Position numbers and translations under genes: made by a program
Shown here: in pieces, positions 1-64,000 of the stretch
Position numbering within the stretch: the stretch's first letter is position 1
How the letters are laid out: each line of letters starts with the position of its first letter
From: Pseudomonas neustonica
GTDB lineage: Bacteria > Pseudomonadota > Gammaproteobacteria > Pseudomonadales > Pseudomonadaceae
Length of the DNA: 64,000 nt
Direction of reading: 5' to 3'
Assembly: GCF_003797945.1 (NCBI RefSeq)
Contig: NZ_RKKU01000004.1
Coordinates: forward strand, 124,001-188,000
Notes under the pieces: model-generated
Told to the model about the DNA's origin: nothing
Seen by the model: only the letters and a program-made list of their open reading frames with translations
Database searches by the model: none

Positions 1-1
1 T

Positions 2-499
2 GCCTGCGGGGTGAATCCGATTCTCGACTTTCTCAGCCCGGCGAACATGGAAGACTATCTTGGCGAGGATGTTGATTGTGTAGTGGACTGCATTGACAGT
101 ATCAAGGCCAAGGTAGCGTTAATTGCCTGGTGCCGACGCCGCAGGATTGCCGTTATTACCACAGGCGGCGCGGGAGGGCAGACAGATCCGACCCAGGTTA
201 CCGTGTCCGATCTGTCAAAGACCGTCAACGATCCGTTGGCAGCCAAAGCCCGCTCGCAGCTGCGCCGCGATCACAACTTTCCCAAGTCCGGCAGCAAGCG
301 CAGTTTTGGCGTGCCCTGCGTCTACTCGAAAGAGCAACTGCGTTACCCCCAGCCAGACGGCTCGGTCTGCCAGCAAAAGGCTTTTGTCGGTGAAGGTGTG
401 CGCCTGGACTGCGCTGGCGGTTTTGGTGCGGTGACTATGGTAACGGCGACGTTCGGCATGGTCGCTGCTGCGCAGGCGGTGCAGCGGTTGTTGCGCTGA
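2..499 (+). CDS. tcdA: tRNA threonylcarbamoyladenosine dehydratase TcdA (3' part)
   Basis: This is the C-terminal part of the E1-like, ATP-dependent enzyme that cyclises t6A37 of tRNAs to ct6A. The frame is open from the first bases, so the start and the N-terminal nucleotide-binding motif lie outside the window. Visible family signatures are the DCIDS stretch, TTGGAGGQTDPTQ, the QDPLAAK-like segment (NDPLAAKARSQL), and the cysteine-containing end around LDCAGGFGAVTMVTATFG. The GTG at base 11 is an internal codon and not a credible start. The gene runs towards dapD, separated by a repeat-rich gap. In pseudomonads csdA/csdE sulfur-transfer genes are often nearby, but none is visible here. Confidence 0.93.
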   Translation, partial: ACGVNPILDFLSPANMEDYLGEDVDCVVDCIDSIKAKVALIAWCRRRRIAVITTGGAGGQTDPTQVTVSDLSKTVNDPLAAKARSQLRRDHNFPKSGSKRSFGVPCVYSKEQLRYPQPDGSVCQQKAFVGEGVRLDCAGGFGAVTMVTATFGMVAAAQAVQRLLR

Positions 500-503
500 A
501 CAG

Positions 504-573
504 TAGCCGCAAGCCGAAAGCCGCAAGCCTTAAGTTGCAAGCTTCAAGCTTCAAGCCAAAAGCCAAAAGCCAA
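504..573 (+). repeat. Period-7 repeat array A (AAGCCNN/AAGCTTC units)
   Basis: About ten consecutive 7-base units begin within a few bases of the tcdA stop. From 511 they read AAGCCGA, AAGCCGC, AAGCCTT, AAGTTGC, AAGCTTC twice, then AAGCCAA three times. The first five bases are nearly constant and the last two drift, so this is an aged tandem array. It has no coding frame or CRISPR-like spacing. A second array in opposite orientation lies at 657-702. Confidence 0.85.
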
Positions 574-656
574 AGGCAGTTTGGGTGAGGTGGTTTTTTG
601 TGTTGAGGTGCAATCGAGATGTTGACGCAAAGCCTGCAACTGGCTCCACACTATTA

Positions 657-702
657 AGCTTGCAGCTTGCAGCTTGCAGCTTGCAGCTTGCAGCTTGCAG
701 CT
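657..702 (-). repeat. Period-7 repeat array B (GCAAGCT units on the minus strand)
   Basis: Six perfect copies of AGCTTGC (657-698) plus a partial copy precede the dapD terminator. Read on the minus strand the unit is GCAAGCT, the same AAGCT core as array A, so the two arrays are inverted relative to each other. Shorter AGCTTGCAGC-like remnants continue at about 749-780. Perfect identity of the copies suggests recent expansion by slippage, in contrast to the divergent array A. Confidence 0.88.
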
Positions 703-704
703 AC

Positions 705-737
705 AAAAAAGGCCCGAACCGATAACCGGAACGGGCC
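705..737 (-). terminator. Rho-independent terminator of dapD
   Basis: On the minus strand GGCCCG (737-732) and CGGGCC (716-711) form a GC-rich stem around an internal CCGGTTATCGG element. Six U residues follow directly (plus-strand AAAAAA at 705-710). It lies about 60 bases past the dapD stop and just before array B, so the repeats are probably outside the dapD transcript. Confidence 0.85.
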
Positions 738-798
738 TCTCACATCACTGCTTGCAGCTTAAAGCTTGTTGCTTGCAGCTACTGGGCGCCGAAGGCGC

Positions 799-1833
799 TC
801 AGTTATGCGCGTGCAGCATGTCGTTCAGCTGGATAGCGCTCTTGTTGGTCTTGCACTCGATGGCGCCGGTTTGCGAGTTGCGGCGGAACAATAGGTCGGA
901 CTGGTTGGCCAGGTCGCGCGCCTTGAGTATCTCGACCAGATTATCGGCGTCGTCCAGCAGAGTGACCTTGATGCCGGCGGTGATGTACAGACCGGCTTCT
1001 ACGGTGCAGCGGTCGCCCAGCGGAATACCGATACCGGCGTTGGCGCCGATCAGGCAGCCTTCGCCAACGGAAATGACAATGTTGCCGCCGCCGGACAATG
1101 TGCCCATGGTCGAGCAACCGCCGCCCAGATCCGAGCCCTTGCCGACAAACACACCGGCGGAAATACGGCCTTCGACCATGCTGGTACCGGCAGTACCCGC
1201 GTTGAAGTTGATAAAGCCTTCGTGCATGACGGTGGTGCCTTCGCCAACGTAGGCGCCCAGGCGCACACGGGCGGTATCGGCGATGCGAATGCCGGATGGC
1301 GCAACGTAATCGGTCATGGACGGGAATTTATCGACGCTGTTGACCACCAGTGACTGGCCCTGCAGGCGAGCAGCCAGTTGGCGTTGCGGTAGCTCGTTAA
1401 CGTCAATGGCGCCGTGATTGGTCCAGGCAACGTTGGGTAGCAGCGGGAAAATACCTGCCAGAACAACACCGTGTGGCTTGACCAGGCGATGCGAGAGCAG
1501 GTGCAGCTTGAGGTAGGCCTCGGGGGTGGACACAGGCGCTTCGTCAGTGGCCAATACCGTGGCGACCAGCGGACGTGTGCTGCTGGCCATCTGTTCGATC
1601 AGTGCGCTAGCTTCGGCAAAGCCTGCTTGCTTCAGTGCGCTGGCGAGTGCTGCACATTGGCTGGTGGAGAAACTGATGGCCTGGTTGCCTTCGCTGTAGC
1701 CGAGTTGCTCGCTGACGACGTCAATCAGTGCGCTGTCGGGGTTCAGCATGGGCTGCGGATAGTAGACTTCAATCCAGTTGCCTGCGCTGTTCTGGGTGCC
1801 GATGCCAAAGGCCAGGCTGAAACATTCGCTCAT
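799..1833 (-). CDS. dapD: 2,3,4,5-tetrahydropyridine-2,6-dicarboxylate N-succinyltransferase
   Basis: The 344-residue protein succinylates tetrahydrodipicolinate in the diaminopimelate/lysine pathway and feeds peptidoglycan synthesis in the cytosol. It is the long pseudomonad/actinobacterial-type DapD, not the ~274-residue enterobacterial form. Residues about 170-320 are the left-handed beta-helix, with hexapeptide-like turns such as VRLGAYVGEGTTV, ISAGVFVGKGSDLGG and GCLIGANAGIGI. The ATG at 1833 has an AGGAA Shine-Dalgarno sequence. It is the last gene of the minus-strand run glnD-dapC-ArsC-like-dapD, which places two lysine steps together, and it is followed by a clear terminator at 705-737. 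Confidence 0.96.
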   Translation of the reverse strand: MSECFSLAFGIGTQNSAGNWIEVYYPQPMLNPDSALIDVVSEQLGYSEGNQAISFSTSQCAALASALKQAGFAEASALIEQMASSTRPLVATVLATDEAPVSTPEAYLKLHLLSHRLVKPHGVVLAGIFPLLPNVAWTNHGAIDVNELPQRQLAARLQGQSLVVNSVDKFPSMTDYVAPSGIRIADTARVRLGAYVGEGTTVMHEGFINFNAGTAGTSMVEGRISAGVFVGKGSDLGGGCSTMGTLSGGGNIVISVGEGCLIGANAGIGIPLGDRCTVEAGLYITAGIKVTLLDDADNLVEILKARDLANQSDLLFRRNSQTGAIECKTNKSAIQLNDMLHAHN

Positions 1834-1851
1834 GGGGTGGTTCCTTTGATG

Positions 1852-2205
1852 CTATGCATTGGTGTCGAACGCGCTGGCATACCATTCCGGCTTGAAGCCA
1901 ACCAGGCGCTGTGAGCCGGTATCCAGTACCGGTCTTTTGATCATCGAAGGGTTGGCCTGCATAAGAGCAATGGCCTTGTCGGTGTCGATGTCTTGTTTGT
2001 CTGCTTCATCCAGCTTGCGGAAGGTCGTGCCCTTGCGGTTGAGCAGGGTTTCCCAGCCGTGTTCGGCGCACCAGGCGCGAAGATGCTCGGTGTCGATTCC
2101 GTCTTTCTTGTAATCATGAAAAGCATAATCTACCTGATGGTCTTCCAGCCAGGTACGCGCCTTTTTCATGGTGTCACAGGCTTTGATGCCATAGAGAGTA
2201 ATCAC
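1852..2205 (-). CDS. ArsC/YffB-family reductase-like protein
   Basis: The 117-residue thioredoxin-fold protein belongs to the ArsC/Spx/YffB family. A single N-terminal Cys sits in GIKACDTMKKA (about residues 6-16). Toward the C-terminus lies MIKRPVLDTG, the family's conserved Arg-Pro motif. The start is a GTG four bases past the dapC stop, preceded by AAGGG, so it is translationally close to dapC. The family includes arsenate reductases, but YffB-type members are thought to be glutathione-linked thiol proteins without shown arsenate activity. Its position between dapC and dapD is conserved in pseudomonads, and no ars genes are near, so arsenate resistance is unlikely. Confidence 0.88.
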   Translation of the reverse strand: MITLYGIKACDTMKKARTWLEDHQVDYAFHDYKKDGIDTEHLRAWCAEHGWETLLNRKGTTFRKLDEADKQDIDTDKAIALMQANPSMIKRPVLDTGSQRLVGFKPEWYASAFDTNA

Positions 2206-2208
2206 GTG

Positions 2209-3405
2209 TTACAGACCCTTTATGAAGTCGCGGATGCGCTCGGCAGCTTCGATACAGTCACTCAGCGGCGCGACCAAGGCCATGCGCACGCGTCCCGCGC
2301 CGGGATTATAACCATCAATGTCGCGTGACAGGTAACGTCCGGGCACAACGGCTACGTTGTACTCGGCCAGCAGGCGTCGAGTAAAGGTGTCATCATCAAT
2401 CGGCGTGACGGGCCACAGATAGAAGCCTGCGTCGGGGCGCTGCACCTCCATGACCTCACCGAGGATGCTCAATACCGCGTCGAATTTAGCCTGATATTGA
2501 CTGCGGTTATCCACGACGTGAGCTTCGTCCTGCCAGGCCGCCAGGCTGGCGAGCTGGCTTTGCACGGGCATGGCACAGCCGTGATAGGTGCGGTACTGCA
2601 GGTAGGGTTGCAGCAGGCTGGCATCGCCAGCGACAAAGCCCGAGCGCAGGCCAGGCAGGTTTGAGCGTTTGGACAGGCTGTGGAATACCACGCAGCGACT
2701 GTAGTCGTCACGGCCCATGGCGGCGCAGGCCTGTAATAGACCAACAGGTGCAGGGCCCTCAGGCGAGTAGATCTCGCTATAGCACTCGTCGGAGGCGATA
2801 ACGAAGTCATGCTCGTCAGCCAGCTTGATCAGTTGTTGCAAGGTGTCGAGCGGTATGACCGAGCCGGTTGGATTGCCTGGTGTGCAAATAAACAATAGTT
2901 GGCAGCGCTGCCAGACGTCAGCGGGTACCTTGCCGAAGTCAGGAATGAAGTGGTTGCTGGCGTCACAGGCAAGATAGCAAGGCTCCACACCGGCCAGAAA
3001 CGCAGCACCTTCGTAGATCTGATAAAACGGGTTGGGGCTGACTACCAGGCCCTGTGGATCACGCTCTATCACGGCTTGGGTAAAGGAAAATAGCGCCTCG
3101 CGTGTGCCGTTGACCGGAATTACGTGCTGCGCGGGGTCAAGACTGCCTGCCTTTAGGTTAAAGCGCCGGGTCAGCCAGTCTGCTATGCCCTGACGTAATT
3201 CAAGCTTGCCTTGCGTGGTCGGGTAGACCGCTGCCTGGTCCAGATTGGCGGCAAGCGTCTCCAATACAAAAGGCGGAGAGGGGTGCTTGGGCTCACCAAT
3301 GGACAGTGAAATCGGGCGTAGCGCCGGATTGGGAGTTACATCTGCTATCAGCGCGCGCAGCTTTTCAAAGGGGTAGGGCTGCAGACGTTGCAGGTCGCTA
3401 TTCAT
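2209..3405 (-). CDS. dapC: Succinyldiaminopimelate transaminase DapC
   Basis: The 398-residue fold-type I PLP aminotransferase converts N-succinyl-L,L-2,6-diaminopimelate/oxoglutarate to N-succinyl-2-amino-6-oxopimelate and glutamate in the lysine pathway. The PLP lysine is in FHSLSKRSNLPGLRSGF (about residues 242-258). Conserved upstream elements are SIGEPKHPSPP near the N-terminus, CTPGNPTGSV and ASDECYSEIYS. The ATG at 3405 follows GAGGACTCTGA and the glnD stop is 9 bases upstream, so these genes are probably co-transcribed. Assignment to DapC rather than a generic aspartate aminotransferase rests on the neighbouring dapD and the conserved pseudomonad order. Confidence 0.93.
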   Translation of the reverse strand: MNSDLQRLQPYPFEKLRALIADVTPNPALRPISLSIGEPKHPSPPFVLETLAANLDQAAVYPTTQGKLELRQGIADWLTRRFNLKAGSLDPAQHVIPVNGTREALFSFTQAVIERDPQGLVVSPNPFYQIYEGAAFLAGVEPCYLACDASNHFIPDFGKVPADVWQRCQLLFICTPGNPTGSVIPLDTLQQLIKLADEHDFVIASDECYSEIYSPEGPAPVGLLQACAAMGRDDYSRCVVFHSLSKRSNLPGLRSGFVAGDASLLQPYLQYRTYHGCAMPVQSQLASLAAWQDEAHVVDNRSQYQAKFDAVLSILGEVMEVQRPDAGFYLWPVTPIDDDTFTRRLLAEYNVAVVPGRYLSRDIDGYNPGAGRVRMALVAPLSDCIEAAERIRDFIKGL

Positions 3406-3414
3406 TCAGAGTCC

Positions 3415-6114
3415 TCAGGGGCCAATGGCAATTGGGCTGCTGTACGCCTGCTCGGTTGGCTGGGTACTGCTCAGGGTGTCGATAATGGTTTGCTGCAGAC
3501 TCTCGCATAGAGCCGGGTCGGATAGTGCTTGATTGTCGGCATCAGTCAGTACGAAAACGTCGTCCACGCGTTCGCCCAAGGTCACGATCTTGGCGTTCTG
3601 CACACTGATGTCAAAGTCGAGCAGAATGCGGCCCATGCGGGCGAGCAGGCCTGGCCGGTCGGGTGCGCTGAGCTCCAGAATCGTGTGTTGGCCGTTCGGA
3701 TCGTTGAAGATCGTCACCTCGGGCGCAAAGGCAAAGTGCTTGAGCTGGCGCGGCACGCGACGCTGGATAATAGTCGGGAAGGCGTCGGGATCAGACAGCG
3801 CTGCAATCAACTCGGCTTTGATCTGGCGGATACGTTCAGGGTTGTCGCCAATAGAATCACCGCCCGAGTCGAGCACGATGTAGGTGTCGAGGCTGAACTG
3901 ACTGGTTGAGGTGATGATGCGTGCATCCTGAATACTCAGGTTGAGCTGATCCATGGCCGATACGGTGGCGGCAAACAGATCGTTCTGCTCAGGCGTGTAA
4001 ATGAAGATCTGGGTCGCACCTTCAAATTCGCGCTGCGCGGTCTCCTTGATGAGCACCAGCGGACCGTGCCGGCTGCTGTGCTGCACTATGGCCTCGGTAT
4101 GCCACGCCACATCGCTGGCGGTATGGCGCAGGAAATAGTCATCACCCAGCTCGGCCCAGAGCGCTTCGGCGTCCTCTTCTTCAATACCGTTGCGCACCAG
4201 AATATCCAGTGCCGCCTGCTGGGTCTGCAGAATGTGCTCGTCGCGATCCGGCGGGTTGTCGAGGCCGCGACGAAGAGCCCGCTTGGTTTCGGTGTAAAGC
4301 TGACGCAGCAGCGACGCGCGCCAGGAGTTCCACAGCGTAGGGTTGGTCGCGTTGATATCGGCAATGGTCAGCACGTAAAGGTAGTCAAGGCGTACTTGAT
4401 TGCCCATACGGACCGCAAAGTCGTGGATCACCAGGGGGTCGGAAATATCCTTGCGTTGCGCTGTCGTTGACATCAGCAAGTGGCTTTCAACCAGCCAACT
4501 GACCAGATGCGTGTCCCAGGCGGGCAAGTGGTGACGGTTACAAAATTGCTCCGCATCGACGGCGCCCAGCTCCGAGTGGTCGCCGCCGCGGCCCTTGGCA
4601 ATGTCGTGATAAAGGCCGGCGATATACAACAGATCCGGCTTGGGCAGGCGACAGAAAATGCGCCAGGCCAGGGGGTATCTATCCTGGTATTCAGGGCGAT
4701 TGAGCTTGCGCAGATGCTTGATCAGGTTGAGCGTGTGTGCGTCGACCGTGTAGATGTGGAAAAGGTCGTGCTGCATCTGACCGACAATCTTGCCGAACTC
4801 GGGTAGATAGCGGCCGAGAATGCCGTAGCGATTCATGCGGCGCAAATTGCGGTGAATGCCTTCCTTGCAGCGAAACAGCTCGATAAACAGGCTGGTATTG
4901 CGAATGTCGGTACGAAAATCATCGTCGATCAAGTGACGATGGTCACGTAGCAGACGGATACTCTCGGCGCGCACGCCCCGAATTTCAGGGTGTTGAGCCA
5001 TAAGCACGAAAATTTCGAGAATGGCGAAAGGGGTGCGCTTGAAGACGTTGGGGTTGGTGACTTCAATGTAGTGGTTACGTATCTGAAAGCGGCTGTTGAG
5101 CGGGCGAATATCGGCGGCTTCGGCGTCACGCAGCAGTATCTCTTCAAAATGCTGCATCAACAGATCGTTCAGTTCTGACAGTGACATCACTACGCGGTAG
5201 TACTTCTGCATGAAGCGCTCTACCGCTAACTTGCTGTCATTGCCTTCGTAGCCGAGCATCTTTGCCAGTGCGCGCTGGTGGTCAAACAGCAGTCTGTCCT
5301 CGGCACGTCCGGACAGGTTGTGCAGGGCGAAGCGGACCTTCCAGAGAAAATCGCGGCCAGCGGTAAGAATGTCGTACTCGGGCTCGTTCAAAAACCCCTG
5401 ATCAACCAGTTTGCGCAGATCGTTGGTGCCAAAGTGACGCAAGGCAACCCAGGCGATGGTCTGGATGTCGCGCAGACCGCCGGGTGAGCTTTTAACGTTG
5501 GGCTCAAGGTTGTACTCGGTGTCGTTAAACTTGGCGTGACGAGCTTGTTGCTCGGCGCGTTTGGCGCGGAAAAACTCGGCGTCATTCCACATGTTCTTGG
5601 TGCTGATCGCAGTCAGCATGCTCTGGCGCAAGACTTCGTCACCAGACAGTGTGCGTGACTCCATCAGGTTGGTAATGACTGTGAGGTCAGCCTTTGCTTC
5701 CTGTTCACACTCCTCAATGGAACGCACGCTCTGGCCCACTTCCAGGCCAATGTCCCACAGCAACATAAGGAAGTTTTCGATCGAAGAGCGGAAGGCTTCG
5801 GGATCGTCGCGCACCAGAATGAGCAGGTCGATATCGGAATGCGGGTGCAGTTCGCCTCGGCCATAGCCGCCAACAGCCAGCAGGGCAATGCCTGGATCCT
5901 GGGCGCAGTCGAGTCTGGCCCATGCCTGCTGCAGTATTTGATCGGTAAACCAGGCGCGCTCGTGGATCAGTTGTCGGATATCGCGCCCGCTCTCAAAGCG
6001 GCCTTGCAGCGCGTTGTCGGCGTGCCTTATGGCTTTTTTGAAAGCGCTGATAGGACTGCTTTTTAATGCCAGCTCCGCTTGGAACTGGCCCGGATCGAAA
6101 AGCGCGTTATCCAT
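3415..6114 (-). CDS. glnD: Bifunctional uridylyltransferase/uridylyl-removing enzyme GlnD
   Basis: The 899-residue sensor of glutamine adds UMP to PII proteins at low glutamine and removes it at high glutamine, so it controls nitrogen assimilation. The nucleotidyltransferase motif [17 protein letters not shown] is at residues 82-98, with D94 and D96 as metal ligands. A central HD domain carries [18 protein letters not shown] for UMP removal. Two ACT domains follow (around [16 protein letters not shown] and [16 protein letters not shown]). Length matches the family. The ATG at 6114 follows AAGGA. It heads the minus-strand dapC/dapD run; map lies 50 bases upstream in the same direction. Confidence 0.97.
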
Positions 6115-6164
6115 GGTTTTTATCCTTGGCAGTTAGTGGCCTTGGCTGTGACTGGCGGCTACTG

Positions 6165-6953
6165 CTATTGAAAGGATTCTTCGCTGCGCAGGGTAAGGAC
6201 TTCATAACCGTCAGCGGTCACCAGAATGGTGTGTTCCCATTGGGCTGACAACTTACGGTCTTTGGTGATGGCGGTCCAGTTATCACCCAGCAGGCGTGTT
6301 TCTGCGCGGCCCTGATTGATCATCGGCTCGATGGTGAAGGTCATGCCTTCCTGCAGTTCCATGCCAGTGCCTGCGCGCCCGTAATGAAGCACCTGGGGGT
6401 CTTCATGGAACACCTTGCCAATGCCGTGGCCACAGTACTCACGCACCACGCTGTAGTGGTTGGCGTGCGCATGATCCTGGATGATCTGGCCGATGTCGCC
6501 CAGACGAGCGCCGGGACGCACGACCGAGATACCTTTATACATGCACTCTTGAGTCACGCGTGCCAGACGCTCAACCCACTCGGGTGCCTCACCAACGATG
6601 AACATTTTGCTGGTATCGCCGTGGTAACCATCCTTGATCACGGTTACGTCGATATTCAGCGCATCACCATTCTTCAATGGTTTTTCGTTGGGTATGCCGT
6701 GGCATACGACGTGATTGATGGATGTGCAGATCGACTTGGGGAACGGCATGCGGCCTGGCGCGCCACCATAGTTCAGCGGGGCGGGAATGGCCTGCTGCAC
6801 GTTGACGATGTGGTCGTGGCAAATGCGGTCGAGCTCTTCGGTGGTAACGCCAGGCTTGACGTGTTCGCCGATCATCTCCAGCACCTCGGCTGCCAGGCGT
6901 CCGGCAACGCGCATGCCGGCAATGTCTTCCGGTGTCTTGATGGATACGGTCAT
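6165..6953 (-). CDS. map: Methionine aminopeptidase, type I
   Basis: It removes the initiator Met from nascent proteins with small second residues. The 262-residue length from the ATG at 6953 matches E. coli Map (264). A longer reading from 6998 would add 15 residues of no family character, so I chose the inner start, preceded by AAGAGAAA. Metal ligands and substrate His are seen in NIDVTVIKDGYHGDTS, EYCGHGIGKVFHEDP, TFTIEP and WEHTILVT. The gene diverges from rpsB across a 285-base regulatory gap; this arrangement is conserved in gammaproteobacteria. Confidence 0.96.
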   Translation of the reverse strand: MTVSIKTPEDIAGMRVAGRLAAEVLEMIGEHVKPGVTTEELDRICHDHIVNVQQAIPAPLNYGGAPGRMPFPKSICTSINHVVCHGIPNEKPLKNGDALNIDVTVIKDGYHGDTSKMFIVGEAPEWVERLARVTQECMYKGISVVRPGARLGDIGQIIQDHAHANHYSVVREYCGHGIGKVFHEDPQVLHYGRAGTGMELQEGMTFTIEPMINQGRAETRLLGDNWTAITKDRKLSAQWEHTILVTADGYEVLTLRSEESFQ

Positions 6954-7059
6954 GTCAGGTTTCTCTTGATTAAACGCCAGCAGGCGAAAGTGTGACAAAC
7001 CTCGGATTCTACCAGACCTGAGCCCGGCTGTTGAGACAGCGTGAAGTGCTGTAAGCCGC

Positions 7060-7238
7060 TAGAGGAACTTTATTCGCCCTGTTATATATGGTATAAAGCG
7101 CGGCGCCTGAACAAACGTCCGGTTTTCCGGAGTCAGGTGAACCTTAAATCCGCACACGTATCGTCACGGTATCCTGGGTGCCCTTCGGGGTTGGATATTG
7201 GGATGCGTGGAGGCCAAACCCAACTTACTGGAGTTATC
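7060..7238 (+). promoter_or_regulatory. rpsB-tsf promoter and S2 leader region
   Basis: A plausible sigma-70 -10 (TATAAA, 7092-7097) is followed by a GCGCGGCGCC discriminator. GC-rich discriminators are typical of stringently controlled ribosomal promoters. About 130 bases of leader then precede rpsB, with small hairpins such as CCGG-TTTT-CCGG and a TGCCCTTCGGGG element. In gammaproteobacteria the rpsB leader is the target of autogenous repression by S2, and by position this is that leader. The exact -35 and the S2-binding fold cannot be fixed by eye. Confidence 0.6.
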
Positions 7239-7976
7239 ATGACCCAAGTTTCTATGCGTGACATGCTGAAGGCCGGTGCGCACTTCGGCCACCAGACCCG
7301 TTACTGGAATCCGAAAATGGGCAAGTTCATTTTCGGTGCTCGTAACAAGATCCACATCATCAACCTTGAAAAAACCATGCCGATGTTCCACGACGCCCTG
7401 AGCTTCGTTGAGAAATTGGCCGCTGGCAAGAACAAGGTTCTGTTCGTTGGTACCAAGCGCGCTGCCAGCAAGATCATTGCTGAAGAAGCGTCACGCTCCG
7501 GTCAGCCTTATGTTGACCATCGCTGGTTGGGCGGCATGCTCACCAACTACAAGACCATCCGCCAGTCCATCAAGCGTCTACGCGACCTGGAAGTTCAATC
7601 CCAGGATGGCACGTTTGACAAACTGACCAAGAAAGAAGCGCTGATGCGCACTCGCGATCTGGAAAAGCTGGATCGTGGTCTGGGCGGTATCAAGGACATG
7701 GGCGGCCTGCCTGATGCTCTGTTCGTGATCGACGTTGAGCACGAGCGCATTGCTATCACCGAAGCCAACAAGCTGGGTATTCCTGTTATCGGTATCGTTG
7801 ATACCAACAGCAGCCCTGATGGCATCGACTATGTTATCCCCGGTAATGACGACGCTATCCGTGCCATCAAGTTGTACGCTGCTGCTGTTGCTGACGCAGT
7901 TCTGCGCGGCAAGAACAACAACGGCGGCGCTGATGAGTTCGTTGAAGAAGCTGCTCCGGAAGCCTCTGAAGGCTAA
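7239..7976 (+). CDS. rpsB: 30S ribosomal protein S2
   Basis: The 245-residue S2 begins [20 protein letters not shown], the canonical S2 N-terminus. Further signatures are [20 protein letters not shown] and [19 protein letters not shown]. The ATG at 7239 follows GGAG. An upstream in-frame opening to 7041 is leader sequence and not coding by homology. The protein ends in an acidic Ala/Glu tail ([12 protein letters not shown]), common in pseudomonads. It heads the rpsB-tsf-pyrH-frr group, and S2 is known to repress its own operon through the leader. Confidence 0.98.
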
Positions 7977-8004
7977 GGTGCGGTCGGCGAGTTTAATGCC
8001 GTAG

Positions 8005-8028
8005 AAAAGGGGGCTTTGCCCCCTTTTT
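8005..8028 (+). terminator. Terminator/attenuator between rpsB and tsf
   Basis: AAAAGGGGG (8005-8013) pairs perfectly with CCCCC plus TTTT (8019-8027) around a CTTTG loop, giving a 9-bp stem ending in a T run. It lies 28 bases after the rpsB stop and 86 before tsf. A strong hairpin here would lower tsf relative to rpsB unless read-through or another promoter supplies tsf. An attenuating hairpin at this spot is known in E. coli. Confidence 0.85.
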
Positions 8029-8113
8029 GCAATATATTAAAAGCAACATGATACGGCGGCCTTGCTTATCCCTTCGGGCTGCCAACAGTCAAAGTAATCT
8101 AGAGGATTATTTC

Positions 8114-8983
8114 ATGTCACAGATTTCTGCAGCCATGGTCAAAGAACTGCGTGAGCGCACCGGCCAAGGCATGATGGAGTGCAAAAAAGCACTGGTTGCC
8201 GCTGAAGGCGACATTGAAAAAGCCATTGATGACATGCGCGCATCCGGCGCAATCAAAGCAGCCAAAAAAGCTGGCAACATTGCTGCTGAAGGCGCGATCG
8301 CTGCCAAAGTAGCAGATGACAAGAAATCTGCTGTCATCATCGAAATCAACTCGCAGACCGACTTTCTGGCGCTGCAGGATGACTTCAAGGGTTTCGTTGC
8401 TGCCAGCCTGGACAAGGCTTTTGAGGCCGGCTACACCGACGCAGCTCCCCTGATCGCTGACCAGGAATCTGCCCGTGAAGCCTTGGTCGCCAAGACCGGT
8501 GAGAACGTCAATATCCGCCGCCTGACCCGCGTTGAGGGTGATGTGGTTGGTGCCTATCTGCACGGCCATCGTATTGGTGTCGTGGTTACGCTCAAGGGTG
8601 GCGACGAAGAATTGGCTCGTGACATTGCTATGCACGTTGCTGCCAGCAATCCGCAGTTCCTGGATCCTTCCCAGGTTTCCGAGGACGCCATTGCCAAGGA
8701 AAAAGAGATCTTCCTGCAGCTGAATGCCGAGAAGATCGCTGGCAAGCCTGAGAACATTGTTGAAAATATGGTCAAGGGCCGTATCAACAAGTTCCTGGCG
8801 GAAGGTAGTCTGGTTGAGCAGGCCTTCATCAAGGACCCCGATGTTAAAGTCGGCGAGCTGGCCAAGAAAGCCGGCGCTGAAATCCTGTCCTTCGTACGTT
8901 ACGAAGTGGGTGAAGGTATTGAGCGTGCAGAAGTCGATTTCGCTGCCGAGGTCGCTGCCCAGCTGGCCGCTTCCAAGCAGTAA
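8114..8983 (+). CDS. tsf: Elongation factor Ts
   Basis: The 289-residue guanine-nucleotide exchange factor recycles EF-Tu-GDP to EF-Tu-GTP. The N-terminal UBA-like domain and signature are visible as VKELRERTGQGMMECKKAL. INSQTDFLA is the conserved core motif that inserts at the EF-Tu Mg site (the TDFV-type element). The ATG at 8114 follows AGAGGA; the longer reading from 8027 would start inside the rpsB terminator. The gene is framed by hairpins at 8005-8028 and 9051-9086. Confidence 0.98.
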   Translation: MSQISAAMVKELRERTGQGMMECKKALVAAEGDIEKAIDDMRASGAIKAAKKAGNIAAEGAIAAKVADDKKSAVIIEINSQTDFLALQDDFKGFVAASLDKAFEAGYTDAAPLIADQESAREALVAKTGENVNIRRLTRVEGDVVGAYLHGHRIGVVVTLKGGDEELARDIAMHVAASNPQFLDPSQVSEDAIAKEKEIFLQLNAEKIAGKPENIVENMVKGRINKFLAEGSLVEQAFIKDPDVKVGELAKKAGAEILSFVRYEVGEGIERAEVDFAAEVAAQLAASKQ

Positions 8984-9050
8984 GTAGGCTATAGTGCACC
9001 CTGACCAGTGCACCGTGGCGACCTGCGGGTCGCCGCGAACAGGTTGATCG

Positions 9051-9086
9051 AAGAGGCTTCCCGCGCAGGCGTGAGGCCTCTTTTTT
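9051..9086 (+). terminator. Terminator after tsf
   Basis: AAGAGGC (9051-9057) pairs with GCCTCTT (9075-9081) and is followed by a T run to 9086. It is 68 bases past the tsf stop and 84 before pyrH. With the rpsB hairpin it divides the plus-strand run into separately adjustable units, and pyrH-frr probably has its own promoter downstream. Confidence 0.82.
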
Positions 9087-9169
9087 AAGAAATACTGAAC
9101 AAGTGCCCGCCGCTACAGTCTGCTGGAACTCGTTGAGTATTTCTCCATTCCAGCGCAGGAGAGTCAAGC

Positions 9170-9904
9170 ATGGCCCAAGTCCCCAGCAGCCGCCAACCCA
9201 AGTACAAACGTATTCTTCTCAAACTCAGTGGCGAAGCCCTGATGGGAACCGAAGGCTTCGGTATTGATCCCAAGGTGCTGGATCGCATGTCGTTGGAAAT
9301 CGGTCAGTTGATCGGTATCGGCGTGCAGATCGGTCTGGTTATTGGTGGTGGTAATCTTTTTCGTGGTGCGGCGCTGCACAGCGCTGGCATGGATCGGGTG
9401 ACCGGCGACCATATGGGTATGCTGGCAACGGTTATGAACGGTCTGGCAATGCGTGACTCGCTTGAGCGCTCGAATATTCAGACCCGGGTCATGTCCGCCA
9501 TTACCATGGAAGGTGTAACCGAGCACTATGACCGCCGCAAAGCTATGCGCTATCTGGCGGGCGGGGACGTGGTAATATTCTCTGCCGGTACCGGCAATCC
9601 TTTCTTTACGACTGATACCGCCGCCTGTCTGCGTGGTATCGAAGTCGATGCTGACCTGGTGCTCAAGGCCACCAAAGTGGATGGCGTCTACAACGCTGAT
9701 CCAATGAAGGATCCAAATGCAGAGCGCTTCGACAGCCTAAGCTACGATCAAGTGCTGGATTTGAAGCTCGAAGTGATGGATCTGACCGCGATCTGTCTGA
9801 TTCGCGACCATAAGATGCCTTTACGGGTATTTAACATGAACAAGCCAGGCGCGCTGTTGAACGCAGTAGTGGGCAGCGCCGAAGGAACACTGATCGAGGG
9901 TTGA
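9170..9904 (+). CDS. pyrH: UMP kinase
   Basis: The 244-residue amino-acid-kinase-fold enzyme phosphorylates UMP to UDP in pyrimidine synthesis. Motifs are [14 protein letters not shown] near the N-terminus, [10 protein letters not shown] for phosphate binding, and [19 protein letters not shown]. The ATG at 9170 follows AGGAGAG. frr starts 3 bases after the stop, so the two are coupled. The known GTP/UTP allostery of bacterial PyrH is consistent with the conserved family sequence. Confidence 0.97.
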
Positions 9905-9907
9905 GGA

Positions 9908-10465
9908 ATGATCAACGAAATCAAGAAGGACGCGCAGGCGCGCATGGGTAAATCGGTAGAGTCTCTGGGTCATGCTTTTGCCAAGATTCGTACTGGTCGT
10001 GCCCACCCCAGCATCCTGGATAGCGTGATGGTTAACTGCTACGGCGCCGACACTCCGCTGCGCCAGGTCGCCAACGTGAACGTTGAAGATGCGCGCACCC
10101 TGGCGCTGAGCGTTTTCGACCGGAGCCTGATCCAGGCTGTCGAAAAGGCGATCATGACGTCTGACTTGGGTCTTAATCCTGCGACTGCCGGTACCACTAT
10201 TCGCGTGCCAATGCCCGCCCTTACTGAAGAAACCCGCAAGGGCTATACCAAGCAGGCGCGCTCTGAGGCAGAAAATGCGCGTGTCGCCGTGCGCAATATT
10301 CGTCGCGATGCATTGAGTCAGCTGAAGGACCTGCAGAAAGAGAAGGAAATCAGTGAAGATGAAGAGCGTCGCGCCGCGGATGACGTTCAGAAATTGACTG
10401 ACAAGTTCATTGCAGAGGTCGACAAGGCTCTTGAAGCCAAGGAAAAAGACCTGATGGCAATTTGA
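9908..10465 (+). CDS. frr: Ribosome recycling factor
   Basis: The 185-residue RRF splits post-termination ribosomes together with EF-G. It has the expected length and the family signatures [30 protein letters not shown] and the helical C-terminus [21 protein letters not shown]. It lies immediately downstream of pyrH, with GAGG just before the ATG. This pyrH-frr pairing is near-universal in proteobacteria. Confidence 0.98.
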
Positions 10466-10490
10466 TCACTGTCTGTTGAGTGAGCCTGGC

Positions 10491-11243
10491 ATGAACAATA
10501 ACAGCAGCACCGGCGCTCAAGCCGAAATGCCACGTCATGTTGCCATTATCATGGATGGCAATAATCGGTGGGCGCGCAAGCGTTATCTGCCCGGAGTCGC
10601 TGGTCACAAGGCCGGAGTCGACGCGGTGAAGGCGATGATAGAAGTGTGTATCGAGGACGGTGTCGAGGTACTCACTTTGTTCGCCTTTTCCAGTGAAAAC
10701 TGGCGGCGGCCGGAGGATGAAGTAGGTGCTCTGATGGAGTTGTTTCTCGGTGCATTGCGCCGTGAAGTGCGTAAGCTCCGAGAGAATGGTGTTCGGCTGC
10801 AGATAATTGGTGATCGCAGCCGTTTTGCGCCAGAGCTGCAGCAGGCAATGCAGAAGGCTGAAGAAGCGACCGCCAACGAGACTCGCCTGACGTTGGTTAT
10901 TGCAGCCAATTACGGTGGTCATTGGGATGTAACGCAGGCGGTTCGGCAGCTCGCTGTCGAGGCCGCTCGCGGTGGACTGGACCCAGTCAGGATCACTGAG
11001 CAGGATATCGAGTCGCGATTGTCTACAGCCGATTTGCCTATGCCAGACCTGTGTATTCGCACCGGTGGTGAAAAGCGCATCAGTAATTTTTTGCTTTGGC
11101 AGTTCGCCTACACCGAATTTTATTTTTCCGATCTGTTTTGGCCTGACTTCAAGCAGGACGCTCTGCGTGAGGCTTTGGCTGATTTTTCCTGCAGGCAGCG
11201 CCGCTTTGGCAAAACCAGCGAACAGCTTGCAGCGGAGTCCTGA
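10491..11243 (+). CDS. uppS: Undecaprenyl pyrophosphate synthase (cis-prenyltransferase)
   Basis: It elongates farnesyl-PP with IPP to C55-PP, the lipid carrier for peptidoglycan and O-antigen. The catalytic Asp is in IIMDGNNRWA (D22 of the 250-residue form). FAFSSENWRRP and LCIRTGGEKRISNF are the substrate-binding motifs. I take the ATG at 10491; a TTG 15 bases earlier would add five residues. The stop overlaps the cdsA start (TGATG at 11241-11245), indicating coupled translation. E. coli UppS has 253 residues. Confidence 0.96.
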   Translation: MNNNSSTGAQAEMPRHVAIIMDGNNRWARKRYLPGVAGHKAGVDAVKAMIEVCIEDGVEVLTLFAFSSENWRRPEDEVGALMELFLGALRREVRKLRENGVRLQIIGDRSRFAPELQQAMQKAEEATANETRLTLVIAANYGGHWDVTQAVRQLAVEAARGGLDPVRITEQDIESRLSTADLPMPDLCIRTGGEKRISNFLLWQFAYTEFYFSDLFWPDFKQDALREALADFSCRQRRFGKTSEQLAAES

Positions 11244-12058
11244 TGCTCAAACAACGGGTAATTACTGCACTTATTCTGGCACCCTTGGCCGCAGCAGGCT
11301 TCATCCTGCTGCAAGGTGCCTGGTTTGCCTTCTTTATTGGGGCGGTGGTCGCGCTGGGGGCCTGGGAATGGGCTCGACTGTGTGGCGAGACCAGGCAGGC
11401 TGGACGCATTATCTACGCCTTGACCCTGGGACTGTTCATGATCGGCTTGTATCGTGATAGCTGGCCTATTATCTACTACGTTATTCCAGCGTTGCTTTGG
11501 TGGGCTTTTGCCACTGTGATGATAGTGCGTTATCCCGCAGGCAAAGGCGTATGGCAGGGTAGCTTTGTGCGTCAACTGTTCGGCTTGCTGGTGTTACTGC
11601 CAGCGTGGGCTGGTCTGGTTTGGTTGCGTGCTCAGGAATATGGTTTGTGGCTTATTTTTTCTCTGCTCATTCTGGTGTGGGCGGCAGATATCGGCGCTTA
11701 CTTTGCAGGCAAGACGTTTGGTCGCAACAAGTTAATGCCGAATGTCAGTCCGGGTAAAACCCGTGAAGGCTTGCTGGGCGGCTTGATCGTCAGTGAACTT
11801 CTTGCTCTGGCTGCGATGTTTTACCTCGGTTGGGGAGCGACAGCCATCTTGCTGGGAGTCTTGGGTGCTGGCCTGGTGGTATTGATTTCAGTGGTCGGAG
11901 ACCTTGCCGAAAGTCTTTTCAAGCGCGAAGAGGGCTTAAAGGACAGCAGTAGTCTGTTACCTGGGCATGGTGGTGTACTCGACCGGATAGACAGCCTTAC
12001 GGCAGCTATTCCTATGTTCGTCGGATTTTGGTTGCTCCTCGGGAGCTATTTGGCGTGA
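11243..12058 (+). CDS. cdsA: Phosphatidate cytidylyltransferase
   Basis: The 271-residue integral membrane enzyme makes CDP-diacylglycerol from phosphatidate and CTP, the branch point for phospholipids. About seven to eight hydrophobic segments are visible. The C-terminal CDS signature is seen as [20 protein letters not shown], with the catalytic Asp residues, followed by [13 protein letters not shown]. It overlaps uppS at its start and dxr at its end (GTGA at 12055-12058), so three lipid and carrier genes are translationally chained. Confidence 0.96.
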
Positions 12059-13239
12059 CCGTTTCGCGGATCACAATCCTCGGCGCTACTGGCTCAATCG
12101 GAGTAAGTACGCTGGATGTTATCGCTCGCCATCCTGACGAATATCGGGTGCACGCCCTGACTGGTCACAGTCGCATGGACGTGCTGGCGGACCAGTGCGT
12201 GTTACATCGGCCCGTCTACGCGGTGGTCGCGGACGAGCAGCAGGCGCTATCGCTGCAGTCGCGGCTGGATAGCCATGGCGTCCCGACTCGGGTTCGCCAT
12301 GGTGCTGAGGCGCTGGCTGAGGTGTCCGCTGACGGCTGTGTAGATATTGTGATGGCCGCGATTGTCGGTGCCGCCGGATTGCGGCCCACGCTGGCGGCAG
12401 TCAAGGCGGGCAAGCGCGTGCTGCTGGCCAATAAAGAAGCTTTGGTGATGTCAGGCGCGCTATTTATGCAGGCGGTGCGTGACTCTGGTGCTCAGCTGCT
12501 ACCTATCGACAGTGAGCACAACGCCATCTTTCAGTGTATGCCCGTCGATTACAAATCGGGGCTAGCCAAGGTGGGGGTGCGGCGTATTCTGTTGACCGCG
12601 TCCGGCGGACCTTTCCGCGAGTTCAGCGCTGAGCAGCTGGCCTCTGTGACGCCTGCCCAGGCCTGTGCTCACCCCAACTGGTCTATGGGTCAAAAAATCT
12701 CGGTTGATTCCGCCAGCATGATGAACAAAGGGTTGGAGTTGATCGAAGCCTGTTGGCTGTTTGACGCGCGCCCGGACCAGGTCGAAATAGTGGTCCACCC
12801 GCAAAGCGTTGTGCATTCGCTGGTGGATTATGTGGACGGTACCGTACTGGCTCAAATGGGTAATCCTGATATGCGTACGCCGATAGCGCACGCGCTAGCC
12901 TGGCCGCGACGCATCGACTCCGGCGTCAGCGCGCTGGATCTGCTTTCCGTGGCGCGACTGGATTTTGAGGCGCCGGATGGTGAGCGCTTTCCATGCCTCA
13001 AGTTGGCGCGGCAGGCCGCCGCAACTGGGGGCACTGCCTGTGCGATCCTGAACGCTGCCAATGAGGTCGCGGTATCCTCCTTTCTGTCAGGGCGTATGGG
13101 CTTTACTGATATCCCTGTTATGATCGAGCACGCGTTAGGGTCGATGCCAAGTGAGGCGGTCCTGGATCTGGATCACATCATGCTGGCAGACCGCAAAGCG
13201 CGTGAGCTTGCTGAAGCCTGGCTTGTTCAGCGTCGCTGA
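12055..13239 (+). CDS. dxr: 1-deoxy-D-xylulose 5-phosphate reductoisomerase
   Basis: The 394-residue NADPH-dependent enzyme converts DXP to MEP, the committed step to IPP. The dinucleotide site is [16 protein letters not shown]. Metal and substrate residues lie in [13 protein letters not shown] and [20 protein letters not shown] chose the GTG at 12055, which overlaps the cdsA stop by four bases and gives the standard N-terminus; a GTG/ATG at 12028 would add nine residues inside cdsA. ispD of the same pathway lies at 32010. Confidence 0.97.
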
Positions 13240-13284
13240 TTATTACTTATTTGCCGTGTCCTGAATCCATGTGAGGTCCCCTGA

Positions 13285-14646
13285 ATGGAACTGCTGTTTA
13301 CCCTTATGGCCACTGTTGTTGCCTTGGGCCTGCTGGTCACCATTCACGAATATGGTCACTTTTGGGTGGCGCGGCGCTGTGGCGTTAAAGTGCTGCGCTT
13401 TTCCATTGGTTTTGGCCCGGCTTTGTATACCTGGCATGATCGCCGCGGAACAGAGTACGCCATTGCTGCCATCCCACTGGGTGGTTACGTCAAGATGCTT
13501 GACGAGCGCGAAGGCCCGGTGCCGGCTGCAGAGCTTGGCCAGGCCTTTAACCGTAAACCAGTAGGGCAGCGTATTGCGATAGTCGCGGCAGGCCCGGTGG
13601 CTAACTTCCTGCTGGCAATTGCGGCTTTCTGGTTGATCGCGGTATTGGGTGTAACCACGCTAGTGCCTGTTCTCGGCCCGGTTGAGGCTGATACTCCTGC
13701 GGCACGCGCTGGATTGCACGAGAATCTTGAGCTGATTGCTATCGACGGAGAGCCCACGCCCAGTTGGCATGACGTCAATTTGCAGCTGATCCGACGTCTT
13801 GGTGAGACAGGAGTGCTCAAGGTTGAGGCGCAAGAGCGTGATGGCGGAAGTCCGCAGATATACGCCGTGCAATTGGATAGCTGGCTGAAGGGGGCGGAGG
13901 AGCCTGATCCATTGGCCGCTTTGGGTATGGCCAGCTGGCAGCCCAAGGTTGCTCCGCGCATTGGCCAAGTAGAGCCCGGCGGAGCGGCTGAACGTGCCGG
14001 GCTGCAGCCCGGAGATCTTATTGTCGCAGTCAATGGCGAGCCCGTTTCAGATTGGGTCAGTGACGTGGTGCCCGCGATCCAGGCTAACCCGCAGAAAAAG
14101 CTGCTGCTGGATATAGAGCGCGATGCAAAACAGGTTGAACTTGAGCTGATTCCAGCGGCCAAAGCGCAGAATGACGAAGTACTGGGTTATATCGGTGCTG
14201 GCGTGGCCGGGTTTGAATGGCCTGCCGACATGATGCGCGAGATTCATCATAATCCTTTGGCGGCAGTGCCGGTGGCACTACAGAAAACTTGGGGTATGAC
14301 CGCGCTCACTCTGGATTCGCTGAAGAAAATGCTGACAGGGCTTGTCTCGGCAAAAAACTTGAGTGGCCCGATAACCATTGCTAAAGTGGCGGGCGCTTCA
14401 GCCAAGTCGGGATTGGAAAGCTTTCTCAGCTTCATTGCTTACCTGAGTATTAGTTTGGGTGTTTTGAATCTGTTGCCGGTGCCGGTATTGGATGGTGGGC
14501 ATCTGGTTTATTATGTCGCCGAGTTGATCAGGGGCAAGCCTCTGTCCGAAAGGATACAGACTTGGGGGCTGCAGATTGGCCTTAGCCTCATCGTAGGGGT
14601 TATGCTGTTCGCGATTTATAACGATATTAGTCGCTTAGGCGGCTGA
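13285..14646 (+). CDS. rseP: Site-2 zinc metalloprotease RseP (MucP type)
   Basis: The 453-residue inner-membrane protease performs the second, intramembrane cleavage of the anti-sigma-E/MucA factor in envelope stress. HEYGH (residues 21-25) in TM1 and the C-terminal LDGGH motif supply the zinc ligands and catalytic Glu. Two PDZ domains follow in the periplasm (around residues 115-190 and 215-285; the second contains VEPGGAAERAGLQPGD). Four TM segments are expected. The ATG at 13285 follows a GAGG element. Placement just before bamA and skp links it to outer-membrane assembly. Confidence 0.97.
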   Translation: MELLFTLMATVVALGLLVTIHEYGHFWVARRCGVKVLRFSIGFGPALYTWHDRRGTEYAIAAIPLGGYVKMLDEREGPVPAAELGQAFNRKPVGQRIAIVAAGPVANFLLAIAAFWLIAVLGVTTLVPVLGPVEADTPAARAGLHENLELIAIDGEPTPSWHDVNLQLIRRLGETGVLKVEAQERDGGSPQIYAVQLDSWLKGAEEPDPLAALGMASWQPKVAPRIGQVEPGGAAERAGLQPGDLIVAVNGEPVSDWVSDVVPAIQANPQKKLLLDIERDAKQVELELIPAAKAQNDEVLGYIGAGVAGFEWPADMMREIHHNPLAAVPVALQKTWGMTALTLDSLKKMLTGLVSAKNLSGPITIAKVAGASAKSGLESFLSFIAYLSISLGVLNLLPVPVLDGGHLVYYVAELIRGKPLSERIQTWGLQIGLSLIVGVMLFAIYNDISRLGG

Positions 14647-14722
14647 TGGGCTGCACCACTGCCTGAACATGAGTTGCCTCTTTAGGCAGCACTATTTTAA
14701 CCAGCTATTCAGAACGGACTTC

Positions 14723-17074
14723 ATGAAACGTTACCTATTGCCTGCGCTTCTTCTGATACTTATGGCGCCGGGAGCTTTTGCCGACGCCTTCCAGATCTCC
14801 GATATCCGCGTCAATGGGTTGCAACGGGTCTCCGCCGGCAGCGTGTTTGGAGCCTTGCCACTGAATATTGGCGATCAGGTGGATGACCAGGAGTTGGTGG
14901 AGGCAACCCGTGCGTTGTTCCGCATCGGCTTCTTCGAGGATGTACAGCTCGGCCGTGATGGCGATGTGCTTATTATTAGCGTGGTTGAGCGACCTTCAAT
15001 TTCGTCAATCGAGCTTGAGGGCAACAAGGCAATCAAGAGCGAAGATCTGCTCAAGGGGTTGAGCGCTGCGGGCTTGTCCGAGGGCGAGATTTTCCAGCGC
15101 GCTACACTGGAAGGCGTGCGTAACGAGTTGCTGCGCCAGTACGTTTCTCAAGGCCGCTATTCGGCTGACATCGAAACCCAGGTCATTCCCGAGCCGCGCA
15201 ACCGAGTAGCGCTGAAAATTGTGGTAGATGAAGGCTCAATTGCCTCTATCGCTCATATCAACGTGGTAGGTAATACGGTTTACGATAACGAAGAGCTGGT
15301 TAATCTATTCGAACTGAAGACCAGTGGCTGGCTGTCTTTCCTGCGCAACGATGACAAGTACTCGCGTGAGAAGCTGGCGGGCGATCTGGAGCGCTTACGC
15401 TCTTACTACCTCGATCGCGGTTACATCAACATGGCTGTGTCTTCGACTCAGGTATCTATTACGCCTGACAAGAAGCACGTCTATGTCACCGTTAATATTA
15501 ACGAAGGTGATCGCTATACGATCCGCGATGTTCGTCTTTCCGGTGACCTGGTGGTGGGCGAAGCCGAAATCAAGCGTTTGATGTTGATTGAACCCAATCA
15601 GGTGTTCTCCCGCCAGGTAGTGACCTCAACCTCTGATCTGATCAGTCGTCGCTTGGGGAACGAGGGTTATACCTTCGCCAACGTCAATGGTATTCCGGAG
15701 ATTCACGAAGACGACAAGACGGTATCGGTTACTTTCTATGTGGACCCTGGCAATCGCGCCTATGTCAATCGCATCAATTTCCGTGGCAACACCAAGACAG
15801 ATGATCAGGTGCTACGTCGTGAGATGCGCCAAATGGAAGCTGGCTGGGCGTCTACCTATCTGATTGATGAGTCCAAGACGCGCCTGGAGCGCCTTGGTTA
15901 CTTCAAGGAAGTGAACGTCGAAACAGTGCCTGTTCCCGGTGCTGAGGATATGGTCGACGTGAACTACACCGTAGAAGAACAGCCCTCCGGTTCGGTGACG
16001 GCGAGCCTGGGCTTCTCGCAGAGCTCGGGTATTATTCTGGGCGGCTCGATCAGCCAGAATAACTTCTTTGGTACCGGTAATCGCGTAAGCGTCGGCGCCA
16101 ACCGGTCCGAGTATCAGACTTCGTTGTCGTACGGCTTTTTGAATCCTTACTTTACCGTTGACGGTATCAGCCTGGGTTACAACGCCTTTTATCGCACAAC
16201 TGACTATGATGAGCTGAACGTCGACATTTCCAGCTATGCGGTCGACTCTTTCGGCGGTGGCTTTAATTTCGGTTACCCGATCAGTGACAACTCACGTGTC
16301 TCTTTTGGTCTGAGTGCTCAGCAAGATAGCTTGAAGACCGGGACCTACACCGTCCAGGAAATTGTTAACTTCCTGGACAAGGAAGGGGATAGCTTTACCA
16401 ACTTCTTCTTTAACAGTTCATGGTCGCAGAACACCCTTAACCGGGGCGTATTCCCTGACCGTGGCTACTCGCAAAATCTGGGCTTTGATATTTCCATACC
16501 GGGTAGCGATCTGAGCTTCTACAAGCTGGATTATCGCGCACAACGCTTCTTTGCCATGACGGATGATCTTACGCTGCGCTTCCATACCGACCTTGGTTTT
16601 GGCAAAGGCTTTGGCTCTACCGATCAAATGCCCTTCTATGAGCATTACTATGCCGGTGGTATCGGTTCGGTGCGTGGCTACAAAGACAGTACCCTGGGGC
16701 CGAAAAGTACGCCGGCAACAGCTGATCCGGATCAGGATCAGTTGCCCTTCGGTGGTAACATCAAGCTTACTGGCGGCGCAGAGCTTATTTTTCCGGCGCC
16801 TTTCGTGAAGGATCAGCGTTCCTTGCGCACGGTACTGTTCCTTGATGTGGGTAACGTTTACGATACGTATTGTTCCAACTCTGTGTTGAACAATGGCTCA
16901 GATAACCCAGGCTGTGGTGATGTCGAACTAGCCGATATGCGATACAGCGCGGGTATTGGTCTGTCATGGCTAACTGCGTTGGGCCCACTGGGTTTCAGTT
17001 TGGGTATGCCGCTGAACAGCCAGTCTGAGGATGATACGCAGGTGTTCCAATTTACTCTGGGTCAGACGTTCTGA
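14723..17074 (+). CDS. bamA: Outer membrane protein assembly factor BamA
   Basis: BamA folds and inserts beta-barrel proteins into the outer membrane. From the ATG at 14723 the 783-residue precursor has a signal peptide (Lys/Arg, a leucine-rich core, then AFA cleavage before DAFQ). Five POTRA repeats follow (about residues 22-420), then a 16-strand barrel. The barrel contains the loop-6 motif VRGY (650-653) and ends in Phe (LGQTF), as outer-membrane barrels do. An 18-residue upstream extension from 14669 has no signal character. It is slightly shorter than E. coli BamA (810). Confidence 0.97.
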   Translation: MKRYLLPALLLILMAPGAFADAFQISDIRVNGLQRVSAGSVFGALPLNIGDQVDDQELVEATRALFRIGFFEDVQLGRDGDVLIISVVERPSISSIELEGNKAIKSEDLLKGLSAAGLSEGEIFQRATLEGVRNELLRQYVSQGRYSADIETQVIPEPRNRVALKIVVDEGSIASIAHINVVGNTVYDNEELVNLFELKTSGWLSFLRNDDKYSREKLAGDLERLRSYYLDRGYINMAVSSTQVSITPDKKHVYVTVNINEGDRYTIRDVRLSGDLVVGEAEIKRLMLIEPNQVFSRQVVTSTSDLISRRLGNEGYTFANVNGIPEIHEDDKTVSVTFYVDPGNRAYVNRINFRGNTKTDDQVLRREMRQMEAGWASTYLIDESKTRLERLGYFKEVNVETVPVPGAEDMVDVNYTVEEQPSGSVTASLGFSQSSGIILGGSISQNNFFGTGNRVSVGANRSEYQTSLSYGFLNPYFTVDGISLGYNAFYRTTDYDELNVDISSYAVDSFGGGFNFGYPISDNSRVSFGLSAQQDSLKTGTYTVQEIVNFLDKEGDSFTNFFFNSSWSQNTLNRGVFPDRGYSQNLGFDISIPGSDLSFYKLDYRAQRFFAMTDDLTLRFHTDLGFGKGFGSTDQMPFYEHYYAGGIGSVRGYKDSTLGPKSTPATADPDQDQLPFGGNIKLTGGAELIFPAPFVKDQRSLRTVLFLDVGNVYDTYCSNSVLNNGSDNPGCGDVELADMRYSAGIGLSWLTALGPLGFSLGMPLNSQSEDDTQVFQFTLGQTF

Positions 17075-17111
17075 TTCAGAAAATCAACGATGTGCAATCG
17101 GGAGTATTAGA

Positions 17112-17618
17112 GTGGGTAAGTTTATTCGCGTGACAGTATTGTCGCTGCTGGCATTGGTCAGTTTTCAGGCCGCTGCTGAAATGAAGATTGCAGTTTTGGA
17201 CTACCAAATGGCTCTGCTTGAGTCAGATGCAGCCAAAGCGTACTCCGTTGATGCGGAAAAGAAGTTTGGTGCTCAATTGCAACGCCTGAAGAACCTCGAA
17301 GCAGAAGCCAAGCGTCTGCAAGAGCGTCTGCAGCGTGACGGCGCTCAGTTGAATCAGAGCGAGCGTGAAAAGCTGGAGCTTGAATTCCGCCAGAAAGCGC
17401 GTGAATTCCAGGTTCAGTCCAAGGAATTGAACGAAGCCAAAGCCTTGTCCGACCGTGAAATGCTGGAAGCACTCAAGCCCAAGCTGGATGCAGCGGTTGA
17501 GACTATTCTGCAGAACGGCAGCTACGATCTGGTGCTGGACCGCGGCGGTGTGGTTGAGGTCAAGCCAGAGTTTGATATCACGCGTCAGGTTATCGAACGC
17601 CTGAACAGCACTCGCTGA
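17112..17618 (+). CDS. skp: Periplasmic chaperone Skp/OmpH
   Basis: The 168-residue precursor keeps unfolded outer-membrane proteins soluble in the periplasm. It begins at a GTG (17112) with GGGAG nine bases upstream. The signal peptide ends in AAA before EMKIAVLD. The mature part is rich in charged heptads (residues about 50-120), the coiled-coil tentacles of Skp. The C-terminal part (YDLVLDRGGVVEVKPEFDIT) matches the family's trimerisation core. It lies between bamA and lpxD, the conserved order. Confidence 0.94.
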   Translation: MGKFIRVTVLSLLALVSFQAAAEMKIAVLDYQMALLESDAAKAYSVDAEKKFGAQLQRLKNLEAEAKRLQERLQRDGAQLNQSEREKLELEFRQKAREFQVQSKELNEAKALSDREMLEALKPKLDAAVETILQNGSYDLVLDRGGVVEVKPEFDITRQVIERLNSTR

Positions 17619-17627
17619 AGTATCGCC

Positions 17628-18689
17628 ATGACTGGCAACGTCAGCTTTACCCTCGCGCGCCTGGCTGAAGAGCTCGGCGCGCGTCTGGTTGGTGACCCTG
17701 ATCTGTTGATCAGCGGTCTGGCCACGCTGCAGGAGGCTGATCCGCAGCACCTGGCTTTTCTTTCCAACAGTCAGTACCGCAAGTTTTTGGCAAATACGCG
17801 CGCTGGCGCGGTCCTCTTGACCGAGTCTGACGCAGACGGCTTTGCCGGTAATGCGTTGATCGTCGCCGATCCGTATTTGAGCTATGCGCGCTTGTCGCAC
17901 CATTTTGATCCCAAACCACGTGCTTTAGCTGGAATTCATCCTGCCGCGGTCGTGGCTGAAGACGCTGTGGTTGATCCCACTGCCAGCATTGGTCCTGGCG
18001 CTGTCATCGAGTCTGGAGCGCATATTGCTGCACATACCAGTATCGGTGCTCAGTGTGTTGTCGGTGCTCGCTCACAAATAGGCGAGGGCGGGTGGCTGGC
18101 GGCTCGGGTCACTGTCTATCACGATGTTGTTATTGGTGAGCGTGTGGTGATTCAGTCCGGAGCGGTTATCGGTTCCGAGGGCTTCGGTTTTGCCAACAAC
18201 GCCGGGCAGTGGCAGAAGATTGCCCAGATTGGTGGTGTGCGCATCGGCAATGACGTAGAGATTGGCGCGAATACCACCATTGATCGCGGTGCCGTTGCCG
18301 ACACCTTGATTGGCGACGGCGTCAAACTCGACAACCAGATTCAGATCGCGCACAACGTACATATTGGTGATCACACGGCCATGGCGGCCTGTGTGGGTAT
18401 TTCCGGCAGCACCCATATTGGCAAGCATTGCATGATTGCGGGTGGGGTGGGCATGGTCGGCCACATCGAGGTTTGCGACAATGTATTTGTCAGTGGCATG
18501 ACCATGGTGACGCGCTCAATTACAGAGCCTGGTGCCTATTCTTCCGGCACGGCGATGCAGCCGGCGGCAGAATGGAGGAAGAGTGCTGCACGCATTCGCC
18601 AACTGGACACGCTGGCGAAACGGGTTCAGCAGTTGGAGAAGCAGCTCCAGGTGGTGACTCAAGGGACGCAGGACTCATCCAAATCCTGA
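17628..18689 (+). CDS. lpxD: UDP-3-O-(3-hydroxyacyl)glucosamine N-acyltransferase
   Basis: LpxD adds the second 3-hydroxyacyl chain in lipid A synthesis. The 353-residue protein has an N-terminal uridine-binding domain ([30 protein letters not shown]), then a left-handed beta-helix of hexapeptide repeats (about 110-300) and a C-terminal helix. The catalytic His is in [13 protein letters not shown]. The ATG at 17628 is 9 bases after the skp stop. A weak attenuator follows at 18693-18719. Confidence 0.96.
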
Positions 18690-18692
18690 TCA

Positions 18693-18719
18693 GCACCTCT
18701 TAGGTGCCTATACTTTTTT
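18693..18719 (+). terminator. Possible attenuator between lpxD and fabZ
   Basis: GCACCT (18693-18698) and AGGTGC (18702-18707) form a 6-bp stem with a three-base loop. Six T residues follow after a short gap (18714-18719). The stem is short and the T run is displaced, so termination would be partial at best. It lies between the lpxD stop and the fabZ start. Confidence 0.45.
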
Positions 18720-18738
18720 CAGCAAGGCCTGCGAATAC

Positions 18739-19176
18739 ATGGATATCAACGAAATAAAAGAATACCTGCCTCACCGTTACCCGTTTCTGTTGGTTGATCG
18801 GGTAGTGGAGCTGGACCTTGAGGGTAAGCATATTCGCGCCTATAAGAATGTGTCGGTTAACGAGCCCTTTTTTAACGGACACTTTCCGCAGCACCCCATC
18901 ATGCCGGGTGTGCTTATCATTGAAGCCATGGCGCAGGCGGCTGGTCTTCTGGGTTTTAAAATGATGGGTGTTCAGCCTTCCGATGGCACGCTTTATTACT
19001 TTGTCGGCTCCGATAAGCTGCGTTTCCGTCAGCCGGTAGTGCCGGGTGATCAGCTGCAACTTGAAGCGCGTTACCTCAGTGACAGACGTGGTATCTGGAA
19101 GTTTGCTTGCCGCGCGGTAGTGGATGGCAAGGAAGTGTGCTCTGGCGAAATCATCTGTGCGGAACGTCGGGTATGA
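18739..19176 (+). CDS. fabZ: 3-hydroxyacyl-ACP dehydratase FabZ
   Basis: The 145-residue hot-dog-fold enzyme dehydrates 3-hydroxyacyl-ACP in fatty acid elongation. It competes with LpxA/LpxD for the same 3-hydroxyacyl-ACP pool. The catalytic His48 and Glu62 are in [15 protein letters not shown] and [11 protein letters not shown]. The ATG at 18739 starts the standard N-terminus [16 protein letters not shown]. The stop overlaps lpxA (ATGA at 19173-19176), so fatty acid and lipid A output are translationally linked. Confidence 0.97.
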
Positions 19177-19949
19177 GTAGAATTCATCCTCAGGCGATTG
19201 TTGACCCGGCAGCCAGCCTGGCCGATGACGTTGAGGTTGGCCCCTGGAGCTTTATTGGTCCGGGCGTAGAGATTGCTGCTGGTACGCGTGTTGCCTCGCA
19301 CGTTGTCATCAAAGGCCCTACCACTATCGGTAAAGGCAACCGTATTTTTCAGTTTGCCTCAGTCGGTGAAGACTGCCAGGACAAAAAGTACAACGGTGAG
19401 CCAACGCGGCTGATCATCGGTGATAACAACGTCATACGCGAAGGCTGCACGCTGCACCGCGGTACTGTTCAGGATCAGGGCGTCACGCGCATTGGTAGCA
19501 ACAACCTGTTGATGGCGTATGTGCATGTGGCGCACGACTGCGTTGTGGGTGACGACATTATCATGGCCAATAACGCCACCATCGCCGGCCATGTTCATGT
19601 CGGCGATGGCGCCATCCTGGGCGGGTACACGACGGTTCATCAGTTTTGTCGCTTGGGTCCCTGGTCGATGAGTGCTGCCAATACGGCGGTGTTCAAGGAT
19701 ATCCCGGCGTTTGTCATGGTGAGCGGCAACCCGGCCAGTGCCCATGGTATGAATTTCGAGGGTATGCGTCGTCGCGGTTACTCTGCAGAGCTGGTAACGG
19801 CGCTGCGCCGCGCATATAAGCTGGTGTACCGCCAAGGTCGAACCTTGAAAGACGCCCTTGTTGAGCTGGAAGAATCAGCTGAACTATTCCCTGAGGTGGC
19901 GCTGTATCGCGACTCTATCCTGGCCTCCACGCGAGGCATCACCCGATAA
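19173..19949 (+). CDS. lpxA: UDP-N-acetylglucosamine O-acyltransferase LpxA
   Basis: LpxA performs the first, reversible acylation of lipid A synthesis. The 258-residue protein starts [20 protein letters not shown] at an ATG overlapping the fabZ stop. A beta-helix of hexapeptides covers about residues 1-190, and the catalytic His lies in [15 protein letters not shown]. The C-terminal helical domain carries [11 protein letters not shown]. The size matches E. coli LpxA (262). lpxB follows after a short gap. Confidence 0.97.
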
Positions 19950-19967
19950 CCCGAGCGGGTCCCGTTG

Positions 19968-21137
19968 ATGCTGCACTCTGATAAACCCTTGTGTATCGCT
20001 CTGGTGGCTGGCGAGGCGTCGGGCGATACTTTGGGCTCAGGCCTTATAAAGGCACTGAAGCAACGCTTCCCCAACGCTCGTTTTATCGGTATCGGTGGGC
20101 CACGCATGCTCGCCGAAGGCATGCAGAGCCAGGTGCCTATGGAGCGGCTGTCAGTCATGGGGCTGGTCGAAGTGCTGGGGCGTTTGCGTGAATTGCTGCG
20201 TATTCGTCGCGACCTGGTCAGTTACCTGAAAGGCGAGAATCCTGACGTGTTCATCGGGATTGACGCGCCTGACTTTACACTCAATGTAGAACAGCAGCTG
20301 CGCGACGCCGGTATTCCTACCGTGCATTACGTGAGCCCCTCGGTGTGGGCCTGGCGTGAAAAACGGGTGCTGGGTATCCGCAAGTCGACTGATCTGATGC
20401 TCACTCTGTTTCCCTTCGAAGAAGAAGTCTATCGCCGCCACGAGGTTAGTGTCCGTTGTGTTGGGCATACGCTGGCTGATCAGATTCCACTGCAGCCTGA
20501 TCGTCGGGCTGCACGTGAGGCGCTGGGCTTACCGCAGGACAAGCGCATTCTTGCATTGCTGCCAGGTAGCCGTAATGGCGAGTTGCGCAAGCTGGGACGG
20601 CTGTTTCTGGATACCGCGGCCTGGTGTCAGGAGCGCGAGCCAGAGCTGTTATTTGTCATGCCCTGTGCCAGTTCCGAGCGACGCCAGCAGATGAATGACA
20701 TTCTGGCGGAAAGTGGGCTCGAACTTCCCTTAACCCTGTTTGATGGTCAGGCCCATGAGGTGCTGGCGGCTTGCGACGCAGTACTAATCGCCTCTGGCAC
20801 TGCCACGCTGGAAGCCATGCTGTTCAAACGCCCCATGGTCGTGGCTTATCGCATGGCCGGGCTGACGTTCCGCATTCTCAAGCGTCTGGTCAAGGTCGGA
20901 CACGTGTCGCTGCCCAACTTGTTGGCCGGGCGTGAAGTTGCCCCTGAGTTTCTGCAGGACGCCGCTACGCCAGAGGCGATGGGTGCGGCGTTGCTGGAGC
21001 GTTTACTGCCAACGCGTGAGCGTGAGGCGACGCAGCAGGTATTTGTCGAGTTGCACCACAGTCTGCGGCGTAATGCTGATCAGGCGGCGGCAGATGCTGT
21101 GTCGGAGCTGCTGAATACGCGAGGGCATTTGACGTGA
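19968..21137 (+). CDS. lpxB: Lipid-A-disaccharide synthase LpxB
   Basis: The GT-B-type glycosyltransferase condenses UDP-diacylglucosamine with lipid X. The 389-residue protein shows [17 protein letters not shown] at the N-terminus, [26 protein letters not shown] and [11 protein letters not shown], all diagnostic. I use the ATG at 19968; a TTG directly before it is an alternative. The end overlaps the rnhB start (GTGA at 21134-21137). Confidence 0.97.
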
Positions 21138-21736
21138 CGCAACTGATGATGGACTGGGTCGCTCCGGTTGACGGCGAGTTGGTGGCGGGCGTCGATGAAG
21201 TGGGACGCGGGCCACTCTGCGGGGCTGTGGTGACGGCGGCGGTGATTCTTGATCCAAGCCGTCCGATAGCCGGCTTGAACGACTCGAAAAAATTGACCGA
21301 GGCTCGGCGTGAGGCCCTGTTTCCATTGATACAGCAACAGGCATTGGCTTGGTGTATTGCACGCGCCGAGGTGGATGAGATTGATGAGCTGAATATTTTG
21401 CACGCCACCATGCTGGCCATGCAGCGCGCTGTTGCGGGTTTGTCGCTCCGCCCCGATCTGGTATTGATCGATGGTAATCGCTGCCCTGCATTACCCATGC
21501 GCAGTGAGCCGGTGATCAAGGGCGATAGTCGCGTACCAGCCATTGCAGCGGCCTCCATATTGGCTAAAGTCGCGCGTGACCGTGAGATGCAACTGCTGGA
21601 TCAGCAATATCCTGGCTACGGTATTGCCAAGCATAAGGGTTATCCTACGCCGGTCCATTTGCAGGCATTGCGCGACCTGGGGGCTACCCCCATTCACCGG
21701 CGCTCTTTCGCGCCTGTGCGAGCGGTGCTGGTTTAG
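21134..21736 (+). CDS. rnhB: Ribonuclease HII
   Basis: It cleaves RNA in RNA-DNA hybrids and initiates removal of misincorporated ribonucleotides. The 200-residue protein has the acidic active-site motif [17 protein letters not shown] (DEVGRG) and DGNRCP, with a further Asp in [10 protein letters not shown]. It starts at a GTG overlapping the lpxB stop. The lpxB-rnhB-dnaE order is conserved in gammaproteobacteria and places repair beside the replicative polymerase. Confidence 0.97.
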
Positions 21737-21827
21737 CATCGCACTTGTGCTCTCTGCGTCTGGTCGCCAGCTTCCCCCCTAGTTACAATCAGCGGTCTTG
21801 CCGCTTGCCCTCTGAAACAGGATTTAT

Positions 21828-24800
21828 ATGAGCTTTTCCTTCGTTCACCTGCGTGTCCATAGCGAGTACTCACTGGTCGATGGTCTGGTCAAGGTCAAAC
21901 CCTTGATCAAGTCAGTGGTGGACAACGGGATGCCCGCAGTTGCCGTGACCGACCAAAACAATATGTGCAGCCTGGTCAAGTTTTATCGCGGCGCCATGAG
22001 TGCGGGCATCAAGCCGATTTCTGGTGTGGACCTGTGGGTGCTGGGCGGTGAGGACGATAGTCAACTGACGCGCATGACGTTGCTGTCGATGAACAAAGAA
22101 GGTTATCGCAACCTGACCGAACTTATCTCCCGTGGCTACACCGAGGGCCAGCGCAACGGCTTGGTGACGATTCGCCGGGAGTGGATTGCTGAGGCGAGCG
22201 AGGGCGTGATCGCCTTGTCGGGTGCCAAAGAGGGCGAGATCGGCTTGGCGCTGTTGTCCAACTCGCCCGCCGCGGCAGACGATCTGCTGGATTACTGGAT
22301 GGGGGTTTTCCCCGGCCGTTTTTATCTTGAGCTGCAGCGTACCAGCCGCGTCAATGATGAAGAGCACTTGCACGCAGCGGTGGCCTTGGGTATCCGCAAG
22401 GGCTGTCCAGTGGTTGCGACCAATGATGTGCGCTTTATCCGCCGCGAGGATTTCGAAGCGCACGAGACGCGAGTGTGCATTGGTGAGGGGCGCGTGTTGG
22501 GGGATCCTCGGCGTACGCAGCAGTATAGTGAAGAGCAGTACCTGAAGACACCGGAGGAGATGGCTGAGCTGTTCGCCGATATCCCCGAGGCGTTGGAGAA
22601 TAGCGTCGAGATTGCCAAGCGCTGCAATATCGACGTGCAGCTGGGCAAACACTTTTTGCCCGACTTTCCGATCCCGGACGGCATGACCATCGAGGAATTC
22701 CTCAACAAGGTCTCGTTTGAAGGTTTGGAGGAGCGGCTCAAGGTGATCTTGCCGCCGGGCACCGAGGATTATGAGGCCAAGCGTCAGGTCTACATTGATC
22801 GCCTGAACTTCGAGCTGAAGATCATCAATCAGATGGGTTTTCCCGGTTACTTCCTGATCGTCATGGACTTTATCAAGTGGGCCAAGGGCAATGGCGTGCC
22901 GGTTGGTCCCGGTCGTGGTTCCGGAGCAGGCTCGCTGGTGGCCTACTCGCTGTTGATTACCGACCTTGATCCCTTGGCCTATGACCTGCTGTTCGAGCGC
23001 TTTCTTAACCCGGAACGGGTATCCATGCCCGACTTTGACGTCGACTTCTGCATGGAGGGGCGCGATCGGGTAATCGAGTATGTGGCCGATATGTACGGTC
23101 GTAATGCGGTATCGCAGATCATTACCTTCGGTACTATGGCGGCCAAGGCCGTAGTGCGCGATGTGGCGCGAGTGCAAGGCAAGTCTTATGGCTTGGCCGA
23201 CAAGCTGTCAAAAATGATTCCTTTTGAAGTCGGCATGACGCTGACCAAGGGCTATGAGCAGGAAGAGATCCTGCGCGATTTTCTGGCCGGAGATGAAGAG
23301 GCCCAGGAAATCTGGGACATGGCGCTCAAGCTTGAAGGTATAACCCGTAACGTGGGTAAGCACGCCGGTGGTGTTGTTATTGCACCGACCAAGCTGACCG
23401 ATTTCTCGCCGCTTTATTGTGATGAAGCTGGTGGCGGTCTGGTAACGCAGTTTGATAAGGACGACGTCGAGGCGGCTGGCCTGGTCAAGTTCGACTTTTT
23501 GGGTCTGCGGACGCTGACCATCATCAAGTGGGCGATGGAAACCATCAACCGGGAGCAGGCAAAGCAGGGCCTGGAGCCGCTCAATATCGACTTTATCCCA
23601 CTGGATGACGCGCCGACTTATCACATGCTGCAAAAGGCGGAGACCACAGCGGTTTTCCAGCTCGAGTCACGCGGCATGAAGGAGCTGATCAAAAAGCTCA
23701 AGCCGGACTGTCTGGAGGACATGATCGCACTGGTAGCCCTGTTCCGCCCGGGGCCACTGCAATCGGGCATGGTGGACGACTTCATCAACCGTAAGCACGG
23801 GCGTGAAGTGGTTTCCTATCCGCATCCGAATTACCAGTATGCAGGGCTCGAACCGGTTTTGAAGCCAACCTACGGCATCATTCTGTATCAGGAACAGGTG
23901 ATGCAGATTGCACAGGTGATGGCGGGTTATACCCTGGGTGGCGCAGATATGCTGCGCCGCGCCATGGGTAAGAAAAAGCCGGAAGAAATGGCCAAGCAGC
24001 GTGGCGGCTTTATCGAGGGTTGCGCTAATAATGGTATTAGTGGTGATCTGGCAGGTAATATCTTTGATCTGGTAGAGAAGTTTGCGGGTTATGGTTTTAA
24101 CAAATCGCACTCGGCTGCCTACGGCTTGCTCTCTTATCAAACGGCCTGGCTGAAGGCACATTACCCGGCGCCTTTCATGGCGGCGGTCTTGTCGGCGGAT
24201 ATGCACAACACCGACAAGGTGGTGACCCTGATCGAAGAGTGTCGCAGCATGAAAGTGCGCATTCAGCCGCCCAACGTCAACGTGTCGGAATACAAGTTCA
24301 CGGTCGATGAAGCCGGTGATGTGGTTTACGGTTTGGGTGCTATCAAAGGCGTGGGTGAAGGGCCGGTCGAGACCATAGTGCAGACCCGTGCGGCCGGTGA
24401 GACCTTTATTGATCTTTTTGATTTCTGCGCCAAGGTTGACCACAAACGCATTAACAAGCGGGTTATGGAGGCCTTGATTCGTTCGGGTGCGCTGGACTCG
24501 CTGGGTCCGTTTTACGATGCCGATGAAGCGGTCTATTTGAAGCAGGTGGATCGCAATCGTGCTGCCTTGATGGCGGCCATGGAAGAAGCCATGGCGTCTG
24601 CTGAGCAGACTGCCAAGAGTGCTGACAGTGGCCACGATGATCTGTTTGGTGAGCTGCTTGGGCCGTCGACCGTGCGTGACGTCTATGAGTCTTACCGCAA
24701 GGCACGTGAGTGGACCTTCAAGGAACGCTTGCGCGGCGAGAAGGATACCCTGGGGCTGTATCTGACCGGTCATCCGATTGATGAGTACGAGCGTGAAATT

Positions 24801-25352
24801 CGGCGTTTTGCCCGTCAGCGCATTCTGGATCTGAGGCCCTCGCGTGAGAGTCAGACCATCGCCGGTCTGGTGTTTGATCTGCGCGTGATGAAAAGCAAGC
24901 GCGGCGACAAGGTTGGGTTTGTGACCCTGGATGATCGTTCGGCGCGGATTGAGGTCTCACTGTTTGCCGAGGCCTATCAGAATGCGCAGGCGCTACTGCA
25001 GAAGGATGCATTGCTGGTGGTCGAAGGTGAAGTGGCGCTGGACGATTTTTCCGGCGGTCTGCGTATGCGCGCCAAGCGTGTCATGAGCCTGGAGGAGGCT
25101 CGCACCAGTCTGCTCGATAGCGTTCGAGTCTGCCTGGATACCACTCGGCATAGCGAGCAGGCGCTGGCTAAAATGGCCAGCCTGTTTCAGCAGTATCGTG
25201 GTGGTTGTGCGGTGACGGTAGAGCTTCAGCGACCCGATTCGAGCGCTGTTTTAAAGCTGGGTGAGCAGTGGCGAGTCGAGCCTGCAGACGATCTAGTACA
25301 GAGTTTGCGTGACCAGTTGGGTAAAGACAGCGTCTCTTTGCACTATAGATGA
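21828..25352 (+). CDS. dnaE: DNA polymerase III alpha subunit (replicative)
   Basis: The 1174-residue catalytic subunit of the replicase has an N-terminal PHP domain (FVHLRVHSEYSLVDGLV). The polymerase core contains GPGRGSGAGSLVAYSL and the catalytic Asp pair in PDFDVDFC. A helix-hairpin-helix region, an OB fold (about 1000-1080) and a C-terminal tau-binding region follow. The length fits DnaE1 (E. coli 1160). A second alpha subunit, dnaE2, lies at 34884, so the window holds both the accurate and the error-prone enzyme. Confidence 0.98.
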   Translation: MSFSFVHLRVHSEYSLVDGLVKVKPLIKSVVDNGMPAVAVTDQNNMCSLVKFYRGAMSAGIKPISGVDLWVLGGEDDSQLTRMTLLSMNKEGYRNLTELISRGYTEGQRNGLVTIRREWIAEASEGVIALSGAKEGEIGLALLSNSPAAADDLLDYWMGVFPGRFYLELQRTSRVNDEEHLHAAVALGIRKGCPVVATNDVRFIRREDFEAHETRVCIGEGRVLGDPRRTQQYSEEQYLKTPEEMAELFADIPEALENSVEIAKRCNIDVQLGKHFLPDFPIPDGMTIEEFLNKVSFEGLEERLKVILPPGTEDYEAKRQVYIDRLNFELKIINQMGFPGYFLIVMDFIKWAKGNGVPVGPGRGSGAGSLVAYSLLITDLDPLAYDLLFERFLNPERVSMPDFDVDFCMEGRDRVIEYVADMYGRNAVSQIITFGTMAAKAVVRDVARVQGKSYGLADKLSKMIPFEVGMTLTKGYEQEEILRDFLAGDEEAQEIWDMALKLEGITRNVGKHAGGVVIAPTKLTDFSPLYCDEAGGGLVTQFDKDDVEAAGLVKFDFLGLRTLTIIKWAMETINREQAKQGLEPLNIDFIPLDDAPTYHMLQKAETTAVFQLESRGMKELIKKLKPDCLEDMIALVALFRPGPLQSGMVDDFINRKHGREVVSYPHPNYQYAGLEPVLKPTYGIILYQEQVMQIAQVMAGYTLGGADMLRRAMGKKKPEEMAKQRGGFIEGCANNGISGDLAGNIFDLVEKFAGYGFNKSHSAAYGLLSYQTAWLKAHYPAPFMAAVLSADMHNTDKVVTLIEECRSMKVRIQPPNVNVSEYKFTVDEAGDVVYGLGAIKGVGEGPVETIVQTRAAGETFIDLFDFCAKVDHKRINKRVMEALIRSGALDSLGPFYDADEAVYLKQVDRNRAALMAAMEEAMASAEQTAKSADSGHDDLFGELLGPSTVRDVYESYRKAREWTFKERLRGEKDTLGLYLTGHPIDEYEREIRRFARQRILDLRPSRESQTIAGLVFDLRVMKSKRGDKVGFVTLDDRSARIEVSLFAEAYQNAQALLQKDALLVVEGEVALDDFSGGLRMRAKRVMSLEEARTSLLDSVRVCLDTTRHSEQALAKMASLFQQYRGGCAVTVELQRPDSSAVLKLGEQWRVEPADDLVQSLRDQLGKDSVSLHYR

Positions 25353-25447
25353 TGGGAGTGAGGGTGCTCGACGAGCGCCCGGCAATCCCGTAAGGTAAAA
25401 ACAAAATTTAGATGCCCGCGTTGGGCGAAAGCGGACGATGGATGCCT

Positions 25448-26404
25448 ATGAGCAACAGCCAGAAATACTTGGGGTTTGAACAGCCAATCGCGGATCTGCA
25501 GGCCAAGATCGAAGAATTGCGTCTGGTCGGCAGTGATAATTCGCTTAATATCACCGAAGAAATCACCAAACTGCAGGACAAGAGCAAGTCTCTGACCGAA
25601 AGCATTTTTGGTAACCTGAGCAGCTGGCAGATCGCGCAGATGGCTCGTCATCCTCAGCGTCCCTACACGTTGGATTACATCAAAGCCATTTTCACCGACT
25701 TTGAAGAGCTGCACGGCGACCGACACTTTGCCGATGATGCCGCCATCGTGGGCGGTGTTGCCCGCCTGGACGGTCGCCCGATTATGGTGATCGGCCACCA
25801 GAAAGGCCGCGACGTGAAGGAGAAGGTGCGCCGTAACTTTGGTATGCCCAAACCTGAAGGCTATCGCAAGGCCTGCCGTTTGATGGAAATGGCCGAGCGT
25901 TTCAAGATGCCGATCGTTACCTTTATTGATACCCCCGGTGCCTATCCGGGTATTGATGCAGAGGAGCGTGGCCAGAGCGAGGCGATTGCCTGGAATCTGC
26001 AAGTGATGGCGCGGTTGAAAACACCGATTATCGCTACCGTGATTGGCGAGGGTGGCTCTGGTGGTGCCTTGGCTATCGGCGTTTGTGACCACCTGATGAT
26101 GCTGCAATACTCGACTTATGCCGTTATTTCGCCCGAAGGCTGTGCGTCCATTCTGTGGAAAAGCGCTGAGCGTGCTGCCGACGCAGCTGAGGCCATGGGT
26201 ATTACCGCTACGCGTCTGAAGGAGTTGGGATTGGTTGACAGCCTTATTCCTGAACCATTGGGCGGTGCGCATCGTGCTCCGCAAGAAACCGCAGAGCGAA
26301 TCAAGGCTCAGTTACTGACCGAGCTGGACAAGTTGCAGGCGCTGTCTGACGAAGATCTGCTGGAAAGCCGCTATGAGCGTCTGATGGCTTTCGGTATCAA
26401 GTAA
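25448..26404 (+). CDS. accA: Acetyl-CoA carboxylase carboxyltransferase subunit alpha
   Basis: The 318-residue AccA, with AccD, transfers CO2 from carboxybiotin to acetyl-CoA to give malonyl-CoA. It begins [20 protein letters not shown] at the third in-frame ATG (25448), which matches family N-termini; ATGs at 25412 and 25442 would add unrelated residues. Crotonase-fold motifs are [18 protein letters not shown] and [16 protein letters not shown]. It lies between dnaE and tilS, as in pseudomonads. Confidence 0.97.
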
Positions 26405-26405
26405 T

Positions 26406-27722
26406 ATGTTTACCTTGCAAGGGCTGCAGCAGCAGCTCGGCCCTTGTATGAATTCATCCGCCTGGATTGTTGGTTTGTCCGGCGGTTTGGATTCCATGGT
26501 GTTGCTCGATGCGCTGGTGCAATTACGTGACCAGCTGATTCTCCCCCCTCTATCCGCTATGCATATTCACCACGGACTCAGTGCCGAGGCGGACGCGTGG
26601 GTGGCGTTCTGTGAGCAGGAGTGCGCCAAGCGCGGCGTTGAGCTTTACGTTGAGCGTGTTCAGCTGGCGCCGGGGGCAAGCATTGAAGAGGCGGCGCGTA
26701 GTGCTCGTTACCAGGCATTTGCCGTGCATCTGCCAGCGGGAGCGACGCTATTGCTGGCACATCATCGTGACGATCAGCTGGAGACGCTGCTGTTTCGCAT
26801 GATGCGTGGCACCGGGCTACGCGGTCTGGCGGGTATGCCGGCACAGCGGCAACTGGCTGCTGGACAGCTGTTGCGGCCATTGCTGCCTTGGCGTCGCCGG
26901 GATCTGGAGCTATGGGCGCGTGAGCATGGGCTGGCCTGGATTGAAGATCCGGCGAACCGCGATCCACGTTTTGCTCGCACTGCGCTGCGGCACCAGTTGT
27001 TGCCGGCACTACGCGATGGCTGGCCACAGGCAGAAGAGGGCCTGTTGCGCCTGGCGGGGCACGCCGGTGAGGCGAATGAGTTATTGGATGAGCGTGCGGC
27101 GGAGGATTTGAGTGCGACGTCCAAGCCACTGAATGATGTCTGGTTGCGGCATTGGCCTAGCTTGGACATGGACGCACTTAGTGCGTTGTCGCCGGCCCGC
27201 CAGCGTAATCTGCTGCGCTACTGGCTAGCTGCGCAGGGTGCATTATTACCGGCGTCGCGGAGACTGGATGAGTGGCTGGGTCAGTTGGCGGCGGCGACCG
27301 ACAGCCAGCCGCAGATCGATCTTGGCGAATACCGCTTATACCGTTCGTCAGGTCGCTTGTGGTTTGTGCGCACCGACTGGCCTTCGGCTGGTGTGCCGCA
27401 GGCCTGTACACAATCCGCTGTGCAGTTATTAGCGGGCGGTAATGGTTTGCTCCATCTGGCGTTAGCCAGCGCCAGTGCTGGCCCCTGGCATATTCGCTAT
27501 CGGCAGGGCGGCGAGCATATCTGTCTGCCTGGGCGTGGCAAGCAATCGTTGAAGCACCTGTTTCAGCAGGCGCAGATACCTGTTTGGCTGCGTCCCTGTA
27601 TCCCCTTGCTATACTGCGCTGATGAGCTGGTTTCGGTTGCAGGACGCTGGAACGCCGAGCCAGCTGTGACTGGCGACGAGCAAAGCGGTTTTACGGTCAG
27701 TTGGGAGCCTGTTTCGGATTGA
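26406..27722 (+). CDS. tilS: tRNA(Ile)-lysidine synthetase
   Basis: TilS converts C34 of the CAU-anticodon tRNA-Ile to lysidine so that it reads AUA. The PP-loop motif SGGLDS is at residues 25-30. LLAHHRDDQLETLLFRMMRGTGLRG is the continuing catalytic region, and the C-terminal TilS domains cover about 240-438. The ATG is one base past the accA stop. The protein has the usual gammaproteobacterial length (E. coli 432). Confidence 0.96.
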   Translation: MFTLQGLQQQLGPCMNSSAWIVGLSGGLDSMVLLDALVQLRDQLILPPLSAMHIHHGLSAEADAWVAFCEQECAKRGVELYVERVQLAPGASIEEAARSARYQAFAVHLPAGATLLLAHHRDDQLETLLFRMMRGTGLRGLAGMPAQRQLAAGQLLRPLLPWRRRDLELWAREHGLAWIEDPANRDPRFARTALRHQLLPALRDGWPQAEEGLLRLAGHAGEANELLDERAAEDLSATSKPLNDVWLRHWPSLDMDALSALSPARQRNLLRYWLAAQGALLPASRRLDEWLGQLAAATDSQPQIDLGEYRLYRSSGRLWFVRTDWPSAGVPQACTQSAVQLLAGGNGLLHLALASASAGPWHIRYRQGGEHICLPGRGKQSLKHLFQQAQIPVWLRPCIPLLYCADELVSVAGRWNAEPAVTGDEQSGFTVSWEPVSD

Positions 27723-27821
27723 GCAAGTCGGGGCTGTCTGGTATCCTGACTTCCCATCTTGACGAGACTTTGGAAGCGCCTCCCGCTTCTGCAGACTCCC
27801 TTCGATTCCCCGCGGCATTAG

Positions 27822-30344
<2,523 letters not shown>

Positions 30345-30378
30345 GCCTTTACCCCGATTACCCGTTATATGGAGCTAG

Positions 30379-31677
<1,299 letters not shown>

Positions 31678-31731
31678 AGTTGAGCAGGGGGACAGACGTC
31701 TCCCTGCCAGCCTTGCAGGAGTATCGATATT

Positions 31732-32004
31732 GTGAAATGGCTATGGCTAGGTGCTTTGGTTTTGTTGGCTGGCCTACAATATCGCCTGTGGGTTGGTGAA
31801 GGCAGCCTGGCGCATGTGGCGCAGCTTAAACAACAGATTGCCGGCCAGGAGCGCGAGAACGAACAGTTGCTGGAGCGTAACCGTGTGCTCACAGCTGAAG
31901 TTATCGAGCTCAAGCAAGGTGTTGAAACCGTCGAAGAGCGTGCCCGACATGAGTTGGGTATGGTCAAGCAGGGTGAAACCCTGTTTCAGTTAAGCGGCGA
32001 ATAA
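31732..32004 (+). CDS. ftsB: Cell division protein FtsB
   Basis: The 90-residue bitopic protein joins FtsL and FtsQ at the septum. It has one N-terminal TM segment (about residues 2-20) and then a periplasmic leucine-zipper coiled coil (HVAQLKQQIAGQERENEQLL, continuing to about residue 70). The conserved end ARHELGMVKQGETLFQL follows. The start is a GTG at 31732, preceded by AGGAG. Position between eno and ispD is the conserved place for ftsB. Confidence 0.95.
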   Translation: MKWLWLGALVLLAGLQYRLWVGEGSLAHVAQLKQQIAGQERENEQLLERNRVLTAEVIELKQGVETVEERARHELGMVKQGETLFQLSGE

Positions 32005-32009
32005 TTGCT

Positions 32010-32699
32010 GTGACACTTCCTTTCTGGGTGGTACTGCCAGCGGCCGGCGTCGGTTCGCGTATGCAGGCAGACCGGCCAAAGCAGTACCTTCTCTGGGGTC
32101 AGCGCACCCTGATTGAACATACCCTGGATTGCTTTCTTGATCAGCCCGGTCTGAGTGGGCTGGTTGTGGCATTGTCGGCCGCTGATGACTGGTGGGATGA
32201 GCTGCCCTGCGCTCGTGACTCACGTATCACTCGCACGGCAGGTGGGCGCGAGCGAGCCGACTCGGTACTCAAGGGTTTGCTGGCGCTGCGCCAGCTTGGC
32301 GCCGTCGATGCCGACTGGGTGTTGGTCCACGATGCTGCTCGCCCCAATCTGACTGACAGTGATCTGCAGAAGTTGATTCATACCCTGGCCGACGATCCGG
32401 TAGGTGGTCTATTGGCCGTTCCGGTACGTGACACCCTGAAGCAGGTGGGCGATGACGGCCGAGTCAGCGCTACGCCAGATCGCTCCTTGTTCTGGCAGGC
32501 GTATACGCCACAGATGTTCCGTCTGGGCGCGCTGCAGCAAGCCCTCACGGATGCCCTTGCAGCTGGTGCTAGCATTACCGATGAAGCTTCCGCGATGGAG
32601 TGGGCCGGCATGGCGCCGCTACTGGTGGAAGGGCGTGCGGATAACATCAAGGTAACCCGCCCCGAGGATCTGGAGTGGCTGGCGCACCGCCAACACTGA
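32010..32699 (+). CDS. ispD: 2-C-methyl-D-erythritol 4-phosphate cytidylyltransferase
   Basis: IspD converts MEP and CTP to CDP-ME in isoprenoid synthesis. The 229-residue protein has the nucleotide loop LPAAGVGSRMQADRPKQYL and the VLVHDAARPNLT motif. It starts at a GTG five bases after the ftsB stop. In most gammaproteobacteria ispF follows soon after; here the next genes are the imuA-imuB-dnaE2 cassette and no ispF is in the window. Confidence 0.96.
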   Translation: MTLPFWVVLPAAGVGSRMQADRPKQYLLWGQRTLIEHTLDCFLDQPGLSGLVVALSAADDWWDELPCARDSRITRTAGGRERADSVLKGLLALRQLGAVDADWVLVHDAARPNLTDSDLQKLIHTLADDPVGGLLAVPVRDTLKQVGDDGRVSATPDRSLFWQAYTPQMFRLGALQQALTDALAAGASITDEASAMEWAGMAPLLVEGRADNIKVTRPEDLEWLAHRQH

Positions 32700-32795
32700 T
32701 CTTTATCTGTCTTTCTTCCCCCCGCTATTGGTTTGCCTGGTCAATGTTGACCAACCATTGGTCGTTCCTGTTGTTTACCGATTGACCGCCTGTCT

Positions 32796-32830
32796 TTGAA
32801 TAAATATGCTGTACAGATATACAGTATATT
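32796..32830 (+). promoter_or_regulatory. SOS promoter and LexA box of imuA-imuB-dnaE2
   Basis: CTGTACAGATATACAG at 32809-32824 fits the gammaproteobacterial LexA consensus CTGT-N8-ACAG exactly, and flanking AT bases extend the palindrome. TTGAAT (32796-32801) and TATACA (32818-32823), 16 bases apart, form a plausible promoter whose -10 lies inside the box. LexA bound here would block polymerase directly. The imuA Shine-Dalgarno AGGAGGTGG follows at about 32841. Confidence 0.9.
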
Positions 32831-32852
32831 GCATCCAGACAGGAGGTGGTCG

Positions 32853-33470
32853 ATGGGGTCCGTAGTTGCGCTTGATACCTTGCTGCAGGAGCGCCGTATA
32901 TGGCGTGGTCAGCAGGATTTGCCGCCCACGACGCGCCAGCCTACCGGGCACTCTGGGCTGGATGCGGTGCTGCCCGCTGGCGGGTGGCAGGCGGCAGCGG
33001 TCAATGAATTACTCTTGCCGACACTGGGCAGCGGTGAGTTGCAGCTGCTGTGGCCAACCCTGGCGCGTTTGACGCTAGCCGGTGAGCGAGTCGTGCTGGT
33101 CGGCCCGCCGGCGATTCCCTTTCCTGCCGCCTGGTTAATGGCCGGGGTCACGTTGTCTCAGTTGTCGATTATTCGGGCCACGGGAAGCGATGCACTGTGG
33201 GCGGCCGAGCAGTGCTTGCGCTCCGGTAGTTGTGGCGCTGTGGTGAGCTGGCCTGAGCGCGCCAATGATAGGGCCTTGCGACGTTTACAGGTGGCAGCTG
33301 ATAGCGGGCAGACGCTGGCCTTTGTCTGTCGCCCACAAAAGGAAGCGGTGAACTCCTCTCCGGCGGCTGTTCGGCTGTTGCTTGAGCTACGCCCGCCGCA
33401 GCTGCGCATTCTCAAATGCCGAGGTGGCTTGGCACCGGCTAAGCCGATCCATTTTTCCGGCTGGCACTGA
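32853..33470 (+). CDS. imuA: Translesion mutasome protein ImuA (SulA/RecA-like)
   Basis: ImuA is the accessory first subunit of the SOS-induced mutasome in bacteria lacking the classical UmuD'2C polymerase. The 205-residue protein begins MGSVVALDTLLQERRIWRGQ at the ATG behind AGGAGGTGG; in-frame sequence upstream covers the operator and is not coding. The LPAGGWQAAAVNELL and GELQLLWPTLARLTLAG segments resemble a RecA-like fold, but I see no full Walker A motif. It is the promoter-proximal gene of a LexA-controlled operon with imuB and dnaE2. Confidence 0.9.
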   Translation: MGSVVALDTLLQERRIWRGQQDLPPTTRQPTGHSGLDAVLPAGGWQAAAVNELLLPTLGSGELQLLWPTLARLTLAGERVVLVGPPAIPFPAAWLMAGVTLSQLSIIRATGSDALWAAEQCLRSGSCGAVVSWPERANDRALRRLQVAADSGQTLAFVCRPQKEAVNSSPAAVRLLLELRPPQLRILKCRGGLAPAKPIHFSGWH

Positions 33471-33477
33471 GGCGCGC

Positions 33478-34887
33478 ATGCGTTGGGCCTGTATTCTTTT
33501 CCCACAATTGGCGCTGGATGCGGTGTTGCGCCGTCGTGACGATCCGCAGGCTCCGCTGGTCTTACTCAGCGGACCACTGCAGCGACGGGTGCTGCAGGCG
33601 GTCAATCCTTCGGCCCAGGCGTTGGGGCTTCGCCGTGGCCAGACCCTGACAGTTGCTCGGGCTCTGGTTGAACACTTTGATTGTGAAGAGTACCAGCCGC
33701 AGCAGGTGGAGCACTGGCAACAGTTTCTGGCGGCCTGGGGTTACCGCTTCAGCTCCCATGTCAGTCTGGATTTCCCCCGCGCTCTGTTGCTGGAGGTGGA
33801 GTCCAGCTTGAGTCTGTTCGGTCCCTGGCCGCGCTTTGAGCAGCGCTTGCGCGAAGAGCTGCAGGCACTGGGGTTTCAGCATCGTATTGTGCTGGCGCCC
33901 AATGCCCTGGCCGCACGAATACTGGCTAACGTGGCCGATGGCTTGGCGGTAGACGAAGCGCAATTACCACAGCGGTTGGGCAGCTTACCGATTAGTCGTT
34001 GTGGCTTTGCGCCCGAAGTGGCCAGCGCTTTTGCCGGGATGGGCTTGCGCCGTCTGGAGCAGGTGCATGCATTGCCGCGGGCGAGTGTCGCCAAACGTTT
34101 CTCGCGGGCGGTGCTGGAGCATATTGACCGCCTGCACGGGCATTTGCCGCAGGCGCTGGATTGCTATCGTCCGCCTGATCACTTTCATGGGCGCATTGAG
34201 TTCAACTTTGATGTCGAGTCCAGTACCGCTTTGTTGTTTCCCTTACGCCGTTTAACCGCTGATCTGGCCAGCTTTCTCGCTGGCCGCGACTGTGGTGTTC
34301 AGCGTTTCTTGTTGTTGCTTGAGCATCGTGGTGGAACGGCCACCGAGGTCAGGGTGGGTCTGCTTAGCGCCGAGCGTGAACCCGAGATGTTATTCGAGCT
34401 GGCGCGTGGACGCCTTGAACCGGTGCAATTGGTAGCGCCGGTGCAAGCCTTGAGCCTGCAGGCTCAGGATTTACCGCGTTTTGTCCCGGCGGCGGCCGAG
34501 CTTTTTACTGAGCGACCTCAGCAGTCACTCGGCTGGGAGCAACTACGCGAACGCCTGCGCGCGCGCCTTGGTGACGAGGCTGTTGGTGGCATCGCTGCGC
34601 AGGCAGATCACCGACCTGAGCGTGCCTGGAGCGAGTTGGGTCAGGGCACTCGCGTTAGCGGCGCACAGGTGCCGCGGCCGGGCTGGTTGTTGTCTGACCC
34701 GCAGCCCTTATCTGACTTTTTTCCACGGGTATTGGCCGGGCCGGAGCGAATTGAATCCGGTTGGTGGGATGGCGCTGACGTGCGGCGTGATTACTATCTG
34801 ATCGAAACCGCAGACGGGCGTCGTGCCTGGGTCTTTCACCCGGCAGGCAAACCGGATCAGTTCTGGGTGCATGGATGGTTTGCATGA
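33478..34887 (+). CDS. imuB: ImuB, catalytically inactive Y-family polymerase-like mutasome adaptor
   Basis: The 469-residue protein has the Y-family polymerase fold (N-terminal [16 protein letters not shown], HhH-like [20 protein letters not shown]) but not its catalytic acids. The usual N-terminal D is replaced in ILFPQLALD. The SLDEAYxDV site reads [13 protein letters not shown], as is known for ImuB. ImuB bridges DnaE2 and the beta clamp. [10 protein letters not shown] stretch (from about residue 348) vaguely resembles a clamp-binding motif, with low certainty. The start at 33478 is 7 bases after imuA; the stop overlaps dnaE2 (ATGA). Confidence 0.93.
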
Positions 34888-37800
34888 GTAGCCCTTACGC
34901 GGAACTGCACTGCCTCTCCAATTTCAGCTTTCAACGCGGAGCCTCTAGTGCGCAAGAGCTGTTTGAGCGCGCTCACCAGCATGGTTACTCGGCCTTGGCG
35001 ATTACTGATGAGGCCACGCTGGCGGGTATTGTGCGTGCCTGGCAGGCCGCACAGGCCGCGGGCCTTAAACTGATTGTCGGTAGTGAGGTACAAATAGACC
35101 AAGGGCCCAGGTTGGTCTTGCTGGTTGAGAACCTGACTGGTTACCAGCATCTCTGCAGTTTGCTCACGCGGGCCCGGCGCCGCGCGAAAAAGGGCGACTA
35201 CCAGCTGTTGGCTGAGGATCTGGATGAGACTACGGATGGCTTGCTGGCACTGTGGTTGCCGGATGACGATCAGAATGAGGCGCATGGCCGCTGGTTGGCT
35301 GAGCGTTTTACGCAGCGTCTGTGGCTGGCGGTGGAATTGCACCGTGGCCCGGACGACGCACGTCGTCTGGATCAGCTACAAGGCCTGGCAGCGCGGCTTG
35401 GCTTACCCTGCGTGGCCAGCGGTGATGTGCATATGCATGCGCGCGGCCGCCGCGCTCTGCAGGACACCATAACGGCAATACGGCACCACTGCACAGTGAT
35501 GGACGCCGGGCACCGGCTGTTTGCCAACGGCGAGCGGCATTTGCGCAGTTTGCCGGTGCTGGCGGCGATTTATCCGGCGGCGTTATTGACAGAAACCCTG
35601 CGGATTGCCAAACGCTGCCACTTCGATCTGGGACAACTGCGTTATCAATATCCCCATGAGGTAGTACCGAGCGGGCACTCGCCGGCCAGCTGGCTGCGGG
35701 AACTGACGCAGCGCGGTATGCGCTGGCGCTGGCCCGATGGCGTCTCGGACAAGGTTACCGAGCAGGTCGAAAACGAGCTGCAACTGATCGCCGAGAAAGG
35801 CTACGACAGCTACTTTCTGACGGTTCAGGATATTGTCGAGTTTGCCCGCCGTCAGCAGATACTCTGCCAAGGGCGGGGTTCGGCGGCCAACTCGGCAGTC
35901 TGCTATGCCTTAGGTATTACCGAGATCAATCCCGTGCACAGCAATATGCTGTTCGAACGCTTCATCTCCCGCGAACGCGACGAGCCGCCGGATATCGACG
36001 TGGACTTTGAGCACGAGCGGCGAGAAGAGGTGATTCAGTATGTGTTTCGGCGTTACGGTCGTGAGCGGGCAGCACTGACGGCGGTCGCCAATACCTATCA
36101 TGCTGCTGGTGCGCTGCGCGATGTGGCGCGTGCGCTAGGTTTGCCGGGTGAGCAGATTGATCAGTTGGCGCGTTGTTGTGGTCGCTGGCGCCGAACGCTA
36201 CCTGATGCCGAGCGTCTCGCCGAGGCCGGCTTTGACGCGAACAATCCTGCATTGCATCGAATTCTGACCCTGGCAGGGGAGCTGATAGGTTTTCCCCGTC
36301 ATCTGTCGCAACACCCGGGTGGTTTCGTGATTTCCGAAGCTCCTCTGCATACGTTGGTGCCGGTCGAAAATGCCAGTATGGCCGAGCGCACGGTTATCCA
36401 GTGGGACAAGGACGATCTGGATGCGGTCGGGTTGCTCAAGGTGGATATTCTGGCGCTGGGTATGCTCAGTGCGCTGCGTCGCTGTTTCGATCTGCTGCGC
36501 CATTACCGCAACCTCGATCTTTCGCTGGCCAGTATCCCGGCGGATGACAAGCCAACTTACGAGATGATCAGCCGGGCCGATACTGTTGGTGTATTTCAGA
36601 TTGAATCGCGGGCGCAGATGGCGATGTTGCCGCGGCTGCGTCCGCAGAACTTCTATGACCTGGTGATTGAGGTCTCTATTGTGCGCCCCGGGCCCATTCA
36701 GGGCGATATGGTGCACCCCTATCTGCGCCGCCGAAATGGCGAGGAGCCGGTGGTCTATCCCTCCGAGGAGTTGAAACAGGTCTTTGAGCGCACGCTGGGG
36801 GTGCCGCTATTTCAGGAGCAGGTGATGGCGCTGGCCATTGTGGCCGCCGGTTATACGCCTGGAGAGGCTGATCAGTTGCGGCGCTCCATGGCAGCCTGGA
36901 AGCGTCATGGCGGGCTTGAGCCGCATGAGCAGCGCTTGACCGACGGTATGTTGGAACGTGGTTACAGCCGTGAATTTGCCGCGCGGATATTTGAGCAGAT
37001 CAAGGGTTTTGGCAGCTATGGTTTCCCTGAGTCGCATGCTGCCAGCTTTGCGCTGTTGACCTACGCCAGTTGTTGGCTCAAATGTCATGAACCCGCGGCT
37101 TTCACCTGTGCGCTGATCAACAGTTGGCCAATGGGCTTTTATAGTCCGGATCAATTGCTGCAGGACGCGCGCCGACACGGTATTGAGACCCGCCCGGTAG
37201 ACGTAGAGCACAGCGATTGGGATTGCACCTTGGAGCCGGCCCGGACCGAGCAGATGGCTATTCGTCTTGGGCTCAGGCAAATAAAAGGCTTCAGCGAGCC
37301 AGAGGCGCAGCGGATCGTGGCGGCGCGCGAGCTACAGCCTTTCGCTGATGTGGCAGACCTGGTGCAGCGCGCTGAGCTTGGCGCTCGTTCGCGCTCGCTG
37401 TTGGCCGACTCGGGTGCCTTGCGGGCACTGGCAGGCGGGCGTTTTCGTGCGCGCTGGGCGGTTGCCGGGGTCGAGCCGCAGCTGGCGCTGTTCAGTGGCC
37501 AAAGTGCTCCGCGGGAAGCGCCCGCAGCCATACCGGCCCCCAGCGTGGTGGAAGATATGCAGGCAGACTATGCCAGTGTGGGCACGACCTTCGGGCCGCA
37601 CCCGCTGAGCCTTTTGCGTACCGAACTTGATAGTCGGCGTTGCCGCAGCTTCCGTGACCTGTTGCAGCTGGAACCGGATAGCCCGGTTGTCGTGGCGGGG
37701 TTGGTCGTGGGGCGGCAGCGCCCTGGTACCGCAACCGGGGTGACTTTTGTCACCCTGGAAGACGAGTTTGGCATGATCAACGTAGTGGTCTGGCGCGATT

Positions 37801-37961
37801 TGGCAGAACGCCAGCGCCAGGCGTTGGTTGGTTCTCAGCTGCTGTTGGTCAAAGGCCGGTTTGAGGCGCGCGATGGTGTGCGTCATGTAATTGCCCGCCA
37901 GCTGCACGATCTCACCGAGCTATTAACCGGGTTGACCATACGCAGCCGGGACTTTCACTGA
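34884..37961 (+). CDS. dnaE2: Error-prone DNA polymerase DnaE2/ImuC
   Basis: The 1025-residue C-family polymerase is the catalytic subunit of the mutasome and makes damage-induced mutations. A PHP domain begins [15 protein letters not shown]. The core has [17 protein letters not shown] and the Asp pair in [13 protein letters not shown]. An OB fold near the C-terminus contains [18 protein letters not shown]. It is about 150 residues shorter than DnaE1 at 21828, which is typical. I chose the ATG at 34884 because it overlaps the imuB stop; an ATG at 34875 is possible. Confidence 0.95.
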
Positions 37962-37975
37962 CGCGCTGTTAGGCT

Positions 37976-39022
37976 TTAAAGATCAGCAAAAAACGCGGCA
38001 ATGCGCTGGCTATCGAGTTGATCGATATGCGCCGGGTTCCATTTTGGCTGCTTATCCTTATCGACCAGCAGCGCTCTTACGCCCTCCATGATATCGCCAC
38101 CGTCAAACCACAGACGATCCAGGTGCAGCTCCATGGCAAAGCAGTCAGTTAGGCTCATATGTCGGCCGCGGCGCAGCAGTTCAAGCGTAACGGCCATGGC
38201 AATGGGCGAGCGGCTGTCGATCACGCTGATCGTTGCGGCTGCCCAGTCGGCAAAGTCCGGACGCGTTTCTGTCGCCAGCGAAGCGCGAATGGCGCCTATG
38301 TCCGGCTGCGCAAAGTGCGAATCGATAGCCGGTTGCAGGGCGCGCAGCTCAGGCTCTGGCAGCGGGCATTGGGCTAAAGCGGCGATCTGGTCGTGCAGGT
38401 TGCTTTGCGTGCCATCAAAGGCGTCGAGCAAGCGATCCAGTTCGTTGAGCTGATCGCTGTGCAGGCACAGGTCGGCCAGTCCGGCATAGAGCGCATCGGC
38501 GCTGCGTAGATGATTACCGGTGATGCCCAGGTAGAGGCCGATTTCGCCCGGTAGGCGGGGCAGAAAATAACTGCCGCCCACATCCGGAAAGTAGCCGATG
38601 CCGGTTTCTGGCATGCCTAGGCGTGAGCGCTCGGTAATCACCCGGATGCTTGCGCCTTGAGCCAGGCCCATGCCGCCACCGAGCACAAAGCCGTCCATCA
38701 GCGCCAGTACCGGCTTGGTATAGGCATGCAGATAAGCATCCAGGGCATATTCTTCTTCGAAGAAGGTATCGATGTTGGGCTCGCCGGCCAGATGCTGTTC
38801 GTAGATGCCCCGAATGTCGCCACCGGCGCAGAAGGCACGCTCACCAGCGCCGCGCAGCACCACGGCATGTACGTCTGTATCCTCAGCCCATTGTTCCAGT
38901 TGGCTGCGCAGCAGGCGCACCATCTCCAGCGTCAGGGCGTTGAGTCCGGCAGGGCGGTTGAGGGTCAGATGGCCGATATGGCCGCGGCGCTCGGCCAATA
39001 CGGGCAGTGCAGAATCAGACAT
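37976..39022 (-). CDS. Enoyl-CoA hydratase/isomerase family, 3-hydroxyisobutyryl-CoA hydrolase type
   Basis: The 348-residue crotonase-fold protein acts on an acyl-CoA thioester. The oxyanion-hole segments are AFCAGGDIRGIYEQH and DGFVLGGGMGLAQGASIRV, with PETGIGYFPDVGGSYFL after them. The C-terminal motif GGDIMEGVRALLVDKDKQPKW is the mark of the HIBCH subfamily, in which the enzyme releases 3-hydroxyisobutyrate from its CoA ester in valine breakdown. The ATG at 39022 follows GGAG. It is the last gene of the minus-strand island and lies 11 bases after the MFS stop, so the two are likely co-transcribed. Its true substrate is not shown. Confidence 0.85.
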   Translation of the reverse strand: MSDSALPVLAERRGHIGHLTLNRPAGLNALTLEMVRLLRSQLEQWAEDTDVHAVVLRGAGERAFCAGGDIRGIYEQHLAGEPNIDTFFEEEYALDAYLHAYTKPVLALMDGFVLGGGMGLAQGASIRVITERSRLGMPETGIGYFPDVGGSYFLPRLPGEIGLYLGITGNHLRSADALYAGLADLCLHSDQLNELDRLLDAFDGTQSNLHDQIAALAQCPLPEPELRALQPAIDSHFAQPDIGAIRASLATETRPDFADWAAATISVIDSRSPIAMAVTLELLRRGRHMSLTDCFAMELHLDRLWFDGGDIMEGVRALLVDKDKQPKWNPAHIDQLDSQRIAAFFADL

Positions 39023-39033
39023 GCAGGTCTCCA

Positions 39034-40260
39034 TCAGGGGGTAGTCTTAACAGCGGAAATATGGTCGGGATGGCGTTCTTCGCGGACCAGCATGGCAAGC
39101 AGGGCGCTGGCCAGCAAACATAGCGGAATAGTGCTGGTTGCCAGGGCAAAGTCGCCGTGCTGCAGGTCCAGTAGATAGCCCAGCAGGGGTTGAAAGATGA
39201 GCGCGCCACCAATGCCGATCATATTGACGAACGCAATGATCGAGCCGGATACCTCGACGGGCTCGCCCTCTTTGGCCATAGCAAAGGTAAGCATCTGGCC
39301 GCCGCCGAAAAAGCCGGCGATAAATAGTAGTGCAGCAGTTTGCGGCAAGCTGGTCGAGCTGCCGTAAATGGCCAGCGCGTAGGCGGCTGCCGCCAGCAGG
39401 GCACTGATAACGACCAGCCATTTGCGATGGCCAAGCCAGTCGGAGATCAGGCCGGCGGTGATGCTACCGGCTGCCATGCCCCAGTAGATCATGGAAATCG
39501 CGGTTTCAGCCTGTACGGGCGACAGCGCATGATCCTTGATCATCTCCTGCTGGCCCCAGAGTCCGCCAAATACGTTCACCGGCATATAGTAAAGCGCGCC
39601 GAGTACTGCAATCAGCCAGATTCGTGGGCTGCTCAGTACCGTGCGCAGCGGGCTGAGCAGATTGTCGTTGCGCGCTTCGGCATCACGCACGCCGTGCAGA
39701 AAGAGCAGTGCCAGCAGGAACAGGCCTAGTCCGGCGGCACCACTGATCAGGAAGACATTACGCCAGCCACTGACTTCGATCGCACTGGATAGCGCCACCG
39801 CGCCGATCGCCGCGCCCAGCATGCCGGTGGCATTGACGATACCCGAGAGCACCGCAAAGCGCTCCGGAGCAAATTGGTGGTTGACCACATAGAGCGCACC
39901 AACAAAGGCGAAGGAGGCGCCCAGTCCTGTCAGTAAGCGTGCTGCGGCCGTTAGCGCTAACCAGTCGGTCGCGGCAAACAGTGCCGTGCCCAGCGCGCAA
40001 AACAGAATCGCGGGTACAACAGTACGCCGCACGCCATAGCGGTCCAGTGCCAGGCCCACCACCAGCTGCATGGGTGCGTAAATCCAGAAGAACAGACTGA
40101 CCAGAATGCCAAAGCCGGTATTGCTCAGGCCAAGGAAGCGGCTGATGTCGGTAGCGGCGAGGCTGGGCTCGATGCGCGCGACGAATTCATAGAGAAAGAA
40201 CAGGCTTGCGGTGATAAAAGCCAGCCAGCGGAAAATAGCAGCGTTGTTGGTATTGCTCAT
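39034..40260 (-). CDS. Major facilitator superfamily transporter
   Basis: The 408-residue protein has twelve hydrophobic segments in two halves and the MFS loop 2-3 signature in GLALDRYGVRRTVVPA. A matching element in the second half is GLISDWLGHRKWLVV. A charged residue pair early in TM1 (YEFVARIEPSL) resembles anion/carboxylate porters of the ACS type, but the substrate cannot be told. The gene lies in the minus-strand island, 117 bases after the metallo-hydrolase and just before the HIBCH-like gene. Regulation is not evident. Confidence 0.85.
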   Translation of the reverse strand: MSNTNNAAIFRWLAFITASLFFLYEFVARIEPSLAATDISRFLGLSNTGFGILVSLFFWIYAPMQLVVGLALDRYGVRRTVVPAILFCALGTALFAATDWLALTAAARLLTGLGASFAFVGALYVVNHQFAPERFAVLSGIVNATGMLGAAIGAVALSSAIEVSGWRNVFLISGAAGLGLFLLALLFLHGVRDAEARNDNLLSPLRTVLSSPRIWLIAVLGALYYMPVNVFGGLWGQQEMIKDHALSPVQAETAISMIYWGMAAGSITAGLISDWLGHRKWLVVISALLAAAAYALAIYGSSTSLPQTAALLFIAGFFGGGQMLTFAMAKEGEPVEVSGSIIAFVNMIGIGGALIFQPLLGYLLDLQHGDFALATSTIPLCLLASALLAMLVREERHPDHISAVKTTP

Positions 40261-40377
40261 GCCTCAGATACCCCGGGGACAAGACCGGCACAGGCCGGTA
40301 CAGCGTTATCCAGTGCCGGAGTATAGGGCACCCTGCCGCTGACCATAACCCGTCAACGGCAACAGGGGCTTTCTGTG

Positions 40378-41247
40378 TCAGTGATTCAGACCGCTGATCT
40401 GCGCCTGACTGTCATCCACGCTGTAGCGCCCGCTTTCGCTATCGCGGGCTACTCGCGCCATGGCAACGCGCGGGTCGTGGGTGAATACCAATCGCCCATT
40501 ACGTGATACCAGATTGTCCAGCAAGGCTTCTTTTTCCTCGATCAACGCTTCCGGGAACCGGTCGTAGCCCATGGTGATGGGCAAGTGAACCCAGGGTGCA
40601 CCAGGGATCAGATCGCCGGGGAAGACCACGGGGCCATCGGGCATATCGATGATGGGAATCATCAGCCCTGGTGTGTGGCCATCACTGAACCGGAAACGCC
40701 AGCCTGCGCCCAGAGTGGCAGACGCCTGGCCGTCGTCAATCAGCTCGAGGCGCCCGCTATTTTCCAATAGTGTCAGCAACTCCGGGATGAACGAGGCCTG
40801 ATCGCGCGGATGCGGTCGCTTGGCGCGGTGCCAGTGGCGTTGTCCGGTGATGAAGGTTGCATTGGGGAAAAGCAGCTGCGAAGGCTGGCCTTCCTGCCAG
40901 GCACTAAGTAGTCCGCCAGCGTGATCGAAGTGCAGATGCGTGAGTACCACCACGTCAATATCAGCGTCAGTCAAGCCAGCGGCGGCCAGGCTGTCGAGCA
41001 GTACGTGCCGGTCTTCCACGACGCCGTATCGATCTTTCAGATGCGGTGCGAAAAAGGCGCCGATTCCGGTTTCTACCAGTATGTTGCGATTGTCTTCCTG
41101 AACCAGCAGTGCGCGGCAACTCAGGGCGATACGATTTTTGTCATCGACCTCGACCCAGCGGGACCAGAGGGCCTTGGGAGCGTTGCCGAACATGGCACCG
41201 CCGTCGAGTCGCTGGCTGTTGCCTTCCAGAGTAGAGAGTGTGCGCAT
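40378..41247 (-). CDS. MBL-fold metallo-hydrolase
   Basis: The 289-residue protein has the metallo-beta-lactamase motif [10 protein letters not shown] (HxHxDH, two metals), with further ligands in SDGHTPG and FPGDLIPG and in FTHDPR near the end. No signal peptide is seen, so it is cytosolic. The sequence pattern resembles lactonase/quorum-quenching-type and other small-molecule hydrolases; substrate unknown. The ATG at 41247 follows AGGAG and is preferred over 41274. It lies between the OprD porin gene and the MFS gene in the same direction, so a role in hydrolysing the imported compound is plausible but inferred. Confidence 0.85.
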
Positions 41248-41345
41248 GGGGGCGCTCCTATAACAGAAGGCCATGCGTTGACTCGTTTGTCATGCGCATG
41301 GCAGCAGGTATGTTGTCAGCCCGTTTGCGGGCTGTCCAAGTTATC

Positions 41346-42590
41346 TCAGAGTGAGAAGGTGTAGCCGATAATAAAGCGGTTTTCATCCATGTCGCTGGCG
41401 AAGCTACTGCGGTAGGTCGCGTTGCGCCAGTGCAGGGATAGATTCTCCAATGGTCCGCTTTGTATGGTGTAAGCCAGATCGGTGTTGCGCTCCCATTCAC
41501 TGGCGTTGTCGCTGCCGCTGACGATGTTGATATTGTCGCCGTGGGTGTAGCGGTTCATCAGCTTCAGGCCCGGCAAGCCCAGATCGGCGAAACTGTAGTC
41601 ATGGCGTACTTGCCAGCTGTGCTCACCACGATTGGCAAAGTCGTTGATCTGTACCAGGTGGACCAGAAAGGGGTCGGTGCCCTGCAGGTAAGCGAAGCCG
41701 GTATTGCCATCCATCTGTTGGTAGCTGCTGGCCAGGCGATGCATGCCGGACTGCCAGGAGAGCGCCAGACTGGTCATGCGGTTGTCGACATTGCTGCGTC
41801 CGGCATCACTGCTGTCGGCGTAACGCAGGTTAGCATTCAGGCTGCCGCCACCCAGTGCCCGGCTATGGTTGAGGGTCAGGTAATGTTGGCGGTAGATGGA
41901 ATCTAGCTCGCCGTAGTGATAGCTGGCGCGTGTATCAGGGCTGAAAGCATAAGTGGCGCCAGCAAAGTCAAAGGCGTTGCTCTGCTGTTTGCCGGTCACT
42001 ATGACATTGCGCGCGCCGCCTTGTACGGGCTGCATGCTCTGATAGTCCGACGAATCGCGCAGATTGATGGCATCAAAGCGGCCCAGGTCGAAGCTAAGGG
42101 CATCGTTGCCCTGGGCTTGCAGCCAGCCACCACGGAACGTTTGCGGCAACAGGCGGCTATCGTTATGCATGGCGACGGGCAAGGTGGGTATCAATGTGCC
42201 CAGGCGCAACACGTGTTCATCCAGTCTTAGTTTAGCGGTCAGCCCCAGCTCGCCGTATTCAGACATGGCGCGCCCATCGCTGCGGTCACGCTTGAGCAAG
42301 CCTGTGCCAGTGCGATCAGGGCTGGAGTCCAGTTTGATGCCAAGCAGCCCGATGGCGTCCAGCCCGACGCCGACGCGGCCAGCGGTATAACCTGATTGCC
42401 AGTAGGCACGTACGCCCTGCGCCCACTCATCGGCCTTGCTCTGGGCCGCGCCGGATTGACGAAAGTCACGATTGAAGTAGAAATTACGCAGCTCGATACG
42501 ACTCTCTGCATCCTGCAAAAAGTCGGCATGTGCCGGCAGAATCAATAGACCTGGCAGGGCTGTCAGTAGAGTGGCTTGTAGCAGTTTCAT
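41346..42590 (-). CDS. OprD-family outer membrane porin
   Basis: The 414-residue precursor has a signal peptide ending PAHA before DFLQDAESR. The start of the mature chain (RIELRNFYFNRDFR) is the OprD family signature, and the chain ends in a beta-strand, FIIGYTFSL. OprD porins are substrate-specific channels for amino acids or carboxylates (OccD/OccK types) in pseudomonads. I take the ATG at 42590, because AAGAG lies at proper distance; an ATG at 42599 is also possible. The permease gene ends 19 bases upstream, suggesting that both serve the same substrate. An A-rich motif at 42603-42610 precedes it. Confidence 0.9.
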   Translation of the reverse strand: MKLLQATLLTALPGLLILPAHADFLQDAESRIELRNFYFNRDFRQSGAAQSKADEWAQGVRAYWQSGYTAGRVGVGLDAIGLLGIKLDSSPDRTGTGLLKRDRSDGRAMSEYGELGLTAKLRLDEHVLRLGTLIPTLPVAMHNDSRLLPQTFRGGWLQAQGNDALSFDLGRFDAINLRDSSDYQSMQPVQGGARNVIVTGKQQSNAFDFAGATYAFSPDTRASYHYGELDSIYRQHYLTLNHSRALGGGSLNANLRYADSSDAGRSNVDNRMTSLALSWQSGMHRLASSYQQMDGNTGFAYLQGTDPFLVHLVQINDFANRGEHSWQVRHDYSFADLGLPGLKLMNRYTHGDNINIVSGSDNASEWERNTDLAYTIQSGPLENLSLHWRNATYRSSFASDMDENRFIIGYTFSL

Positions 42591-42602
42591 AGTGTTCATC
42601 TC

Positions 42603-42610
42603 TTGTTTTT
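42603..42610 (-). promoter_or_regulatory. AANAANAA (CA-type) motif before the OprD gene
   Basis: On the minus strand the bases read AAAAACAA, an exact AANAANAA match, immediately before the Shine-Dalgarno sequence of the porin gene. In Pseudomonas, Hfq with Crc binds such catabolite activity motifs in translation start regions and blocks expression when preferred carbon is present. Assignment rests on sequence and position only. Confidence 0.45.
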
Positions 42611-42618
42611 ATAGTTGA

Positions 42619-43995
42619 TCAGTCAGGGGTGTCGGCGTTTTTGCTCGGCATGTCCTTGACGCTGCGAAAGCGCAGGATGTGGGTGCGTTCGACCAGGATG
42701 TACAGCACGGCACCTGCTGCCAGCCCCCAGCCGGCGCCATACACGGCCAGGACGACGCCCATGGTGCCGGCAACGCCGCGCTCGGTATTGTTGTTGAGTT
42801 GCTCAAAGCCGACCATCAGGCAGATATAACCGGTCAGGACCAGAGTCAGCGACAGAGCAATGGGCAGCACAGGTTGAAAGAAGCTGACCAGCGGCAGCAT
42901 GAACAACGCAAGGAAACCGGTGATCCAGAAGGTGCCTGCGCCGCTATAGATCGAGTCCATTGCCTTGCGGCCGTACTTGTAGCGCTCAGCCATGGTGGCG
43001 GCGACTGCGGTCCAGATTGGGCCGGCCAGCCCTGGATAGGGGGCGAAGAAGGCATGCAGCGCATTACGCAACGCCGTCACCAGATGCGCTCGATCGATGT
43101 TGTTCTCGATGACTTCGTCTGGGCGCAGTTCGTCTGCGCGCTGCATCAGTGACTGACCCACGATAATGTCACCGAAGGCAATTATGTAGGCAATAACCGC
43201 CGTTGGTGCCGCCAAGAGGAAAACCTTGGCGTCCGGGAAGCCAACATTGAATGGCAGGTAATTCCACATCTCGGCAAAGGCCGGCATGGTAATGCCCCAG
43301 CGCACATTCGGTACCTGATACTCGCCTACCGCAATGCCGACGATAATGGCGATCAACATGCCTGGCACCATGCCGTAGTTGACGATCTTGCGCATGAATG
43401 GGACGCGCTCGGTCAGCCCTTTGAAGGATACCGAGAACATCAGATACAGGCAGATCAAGGTGCCCAGGATCAAGGATATTGGTGTGTTGGCCAGGCGGCC
43501 GCCGGTCGATATTTCGCCCATCAGAGCGGCGATGCCGGCACCGATAACAATGCCGCCCTTCATCGAGTTGGGCACGATGCGCACCATCACGCTACCGAGC
43601 CGGGTGATACCCAGTATCAGAAAGATCAGAAAGACCGTGAACTGCAGTGCGAACAGCGCCTGAATAGCCTCTGGTCCCGGTGCGAAATCACCAAGAAACA
43701 GCAGCACAACAGGAATCGCCGGGGTGATCCAGCCCGGTACCATAGGCACCCCAAGCAGGGCCGGCAGCATGAAACCGATGCCGCAGACTACGACGTAGGC
43801 CAGCGCGACGTCGTAGGGCAGTCCGAGAAATTTTTCCAGTAGCGGGATCATGCCCAGGCTGACCACAAACATGATCAGCGCCTGCAGCATTTCTGCGGTT
43901 TCCCAGCGATAGTGGACGAATGGCAAACGGATCTTGAACGGGCCACAGGGCCAGAAAGGTTGCTCTGCGCCGTCGGCGCGCTTGAAAATAGACAT
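42619..43995 (-). CDS. Inner-membrane permease, xanthine/uracil-permease-like
   Basis: The 458-residue protein has about eleven to thirteen hydrophobic segments with short loops. The layout and the amphipathic segment after VVCGIGFMLPALLGVPMVPG resemble NCS2/SulP-fold (UraA-like) permeases; from memory it may belong to a DUF3360-type group, unverified. Start: ATG at 43995 behind GGAGCC; the extension up to 44097 is basic and not family-like. It lies between the acyl-CoA ligase and the porin, so uptake of the ligase's carboxylate is the natural reading. The leader holds an 8-bp hairpin and an AANAANAANAA motif. Confidence 0.78.
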   Translation of the reverse strand: MSIFKRADGAEQPFWPCGPFKIRLPFVHYRWETAEMLQALIMFVVSLGMIPLLEKFLGLPYDVALAYVVVCGIGFMLPALLGVPMVPGWITPAIPVVLLFLGDFAPGPEAIQALFALQFTVFLIFLILGITRLGSVMVRIVPNSMKGGIVIGAGIAALMGEISTGGRLANTPISLILGTLICLYLMFSVSFKGLTERVPFMRKIVNYGMVPGMLIAIIVGIAVGEYQVPNVRWGITMPAFAEMWNYLPFNVGFPDAKVFLLAAPTAVIAYIIAFGDIIVGQSLMQRADELRPDEVIENNIDRAHLVTALRNALHAFFAPYPGLAGPIWTAVAATMAERYKYGRKAMDSIYSGAGTFWITGFLALFMLPLVSFFQPVLPIALSLTLVLTGYICLMVGFEQLNNNTERGVAGTMGVVLAVYGAGWGLAAGAVLYILVERTHILRFRSVKDMPSKNADTPD

Positions 43996-44007
43996 GAAAG
44001 GCTCCGT

Positions 44008-44028
44008 CAGCCGGGCAATACCCGGCTG
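44008..44028 (-). promoter_or_regulatory. Perfect 8-bp hairpin in the permease leader
   Basis: CAGCCGGG and CCCGGCTG pair perfectly around a five-base loop. The hairpin ends a few bases before the permease Shine-Dalgarno sequence. There is no T run on either strand, so it is not a standard terminator. It sits between the A-rich motif (44030-44040) and the ribosome site and could act in mRNA processing or stability at the ligase-permease boundary. Confidence 0.5.
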
Positions 44029-44029
44029 C

Positions 44030-44040
44030 TTATTGTTGTT
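44030..44040 (-). promoter_or_regulatory. AANAANAANAA (CA-type) motif before the permease gene
   Basis: The minus strand reads AACAACAATAA, an exact four-unit AAN repeat and longer than the AANAANAA consensus of Hfq/Crc targets in Pseudomonas. It lies 35 bases upstream of the start codon, separated from it by a hairpin. Such motifs on catabolic transporter mRNAs mediate catabolite repression in the genus; the assignment here is inferred. Confidence 0.5.
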
Positions 44041-44074
44041 GTGAAACGGTTTTGTGGTGGTGCGGTGCTGTCGT

Positions 44075-45694
44075 CTAGAGCGCCTTGGCCCAGTCACGCA
44101 GCACGTACTTCTGGATCTTGCCGGTTGAGGTTTTCGGCAATTCGGTAAAGATCACGGTTTTGGGTGCTTTGAAGGCTGCCAGGTGCTCGCGGCAGAAGTT
44201 GATGATGTCCTCGTGTGAGATGTCGTGGCCGCGCTTGCGGGTTATGAAGGCGCAGGGTGTTTCTCCCCACTTTTCATCCGGACGGGCGACGACGGCCGCT
44301 TCCAGCACGGCAGGGTGTTTGTAGAGCGTATCCTCCACTTCGATGGTTGAGATGTTTTCGCCGCCGGAAATGATGATGTCCTTGAGACGGTCCTTGATCT
44401 GCACATAGCCGTTGGGGTGACAAACGGCCAGGTCGCCAGTGTGGAACCAGCCGCCCTCAAAGGCTTCTGCCGTGGCTTCCGGGTTTTTCAGGTAGCCTTT
44501 CATGACAGTGTTGCCGCGCATGAAGATCTCGCCGATGCTCTTACCGTCACGTGGCACTGGCTGCATTGTTTCCGGGTCACCTACCATCACGCCTTCCAGT
44601 GTTGGATAACGCACACCCTGATGGGACTTAAGGTCAGCACGCTCGTCCAGCGACAGGGCGTCCCACTCGCTGTGCCAGGCGCAGACTGTGACCGGGCCAT
44701 AGACTTCGGTCAGGCCATAGGTATGGGTGATTTGGATACCCATGTCTTCAACCGCACCTATGACCTTGGCCGGTGGAGCTGCGCCGGCGACCATTGCCTT
44801 GACTGGATGATCGATGGCGGCCTTGGCCGAGTCGGGCATGTTGGCCAGCGCATTCAGCACAATCGGGGCGCCACACAGGTGAGTGACCTGATGCTCATGG
44901 ATCAGGTTGAGAATCTTCTGTGGGTCGACCCGGCGCAGGAATACATGCACACCGGCCATGGCTGTGATGGTCCAGGGGTAGCACCAGCCGTTGCAGTGGA
45001 ACATCGGCAGCGTCCACAGATAGACGGGGTGCAGGCCCATGGCCCATGTCATCTGATTGCCGATGGCATTCAAATAGGCGCCCCGGTGGTGGTAAACCAC
45101 ACCCTTGGGGTTGCCGGTGGTGCCTGAGGTGTAATTCAGCGATATCGCATGCCATTCATCCGTCGGCCAGTGCCAGTCGTATTCGGGGTCGCCTTCGGCG
45201 AGAAAGGTCTCGTAGTCTAGCTCGCTGACCGGCTGGCCCTCACCGTATTCGGGATCGTCAACGTCGATGACCAGAATGGGCCGCTTGATCAGATCCAACG
45301 CCTTGCTGATGACCTCGTGAAACTCACGGTCGGTAATCAGCACCCGCGCTTCGCCGTGATTCAGCATGAAGGCGATGGCCTCGGCATCCAGACGTACGTT
45401 CAGGGTATTGAGTACCGCGCCAATCATGGGCACGCCAAAGTGAGCTTCAAGCATCGCCGGGATGTTTGGCAGCATCACAGCAACCGTATCGCCACTGCGA
45501 ATACCGCGCTCGTGCAGCGCTGAGGCAAGGCGTCGGCAGCGTTGATAGGTTTCCTGCCAGTCGCGGCGTATGGCGCCGTGGACGACCGCCGGGTAGTGTG
45601 GATAGACATGGGCCGTGCGCTCAATGAACGACAGCGGGGACAGGGCAATATGGTTCACGGGGGCCGGTGCGAGGCCTTCCTGGAAGATGCTCAT
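44075..45694 (-). CDS. AMP-forming acyl-CoA synthetase (medium-chain/AlkK-DmdB type)
   Basis: The 539-residue adenylate-forming ligase activates a carboxylate to its CoA ester. The P-loop-like YTSGTTGNPKGV is at residues 188-199, HTYGLTEVYGP is the A5 motif, and GWFHTGDLA and KDIIISGGENIS are the hinge region. The catalytic Lys is in KTSTGKIQKY near the C-terminus. The pattern fits the medium-chain/AlkK and DmdB (methylmercaptopropionate) branch, and the exact acid is unknown. It is the first gene of the minus-strand island, divergent from the PAS kinase. Its AAGAAGG ribosome site overlaps an A-rich motif. Confidence 0.88.
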   Translation of the reverse strand: MSIFQEGLAPAPVNHIALSPLSFIERTAHVYPHYPAVVHGAIRRDWQETYQRCRRLASALHERGIRSGDTVAVMLPNIPAMLEAHFGVPMIGAVLNTLNVRLDAEAIAFMLNHGEARVLITDREFHEVISKALDLIKRPILVIDVDDPEYGEGQPVSELDYETFLAEGDPEYDWHWPTDEWHAISLNYTSGTTGNPKGVVYHHRGAYLNAIGNQMTWAMGLHPVYLWTLPMFHCNGWCYPWTITAMAGVHVFLRRVDPQKILNLIHEHQVTHLCGAPIVLNALANMPDSAKAAIDHPVKAMVAGAAPPAKVIGAVEDMGIQITHTYGLTEVYGPVTVCAWHSEWDALSLDERADLKSHQGVRYPTLEGVMVGDPETMQPVPRDGKSIGEIFMRGNTVMKGYLKNPEATAEAFEGGWFHTGDLAVCHPNGYVQIKDRLKDIIISGGENISTIEVEDTLYKHPAVLEAAVVARPDEKWGETPCAFITRKRGHDISHEDIINFCREHLAAFKAPKTVIFTELPKTSTGKIQKYVLRDWAKAL

Positions 45695-45703
45695 GGCAAA
45701 ACC

Positions 45704-45714
45704 TTCTTGTAGTT
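45704..45714 (-). promoter_or_regulatory. Near-match to an AAN-repeat motif over the ligase ribosome site
   Basis: The minus strand reads AACTACAAGAA, which fits AANAANAANAA with one mismatch. It overlaps the ribosome-binding site AAGAAGG of the acyl-CoA ligase. It is listed because the two following genes carry exact motifs; alone it would be weak evidence. Confidence 0.3.
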
Positions 45715-45757
45715 GTCGGCTGTGCGCGGTGATGTACGATGCGCATGCGGTTCTTGA

Positions 45758-45842
45758 GATACCCAGTTTGGTGCGGTACGGGTATCCTGCTAGAGGTATT
45801 TATATACCAGTCAGAGTTAATATGGAATATACCCTAAGGTAT
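45758..45842. promoter_or_regulatory. Three ATACC/GGTAT inverted repeats in the divergent control region
   Basis: Three palindromes share one half-site: GATACCC-N15-GGGTATC (45758-45786), GGTAT-TTAT-ATACC (45795-45808) and ATACC-CTAA-GGTAT (45829-45842). Centres are about 30 and 34 bases apart, roughly three helical turns. They occupy the 175-base gap between the ligase and the kinase genes. The likely binder is the FixJ/NarL-type regulator encoded at 47327, whose family uses short inverted repeats; this is inference. Confidence 0.65.
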
Positions 45843-45869
45843 TATGGTGTAATTACTATATGGTGATGC

Positions 45870-47300
45870 ATGGCTGAATCCCTACCCTCGTTGCGTGGTC
45901 TGCTGCAGGCGGACCCATTGCCGATGATGCTGGTCGCGGCGCAGGGCTTGCCGCTGTTTCGTAACGCGGCGCTGAGCCGGTTGGCTGACGACGCCAGCGG
46001 CCTGGATGCCTGGCTGCCACCGAATCATCTGTCGCTGGTTAACTCGGCGCTGCAACAGCGGCGAGCCATCGAAGATGTGCATACCTGCTGCGGGGAGCGC
46101 CATTTGTTGTGGAGTTATATTCCGCTGGTCGAGACCGAACAGGTCTGGGTGCGTGGCCGGGATGCAACGCAGTGGCTGCAGCATCAGGAGCAGGCGACTG
46201 TAGCGCGCCGTCTGTATCATTTGATTATTGAAAACACCACAGACCTGATCTCTCGGCATCGTCCGGACGGTCGCTTCATTGATGCTTCTCCGGCCTCCTG
46301 GACCTTGCTGGGGGTCTGGCCTGAGCAACTGCGCGGGCAGTTGCTTGATAGCCTCTTTCATCCGCAGGAGCGCGAGCAGTTGATCGCTCGTTTTCGTAAT
46401 GCCCTGGAACAGGATGGCTATCTCACCTATACCTATCGCATCCGCCATCGTGATGGCCACTACCTGTGGTTCGAGACCGCCAGCCGGGCGATTCGTGAAA
46501 CCTACACCGGTGAAGTAGTCGAGGTCGTGAGCGTATCGCGAGACATCACCGAGCGGCTGCAAAGTGAAGAGCAGAACCGCCGACTGCAGGATGAACTGGC
46601 GCATGCTGCGCGCCTGGCGACGCTGGGCGAGTTGGCTTCAGGTATTGCCCACGAGATCAATCAGCCGCTGGCAGCCGTACTCAACTATGCGGGCGCCAGT
46701 CAGCGCTATTTGGCGCAACTTGAGAGTGACACACCAGAGGCGATCAAGATTGGCCAGGGCCTGGAACGCATTCAGCAGCACGCAGAACACGCCGCAGCGG
46801 TGATCCGGCGTTTGCGTGATTTTTTGCGTAAGGGGCAGCGACGTTTACAGCAGGTTAACGCCGGTCAGTTGGCCGCTCAGGCCGTTGGCTTGTGCGCTTG
46901 GGAGGCGGGGCAGTATCAGGTGCGTATCATTGAACAGATAGCCGATGAACTGCCGGACCTCAACGTCGACCCGATTCTGCTGCAGCAGGTCTTGTTGAAC
47001 CTGCTACGCAACGCTATTGATGCCAATCGAGAGAGTCATGGGGAGCGTGGCTCAGAGGTCCTTTTGCGTATCTCGTTGCATGGGCAGCAGGTTTGTATCG
47101 AAGTGATTGATCAGGGGCCCGGTGTCTCTGCCGAGGCCCGCGAGCGCTTATTTGTGCCTTTCTACACCAGTAAGGAAGATGGCTTGGGCTTGGGGCTATC
47201 AATGAGTCAGGGTATCGTAGAGGGCTTTGGCGGCAGTCTGGAAGCCTTGCCTGCCGATACCGGCGGCCTCTGCCTGCAGTGCCTGCTTCCCGCCGGATAA
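45870..47300 (+). CDS. Soluble PAS-domain sensor histidine kinase
   Basis: The 476-residue protein has a PAS-like N-terminal region (about 1-105), a PAS/PAC domain (about 115-230, with YRIRHRDGHYLWFETASRAI), then HisKA with the phospho-accepting His261 in LASGIAHEINQPLAAV. The HATPase region has the N box LLNLLRNAIDAN and glycine motifs IDQGPGVS and GLGLGLSMSQGI. No signal peptide or TM segment is seen, so it senses something inside the cell, perhaps the CoA ester or redox state. It resembles FixL/DctB-type kinases. The regulator gene follows after 26 bases. Confidence 0.9.
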   Translation: MAESLPSLRGLLQADPLPMMLVAAQGLPLFRNAALSRLADDASGLDAWLPPNHLSLVNSALQQRRAIEDVHTCCGERHLLWSYIPLVETEQVWVRGRDATQWLQHQEQATVARRLYHLIIENTTDLISRHRPDGRFIDASPASWTLLGVWPEQLRGQLLDSLFHPQEREQLIARFRNALEQDGYLTYTYRIRHRDGHYLWFETASRAIRETYTGEVVEVVSVSRDITERLQSEEQNRRLQDELAHAARLATLGELASGIAHEINQPLAAVLNYAGASQRYLAQLESDTPEAIKIGQGLERIQQHAEHAAAVIRRLRDFLRKGQRRLQQVNAGQLAAQAVGLCAWEAGQYQVRIIEQIADELPDLNVDPILLQQVLLNLLRNAIDANRESHGERGSEVLLRISLHGQQVCIEVIDQGPGVSAEARERLFVPFYTSKEDGLGLGLSMSQGIVEGFGGSLEALPADTGGLCLQCLLPAG

Positions 47301-47326
47301 ATTGATTTCGTTAACAGGGACAATCG

Positions 47327-47962
47327 ATGTCTGAGTACGCGCAACAACGGGTTTACGTCGTCGACGATGATCAGGGCATGCTGGACTCTACGGTCTGGCT
47401 GTTCGAGTCGATCGGTTTGCAGGCGCAGCCTTTTACCAGCGGTCAGGCGTTTCTGGATGCCTGCGACGCTGCCGCGCCAGCCTGTGTGCTGCTTGATGTG
47501 CGCATGCCGGGCATGGGGGGGTTGGCGGTACAGGAAGCCATGCGTGAACGGGGTATTGAACTGCCGGTGATTTTCGTTAGCGCCCATGCCGACGTCCCTA
47601 TCGTGGTACGCGCTTTTCGGGGTGGTGCGGTGGACTTCATCGAGAAGCCCTACAACGAGCAATTGCTGCTCGATAGTGTGCAGCGAGCGCTCAGTCAGCG
47701 GCGGGTTTTTATTCATCCGCAGATACCTGCAGTACAGGCTCGCTTTGAGTCGCTGACGCCGCGCGAGAGCGATATCCTGCTACCGCTGGTTCAGGGCTTC
47801 AACAATCGAGAAATAGCCGAGCAGTTGGGTATCAGTGTGAAAACAGTGGATCTCTATCGCTCCCGCGTGATGAAGCGCATGCAGGCGGACAGTTTGCCGG
47901 CGTTGGTCGGCATGGTGATTGGATTAGGGTTAATTGATCCCTTCACGCAGCGCCTGATTTAG
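47327..47962 (+). CDS. Response regulator, FixJ/NarL family
   Basis: The 211-residue regulator has a receiver domain with acidic pocket (VVDDDQ), phospho-acceptor Asp57 in CVLLDVRMPGMGG, and Lys107 in DFIEKPYN. The LuxR-type HTH covers about 144-200 (LTPRESDILLPLVQG, NNREIAEQLGISVKTVDLYR). It is paired with the PAS kinase directly upstream. By position it should control the divergent acyl-CoA ligase island through the ATACC/GGTAT repeats. A terminator shared with the tRNA follows at 48056-48094. Confidence 0.92.
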   Translation: MSEYAQQRVYVVDDDQGMLDSTVWLFESIGLQAQPFTSGQAFLDACDAAAPACVLLDVRMPGMGGLAVQEAMRERGIELPVIFVSAHADVPIVVRAFRGGAVDFIEKPYNEQLLLDSVQRALSQRRVFIHPQIPAVQARFESLTPRESDILLPLVQGFNNREIAEQLGISVKTVDLYRSRVMKRMQADSLPALVGMVIGLGLIDPFTQRLI

Positions 47963-48055
47963 GCGTGCTGGCGGAGAGCGCGCATCACACTCAAGCATCA
48001 AGGTCATGGAAGAGGGTGGTGCTTATGGTGTGAATGGGTACTAATTTTCAGGCAT

Positions 48056-48094
48056 AAAAAAACCGCTGAAGGGGTTAACCATTCAACGGTTTTT
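48056..48094 (-). terminator. Bidirectional terminator between the regulator and tRNA-fMet
   Basis: AACCG-C-TGAA (48061-48070) pairs with TTCA-A-CGGTT (82-91 of the same block, 48082-48091) with one mismatch. An A run lies on the left and a T run on the right, so it can stop transcripts from both sides. It lies 4 bases past the tRNA 3' end on the minus strand and about 95 past the regulator stop on the plus strand. Confidence 0.75.
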
Positions 48095-48098
48095 AACT

Positions 48099-48175
<77 letters not shown>

Positions 48176-48187
48176 TCTGTGGTGGCC

Positions 48188-48215
48188 ATTCTACGCATAG
48201 AACATTTTCTGTCAA
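48188..48215 (-). promoter_or_regulatory. Sigma-70 promoter of tRNA-fMet
   Basis: On the minus strand TTGACA (48215-48210) and TAGAAT (48193-48188) are separated by 16 bases. Transcription should start near 48181, only about six bases before the mature 5' end at 48175. A consensus -35 and short leader suit a highly expressed stable RNA. Confidence 0.8.
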
Positions 48216-48326
48216 GCAATTGATGGGAAAAGATTTTTTATTGGGGTCTTGGCTTGATTTGCGTAGCAGGGCAGTGCGAATAATTGATGCCATAATGACA
48301 TCTCTGCGCGTTTGTCTTACTCTTCG

Positions 48327-48372
48327 TCTCAGGCATGGGCGTTGTCTCATGCCTGAGATAAAAAATAAAAAA
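48327..48372 (+). promoter_or_regulatory. 11-bp hairpin followed by an A-rich tract upstream of the diguanylate cyclase
   Basis: TCTCAGGCATG (48327-48337) is the exact reverse complement of CATGCCTGAGA (48348-48358), with a 10-base loop. ATAAAAAATAAAAAA follows and contains several AANAANAA matches. The start codon is 53 bases after the hairpin. On the plus strand an A run, not a T run, follows, so it is not a terminator. It may be an operator or a leader element bound by Hfq-type proteins. Confidence 0.55.
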
Positions 48373-48410
48373 CGGTTCAAGCCGCATAGCTACGGAAGGT
48401 ACAAAAGCCA

Positions 48411-49592
48411 GTGGAAACCAGGAACGACATCTATCACTTGTCAGCTTGGCGCGGAGAGTTCACCCATCCTGAAATCGAGCGCGGTTACCGCCAACATAAC
48501 CAACTGACTTTTGCGCGCCATTTGCGTCGGTGCTTGGTTGTTTGGCTGGTGCTATTGCTGCTATTCGGTCTGCTGGACTATCCGGCGCTGGGCGTCAGCA
48601 CCGAGTTCGCGATAGTTGCCGGTTTGCGATTGGCGACTGCGGTATTGCTTCTGGCTTTATTCTTTCAGTTGAAAAGCAAACCTGAATTGGCAACCGAGGG
48701 CTACGCGGTCACTGCTATTGAGGTCTTTGGCTTTGTACTCTTCTTCTTTCTCTACTTCATTCGCCACGACATCGTCAGCTGGATTATCGGCGTGGTAGCG
48801 ATGCTGATCATTAGCCTGTACGTATTTGTGTCAAACAGGGTTTACCTATCTACTCTGGCTGCCTGTTTTGGTATTGCCGGTATGCTTTATTCTGTCTGGC
48901 TGAATGGTTTCGGTGCTCCTGAGCTGATCGGCTTACTATTCATGCTGTCTTTGCCTACGGTGGTTGGCTTTTTTACCGCGCTGCGCCTGCAGACAGTGCA
49001 GCGTCAGCAGTATGCCCTGTTCAAGCAGGTCAGCTCGATCAATCGCAATCTGCAGAATGAGATTAAGCAGCGTGAAGCCTTGGAAGCAGAGCTTAAGCGA
49101 CAAGCCACCACTGATCCGTTAACCGGATTGCTCAATCGCCGTCAGTACGAAATGCTCTTTAATCGAGAGCGCGAGCGTTGCACTCGGCAGGAAAAGCATA
49201 TTTCCCTTTGTGTGGCAGACCTGGATTATTTCAAGCGCATTAATGATACCTACGGGCATGACGTCGGCGATCTGGCGTTGCGTCATGTCGCCGACCTGTT
49301 CAACCGCACGTTACGGCAGTCTGATGTGCTGGGGCGCTATGGTGGTGAGGAGTTTGTCTTGATTCTGCCCGATACCGATCTCGATCAGGCGGCAGATGTG
49401 GTTAATCGGCTGCGAGAGGCGCTGCAGGCAAGCACACTGAAAATACCGTCAGGCGAGATCAGGTTGACCGCGACTTTCGGACTTGCCCAGGTTGCCGGCG
49501 CTGAAAAAAACATTGATAGCGTGATAAAGCGTGCTGACCGAGCCTTGTATGATGGCAAGGCTGCTGGCCGCAATCGGGTAATGACGGCCTGA
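48411..49592 (+). CDS. Membrane diguanylate cyclase (GGDEF)
   Basis: It makes c-di-GMP from two GTP. The 393-residue protein has an N-terminal cytosolic segment, about six TM helices between residues 41 and 190, and a short coiled-coil linker (about 200-230). The GGDEF domain begins ATTDPLTGLLNRRQ. The active site is GGEEF (311-315), and the inhibitory I-site RQSD (302-305) is five residues before it, so product inhibition is expected. It starts at a GTG with GGAAGG somewhat far upstream. No partner phosphodiesterase lies adjacent, and the signal sensed by the membrane domain is unknown. Confidence 0.92.
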   Translation: METRNDIYHLSAWRGEFTHPEIERGYRQHNQLTFARHLRRCLVVWLVLLLLFGLLDYPALGVSTEFAIVAGLRLATAVLLLALFFQLKSKPELATEGYAVTAIEVFGFVLFFFLYFIRHDIVSWIIGVVAMLIISLYVFVSNRVYLSTLAACFGIAGMLYSVWLNGFGAPELIGLLFMLSLPTVVGFFTALRLQTVQRQQYALFKQVSSINRNLQNEIKQREALEAELKRQATTDPLTGLLNRRQYEMLFNRERERCTRQEKHISLCVADLDYFKRINDTYGHDVGDLALRHVADLFNRTLRQSDVLGRYGGEEFVLILPDTDLDQAADVVNRLREALQASTLKIPSGEIRLTATFGLAQVAGAEKNIDSVIKRADRALYDGKAAGRNRVMTA

Positions 49593-49639
49593 TCGGTTAC
49601 ACTGGCAGCCAATCAGTTATGGCCTGACCCGGTTCCCGC

Positions 49640-50692
49640 GTGCGCAAAATTATTCATGTAGATTGCGATTGTTTTTACGCAGCCATCGAGATGCGCGATG
49701 ACCCGCGTCTGCGTGGCCGACCGTTGGCGGTGGGCGGCGATCCGGGTAAGCGTGGCGTCATATCCACCTGCAATTACGAGGCAAGAGCCTTCGGTGTGCA
49801 CTCAGCGATGGCATCGGCTTATGCTAAACGGCTGTGTCCGGATCTGTTGATCGTGCCTGGCCGCATGTCGGTCTACCGGGAAGCCTCTGCCGCGATTCAA
49901 GCGATCTTTACTGACTACACCGACTTGATTCAGCCATTGTCACTGGATGAGGCTTATCTGGACGTTACCGAGAGCCAGGCATGTCGGGGCAGCGCCACGT
50001 TGATCGCCCGCGAGATTCGGCAGCGAGTGCAGGCGAGCCAGGGTATTACCGTGTCTGCCGGTGTTGCGCCCAACAAGTTTCTCGCCAAGATTGCCAGTGA
50101 TTGGAATAAACCGGATGGGCTCAAGGTAATTCTGCCTGATGAGGTTGAAGCCTTTGTGCATCAGCTCCCGGTCACCAAGCTGCACGGTGTTGGCAAGGTG
50201 ATGGCCGAGCGGTTGAAACGCGTGGGTGTGGATGTCTGCAGTGAGTTGTTACCCTGGCGCAAGCAGGACCTGGTGCGTGAATTTGGCAGCTTCGGCGAAC
50301 GCCTGTGGCAGCTGGCGCGGGGCATCGACGACCGCCCGGTAGTGGTGGAAAGCAAGCGCCAGTCTGTCAGTGTCGAGCATACCTATGAGCACGACCTGCC
50401 GGACCTGGACGCCTGTCAGGCGGCACTACCGCCGCTGCTGGACAAGCTGGCCGAACGCCTCGGCCGACTGGATAGCGTTTACCGGGTTAGCAAGCCCTTT
50501 ATCAAGCTGAAATTCCACGACTTTACCCAGACTACTCTGGAGCAGGCAGGCGCCCCGATAACGCCAGAAGGCTACGCCGAGCTTTGTGCTCAGGCGTATG
50601 CCCGCGGTGGTCGTGCGGTTAGATTGATTGGCGTTGGCGTGCGGCTGGATAACGCGCACTCGCCCATGGGCGAGCAGTTGGCGTTGTTCTAG
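49640..50692 (+). CDS. dinB: DNA polymerase IV
   Basis: The 350-residue Y-family polymerase performs translesion synthesis. Catalytic acids are D8 (IIHVDCDCFYAA) and D104/E105 in SLDEAYLDV. The steric gate position after F12 is a Tyr. HhH and little-finger domains follow, and the C-terminal LALF resembles the clamp-binding tail. The start is a GTG at 49640. No CTGT-N8-ACAG box is visible upstream, unlike the imu operon, so control may differ. Confidence 0.96.
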   Translation: MRKIIHVDCDCFYAAIEMRDDPRLRGRPLAVGGDPGKRGVISTCNYEARAFGVHSAMASAYAKRLCPDLLIVPGRMSVYREASAAIQAIFTDYTDLIQPLSLDEAYLDVTESQACRGSATLIAREIRQRVQASQGITVSAGVAPNKFLAKIASDWNKPDGLKVILPDEVEAFVHQLPVTKLHGVGKVMAERLKRVGVDVCSELLPWRKQDLVREFGSFGERLWQLARGIDDRPVVVESKRQSVSVEHTYEHDLPDLDACQAALPPLLDKLAERLGRLDSVYRVSKPFIKLKFHDFTQTTLEQAGAPITPEGYAELCAQAYARGGRAVRLIGVGVRLDNAHSPMGEQLALF

Positions 50693-50748
50693 CAGGCGCT
50701 TTCACCCTTGATCATGGGGTGCCGTATCTATTAGCCGATGGTGCAGCG

Positions 50749-51192
50749 TTAGTGGCTTTGTTGTTTGCGGGCGCAGGCGGGGCAGAGGTGGTTGTCACCT
50801 TGTGGCTGCCAGCCCAGCTCGGCGATGCGAGCGACTGCTTTTTGGGTGCGCGCGGGCAGGTCATCGCGCTCGGCGGCGAGAAACTCGAAGGCTTGCTCGC
50901 GCGCGCACTGGTCACAGGTGATGGACCAGCCCAAGACCGCTTGTCCGCGCAGATCGGGCCCCTTGGCAGTCGCCGTCCACTGTCCCGCCGGATTGATCAG
51001 ATAGCGGACCTTGTCGACGGTCAGGCGTAGCGGCAAATCACGACTACCCTTTACCGTGCAGATGAGCATGTCAGTGGGCTGAATACCGCCACCCTGGCCC
51101 GTCACCTGATAGAGCCCGGCGCCCAGAGTGCGGCACTCAATCAGAGTATGTGAAGGGTTCAGTGCGGTGCGTCTAAAGTCGTGTTCAGCCAT
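50749..51192 (-). CDS. Conserved hypothetical protein with two CxxC pairs
   Basis: The 147-residue protein (from the ATG at 51192; ATGs at 51222 and 51246 are alternatives with no better ribosome site) is not recognised by me. It is polar and cytosolic, with an N-terminal beta-rich part (LIECRTLGAGLYQVTGQGGG). CDQC and CPAC, about 50 residues apart, may together bind one metal as a zinc ribbon. It converges on dinB with 56 bases between the stops. A protein of this kind next to dinB is, as I recall, seen in other pseudomonads. Confidence 0.7.
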   Translation of the reverse strand: MAEHDFRRTALNPSHTLIECRTLGAGLYQVTGQGGGIQPTDMLICTVKGSRDLPLRLTVDKVRYLINPAGQWTATAKGPDLRGQAVLGWSITCDQCAREQAFEFLAAERDDLPARTQKAVARIAELGWQPQGDNHLCPACARKQQSH

Positions 51193-51339
51193 GTTCAGGT
51201 CCGGATCGGTAAAAGCGGGCATGATAACACCAGTGTGGGGCGGCATATCACGCGGATCACTGATGGTCGGCCTATGGGCTCCGGGTGACTATGATACCGG
51301 AGTTGAATTGTCATCCATTGAGACACAAGAGGATATTCC

Positions 51340-52122
51340 ATGAGCGTCAAGCAACTGTTCGATATGACCGGCAAGGTCGCACTGATCACCGGCGGCACCA
51401 AGGGCCTGGGCCTGCAGATGGCAGAAGCCTTTGGCGAACAGGGAGCCAAGGTGTTCATCAGCGCGCGCAACGCAGCAGAAATCGAAGCCGTCGTGGCAGA
51501 TTTGAAAAAGCAGGGTATTGAAGCGGCGGGTGTAGCCTGCGATATGGGTAACCTGGAAACCAAGCCCGTTCAGACGCTGGTCGACGCCTGTGAAGCTGCC
51601 TTCGGCACTGTAGACGTGCTGGTCAATAATGCCGGTACCACTTGGGGTCAGCCTGCGGAAGACCACAGCTATGAAGGTTGGCAGAAGGTGATGACCCTGA
51701 ATGTTGACGTTTGCTTCCTGGTCGCTCAAGAAGTGGCACGCCGCTTCATGATTCCGCGCCAGTCCGGCAAGATCATCAACATCGCATCGATTGCCGGCTT
51801 CAAAGGTAACCGCGCCAACTCGGGTATTCATACCGTCGCCTATAACACCAGTAAGGCGGCAGCAATCAACCTGACGCGCGCATTGGCCGGTGAATGGGGT
51901 CAGTACAACATCAACGTGAATGCCATCTGCCCCGGTTACTTCCCAACCAAGCTGGCTAAAGGTCTGGAAAAAGTGACCGAGTTGATCAAGCAAGGTACGC
52001 CGTTAGGCCGTATCGGTGGTGAGGAAGACATCAAGGGCGCAGCGGTATTTCTGGCCAGCGAGGCGTCACGCCACGTAAGCGGTCAGGCATTGGCAGTCGA
52101 TGGGGGTAATTCGGCAGTCTGA
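51340..52122 (+). CDS. Short-chain dehydrogenase/reductase
   Basis: The 260-residue classical SDR has TGGTKGLG for NAD(P) binding, NNAG, the catalytic Ser in NIASIAGF, and YNTSK. The C-terminal end GQALAVDGGNSAV is typical of 3-oxoacyl-reductase or gluconate-dehydrogenase-like members. The substrate cannot be assigned. The ATG follows AGAGGATATTCC. It stands alone, divergent from the CxxC protein, and a GC-rich hairpin lies just past its stop. Confidence 0.88.
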   Translation: MSVKQLFDMTGKVALITGGTKGLGLQMAEAFGEQGAKVFISARNAAEIEAVVADLKKQGIEAAGVACDMGNLETKPVQTLVDACEAAFGTVDVLVNNAGTTWGQPAEDHSYEGWQKVMTLNVDVCFLVAQEVARRFMIPRQSGKIINIASIAGFKGNRANSGIHTVAYNTSKAAAINLTRALAGEWGQYNINVNAICPGYFPTKLAKGLEKVTELIKQGTPLGRIGGEEDIKGAAVFLASEASRHVSGQALAVDGGNSAV

Positions 52123-52129
52123 CGCTGTT

Positions 52130-52150
52130 GGGGCGGTGCAATGCCGCCCC
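52130..52150. terminator. GC-rich convergent hairpin
   Basis: GGGGCGG (52130-52136) and CCGCCCC (52144-52150) form a perfect 7-bp stem between two converging genes. No T run follows on either strand, so it may act as a mRNA 3' end stabiliser or a weak bidirectional terminator. Confidence 0.5.
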
Positions 52151-52159
52151 TCACTCGGC

Positions 52160-52600
52160 CTAGTTCAGGCCCTTGGTCAGCTCGCCAGCGGCCTGCTTTA
52201 CCTGCTCTTGATGATCCCGTTCCAGTGTTTCCATCAGGCGTGAATGCAGCTTGCGTTCAGCGGCGCTCAGCTGTTTCCAGCCAGTATGGGTGGGGATGTG
52301 GGCGGTCTGATCGTAGATCTCGGTAAAGATGGTTACGTCCAGATCACTGCGCCGCGGACCAGCGTAATTATCCAGCAGCACCTTGATCCGGATCGACCCT
52401 TCAATCAAGGGCACCTGGCCGTTCAGCAGGCTTTGGCCGATGAACTGAATGTCCTCCGCCAGGCGCTTGTCACGCCCATCCTGTTGCTGCTGTTGTTCGG
52501 CGCGCGTGCGCCAGACCCGACGCCATAACGTCAGGGCATAGCCTGCCAGGGCAATAATGATCAGGAGGCCTGCGAGTAGTAACCAGTGTTGCATTTGCAT
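52160..52600 (-). CDS. DUF2489-like membrane-anchored protein
   Basis: The 146-residue protein has one N-terminal TM segment (about residues 5-25) followed by a basic, Gln-rich stretch. The soluble domain contains LAEDIQFIGQSLLNGQVPLIEGSIRIK, the core of DUF2489 as far as I recall. Its function is unknown. The start is uncertain: an ATG at 52600 is used, with a TTG at 52609 overlapping the previous stop. It lies directly after the LEA-type lipoprotein gene in one probable transcript. Confidence 0.78.
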   Translation of the reverse strand: MQMQHWLLLAGLLIIIALAGYALTLWRRVWRTRAEQQQQQDGRDKRLAEDIQFIGQSLLNGQVPLIEGSIRIKVLLDNYAGPRRSDLDVTIFTEIYDQTAHIPTHTGWKQLSAAERKLHSRLMETLERDHQEQVKQAAGELTKGLN

Positions 52601-52605
52601 AGGGA

Positions 52606-53076
52606 TCAAAAACTCAGTTGCGAGGGTTCCAGCGTCCCTTCTTCTTTCAGGTTGATATTGGGGGCGAGAAAGAAGCCGGTGCTGATATGTCCTTCTATAC
52701 GGTAGGTGACCGCTTGTTGCTTGTCGACCAGTTTGACCAGATCAGAAAGGTGACGCCACAGGTTGGATCGGACCTCCAGATCGAAGGTTTCCGAGCCATA
52801 GGCCGGTACGTCAAACGCGTTGTTGCTGACGCCGGTCGCCAGGCGCATATCGTTTAAATAGACCTGATACTGCATTCCGCGAATGGGCAGTGCCTTGCTG
52901 TTGGGGTTATCGACTCGCAGCTTTAGCCGAAAGGACTGCTCCCACAGGTTGGATTTGAGCATTTCTACATTGGCCAGACTGACATCCGGTTTGCTGTACG
53001 ACGGCGTGAGCATGGCGCAGCCGTGCAATAGCAAGCAGGATATCAGCACCATCATTCCCAGTACGCGCGACTTCAT
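52606..53076 (-). CDS. LEA type 2 (LEA14-like) lipoprotein
   Basis: The 156-residue precursor has a lipoprotein signal with lipobox LLHGC (Cys at about residue 20). Residue +2 is Ala, so outer-membrane sorting is expected. The mature part is a water-stress/hypersensitive-response (LEA_2) fold, marked by LKLRVDNPNSKALPIRGMQY and VPAYGSETFDLEV. Such proteins are widespread in gammaproteobacteria with unclear roles, perhaps desiccation or envelope stress. It is followed by the DUF2489 gene. Confidence 0.85.
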   Translation of the reverse strand: MKSRVLGMMVLISCLLLHGCAMLTPSYSKPDVSLANVEMLKSNLWEQSFRLKLRVDNPNSKALPIRGMQYQVYLNDMRLATGVSNNAFDVPAYGSETFDLEVRSNLWRHLSDLVKLVDKQQAVTYRIEGHISTGFFLAPNINLKEEGTLEPSQLSF

Positions 53077-53177
53077 TGTCTCCCTCCGCAGTCTGTTCAG
53101 GCCGACTTATAAGTGGAGTTGTCGATCAGCCTGGGTCGGACCATACTAACCCTAATTGACGTACAGGGAGTGACAAG

Positions 53178-53756
53178 ATGGCCCGTTTTGAGATTGTTTT
53201 TCAAGGGCAGGTGCAGTCTGGCGTGCCTGTAGAAGAGGCGCGAGCGCGTATCGGTCAGCTGTTTCAGGTCGCTGGCGAGCAACTGGATACGCTGTTTTCC
53301 GGTCGCCGGATTGTTATCAAACAAGGCCTGGATGAGGCGGCAGCGGCCAAGTATCGCGCGGCCATTGAGCGCGCCGGTGCGGTCTGTAATGTAGAGCCTA
53401 TGACGCCTGCTGAGCCAGATTCGGCTCCAGCACCAGAACCAGCTCCGGCGCCTGCTGCTCCGCCGGTAAGTCAGCCTACGCCCGTGCCACAGCCTGGCAC
53501 CGCCAGCGATAACCACGGCAAGCGTCTGGCGCCGCGGGATGAGTATATGGCGGCCTTTGTTGATGTCGAGGCCCCGGATTTTGATATCGCCCCGCTCGGC
53601 GCTGATATGCAGGATGACTACGATGAAACGGCGGCGCTGCCAATTGATCTGAGTGCGCTTAGTCTGGCGCCCACTGGTAGCGATCTGGGTGAGCTCAAGC
53701 GAGAGTTGCCAGCGGTATCGCCGGATATCAGTTACCTGAAGTTACAGGATGATTAA
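53178..53756 (+). CDS. Conserved hypothetical protein with a Pro/Ala linker
   Basis: The 192-residue protein is not recognised by name. Residues 1-75 form a small alpha/beta domain (FEIVFQGQVQSGVPVEEARA, then LFSGRRIVIKQGLDEAAAAKYRAA and a GAVCNVEPM end) of a kind found in several pseudomonad proteins. A Pro/Ala-rich linker (about 78-108) and an acidic C-terminal part (VDVEAPDFDIAPLGADM) follow. No TM or signal is seen. The ATG follows AGGGAGTGACAAG. It is divergent from the LEA lipoprotein gene. The two-domain layout suggests a scaffold or binding protein. Confidence 0.75.
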   Translation: MARFEIVFQGQVQSGVPVEEARARIGQLFQVAGEQLDTLFSGRRIVIKQGLDEAAAAKYRAAIERAGAVCNVEPMTPAEPDSAPAPEPAPAPAAPPVSQPTPVPQPGTASDNHGKRLAPRDEYMAAFVDVEAPDFDIAPLGADMQDDYDETAALPIDLSALSLAPTGSDLGELKRELPAVSPDISYLKLQDD

Positions 53757-53812
53757 CCCGTGGTCCCGTCAGGCCGCAGCTCGTGAGGGCGACGGCCTGG
53801 TAGCAGGCTCGG

Positions 53813-54298
53813 CTAGAGCATGCAGCATTGTTTGAATTTGCGCCCTGAGCCGCAGGGGCAAGGTTCATTGCGGCCAGCTTTAACACTATGATTGGGATCG
53901 ATGAAGTACCAGCGCTCGCCAATCTGCTTGAAGTCAGAACATTCGCGGTGGCCATGCACGCTCTCATCCGGATCTGCCCAGCGCGCCGTGAACGTGACCT
54001 GGGCGCGGTTGCTGCCAGCACCGCCAGTCACTTGTTCAACCTCTAGTCCTAGCCATCTGCTTTGCTCGCTCCAGCTGCGCATCTGTTCTACTTCCAGCTG
54101 GGTCTGTTGGGCGGGGAGAGTCGTCGTCACCAGATAATCAATCAGTCCCAGGGTGTAGGCGCAATAGCGCGACCGCATCAGAAGCTCTGCATTGCCAGCT
54201 GGCGCGCCGGCGTGACAGGGTTGACAGCATTGGCCATAGACTTTGCCGCTGCCACAGGGGCAGTTGTCAGCGCTGTTGATCGTTGCCACTGTGCTCAT
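53813..54298 (-). CDS. YchJ/SEC-C motif protein (UPF0225 family)
   Basis: The 161-residue protein has two SEC-C type zinc motifs: [13 protein letters not shown] at the N-terminus and [14 protein letters not shown] at the C-terminus. Between them is the YchJ NTF2-like domain ([26 protein letters not shown]). SEC-C motifs bind zinc and often mediate contact with the ribosome or SecB-type factors; YchJ function is unknown. The ATG at 54298 lies immediately after the stop of the methyltransferase-like gene, so both are likely expressed together. Confidence 0.88.
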
Positions 54299-54300
54299 GC

Positions 54301-54798
54301 TTACCACCAATATTTATCGAACATCTCGGGATTGGCCCAGTATTTATTGTTGAGCCAGTCCGGAACCTGTTTGTAATCGGCCAGATCGTAGGTATAGAGC
54401 GCCAGCGTGCGTTCATCCGTGCTGCCAGCCTGGGTAAAGCTGGCATGGCGTTGTAGCGCCAGGGCAAAAAAATCATTTTCTTGCCAGTGTGCACTTTGCG
54501 TCAGATCAACCAATACCGCCAGACGGCTGGCTGAAAGGTTGCGCAGCCCTGCCAGTAACTCAACGCCGTTACGCTGCGGAATATGTTCCAGCAAGTCAGC
54601 AATGATCGCCAGATCATAGCGCTGGTTGGCCAGCTCCACCGGTAAGGGCGTCTGATCACTGGTAATCAGTTGCGTGTCGGGGTGGTCGGCGCAAAACGCC
54701 TCGACGGCGGGCACCCGCGTTTGGCTGACGCAGAGCAGCCGGGCAGGCTGGTAATGCTGCAAAATGCTGAGCAAGGTGGCGTTCGGAGTGGCCGTCAT
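54301..54798 (-). CDS. Degenerate methyltransferase-like protein
   Basis: The 165-residue protein has the overall Rossmann order of class I SAM methyltransferases, with [14 protein letters not shown] as the post-II region. It lacks the GxGxG loop, which here reads [11 protein letters not shown]. It ends in a Trp-rich tail, [13 protein letters not shown] recall a DUF6231-type family of this kind in pseudomonads but cannot verify it. The ATG at 54798 follows GAGGAACGCC, better than 54903. It is divergent from dinG and coupled to the SEC-C protein gene. It may be a non-enzymatic SAM-fold protein. Confidence 0.72.
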
Positions 54799-54925
54799 GG
54801 CGTTCCTCAATGGGAAAATAAAATGGTCGGCTGACCCTAGAGTCTCGCGCCGGTCGATGCAAGCTTGTTGGCAGTCGGTTGCCGGCCGGTTCAATGTTAT
54901 CATCGCGGGCTAGCCCGGAGCCCGC

Positions 54926-57061
54926 ATGCTGAACGATGAACTCAAAGGCCAGATTCAAACGGCCTATCGCACCTTTCTCGAAAACAAATCCCTCAAGCCA
55001 CGCTATGGTCAGCGGGTGATGATTGCCGAGGTCGCCAAGCTATTTGGCGGCGTTAAGCTGGATGACGACGGCCATCGCGACGGCGACCCGGCGGTGGCGG
55101 CGATCGAGGCGGGCACCGGTACCGGCAAAACCGTCGCCTATTGCCTGGCGGGCATTCCCATTGCCAAGCATTTGGGTAAACCGCTGGTAATTTCCACGGC
55201 GACGGTGGCGCTGCAGGAACAGATTGTACTCAAGGATCTACCCGATATTCAGCGTAATGCCGGCCTGCAGTTTGGTTTCTCGCTGGCCAAGGGCCGTGGG
55301 CGCTACGTTTGCCTGTCCAAGCTCGATAACTTGTTGCGGGAAAACCAGTCGGCGGCGGATCAGCAGCAAATCTTTGCTGACGAGGGCTTTAACCTCGATG
55401 TGGATGAAGCCGGGCTCAAGCTCTACACCCGCATGGTGGAGGCGCTGGGCGGCAACAAATGGGACGGCGAGCGCGACTCCTGGCCTGAGGCGTTGGAGGA
55501 TCAGGACTGGTCACGACTGACCACCGACCACATTCAGTGCAGCAACCGCCGCTGCGGCCACTTCCAGCAGTGCGTGTTTTACAAGGCGCGTGAAGGGGTG
55601 CAGAAAGTCGATGTCATTGTTACCAACCACGATCTGGTATTGGCTGACCTCGCGCTTGGCGGCGGTGCCATTTTGCCGGACCCGCGTGACTGCCTGTACA
55701 TCTTTGATGAAGCACATCACTTGCCCGACAAGGCTATTTCGCACTTTGCCCATAATACCCGCCTGCACGCCACAGCAGATTGGCTGGAGCAACTGGACAA
55801 GAATCTGAGCAAGCTGCTTGCCCAGCACCCGCTGCCCGGTGAGTTGGGTCGCCTGATTGAAAAAGTACCGTTGGAGGCGCGCGAGTTAAAGCCGCACCAG
55901 CAGTTTATGCAGCAGGCGATGGGCGATGTAGCCGACTTCTCCAGCGCCGAAGACTTGCGCGGCAATATTCGCCCGCAGCATCGTTTTGAGCACGGCATAG
56001 TGCCGCAAGAACTGGTGGACATGGGGCTGGAGCTCAAAGCCGGCTTTGGTCGCATCACCGATTTGCTACAGCGCTTGGTGGATATGCTGAAAGAGGCGAT
56101 GGATGGTGAGGCAACCATAGGGGTGTCCGAATCCCAGGCGGAAGAGTGGTACCCGCTGTTTGGTGTGCTGCTGGCGCGCTCCGAGGCCAACTGGACGCTC
56201 TGGACGCAATTCTGCCTGCAGGACCCGGAGGGCAAGCCGCCTACCGCGCGCTGGCTGACCCTGACCGAAAATAACGATATAGAAGTGCATGTCAGCCCGA
56301 TTCTGGCGGCCGAGACCCTGCGCATGTATCTCTGGCACAGCGCCTTTGCTGCACTGGCTACCTCGGCAACCCTGACCGCGCTGGGCAAGTTCGATCGCTT
56401 TAGTCAGCGTGCGGGCCTGCCCAGGAGCGCGGTTTGTACCATGGCGCCAAGTCCGTTCAAGCATGGCGAGGCGGGTGTGCTGAGAGTACCCAACTATGGT
56501 GCCGATCCGCGCGACAGCGCCGGGCATAGCGCCTCGATTATCGAGCATCTGCCGGATATTCTGGCTGAGGAACGCGGCAGTCTGGTGCTCTATTCTTCGC
56601 GCAAGCAGATGCTCGAAGTCTATGCGGGTTTGCCCGCGGCCTTCCGCGAACGCATCCTGGTACAGGGCGACCTATCCAAGCAGGAGCTGATTCGCCAGCA
56701 CCGCAAGAGAGTAGACGAGGGCAAGCCGAGTGTGATCTTCGGTCTGGCCAGTTTTGCCGAGGGCGTCGATTTGCCCGGCAAGTACTGCGAGCATGTGGTG
56801 ATCGCCAAGATCCCCTTCGCGGTCCCGGATGACCCGGTTGAGGCAGCACTGGCTGAATGGATCGAGAAAAACGGCGGTAATCCCTTTATGGAGATTGCTG
56901 TGCCGGACGCCAGCTTGCGTCTGATTCAGGCCTGTGGTCGATTGCTGCGCACCGAACAGGACAGCGGCACTATCACGGTCCTGGACCGCAGGTTGGTGAC
57001 TCAGCGTTACGGTAAAGCGATTCTCAAGGCGCTGCCGCCGTTCCGTCAGGAAATTGATTGA
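54926..57061 (+). CDS. dinG: ATP-dependent DNA helicase DinG
   Basis: The 711-residue XPD-type 5'-3' helicase unwinds R-loops, D-loops and G-quadruplex DNA. Walker A is EAGTGTGKT (61-69), and DEAH is at residues 261-264 (IFDEAHHLPD). An iron-sulfur cluster region shows Cys residues in GRYVCLSK and CSNRRCGHFQQC. Motif VI is near LIQACGRLLRTEQDSGTI. The length matches E. coli DinG (716). No LexA box is evident. The dinG-hydrolase-pdxH order is shared with P. aeruginosa as I recall it. Confidence 0.95.
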   Translation: MLNDELKGQIQTAYRTFLENKSLKPRYGQRVMIAEVAKLFGGVKLDDDGHRDGDPAVAAIEAGTGTGKTVAYCLAGIPIAKHLGKPLVISTATVALQEQIVLKDLPDIQRNAGLQFGFSLAKGRGRYVCLSKLDNLLRENQSAADQQQIFADEGFNLDVDEAGLKLYTRMVEALGGNKWDGERDSWPEALEDQDWSRLTTDHIQCSNRRCGHFQQCVFYKAREGVQKVDVIVTNHDLVLADLALGGGAILPDPRDCLYIFDEAHHLPDKAISHFAHNTRLHATADWLEQLDKNLSKLLAQHPLPGELGRLIEKVPLEARELKPHQQFMQQAMGDVADFSSAEDLRGNIRPQHRFEHGIVPQELVDMGLELKAGFGRITDLLQRLVDMLKEAMDGEATIGVSESQAEEWYPLFGVLLARSEANWTLWTQFCLQDPEGKPPTARWLTLTENNDIEVHVSPILAAETLRMYLWHSAFAALATSATLTALGKFDRFSQRAGLPRSAVCTMAPSPFKHGEAGVLRVPNYGADPRDSAGHSASIIEHLPDILAEERGSLVLYSSRKQMLEVYAGLPAAFRERILVQGDLSKQELIRQHRKRVDEGKPSVIFGLASFAEGVDLPGKYCEHVVIAKIPFAVPDDPVEAALAEWIEKNGGNPFMEIAVPDASLRLIQACGRLLRTEQDSGTITVLDRRLVTQRYGKAILKALPPFRQEID

Positions 57062-57192
57062 GCGGCAGCCCGGGCCTGGCGTCATCAGTTGCATCGATAA
57101 TGCTGTGGTTTGGCGCCTTATGGTCGCTGCATTTGTTGACGCAAGCAGCTTAAATGGCAGCACAACAAGACACCGACTGAGGAAAGACATCC

Positions 57193-58365
57193 ATGGGTAA
57201 TGTTCAGGGTTATTTTGATCCGCGCTTCGAGCGAGTGCGCGAACTCTTCGCCGAGCAGCAGCAGGACGAGCAGGCGCGCGGCGCGGCGCTCTGTGTAACC
57301 GTGGGTGGCGATACCGTGCTGGATCTCTGGCAGGGCGTAATGGATAAGGAAAACCAGCAGGTCTGGGAGCAGGACACACTGGTTAATGTGTTCTCCTGCA
57401 CCAAGCCCTTGGGCGCCGTGGCGCTGCTGCAACAGGTGGCTGCTGGCCGGATCGAGCTGGACGCACCGATTGCCGAGGTATGGCCGGAATTCGCCCAGGC
57501 TGGCAAGCAGGGTATCAGCCTGCGCCAGTTGTTGAGTCACCGCTCTGGGCTATCGGCCGTAGCCAAAACATTGCCACCGGAAGCACTGTTTGACTGGACT
57601 GCCATGAGCACCGCCTTGGCTGAGCAGGCGCCCTGGTGGGAACCCGGCGCAGCGCACGGTTACGCGCCGGTAACCTACGCCTGGTTATTGGGTGAGCCGC
57701 TGCGTCGGCTGACCGATCAGCGCGCCGGCAGCTACATTCAACAGCATATCTGCCAACCGCTGGGTATGGATTTTCATGTTGGCGTGCCGGATCAGGATTT
57801 ACCGCGTATTGCGCACGTGTCACGTCTGCGCAATCAATATGGCGATGAGGGTGCGCGGGCGTTATTTGCTGCCATGGGCGAACCGGAGGGCCTGACCGCC
57901 AAGGCGTTCGGCAATCCGTCCAGCATGATGACCAGCACTAACAAGCGCGAGTGGCAGCAGGCGGAAATTCTGTCGGCTAACGGCACAGGCAATGCCCGCT
58001 CCCTGGCGCGTTTCTGGCAGTTGCTGGCGCACGGCGGCAAGTTGGATGGTGTCAGCTTGCTGGATGCTGAGTTGGTTGCGCTGATGCAGCAGGAGCACAG
58101 CAAGGGCCAGGATCGTACGTTGCTGTGCCCCACCCGTTTCGGCTTGGGTGTGATGCTGGAGCAGGATACCCCCGGTGGTGGTTTCGGTATGGGGCCGCGC
58201 GCCTTTGGGCACCCGGGTGCTGGCGGCTCGCTGGGCTTTTGTGACCCGGATGCGCAGGTCGGCTTTGGTTATGTAACCAACACCATGGGGCCTTATGTGT
58301 TGATGGACCCACGCGCCTTGGCGCTAAGTAGCGCGGTAAAGGATTGTCTGCGCGAGCTTGACTGA
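57193..58365 (+). CDS. Beta-lactamase-fold serine hydrolase (EstB-like)
   Basis: The 390-residue class C beta-lactamase/penicillin-binding-like hydrolase has the active-site SxxK at S68-K71 (VFSCTKPLG) and a tyrosine motif in GYAPVTYAWLLG. A GHPGAGGSLG stretch replaces the KTG-type third motif. No signal peptide is seen, so it is probably a cytosolic esterase and not a resistance enzyme. Similar proteins next to dinG and pdxH are known in pseudomonads. The substrate is unknown. The ATG follows GAGGAAAG. Confidence 0.85.
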   Translation: MGNVQGYFDPRFERVRELFAEQQQDEQARGAALCVTVGGDTVLDLWQGVMDKENQQVWEQDTLVNVFSCTKPLGAVALLQQVAAGRIELDAPIAEVWPEFAQAGKQGISLRQLLSHRSGLSAVAKTLPPEALFDWTAMSTALAEQAPWWEPGAAHGYAPVTYAWLLGEPLRRLTDQRAGSYIQQHICQPLGMDFHVGVPDQDLPRIAHVSRLRNQYGDEGARALFAAMGEPEGLTAKAFGNPSSMMTSTNKREWQQAEILSANGTGNARSLARFWQLLAHGGKLDGVSLLDAELVALMQQEHSKGQDRTLLCPTRFGLGVMLEQDTPGGGFGMGPRAFGHPGAGGSLGFCDPDAQVGFGYVTNTMGPYVLMDPRALALSSAVKDCLRELD

Positions 58366-58453
58366 AGGCTGCCGTAGGTCAATACCGTTAATGCGTCGCA
58401 TGTTAGGCTGAGCTCCTGTTGATACATGCCATGCCGCTGAAGGAGTTGCGTTG

Positions 58454-59095
58454 ATGAAACCCACTATTGCCGATTTGCGCCGTGATTATACCCGCGACGG
58501 GTTGACTGAATCGCAGGCGCCGAACGAGCCCTATACGCTGTTTTCTACCTGGTTTGCTCAGGCGGTAGAAATCGAGTCAACCGAGGCTAACGCCATGATG
58601 CTGGCGAGCGTCGATGCACAGGGGCAACCGCACTTGCGTACGTTATTGCTCAAGGGTTTTGACGAGCGTGGCTTTGTGTTTTTTACCAACTACCAAAGCG
58701 CCAAGGGTGAGCAGCTGGCGGCGCAGCCGTTGGCCGCCATGACCTTCTGGTGGCATGACCTTGAGCGTCAAGTGCGTATCGAGGGGCAGATCGAGCGCGT
58801 AAGCAGCGAAGAGTCTGACGTGTATTTTCACAGCCGACCTGCAGGTAGCCGTCTGGGCGCCTGGGCCTCGCCGCAAAGTCAGGTGATCGCCGGACGTGAG
58901 GTGCTTGAGGATCGTTTGCAAGCGCTTGAGGTGCAATACGCGGAGGAGCAGCCGCCACGGCCGCCGCATTGGGGTGGTTATCGCCTGGTACCCAGTTTGA
59001 TCGAGTTCTGGCAGGGGCGTTCCAGTCGCCTGCATGATCGCCTGCGCTATCGCCTTGAGTCAGGTCAATGGGTGCGTGAGCGCCTGGCGCCCTGA
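58454..59095 (+). CDS. pdxH: Pyridoxamine 5'-phosphate oxidase
   Basis: The 213-residue FMN enzyme oxidises PNP/PMP to the cofactor PLP. Motifs are [37 protein letters not shown], and the C-terminal signature [24 protein letters not shown] with WVRERLAP at the end. The ATG at 58454 follows AGGAG, and a TTG just before it is not needed. PLP serves the aminotransferase DapC in this window among others. Confidence 0.96.
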
Positions 59096-59173
59096 GCTGT
59101 CGCCTGTTCAATTGGCTTGCCGCCATTCTCCACTGGCTTTAGGCTGGGCCAATAAGCCAGTAGAGGAGGCGAT

Positions 59174-59998
59174 ATGGGCAGGCGAGTCTTTCAGCAGAAA
59201 GTAGTCGTAATTACCGGTGGCTGCGCCGGCATTGGCCGTGCGCTGGCACTGCGCTTTGCCCAGGCTGGCGCCCACATCGCCATTCTCGATATCCAGGATG
59301 AAGCCCTGGTTGCCTTTCGTCAGCAGCTGCACGATAAGCTCAACGCTGACGTCATGGCATTGCACTGTGATGTGTCGGATGACCAGCAATGCGCGGAGGC
59401 GATCAGTCAGGTGGTCGAGCGTTTTGGCGGCATAGATCTGCTGATCAATAACGCTGGCATAACCCACCGCAGTGCCTTTGCCGATACCGATATCGCGGTG
59501 TTTCAGCGCATCATGGCAGTGAACTATTTCGGCGCCGTGAATTGCACGCGACATGCCTTGCCCAGTCTGTTGGCGCGGGGTGGGCAGGTAATCGGGTTGA
59601 GTTCGCTATCTGCCTTCGCACCCTTGCTTAACCGTGGCGCTTACAATGCCAGCAAACATGCGCTACACGGTCTGTTTGAAACCCTGCGCATGGAAGTGCG
59701 CAGTCAGGGTGTCAACGTCATGCTGGTGACGCCTGGTTTTACAGCGACCGATATTCGCAAGAACGCGCTGGTTGGCGATGGCTCGATCAATCAAGCCGCT
59801 ACCAATTTGAGCTTCAAGGTTGCGGCACCTGCTGATGTGGCAGATGCCATCTATCTGGGCGCGTGCAAGCGCAAGCGGTTGTTGGTGTTGTCGAACGTGG
59901 ATTGGCTGGCGCGGCAATGCGCCCGGTTCTTTCCGCGCTTGTTTGAGCGCTGGATGTTGCCGCGGCTCTCGGGCGTCAAGTCTTCGCCAACCAACTGA
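59174..59998 (+). CDS. Short-chain dehydrogenase/reductase
   Basis: The 274-residue SDR has ITGGCAGIGRALA, NNAG, Ser in GLSSLSAFA, and YNASK. The C-terminal part is basic and ends near a hydrophobic stretch (LVLSNVDWLARQCARFF), like membrane-associated SDRs of lipid metabolism. Substrate is unknown. The ATG follows AGAGGAGGCGAT. Its 3' end overlaps the end of the convergent flavoprotein gene by 23 bases. Confidence 0.85.
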   Translation: MGRRVFQQKVVVITGGCAGIGRALALRFAQAGAHIAILDIQDEALVAFRQQLHDKLNADVMALHCDVSDDQQCAEAISQVVERFGGIDLLINNAGITHRSAFADTDIAVFQRIMAVNYFGAVNCTRHALPSLLARGGQVIGLSSLSAFAPLLNRGAYNASKHALHGLFETLRMEVRSQGVNVMLVTPGFTATDIRKNALVGDGSINQAATNLSFKVAAPADVADAIYLGACKRKRLLVLSNVDWLARQCARFFPRLFERWMLPRLSGVKSSPTN

Positions 59999-61220
59999 CA
60001 ACGCCGTTGCCCGCGCGCTTGCCGCTGGCAAAGCAGGCGGTCAATAGATAACCACCGGTGGGGGCTTCCCAGTCGAGCATCTCGCCAGCGCAGAATACCC
60101 CCGGCAGGCTCTTGAGCATCAAATCCTCAGTTAAACTTGGTTGCTGCACGCCGCCGGCGCTGCTGATCGCCTGATCCAGCGGACGGGTGTCGCGCAGCAC
60201 TATGGGTACCTGTTTGATTGCTTTGGCCAGGTCTGCAGGTGTGGCTAGTTGGTCTTTACCAAAGCATTCATGCAGTAGCGCGATTTTCAGTGCATCCAGC
60301 CCGGCTTTCTTGCGTAGCAGCGACGCTAGCGACTGTCCTTTCCGGCTGTCTGATAGCGCGGTAATGAGCTGGGGCTCACTGCGGTCGGGAGCGAGATCCA
60401 GTGCTAGTGTTGCCTGGCCATGAGCTTGTAGTTGGTCGCGCAGCGGCGCTGACAGAGCATAAATCAGACTGCCTTCCAGCCCGTCATGGGTGAGGATGCA
60501 TTCGCCACGCCGACTGATGAGCTGCCCGTTGGTATCGTTCATGCTGGCAACGATCGGCTTGAGTGGTTGGCCGGCGAAGCGCTCACTGAGAAACGGGCTC
60601 CAGTCGCAGATAAAGCCACTGTTGCTGGGCAATAAGTCGCGCACGCCGGCGCCTTGCTCGCGCAAAGGGCCGACCCAGCTGCCGTCAGAGCCAAGGCGGC
60701 GCCAGCTACCACCGCCGAGTGCGAGTACGCAGGCCGTTGGCGTGAGGTGAAACTCACCGTCGGCGTTTTGCAGTCGCAGTGCGCCATCTGCCGTCCAGCC
60801 GAGCCAGCGATGCCGGGTATGCAGCTGTACGCCTTTGTTGCGCAGTCGTTTGAGCCAGGCACGCAGTAGTGGCGCTGCTTTCATGTCGGTGGGGAACACT
60901 CGGCCGGAACTGCCAACAAAGGTGCTGATGCCCAGCTCATGAATCCATTGCTGCAGGTGCTCTGCGTCCAGCTCGGTGAACCAGTCGCTGGCCCAGGCTG
61001 CTGCTTCACGGTAGCGCTCGACAAAAGCGGGTTTGGGCTCGGAATGGGTAATATTCATGCCGCCGACACCCGCCAGCAGAAACTTGCGCCCAACTGATGG
61101 CATAGCGTCGAACAACTCCACCTGGTAGCCCGCATTGGCGATGGTTTCTGCCGCCATCAGGCCGGCCGGTCCACCGCCGATTACGACAACACGATTGGCG
61201 TCTGGTTGTTGCGTGGTCAT
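59976..61220 (-). CDS. HI0933-family flavoprotein (NAD(P)/FAD-binding)
   Basis: The 414-residue protein has the FAD site VVVIGGGPAGLMAAETIA, the FLLAGVGGMNITH segment, and the C-terminal GVFCAGEMLDWEAPTGGYLL that marks the HI0933/PP_4765-type flavoprotein family. The catalytic role is unknown. I use the ATG at 61220, which gives the family N-terminus; an upstream opening to 61322 adds unrelated residues. It is convergent with the SDR gene and overlaps it by 23 bases. About 200 bases upstream lack any gene. Confidence 0.88.
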   Translation of the reverse strand: MTTQQPDANRVVVIGGGPAGLMAAETIANAGYQVELFDAMPSVGRKFLLAGVGGMNITHSEPKPAFVERYREAAAWASDWFTELDAEHLQQWIHELGISTFVGSSGRVFPTDMKAAPLLRAWLKRLRNKGVQLHTRHRWLGWTADGALRLQNADGEFHLTPTACVLALGGGSWRRLGSDGSWVGPLREQGAGVRDLLPSNSGFICDWSPFLSERFAGQPLKPIVASMNDTNGQLISRRGECILTHDGLEGSLIYALSAPLRDQLQAHGQATLALDLAPDRSEPQLITALSDSRKGQSLASLLRKKAGLDALKIALLHECFGKDQLATPADLAKAIKQVPIVLRDTRPLDQAISSAGGVQQPSLTEDLMLKSLPGVFCAGEMLDWEAPTGGYLLTACFASGKRAGNGVVSWLAKT

Positions 61221-61424
61221 GACTCTGTCCCCGGCGTTGGCTAGCGTTCTATTACACGCCGCGCAGTCTACCGCAAAGTGCGCTACAGCCCTATTGGTGG
61301 GGCGTTCGTGTACTTTGGCCAATCGCTTGCTGTTATTGTCATGCTGGCGCCTACCCGACCTCCCGCTGCTCAGCGGTGATCATGGTGCCGTTGGGCTATG
61401 CCGCCGCCGTCAGGTTGCGCACAA

Positions 61425-62639
61425 TCAGGCTGCGACCGGTTCAGCCAACACGATAATGGCCACCGCGACCAAAACTGCCGCCGCGAATCCGCCTGCCCGC
61501 CAGCTTTGGCCGCGCCGCCATGCTGCCAGTGCGGCTTGCAATGCCTGCAAGCCGTAATAGATGACGAACATCTTGGAGGCGTAGGTGATGATCTCGTAGA
61601 TATTCGCCGACCAGGTAATGACAATAGCAACCAGAGCGGTGACCAGATTGCCAAGTTTGACTGGAACACGGCGGCGGGATGATTCCGCCAGGAGCCCGCC
61701 GGCGCCATTCATATCGGCTACGGCTGCAGATAGCTGCGAGGCCAACGCGGTCACAATGAGTAACGGGGCGACCAGCATGCCTAGTGGCCGTAACAGGTCA
61801 ATAATCGCCGTTTCACCCCCTTCAGACGGTAGATCGCTGTGAAAGAAATCGGTTATCAGCACCAGGAACACGAGATAAATCGCGCAGGAAATCCACTGTG
61901 CCCATCGCATGCTGCGAATTCGGGTCGCTGCGTCGTACTGGCTACCAAGATAGCGCGAGGTTTCAAAGCCTTGCACCAGAATCACCAGCCCTAGCAGTAT
62001 CGCTAACTGCTGATGGTCTTGCAGGTTTGCCTTTTGTGCCCATTGGAACGAGCCGTCCACCATGGCCGCCAGATTCACCTGCGTCAGCATCGCCAGCAAG
62101 CCGCCGATCAGGGATAACTTTAACGCGACTACTATGACCTCTAAACGCTCGAGTCCAGCTAGACCGCGGAGCATGCCGAGCAGTCCAATAGTGGCTATCA
62201 CCGCTGTGGCCACGATACGAGTCCATAGCGGGTCAATTATGTCACCAAGGCGCATGCCGAAAGCAGCAAACAGGTTGAGATAGTAGGTAACGGAAACAAA
62301 GTAAGCCAGTGCCAGCGCCAGCTCTGACAGACGCTCCAAGGCGGATTGGTAGCCCGGAGGGTGATCCGCCAGGCTAGGCTCAACATAGCGGATGTTATAG
62401 CGGATAGCTGCGCCGAACCAATAGCTCAATGCGCACAGTGCCAGCATCGCCAACCAGGCCCAGGGACCAACGGCGTGCGCCAGAATTGGCCCTGCGACGA
62501 GAAAGCCGGAACCAATAATCGAGGCAAGCGGCGTTACGGTAGCACGCCATCCCGGTGCTGCCATCAGGCGTGGCTGGAAGGACAGTATGGCTAGTAGTAA
62601 TGCCACGCTCACTAAAATGAGGTTGTTAAGGTTGAACAT
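61425..62639 (-). CDS. APC-superfamily-like membrane permease
   Basis: The 404-residue protein has eleven to twelve hydrophobic segments. PLASIIGSGFLVAGPILAHA resembles the broken first helix of APC/LeuT-fold transporters, and GFETSRYLGSQYDAATR recalls TM6-loop sequences of amino-acid permeases. It is shorter than typical APC amino-acid carriers and the substrate is unknown. No transporter partner or regulator is adjacent. The ATG at 62639 has an AGG-type ribosome site. A further 228-base gap before the next gene holds nothing I recognise. Confidence 0.75.
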   Translation of the reverse strand: MFNLNNLILVSVALLLAILSFQPRLMAAPGWRATVTPLASIIGSGFLVAGPILAHAVGPWAWLAMLALCALSYWFGAAIRYNIRYVEPSLADHPPGYQSALERLSELALALAYFVSVTYYLNLFAAFGMRLGDIIDPLWTRIVATAVIATIGLLGMLRGLAGLERLEVIVVALKLSLIGGLLAMLTQVNLAAMVDGSFQWAQKANLQDHQQLAILLGLVILVQGFETSRYLGSQYDAATRIRSMRWAQWISCAIYLVFLVLITDFFHSDLPSEGGETAIIDLLRPLGMLVAPLLIVTALASQLSAAVADMNGAGGLLAESSRRRVPVKLGNLVTALVAIVITWSANIYEIITYASKMFVIYYGLQALQAALAAWRRGQSWRAGGFAAAVLVAVAIIVLAEPVAA

Positions 62640-62867
62640 TGATTAACCTGGCTTGCGTGCGCGTGCTGAGAGTGTGTTGTTTTCTCTGTTTCGGTGGGCG
62701 TGCCGCTCGGGCGGCAGGCGAGATCTGCCAAGCTGCAAGGAGGGATGCCGATCGGCCTTATTGGGCTTTTTTGTCACAGCAATTGACTTCCTCGGCAAGC
62801 GCGGTGATTGGCTGCTATCTAGTAGTGCTCTTAGCCAAGGACCGGATGTTTGAATGCGCTGCGTAGT

Positions 62868-63788
62868 TTACCTCAGGGCATGCTGTTGCCATATCCGGGC
62901 CGCATTGTGATGCAGAATGCCGTGACGTTTGGCCAGTGCGACGCGGTCCTGATCATAGCCCCCGCCAATCACCGCGCAGACCGGAATATCTCGGCTCAGG
63001 CAGGCGCTGATTACATGGCTGTCGCGCTGTGCGATACCGGCATCGGTCAGCGCCAGATAACCTAGCGCGTCGGCCTGATGCACGTCGACCCCAGCGTCAT
63101 AGAGCACCAGGTCAGGCTCGTACAGTGGCAGTAGATAATTCAGTGCTTCATCGACGGTATTCAGATAGCCCTGATCGCCCAGTTGCCGGGGCAGGGGAAT
63201 GTCCCAGTCGCTTTGCGCCTTGCGCGCCGGGAAATTGTTTTCACAGTGCAGCGATACCGTGATGGCGTCGCTATCGTGCTCCAGAATGCGTGCTGTGCCG
63301 TCGCCTTGATGCACATCGCAGTCGAAAATCAGCACGCGCTCTACCTTTCCGGCCGCGAGCAGATAGCGGCTGGTAATCGCCAGATCGTTGAAAATGCAGA
63401 ACCCTGAGGCAAAGTCATGGTGAGCATGATGGGTACCACCAGCCAGATGGCAGGCTAGCCCATGTTTGAGAGCCAGCTCGGCAGTCAGCAGCGTGCCGCC
63501 GACTGCGCGCAGGGTTCGCGCTACCAGCAGCTCGCTCCAGGGTAAGCCCATACGGCGTTGGGCGGCGGTATCGAGCTGGTTGCTGCAGAAGCGCTCTACA
63601 TAGTCCGGGTCATGTGCCAGTAGCAGCAGTTCCTGGGGGCAGGATTGCGGCTGGTGCAGGTTTTGTGTGTGTAGCAGGCCGCTAGCGCGCAGGTGATCGT
63701 GCAGGCGCACGAACTTATCCATGGGGAAGCGGTGTGGCGCCGGAAAGGCGAAGCTGTAGTCTGGGTGGTATACCAGCGGTAGGTCCAC
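62868..63788 (-). CDS. Histone deacetylase family protein (class II-like amidohydrolase)
   Basis: The 306-residue arginase/deacetylase-fold protein has the paired active-site His in LAGGTHHAHHDFASGFCIFND. Zinc ligands lie in DCDVHQGDGT and DAGVDVHQADALG, and GGGYD is the late motif. These support a real zinc deacylase; bacterial members deacetylate polyamines, acetoin-utilisation products or proteins. The start is a GTG at 63788 behind AAGGAG; an earlier ATG at 63863 has no such signal. No acetyltransferase partner is seen nearby. Confidence 0.88.
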   Translation of the reverse strand: MDLPLVYHPDYSFAFPAPHRFPMDKFVRLHDHLRASGLLHTQNLHQPQSCPQELLLLAHDPDYVERFCSNQLDTAAQRRMGLPWSELLVARTLRAVGGTLLTAELALKHGLACHLAGGTHHAHHDFASGFCIFNDLAITSRYLLAAGKVERVLIFDCDVHQGDGTARILEHDSDAITVSLHCENNFPARKAQSDWDIPLPRQLGDQGYLNTVDEALNYLLPLYEPDLVLYDAGVDVHQADALGYLALTDAGIAQRDSHVISACLSRDIPVCAVIGGGYDQDRVALAKRHGILHHNAARIWQQHALR

Positions 63789-63990
63789 GCTAACTCCTTG
63801 GCAAACAGCATAAGTATGCTGGGCCTGGCGGCTGTTGAATAGTCTCACTGCCGAATCAGTCATGCCGCTGGCCTGCTAACTTGGGACAATCCGGGTTAAA
63901 CTTGGCGGCAATATAAAAGGCCAGCGTGATCGCTGTTGCTGAACCAATGTAGTGCGACAGCCGTGGTCGCGTCGATTGTGAGGAAGAATA

Positions 63991-64000
63991 ATGAGCCAAT
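63991..64000 (+). CDS. Start of a further gene (truncated by the window end)
   Basis: ATGAGCCAAT begins ten bases before the window ends and follows GAGGAAGAATA, a good ribosome site. The product begins Met-Ser-Gln; nothing more can be said. The 202 bases from 63789 to 63990, between it and the GTG of the histone deacetylase-like gene, hold no feature I can name. Confidence 0.4.

Follow-up and report, generated by a model that had tools for sequence, protein, structure and literature searches.

A conserved A-rich site and stem-loop before a permease gene of Pseudomonas neustonica suggest an Hfq element of the catabolite-repression type at the transport step

An A-rich word near a start codon often leads to a gene being called an Hfq/Crc target, and such calls can fail. 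How such candidates can be told apart is the question raised by a small cluster of uptake and activation genes of Pseudomonas neustonica, in which a ligase gene lies upstream of a permease gene with an intercistronic region between them (Table 1). The cluster belongs to a stretch of 64,000 nucleotides (the window; contig NZ_RKKU01000004.1), and its ligase gene is presumably similar to PP_3553 of P. putida. A preliminary description of this DNA had pointed to A-rich stretches in the permease, porin and ligase leaders, all of which are present where it placed them and with the sequences that it gave, and had read three in a row as a sign of catabolite control over the pathway. Evolution sorts these candidates, since one of the three consecutive sites, and a hairpin with it, persists in several genera.

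Table 1. Features of the gene cluster and its leaders (positions in the window)
Feature	Position	Strand	Remark
OprD-family porin	41346..42599	-	true start more likely 42590
Porin-leader A-rich site AAAAACAA	42603..42610	-	exact AANAANAA
Permease	42619..43995	-	weak Pfam Xan_ur_permease match; no NCBIfam match
Permease Shine-Dalgarno GGAG	44002..44005	-	sequence reading; 2 bases 3' of stem
Stem-loop, 9 pairs, 3-nt loop	44008..44028	-	between A-rich site and Shine-Dalgarno
Permease-leader A-rich site AACAACAATAA	44030..44040	-	exact AANAANAANAA; predicted Hfq distal-face site
Acyl-CoA synthetase (ligase), cistron 5' of permease	44075..45694	-	NCBIfam PRK08162, over cut-off
Ligase-leader A-rich stretch AACTACAAGAA	45704..45714	-	one mismatch; not counted as site

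The background rate was estimated on 858,325 bases of the genome, window included, in which a custom gene caller defined 709 gene starts. The exact 8-mer begins between -50 and -1 in 27 of these genes (3.8%) and between -80 and -1 in 33; the exact 11-mer is found between -50 and -1 in 12 genes, and 36 carry it when up to one mismatch is accepted. A loose rule (exact 8-mer or one-mismatch 11-mer, -50 to 0) selects 5.5% of genes, and none of 340 same-strand gene triples satisfies it at all three members (0.06 expected under independence), the window's own triple being uncounted because the caller misplaced the porin start (42545). The triple is thus uncommon, yet it leans on the loose ligase match.

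The ligase stretch AACTACAAGAA departs by one mismatch from the 11-mer and lacks exact AANAANAA; the exact motif is likewise absent from the ligase leaders of the ten closest loci (L002-L009, L011, L013), and Marinobacter ligase leaders do carry it. Three equal sites in a row are therefore rejected, an Hfq site before the ligase is not supported in this lineage, and chance with shared descent stands as the explanation of this stretch. At the porin, AAAAACAA starts 11 nt 5' of the ATG at 42599. With several porin homologs the alignment begins no earlier than residue 3 or 4, so that translation probably starts at 42590, which would place the site about 20 nt upstream, right before AAGAG. The exact motif occurs in 7 of 12 porin leaders (the partial porin of L055 was left out), and by sequence comparison the site is conserved among near relatives only. 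It is plausible that this gene is an Hfq target of the catabolite-repression type: opdP, an OprD-family porin gene of P. aeruginosa with A-rich triplets in its start region, is reported to be repressed by Hfq/Crc (PMC7264166). The porin of the window can be likened to it by family and by its A-rich triplets at the start region, and differs in the narrow conservation of the site.

The permease leader stands apart. AACAACAATAA begins 45 nt 5' of the ATG and is followed by the stem-loop and the Shine-Dalgarno. Orthologous leaders were taken from 80 loci minus L054, whose permease is cut, and exact AANAANAA lies at most 82 nt from the permease start in 73 of these 79 (all except L010, L040, L046, L056, L057 and L064); in the genome sample, a window of 80 nt gives 33 genes of 709. 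In an alignment of distinct leaders anchored on the site, identity falls to 28-33% in the flanks beyond 10 nt, and columns left free by the pattern are still conserved, with C as sixth base in 53 of 56 leaders and CAC before the site in 47-51 of 56. This conservation places the permease site beyond chance. That all these words are functionless A-rich leader sequence, owed to chance and shared descent, is very improbable: the run of three does depend on the loose ligase match, and relatedness makes the counts non-independent, but the site is kept between flanks of near-random identity and the stem positions change in pairs. A candidate Hfq site of the catabolite-repression type at the permease is thus well supported by sequence comparison. 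Of the catabolite-type control first proposed for all three genes, the permease part is borne out by sequence, the porin part, with its exact motif, remains plausible and the ligase part fails in this lineage. The extension to the entire pathway overreaches, because the site that is conserved belongs to the transport step, where catabolite control of this uptake-and-activation cluster would be placed.

The gap between the A-rich site and the Shine-Dalgarno is occupied by a predicted stem. In the window, the 24-nt segment reaches -17.8 kcal/mol (p 0.002-0.004 against shuffles) and its pair probability in context is 0.98. The fold test was run on the leaders with the exact motif, the six named above being left out; these are 74 with that of the window included, and they yield 56 distinct segments. 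A stem fills the gap in all 56; it beats shuffled sequences at p<0.05 under each of two shuffles in 37 and is no better than shuffles in 19. The A-rich site is predicted to be 0.92 unpaired in the window and at least 0.7 unpaired in 50 of the 56 leaders, and the Shine-Dalgarno mostly paired (median unpaired 0.31; 0.27 in the window). Such a layout as a common feature is rejected: of 308 leaders that have a Shine-Dalgarno and follow a gap of 50 nt or more, three fold to -11.4 kcal/mol or lower in a 24-nt segment preceding the Shine-Dalgarno, and -17.8 is reached in the permease leader only.

Between species, the length and letters of the stem vary, whereas most of its pairing persists and some pairs have changed on both sides in a compensating manner. 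Relative to the window stem, pairing survives five double changes (L002, L007, L011); two others disrupt a pair (L002, L011), as do several single changes (L003-L006, L013). A model, R1, was based on 27 selected leaders; further search sets comprised the window with the 80 loci, and 36 chosen sources. On alignment A3, which leans towards the R1 structure because it was fitted to that model, changes on both sides of pairs fill 26 cells against 13.9 in shuffles (0 of 500 as high), and the structure score of 0.184 drops to 0.141 when slid by one column; two of five measures on A3 do not stand out clearly from shuffles, of which 43 and 394 in 500 are as high. RNAalifold predicted no pairs on the plain MAFFT alignment A1, where stems of unequal length look out of register. 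With the named structure imposed on A1, both-side changes fill 20 cells, the shuffled figure being 11.2 and none of 500 shuffles reaching 20; further pair types do not exceed shuffles (415 of 500 as high). An intrinsic terminator is rejected, as the stem is followed by ACGGAG without a U run. A repetitive extragenic palindrome and a DNA operator are rejected as well: R1 has a single strong match in the genome (52.9 bits; the next scores 21.9), and stem letters differ among species. No Rfam family scored above its gathering threshold for the element, the matches in the window being t44 and tRNA only. Taken as a selected RNA element, which we consider rather probable, the ligase-permease intercistronic region would combine an A-rich Hfq site, a stem-loop and a Shine-Dalgarno. 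Its retention in many Pseudomonas-like bacteria, the Stutzerimonas loci L061 and L080 among them, suggests that the cell restrains the permease as long as better food is available.

The reading that we favour, with some confidence, is that this site and hairpin allow Hfq, probably together with Crc, to repress the permease cistron at the level of translation. The distal face of Hfq would bind the AAN repeats and Crc, where present, would stabilise the Hfq-RNA complex. In linear terms the site begins 45 nt upstream of the start codon, and it is near the ribosome site only with the stem formed; closing of the gap by the stem-loop would bring the site, whose linear distance from the start is 35 to 78 bases, next to the Shine-Dalgarno. 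The complex would then hinder the 30S subunit, so that the permease cistron is translated less in the presence of preferred carbon, until CrcZ titrates Hfq and relieves repression. How Hfq, Crc and CrcZ work together, and that hairpins take part in Hfq/Crc assemblies, comes from the literature; Hfq binding, repression, its direction and action on the permease cistron alone are what we infer for this leader.

The element resembles the Hfq/Crc targets amiE, estA, rbsB, zwf and gcd in that a gene of catabolism or uptake carries an AAN/ARN repeat where its translation starts and the host possesses Hfq, a Crc-like protein and CrcZ. It differs by its intercistronic position 45 nt upstream and by the conserved stem before the Shine-Dalgarno. 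The repeat of amiE overlaps the Shine-Dalgarno (PMC8266614). Hairpins are also involved in the amiE, estA and rbsB assemblies, where their part is called puzzling, and removal of the estA hairpin made repression stronger, which counts against our preferred explanation (all from PMC9890229). In P. putida, many motif-bearing genes did not rise upon CrcY/CrcZ overexpression in 2025 work (PMC12533007), and this also weighs against it, as do the predicted pairing of the Shine-Dalgarno, the 19 stems that do not beat shuffles and the empty RNAalifold prediction.

The stem could also belong to a processing or stability element. RNase E would cleave the joint message of ligase and permease where it is open, the A-rich stretch offering an accessible landing place whether or not Hfq takes part, and the stem-loop would guard either the 5' end thereby created on the permease mRNA or the ligase mRNA at its 3' end. 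The permease stem, like the protective stem-loops of papBA and malEF, lies between cistrons without a U-run, and in E. coli operons stems of this kind are a mark of cistrons that decay at different rates (PMC5927463); a hairpin without A-rich site also precedes the next gene in the other Pseudomonas loci inspected. Unlike papBA and malEF, the stem sits beside an exact A-rich repeat and abuts the Shine-Dalgarno, an arrangement that at such strength is limited to the permease leader among the 308. Processing alone leaves the conserved exact AAN repeat, with C in free positions, unexplained, and we regard it as unlikely.

The distribution of Crc bears on the Hfq reading. The host genome encodes Hfq, CrcZ (over cut-off) and P0001, which we take to be Crc-like from its sequence and a neighbour resembling pyrE. 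Searches for Crc and CrcZ were given 48 of the 80 loci and covered 47 genomes, L057 being left out. The exact motif is present in 40 of 42 Crc carriers and in two of five carriers without Crc. It is lost in L040, L046, L056 and L057, which the gene tree places inside Pseudomonadaceae; the Crc search covered three of these four and found the protein in none. The loss in Crc-less Vibrionaceae and Zobellella carriers concerns one clade and so represents one event at most. Two genomes without Crc match at E 1e-10, Alcanivorax (L063, G029) and G495, retain motif and stem, and Crc-less L137 retains AACAACAA. Among distant homologs, Crc occurs in 12 of 13 and the motif in only 5 of 13. A clean match of the element with Crc is therefore rejected (G029, G495, G263), and the two Crc-less genomes with the whole element speak against a strict need of Crc.

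The same two genomes would suit a translation enhancer, in which the open CAA-rich stretch serves as a standby or S1 site reachable across the stem and Hfq is uninvolved. CAA-rich leaders can aid ribosomes, and the site is predicted open in most leaders. Yet it was lost in the Crc-less Vibrionaceae and Zobellella carriers although these have ribosomes, and its exact AAN phase is conserved; we hold this alternative to be quite improbable.

More tentatively, and with more doubt than confidence, the A-rich site, hairpin and Shine-Dalgarno could define a distinct recurring class of Hfq riboregulator giving a single cistron within an operon its own catabolite control, with the hairpin as a working part and Hfq alone sufficing where Crc is missing. 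In such a class the hairpin may be held by the proximal face of Hfq, or may fold the site onto the ribosome site. Natural hairpin-length variants and Crc-less carriers make its role directly testable with the permease leader. A similar layout was seen before an aldehyde dehydrogenase gene in the relatives L191 and L192 and before the heme o synthase gene of this genome.

Between the acyl-CoA synthetase (ligase) gene and the permease gene lies an element composed of an A-rich site, predicted to be bound by the distal face of Hfq, a stem-loop and the Shine-Dalgarno sequence. The preliminary description had claimed three successive Hfq/Crc-like motifs, before the ligase, the permease and the porin; the permease and porin sites are indeed exact, but the ligase stretch is not and is to be dropped. 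Its reading of these as catabolite-type Hfq sites holds above all at the permease, is plausible as a local feature at the porin and lacks support at the ligase, and it overlooked the best feature of the permease site, which is the hairpin.

Features of the locus and of comparable leaders (window positions unless a locus of another contig or genome is named)
Feature	Position	Strand	Remark
Ligase-leader A-rich stretch AACTACAAGAA	45714-45704	minus	not exact AANAANAA
Permease-leader A-rich site AACAACAATAA	44040-44030	minus	exact AANAANAA
Porin-leader A-rich site AAAAACAA	42610-42603	minus	exact AANAANAA
FixJ-like response regulator	47327-47962	plus	divergent from ligase
PAS histidine kinase	45870-47300	plus	divergent from ligase
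Acyl-CoA synthetase (ligase)	44075-45694	minus	
Permease	42619-43995	minus	weak Xan_ur_permease match
OprD-family porin	41346-42599	minus	start more likely 42590
Metallo-beta-lactamase-fold protein	40378-41250	minus	
t44 RNA family match	7133-7219	plus	74 bits; ordinary
A-rich site, hairpin and Shine-Dalgarno before aldehyde dehydrogenase	L191 1501-1549; L192 1501-1548		
A-rich site, hairpin and Shine-Dalgarno before heme o synthase gene of source genome	L111 around 5880-5917		

The background was taken from 709 gene starts across 858,325 bases of the source genome. In this sample the exact 8-mer starts at -50 to -1 of 27 genes (3.8%) and the exact 11-mer lies there in 12 (1.7%), while the opposite-strand 8-mer precedes 14. 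A loose motif rule holds for 5.5% of the sampled genes and for all members of none of the 340 same-strand gene triples. Three A-rich stretches in a row are unusual, yet this partly depends on a loose match.

Among the best 80 of 200 loci, exact AANAANAA occurs at most 82 nt from the start in 73 of 79 readable permease leaders, the exceptions being L010 (one mismatch), L064 and four Vibrionaceae/Zobellella carriers. Ligase leaders of the same best 80 carry it within 75 nt in 23 of 79 cases: Marinobacter and Bacterioplanes (L064-L081 except L080) have it at a near-fixed place about 30 nt before the start (17/17), six scattered loci account for the others, and all ten loci nearest the window lack it within 75 nt. 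Porin leaders bear the exact motif within 30 nt in 7 of 12. With 56 distinct permease leaders aligned at the site, identity is 28-33% in the flanks beyond 10 nt and 49% in the 10 nt that precede it; the sixth base of the site is C in 53 leaders and a preceding CAC is kept in 47 to 51, though these columns are not fixed by the pattern. Separately, the metallo-beta-lactamase-fold gene has exact AANAANAA within 50 nt of its start in 22 of 52 loci (L010, L014, L015 and others), mostly of the P. oleovorans/mendocina group; the window's near relatives lack it there.

Some stem-loop is predicted between the site and the Shine-Dalgarno sequence in all 56 leaders. The stem beats each of two shuffles at p<0.05 in 37 (mean z -2.4) and is no better than shuffles in 19, the leaders sharing kinship and thus not amounting to 56 independent tests. 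Between 16 and 55 nt separate the site from the Shine-Dalgarno sequence, and the unpaired linkers add up to 1 to 13 nt. Compared with the window stem, double changes in three relatives (L002, L007, L011) keep a pair five times and break one twice, and single changes in L003-L006 and L013 disrupt one to three of nine pairs. A model-fitted alignment has both-side changes in 26 cells against 13.9 after shuffling (0/500 shuffles as high); two other stem measures do not clearly exceed shuffles there, and RNAalifold returned no pairs on a plain alignment of the permease leaders. Folding in context predicts the window site to be 0.92 unpaired and its stem 0.98 formed. Across the 56 leaders, predicted stem formation reaches 0.5 in 43, the site is predicted at least 0.7 unpaired in 50, and the Shine-Dalgarno sequence is predicted mostly paired (median 0.31 unpaired). 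Among 308 leaders of the genome sample, only that of the permease has a stem of such strength directly before the Shine-Dalgarno sequence.

Published work describes Hfq as binding AAN/ARN repeats through its distal face, with Crc stabilising the complex and CrcZ acting by titration of Hfq (PMC8266614, PMC12533007, PMC7264166), and Hfq-bound 5' leaders of P. stutzeri are enriched for AANAANAA (PMC11332353). The permease element is predicted, from its sequence, to belong to this class of Hfq/Crc targets. An Hfq complex on the A-rich site would hinder the ribosome at the permease start, because the stem would place the site beside the Shine-Dalgarno sequence. In the Hfq/Crc assemblies reported for amiE, estA and rbsB, ARN stretches and hairpins together determine the shape; the proximal face holds some of the hairpins, and that of estA counteracts repression (PMC9890229). 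The permease element unites site and hairpin in a single compact, conserved form. Its hairpin may act either with or against repression. As the chief alternative, the element may serve processing and mRNA stability, like those described for papBA and malEF (PMC5927463). Hairpins in the ligase-permease operon can serve other uses, since the motif occurs in 0 of 40 leaders of the next operon gene in other Pseudomonas, and those inspected carry a GC-rich inverted repeat.

The source genome possesses Hfq, a CrcZ over the cut-off and a Crc-like protein, so named from its sequence and pyrE-like neighbour. In 47 genomes searched, from 48 loci given, Crc of at least 44% identity is present in 42 (one partial, at a contig end), 40 of which have the exact permease motif (not L010 and L064); CrcZ matches occur in 41 and exceed the cut-off in 25. 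The five Crc-less genomes comprise Photobacterium, Zobellella and Vibrionaceae carriers without the motif, and an Alcanivorax and one Marinobacter metagenome assembly with it. The lack of Crc in the latter may be an assembly gap, as a CrcZ-like match below the cut-off is found there. Seven near-type Vibrionaceae loci (two counted already) keep AACAACAA once (L137), a more distant type has the 8-mer at scattered places in 4 of 9, and none of 16 permease-bearing Vibrionaceae has Crc above 30% identity. The Alcanivorax order has the permease in 21 of 293 genomes: near homologs bear the motif in 7 of 8 (two of the 8 counted already), the seven including the Crc-less G029 and G495, and distant ones bear it (62-67% identity) in 5 of 13, with Crc in 12 of 13. 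Alcanivorax is reported to lack a Crc homolog (PMC9788540). Hfq is present in 10 of 10 Crc-less carriers examined. The element thus tracks Hfq and ancestry no less than it tracks Crc.

In a ligase-permease tree, the Vibrionaceae and Zobellella rows (L040, L046, L056, L057) are nested within Pseudomonadaceae, next to the group of the window; the set of 15 rows that holds them has 98% support (quick tree without bootstrap). The permease is found in 16 of 296 Vibrionaceae genomes and in 1 of 75 of Zobellella's family. It looks as if the cluster moved between orders into Crc-less hosts and lost the site, a loss that counts as one event at most; in Zobellella a hairpin is still predicted at the ribosome site.

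Model R1, an RNA model of the element built from 27 chosen permease leaders, finds one strong place in the source genome and matches at E<=0.001 in 19 of 58 relatives' genomes (19/37 of the same genus, own included; 0/21 others). Six of the inspected matched loci start the permease, two (L191, L192) an aldehyde dehydrogenase whose best NCBIfam match, MdlD, is below its cut-off, and L190 is one further match. In the genome sample many other A-rich sites, at roughly -20 to -30, have no strong hairpin. A literature search covering few subscription journals turned up no publication describing an element of this kind upstream of this permease.

The source genome (4.33 Mb, 77 contigs) is inferred to be Halopseudomonas-like, because its ligase-permease pair is closest to that of Pseudomonas sp. 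WN033, at 90% identity, and to those of Halopseudomonas. Within the best 80 of 200 loci of the species-genome search, the ligase accompanies the permease in 79 and the kinase and regulator are present at 77. The operon's third place is swapped: it holds the porin in near Halopseudomonas and, in many other Pseudomonas, a gene that we take to be acyl-CoA dehydrogenase-like (L015 7435-9207; no NCBIfam match at 1e-60). In the kinase-ligase intergenic region (45695-45869), a TATAGTA...TACTATA-type inverted repeat precedes a TATAAAT-like box; these probably represent the operon promoter and the operator to which the FixJ-like regulator would bind. Of 12 orthologous regions inspected, several show repeats resembling this one.
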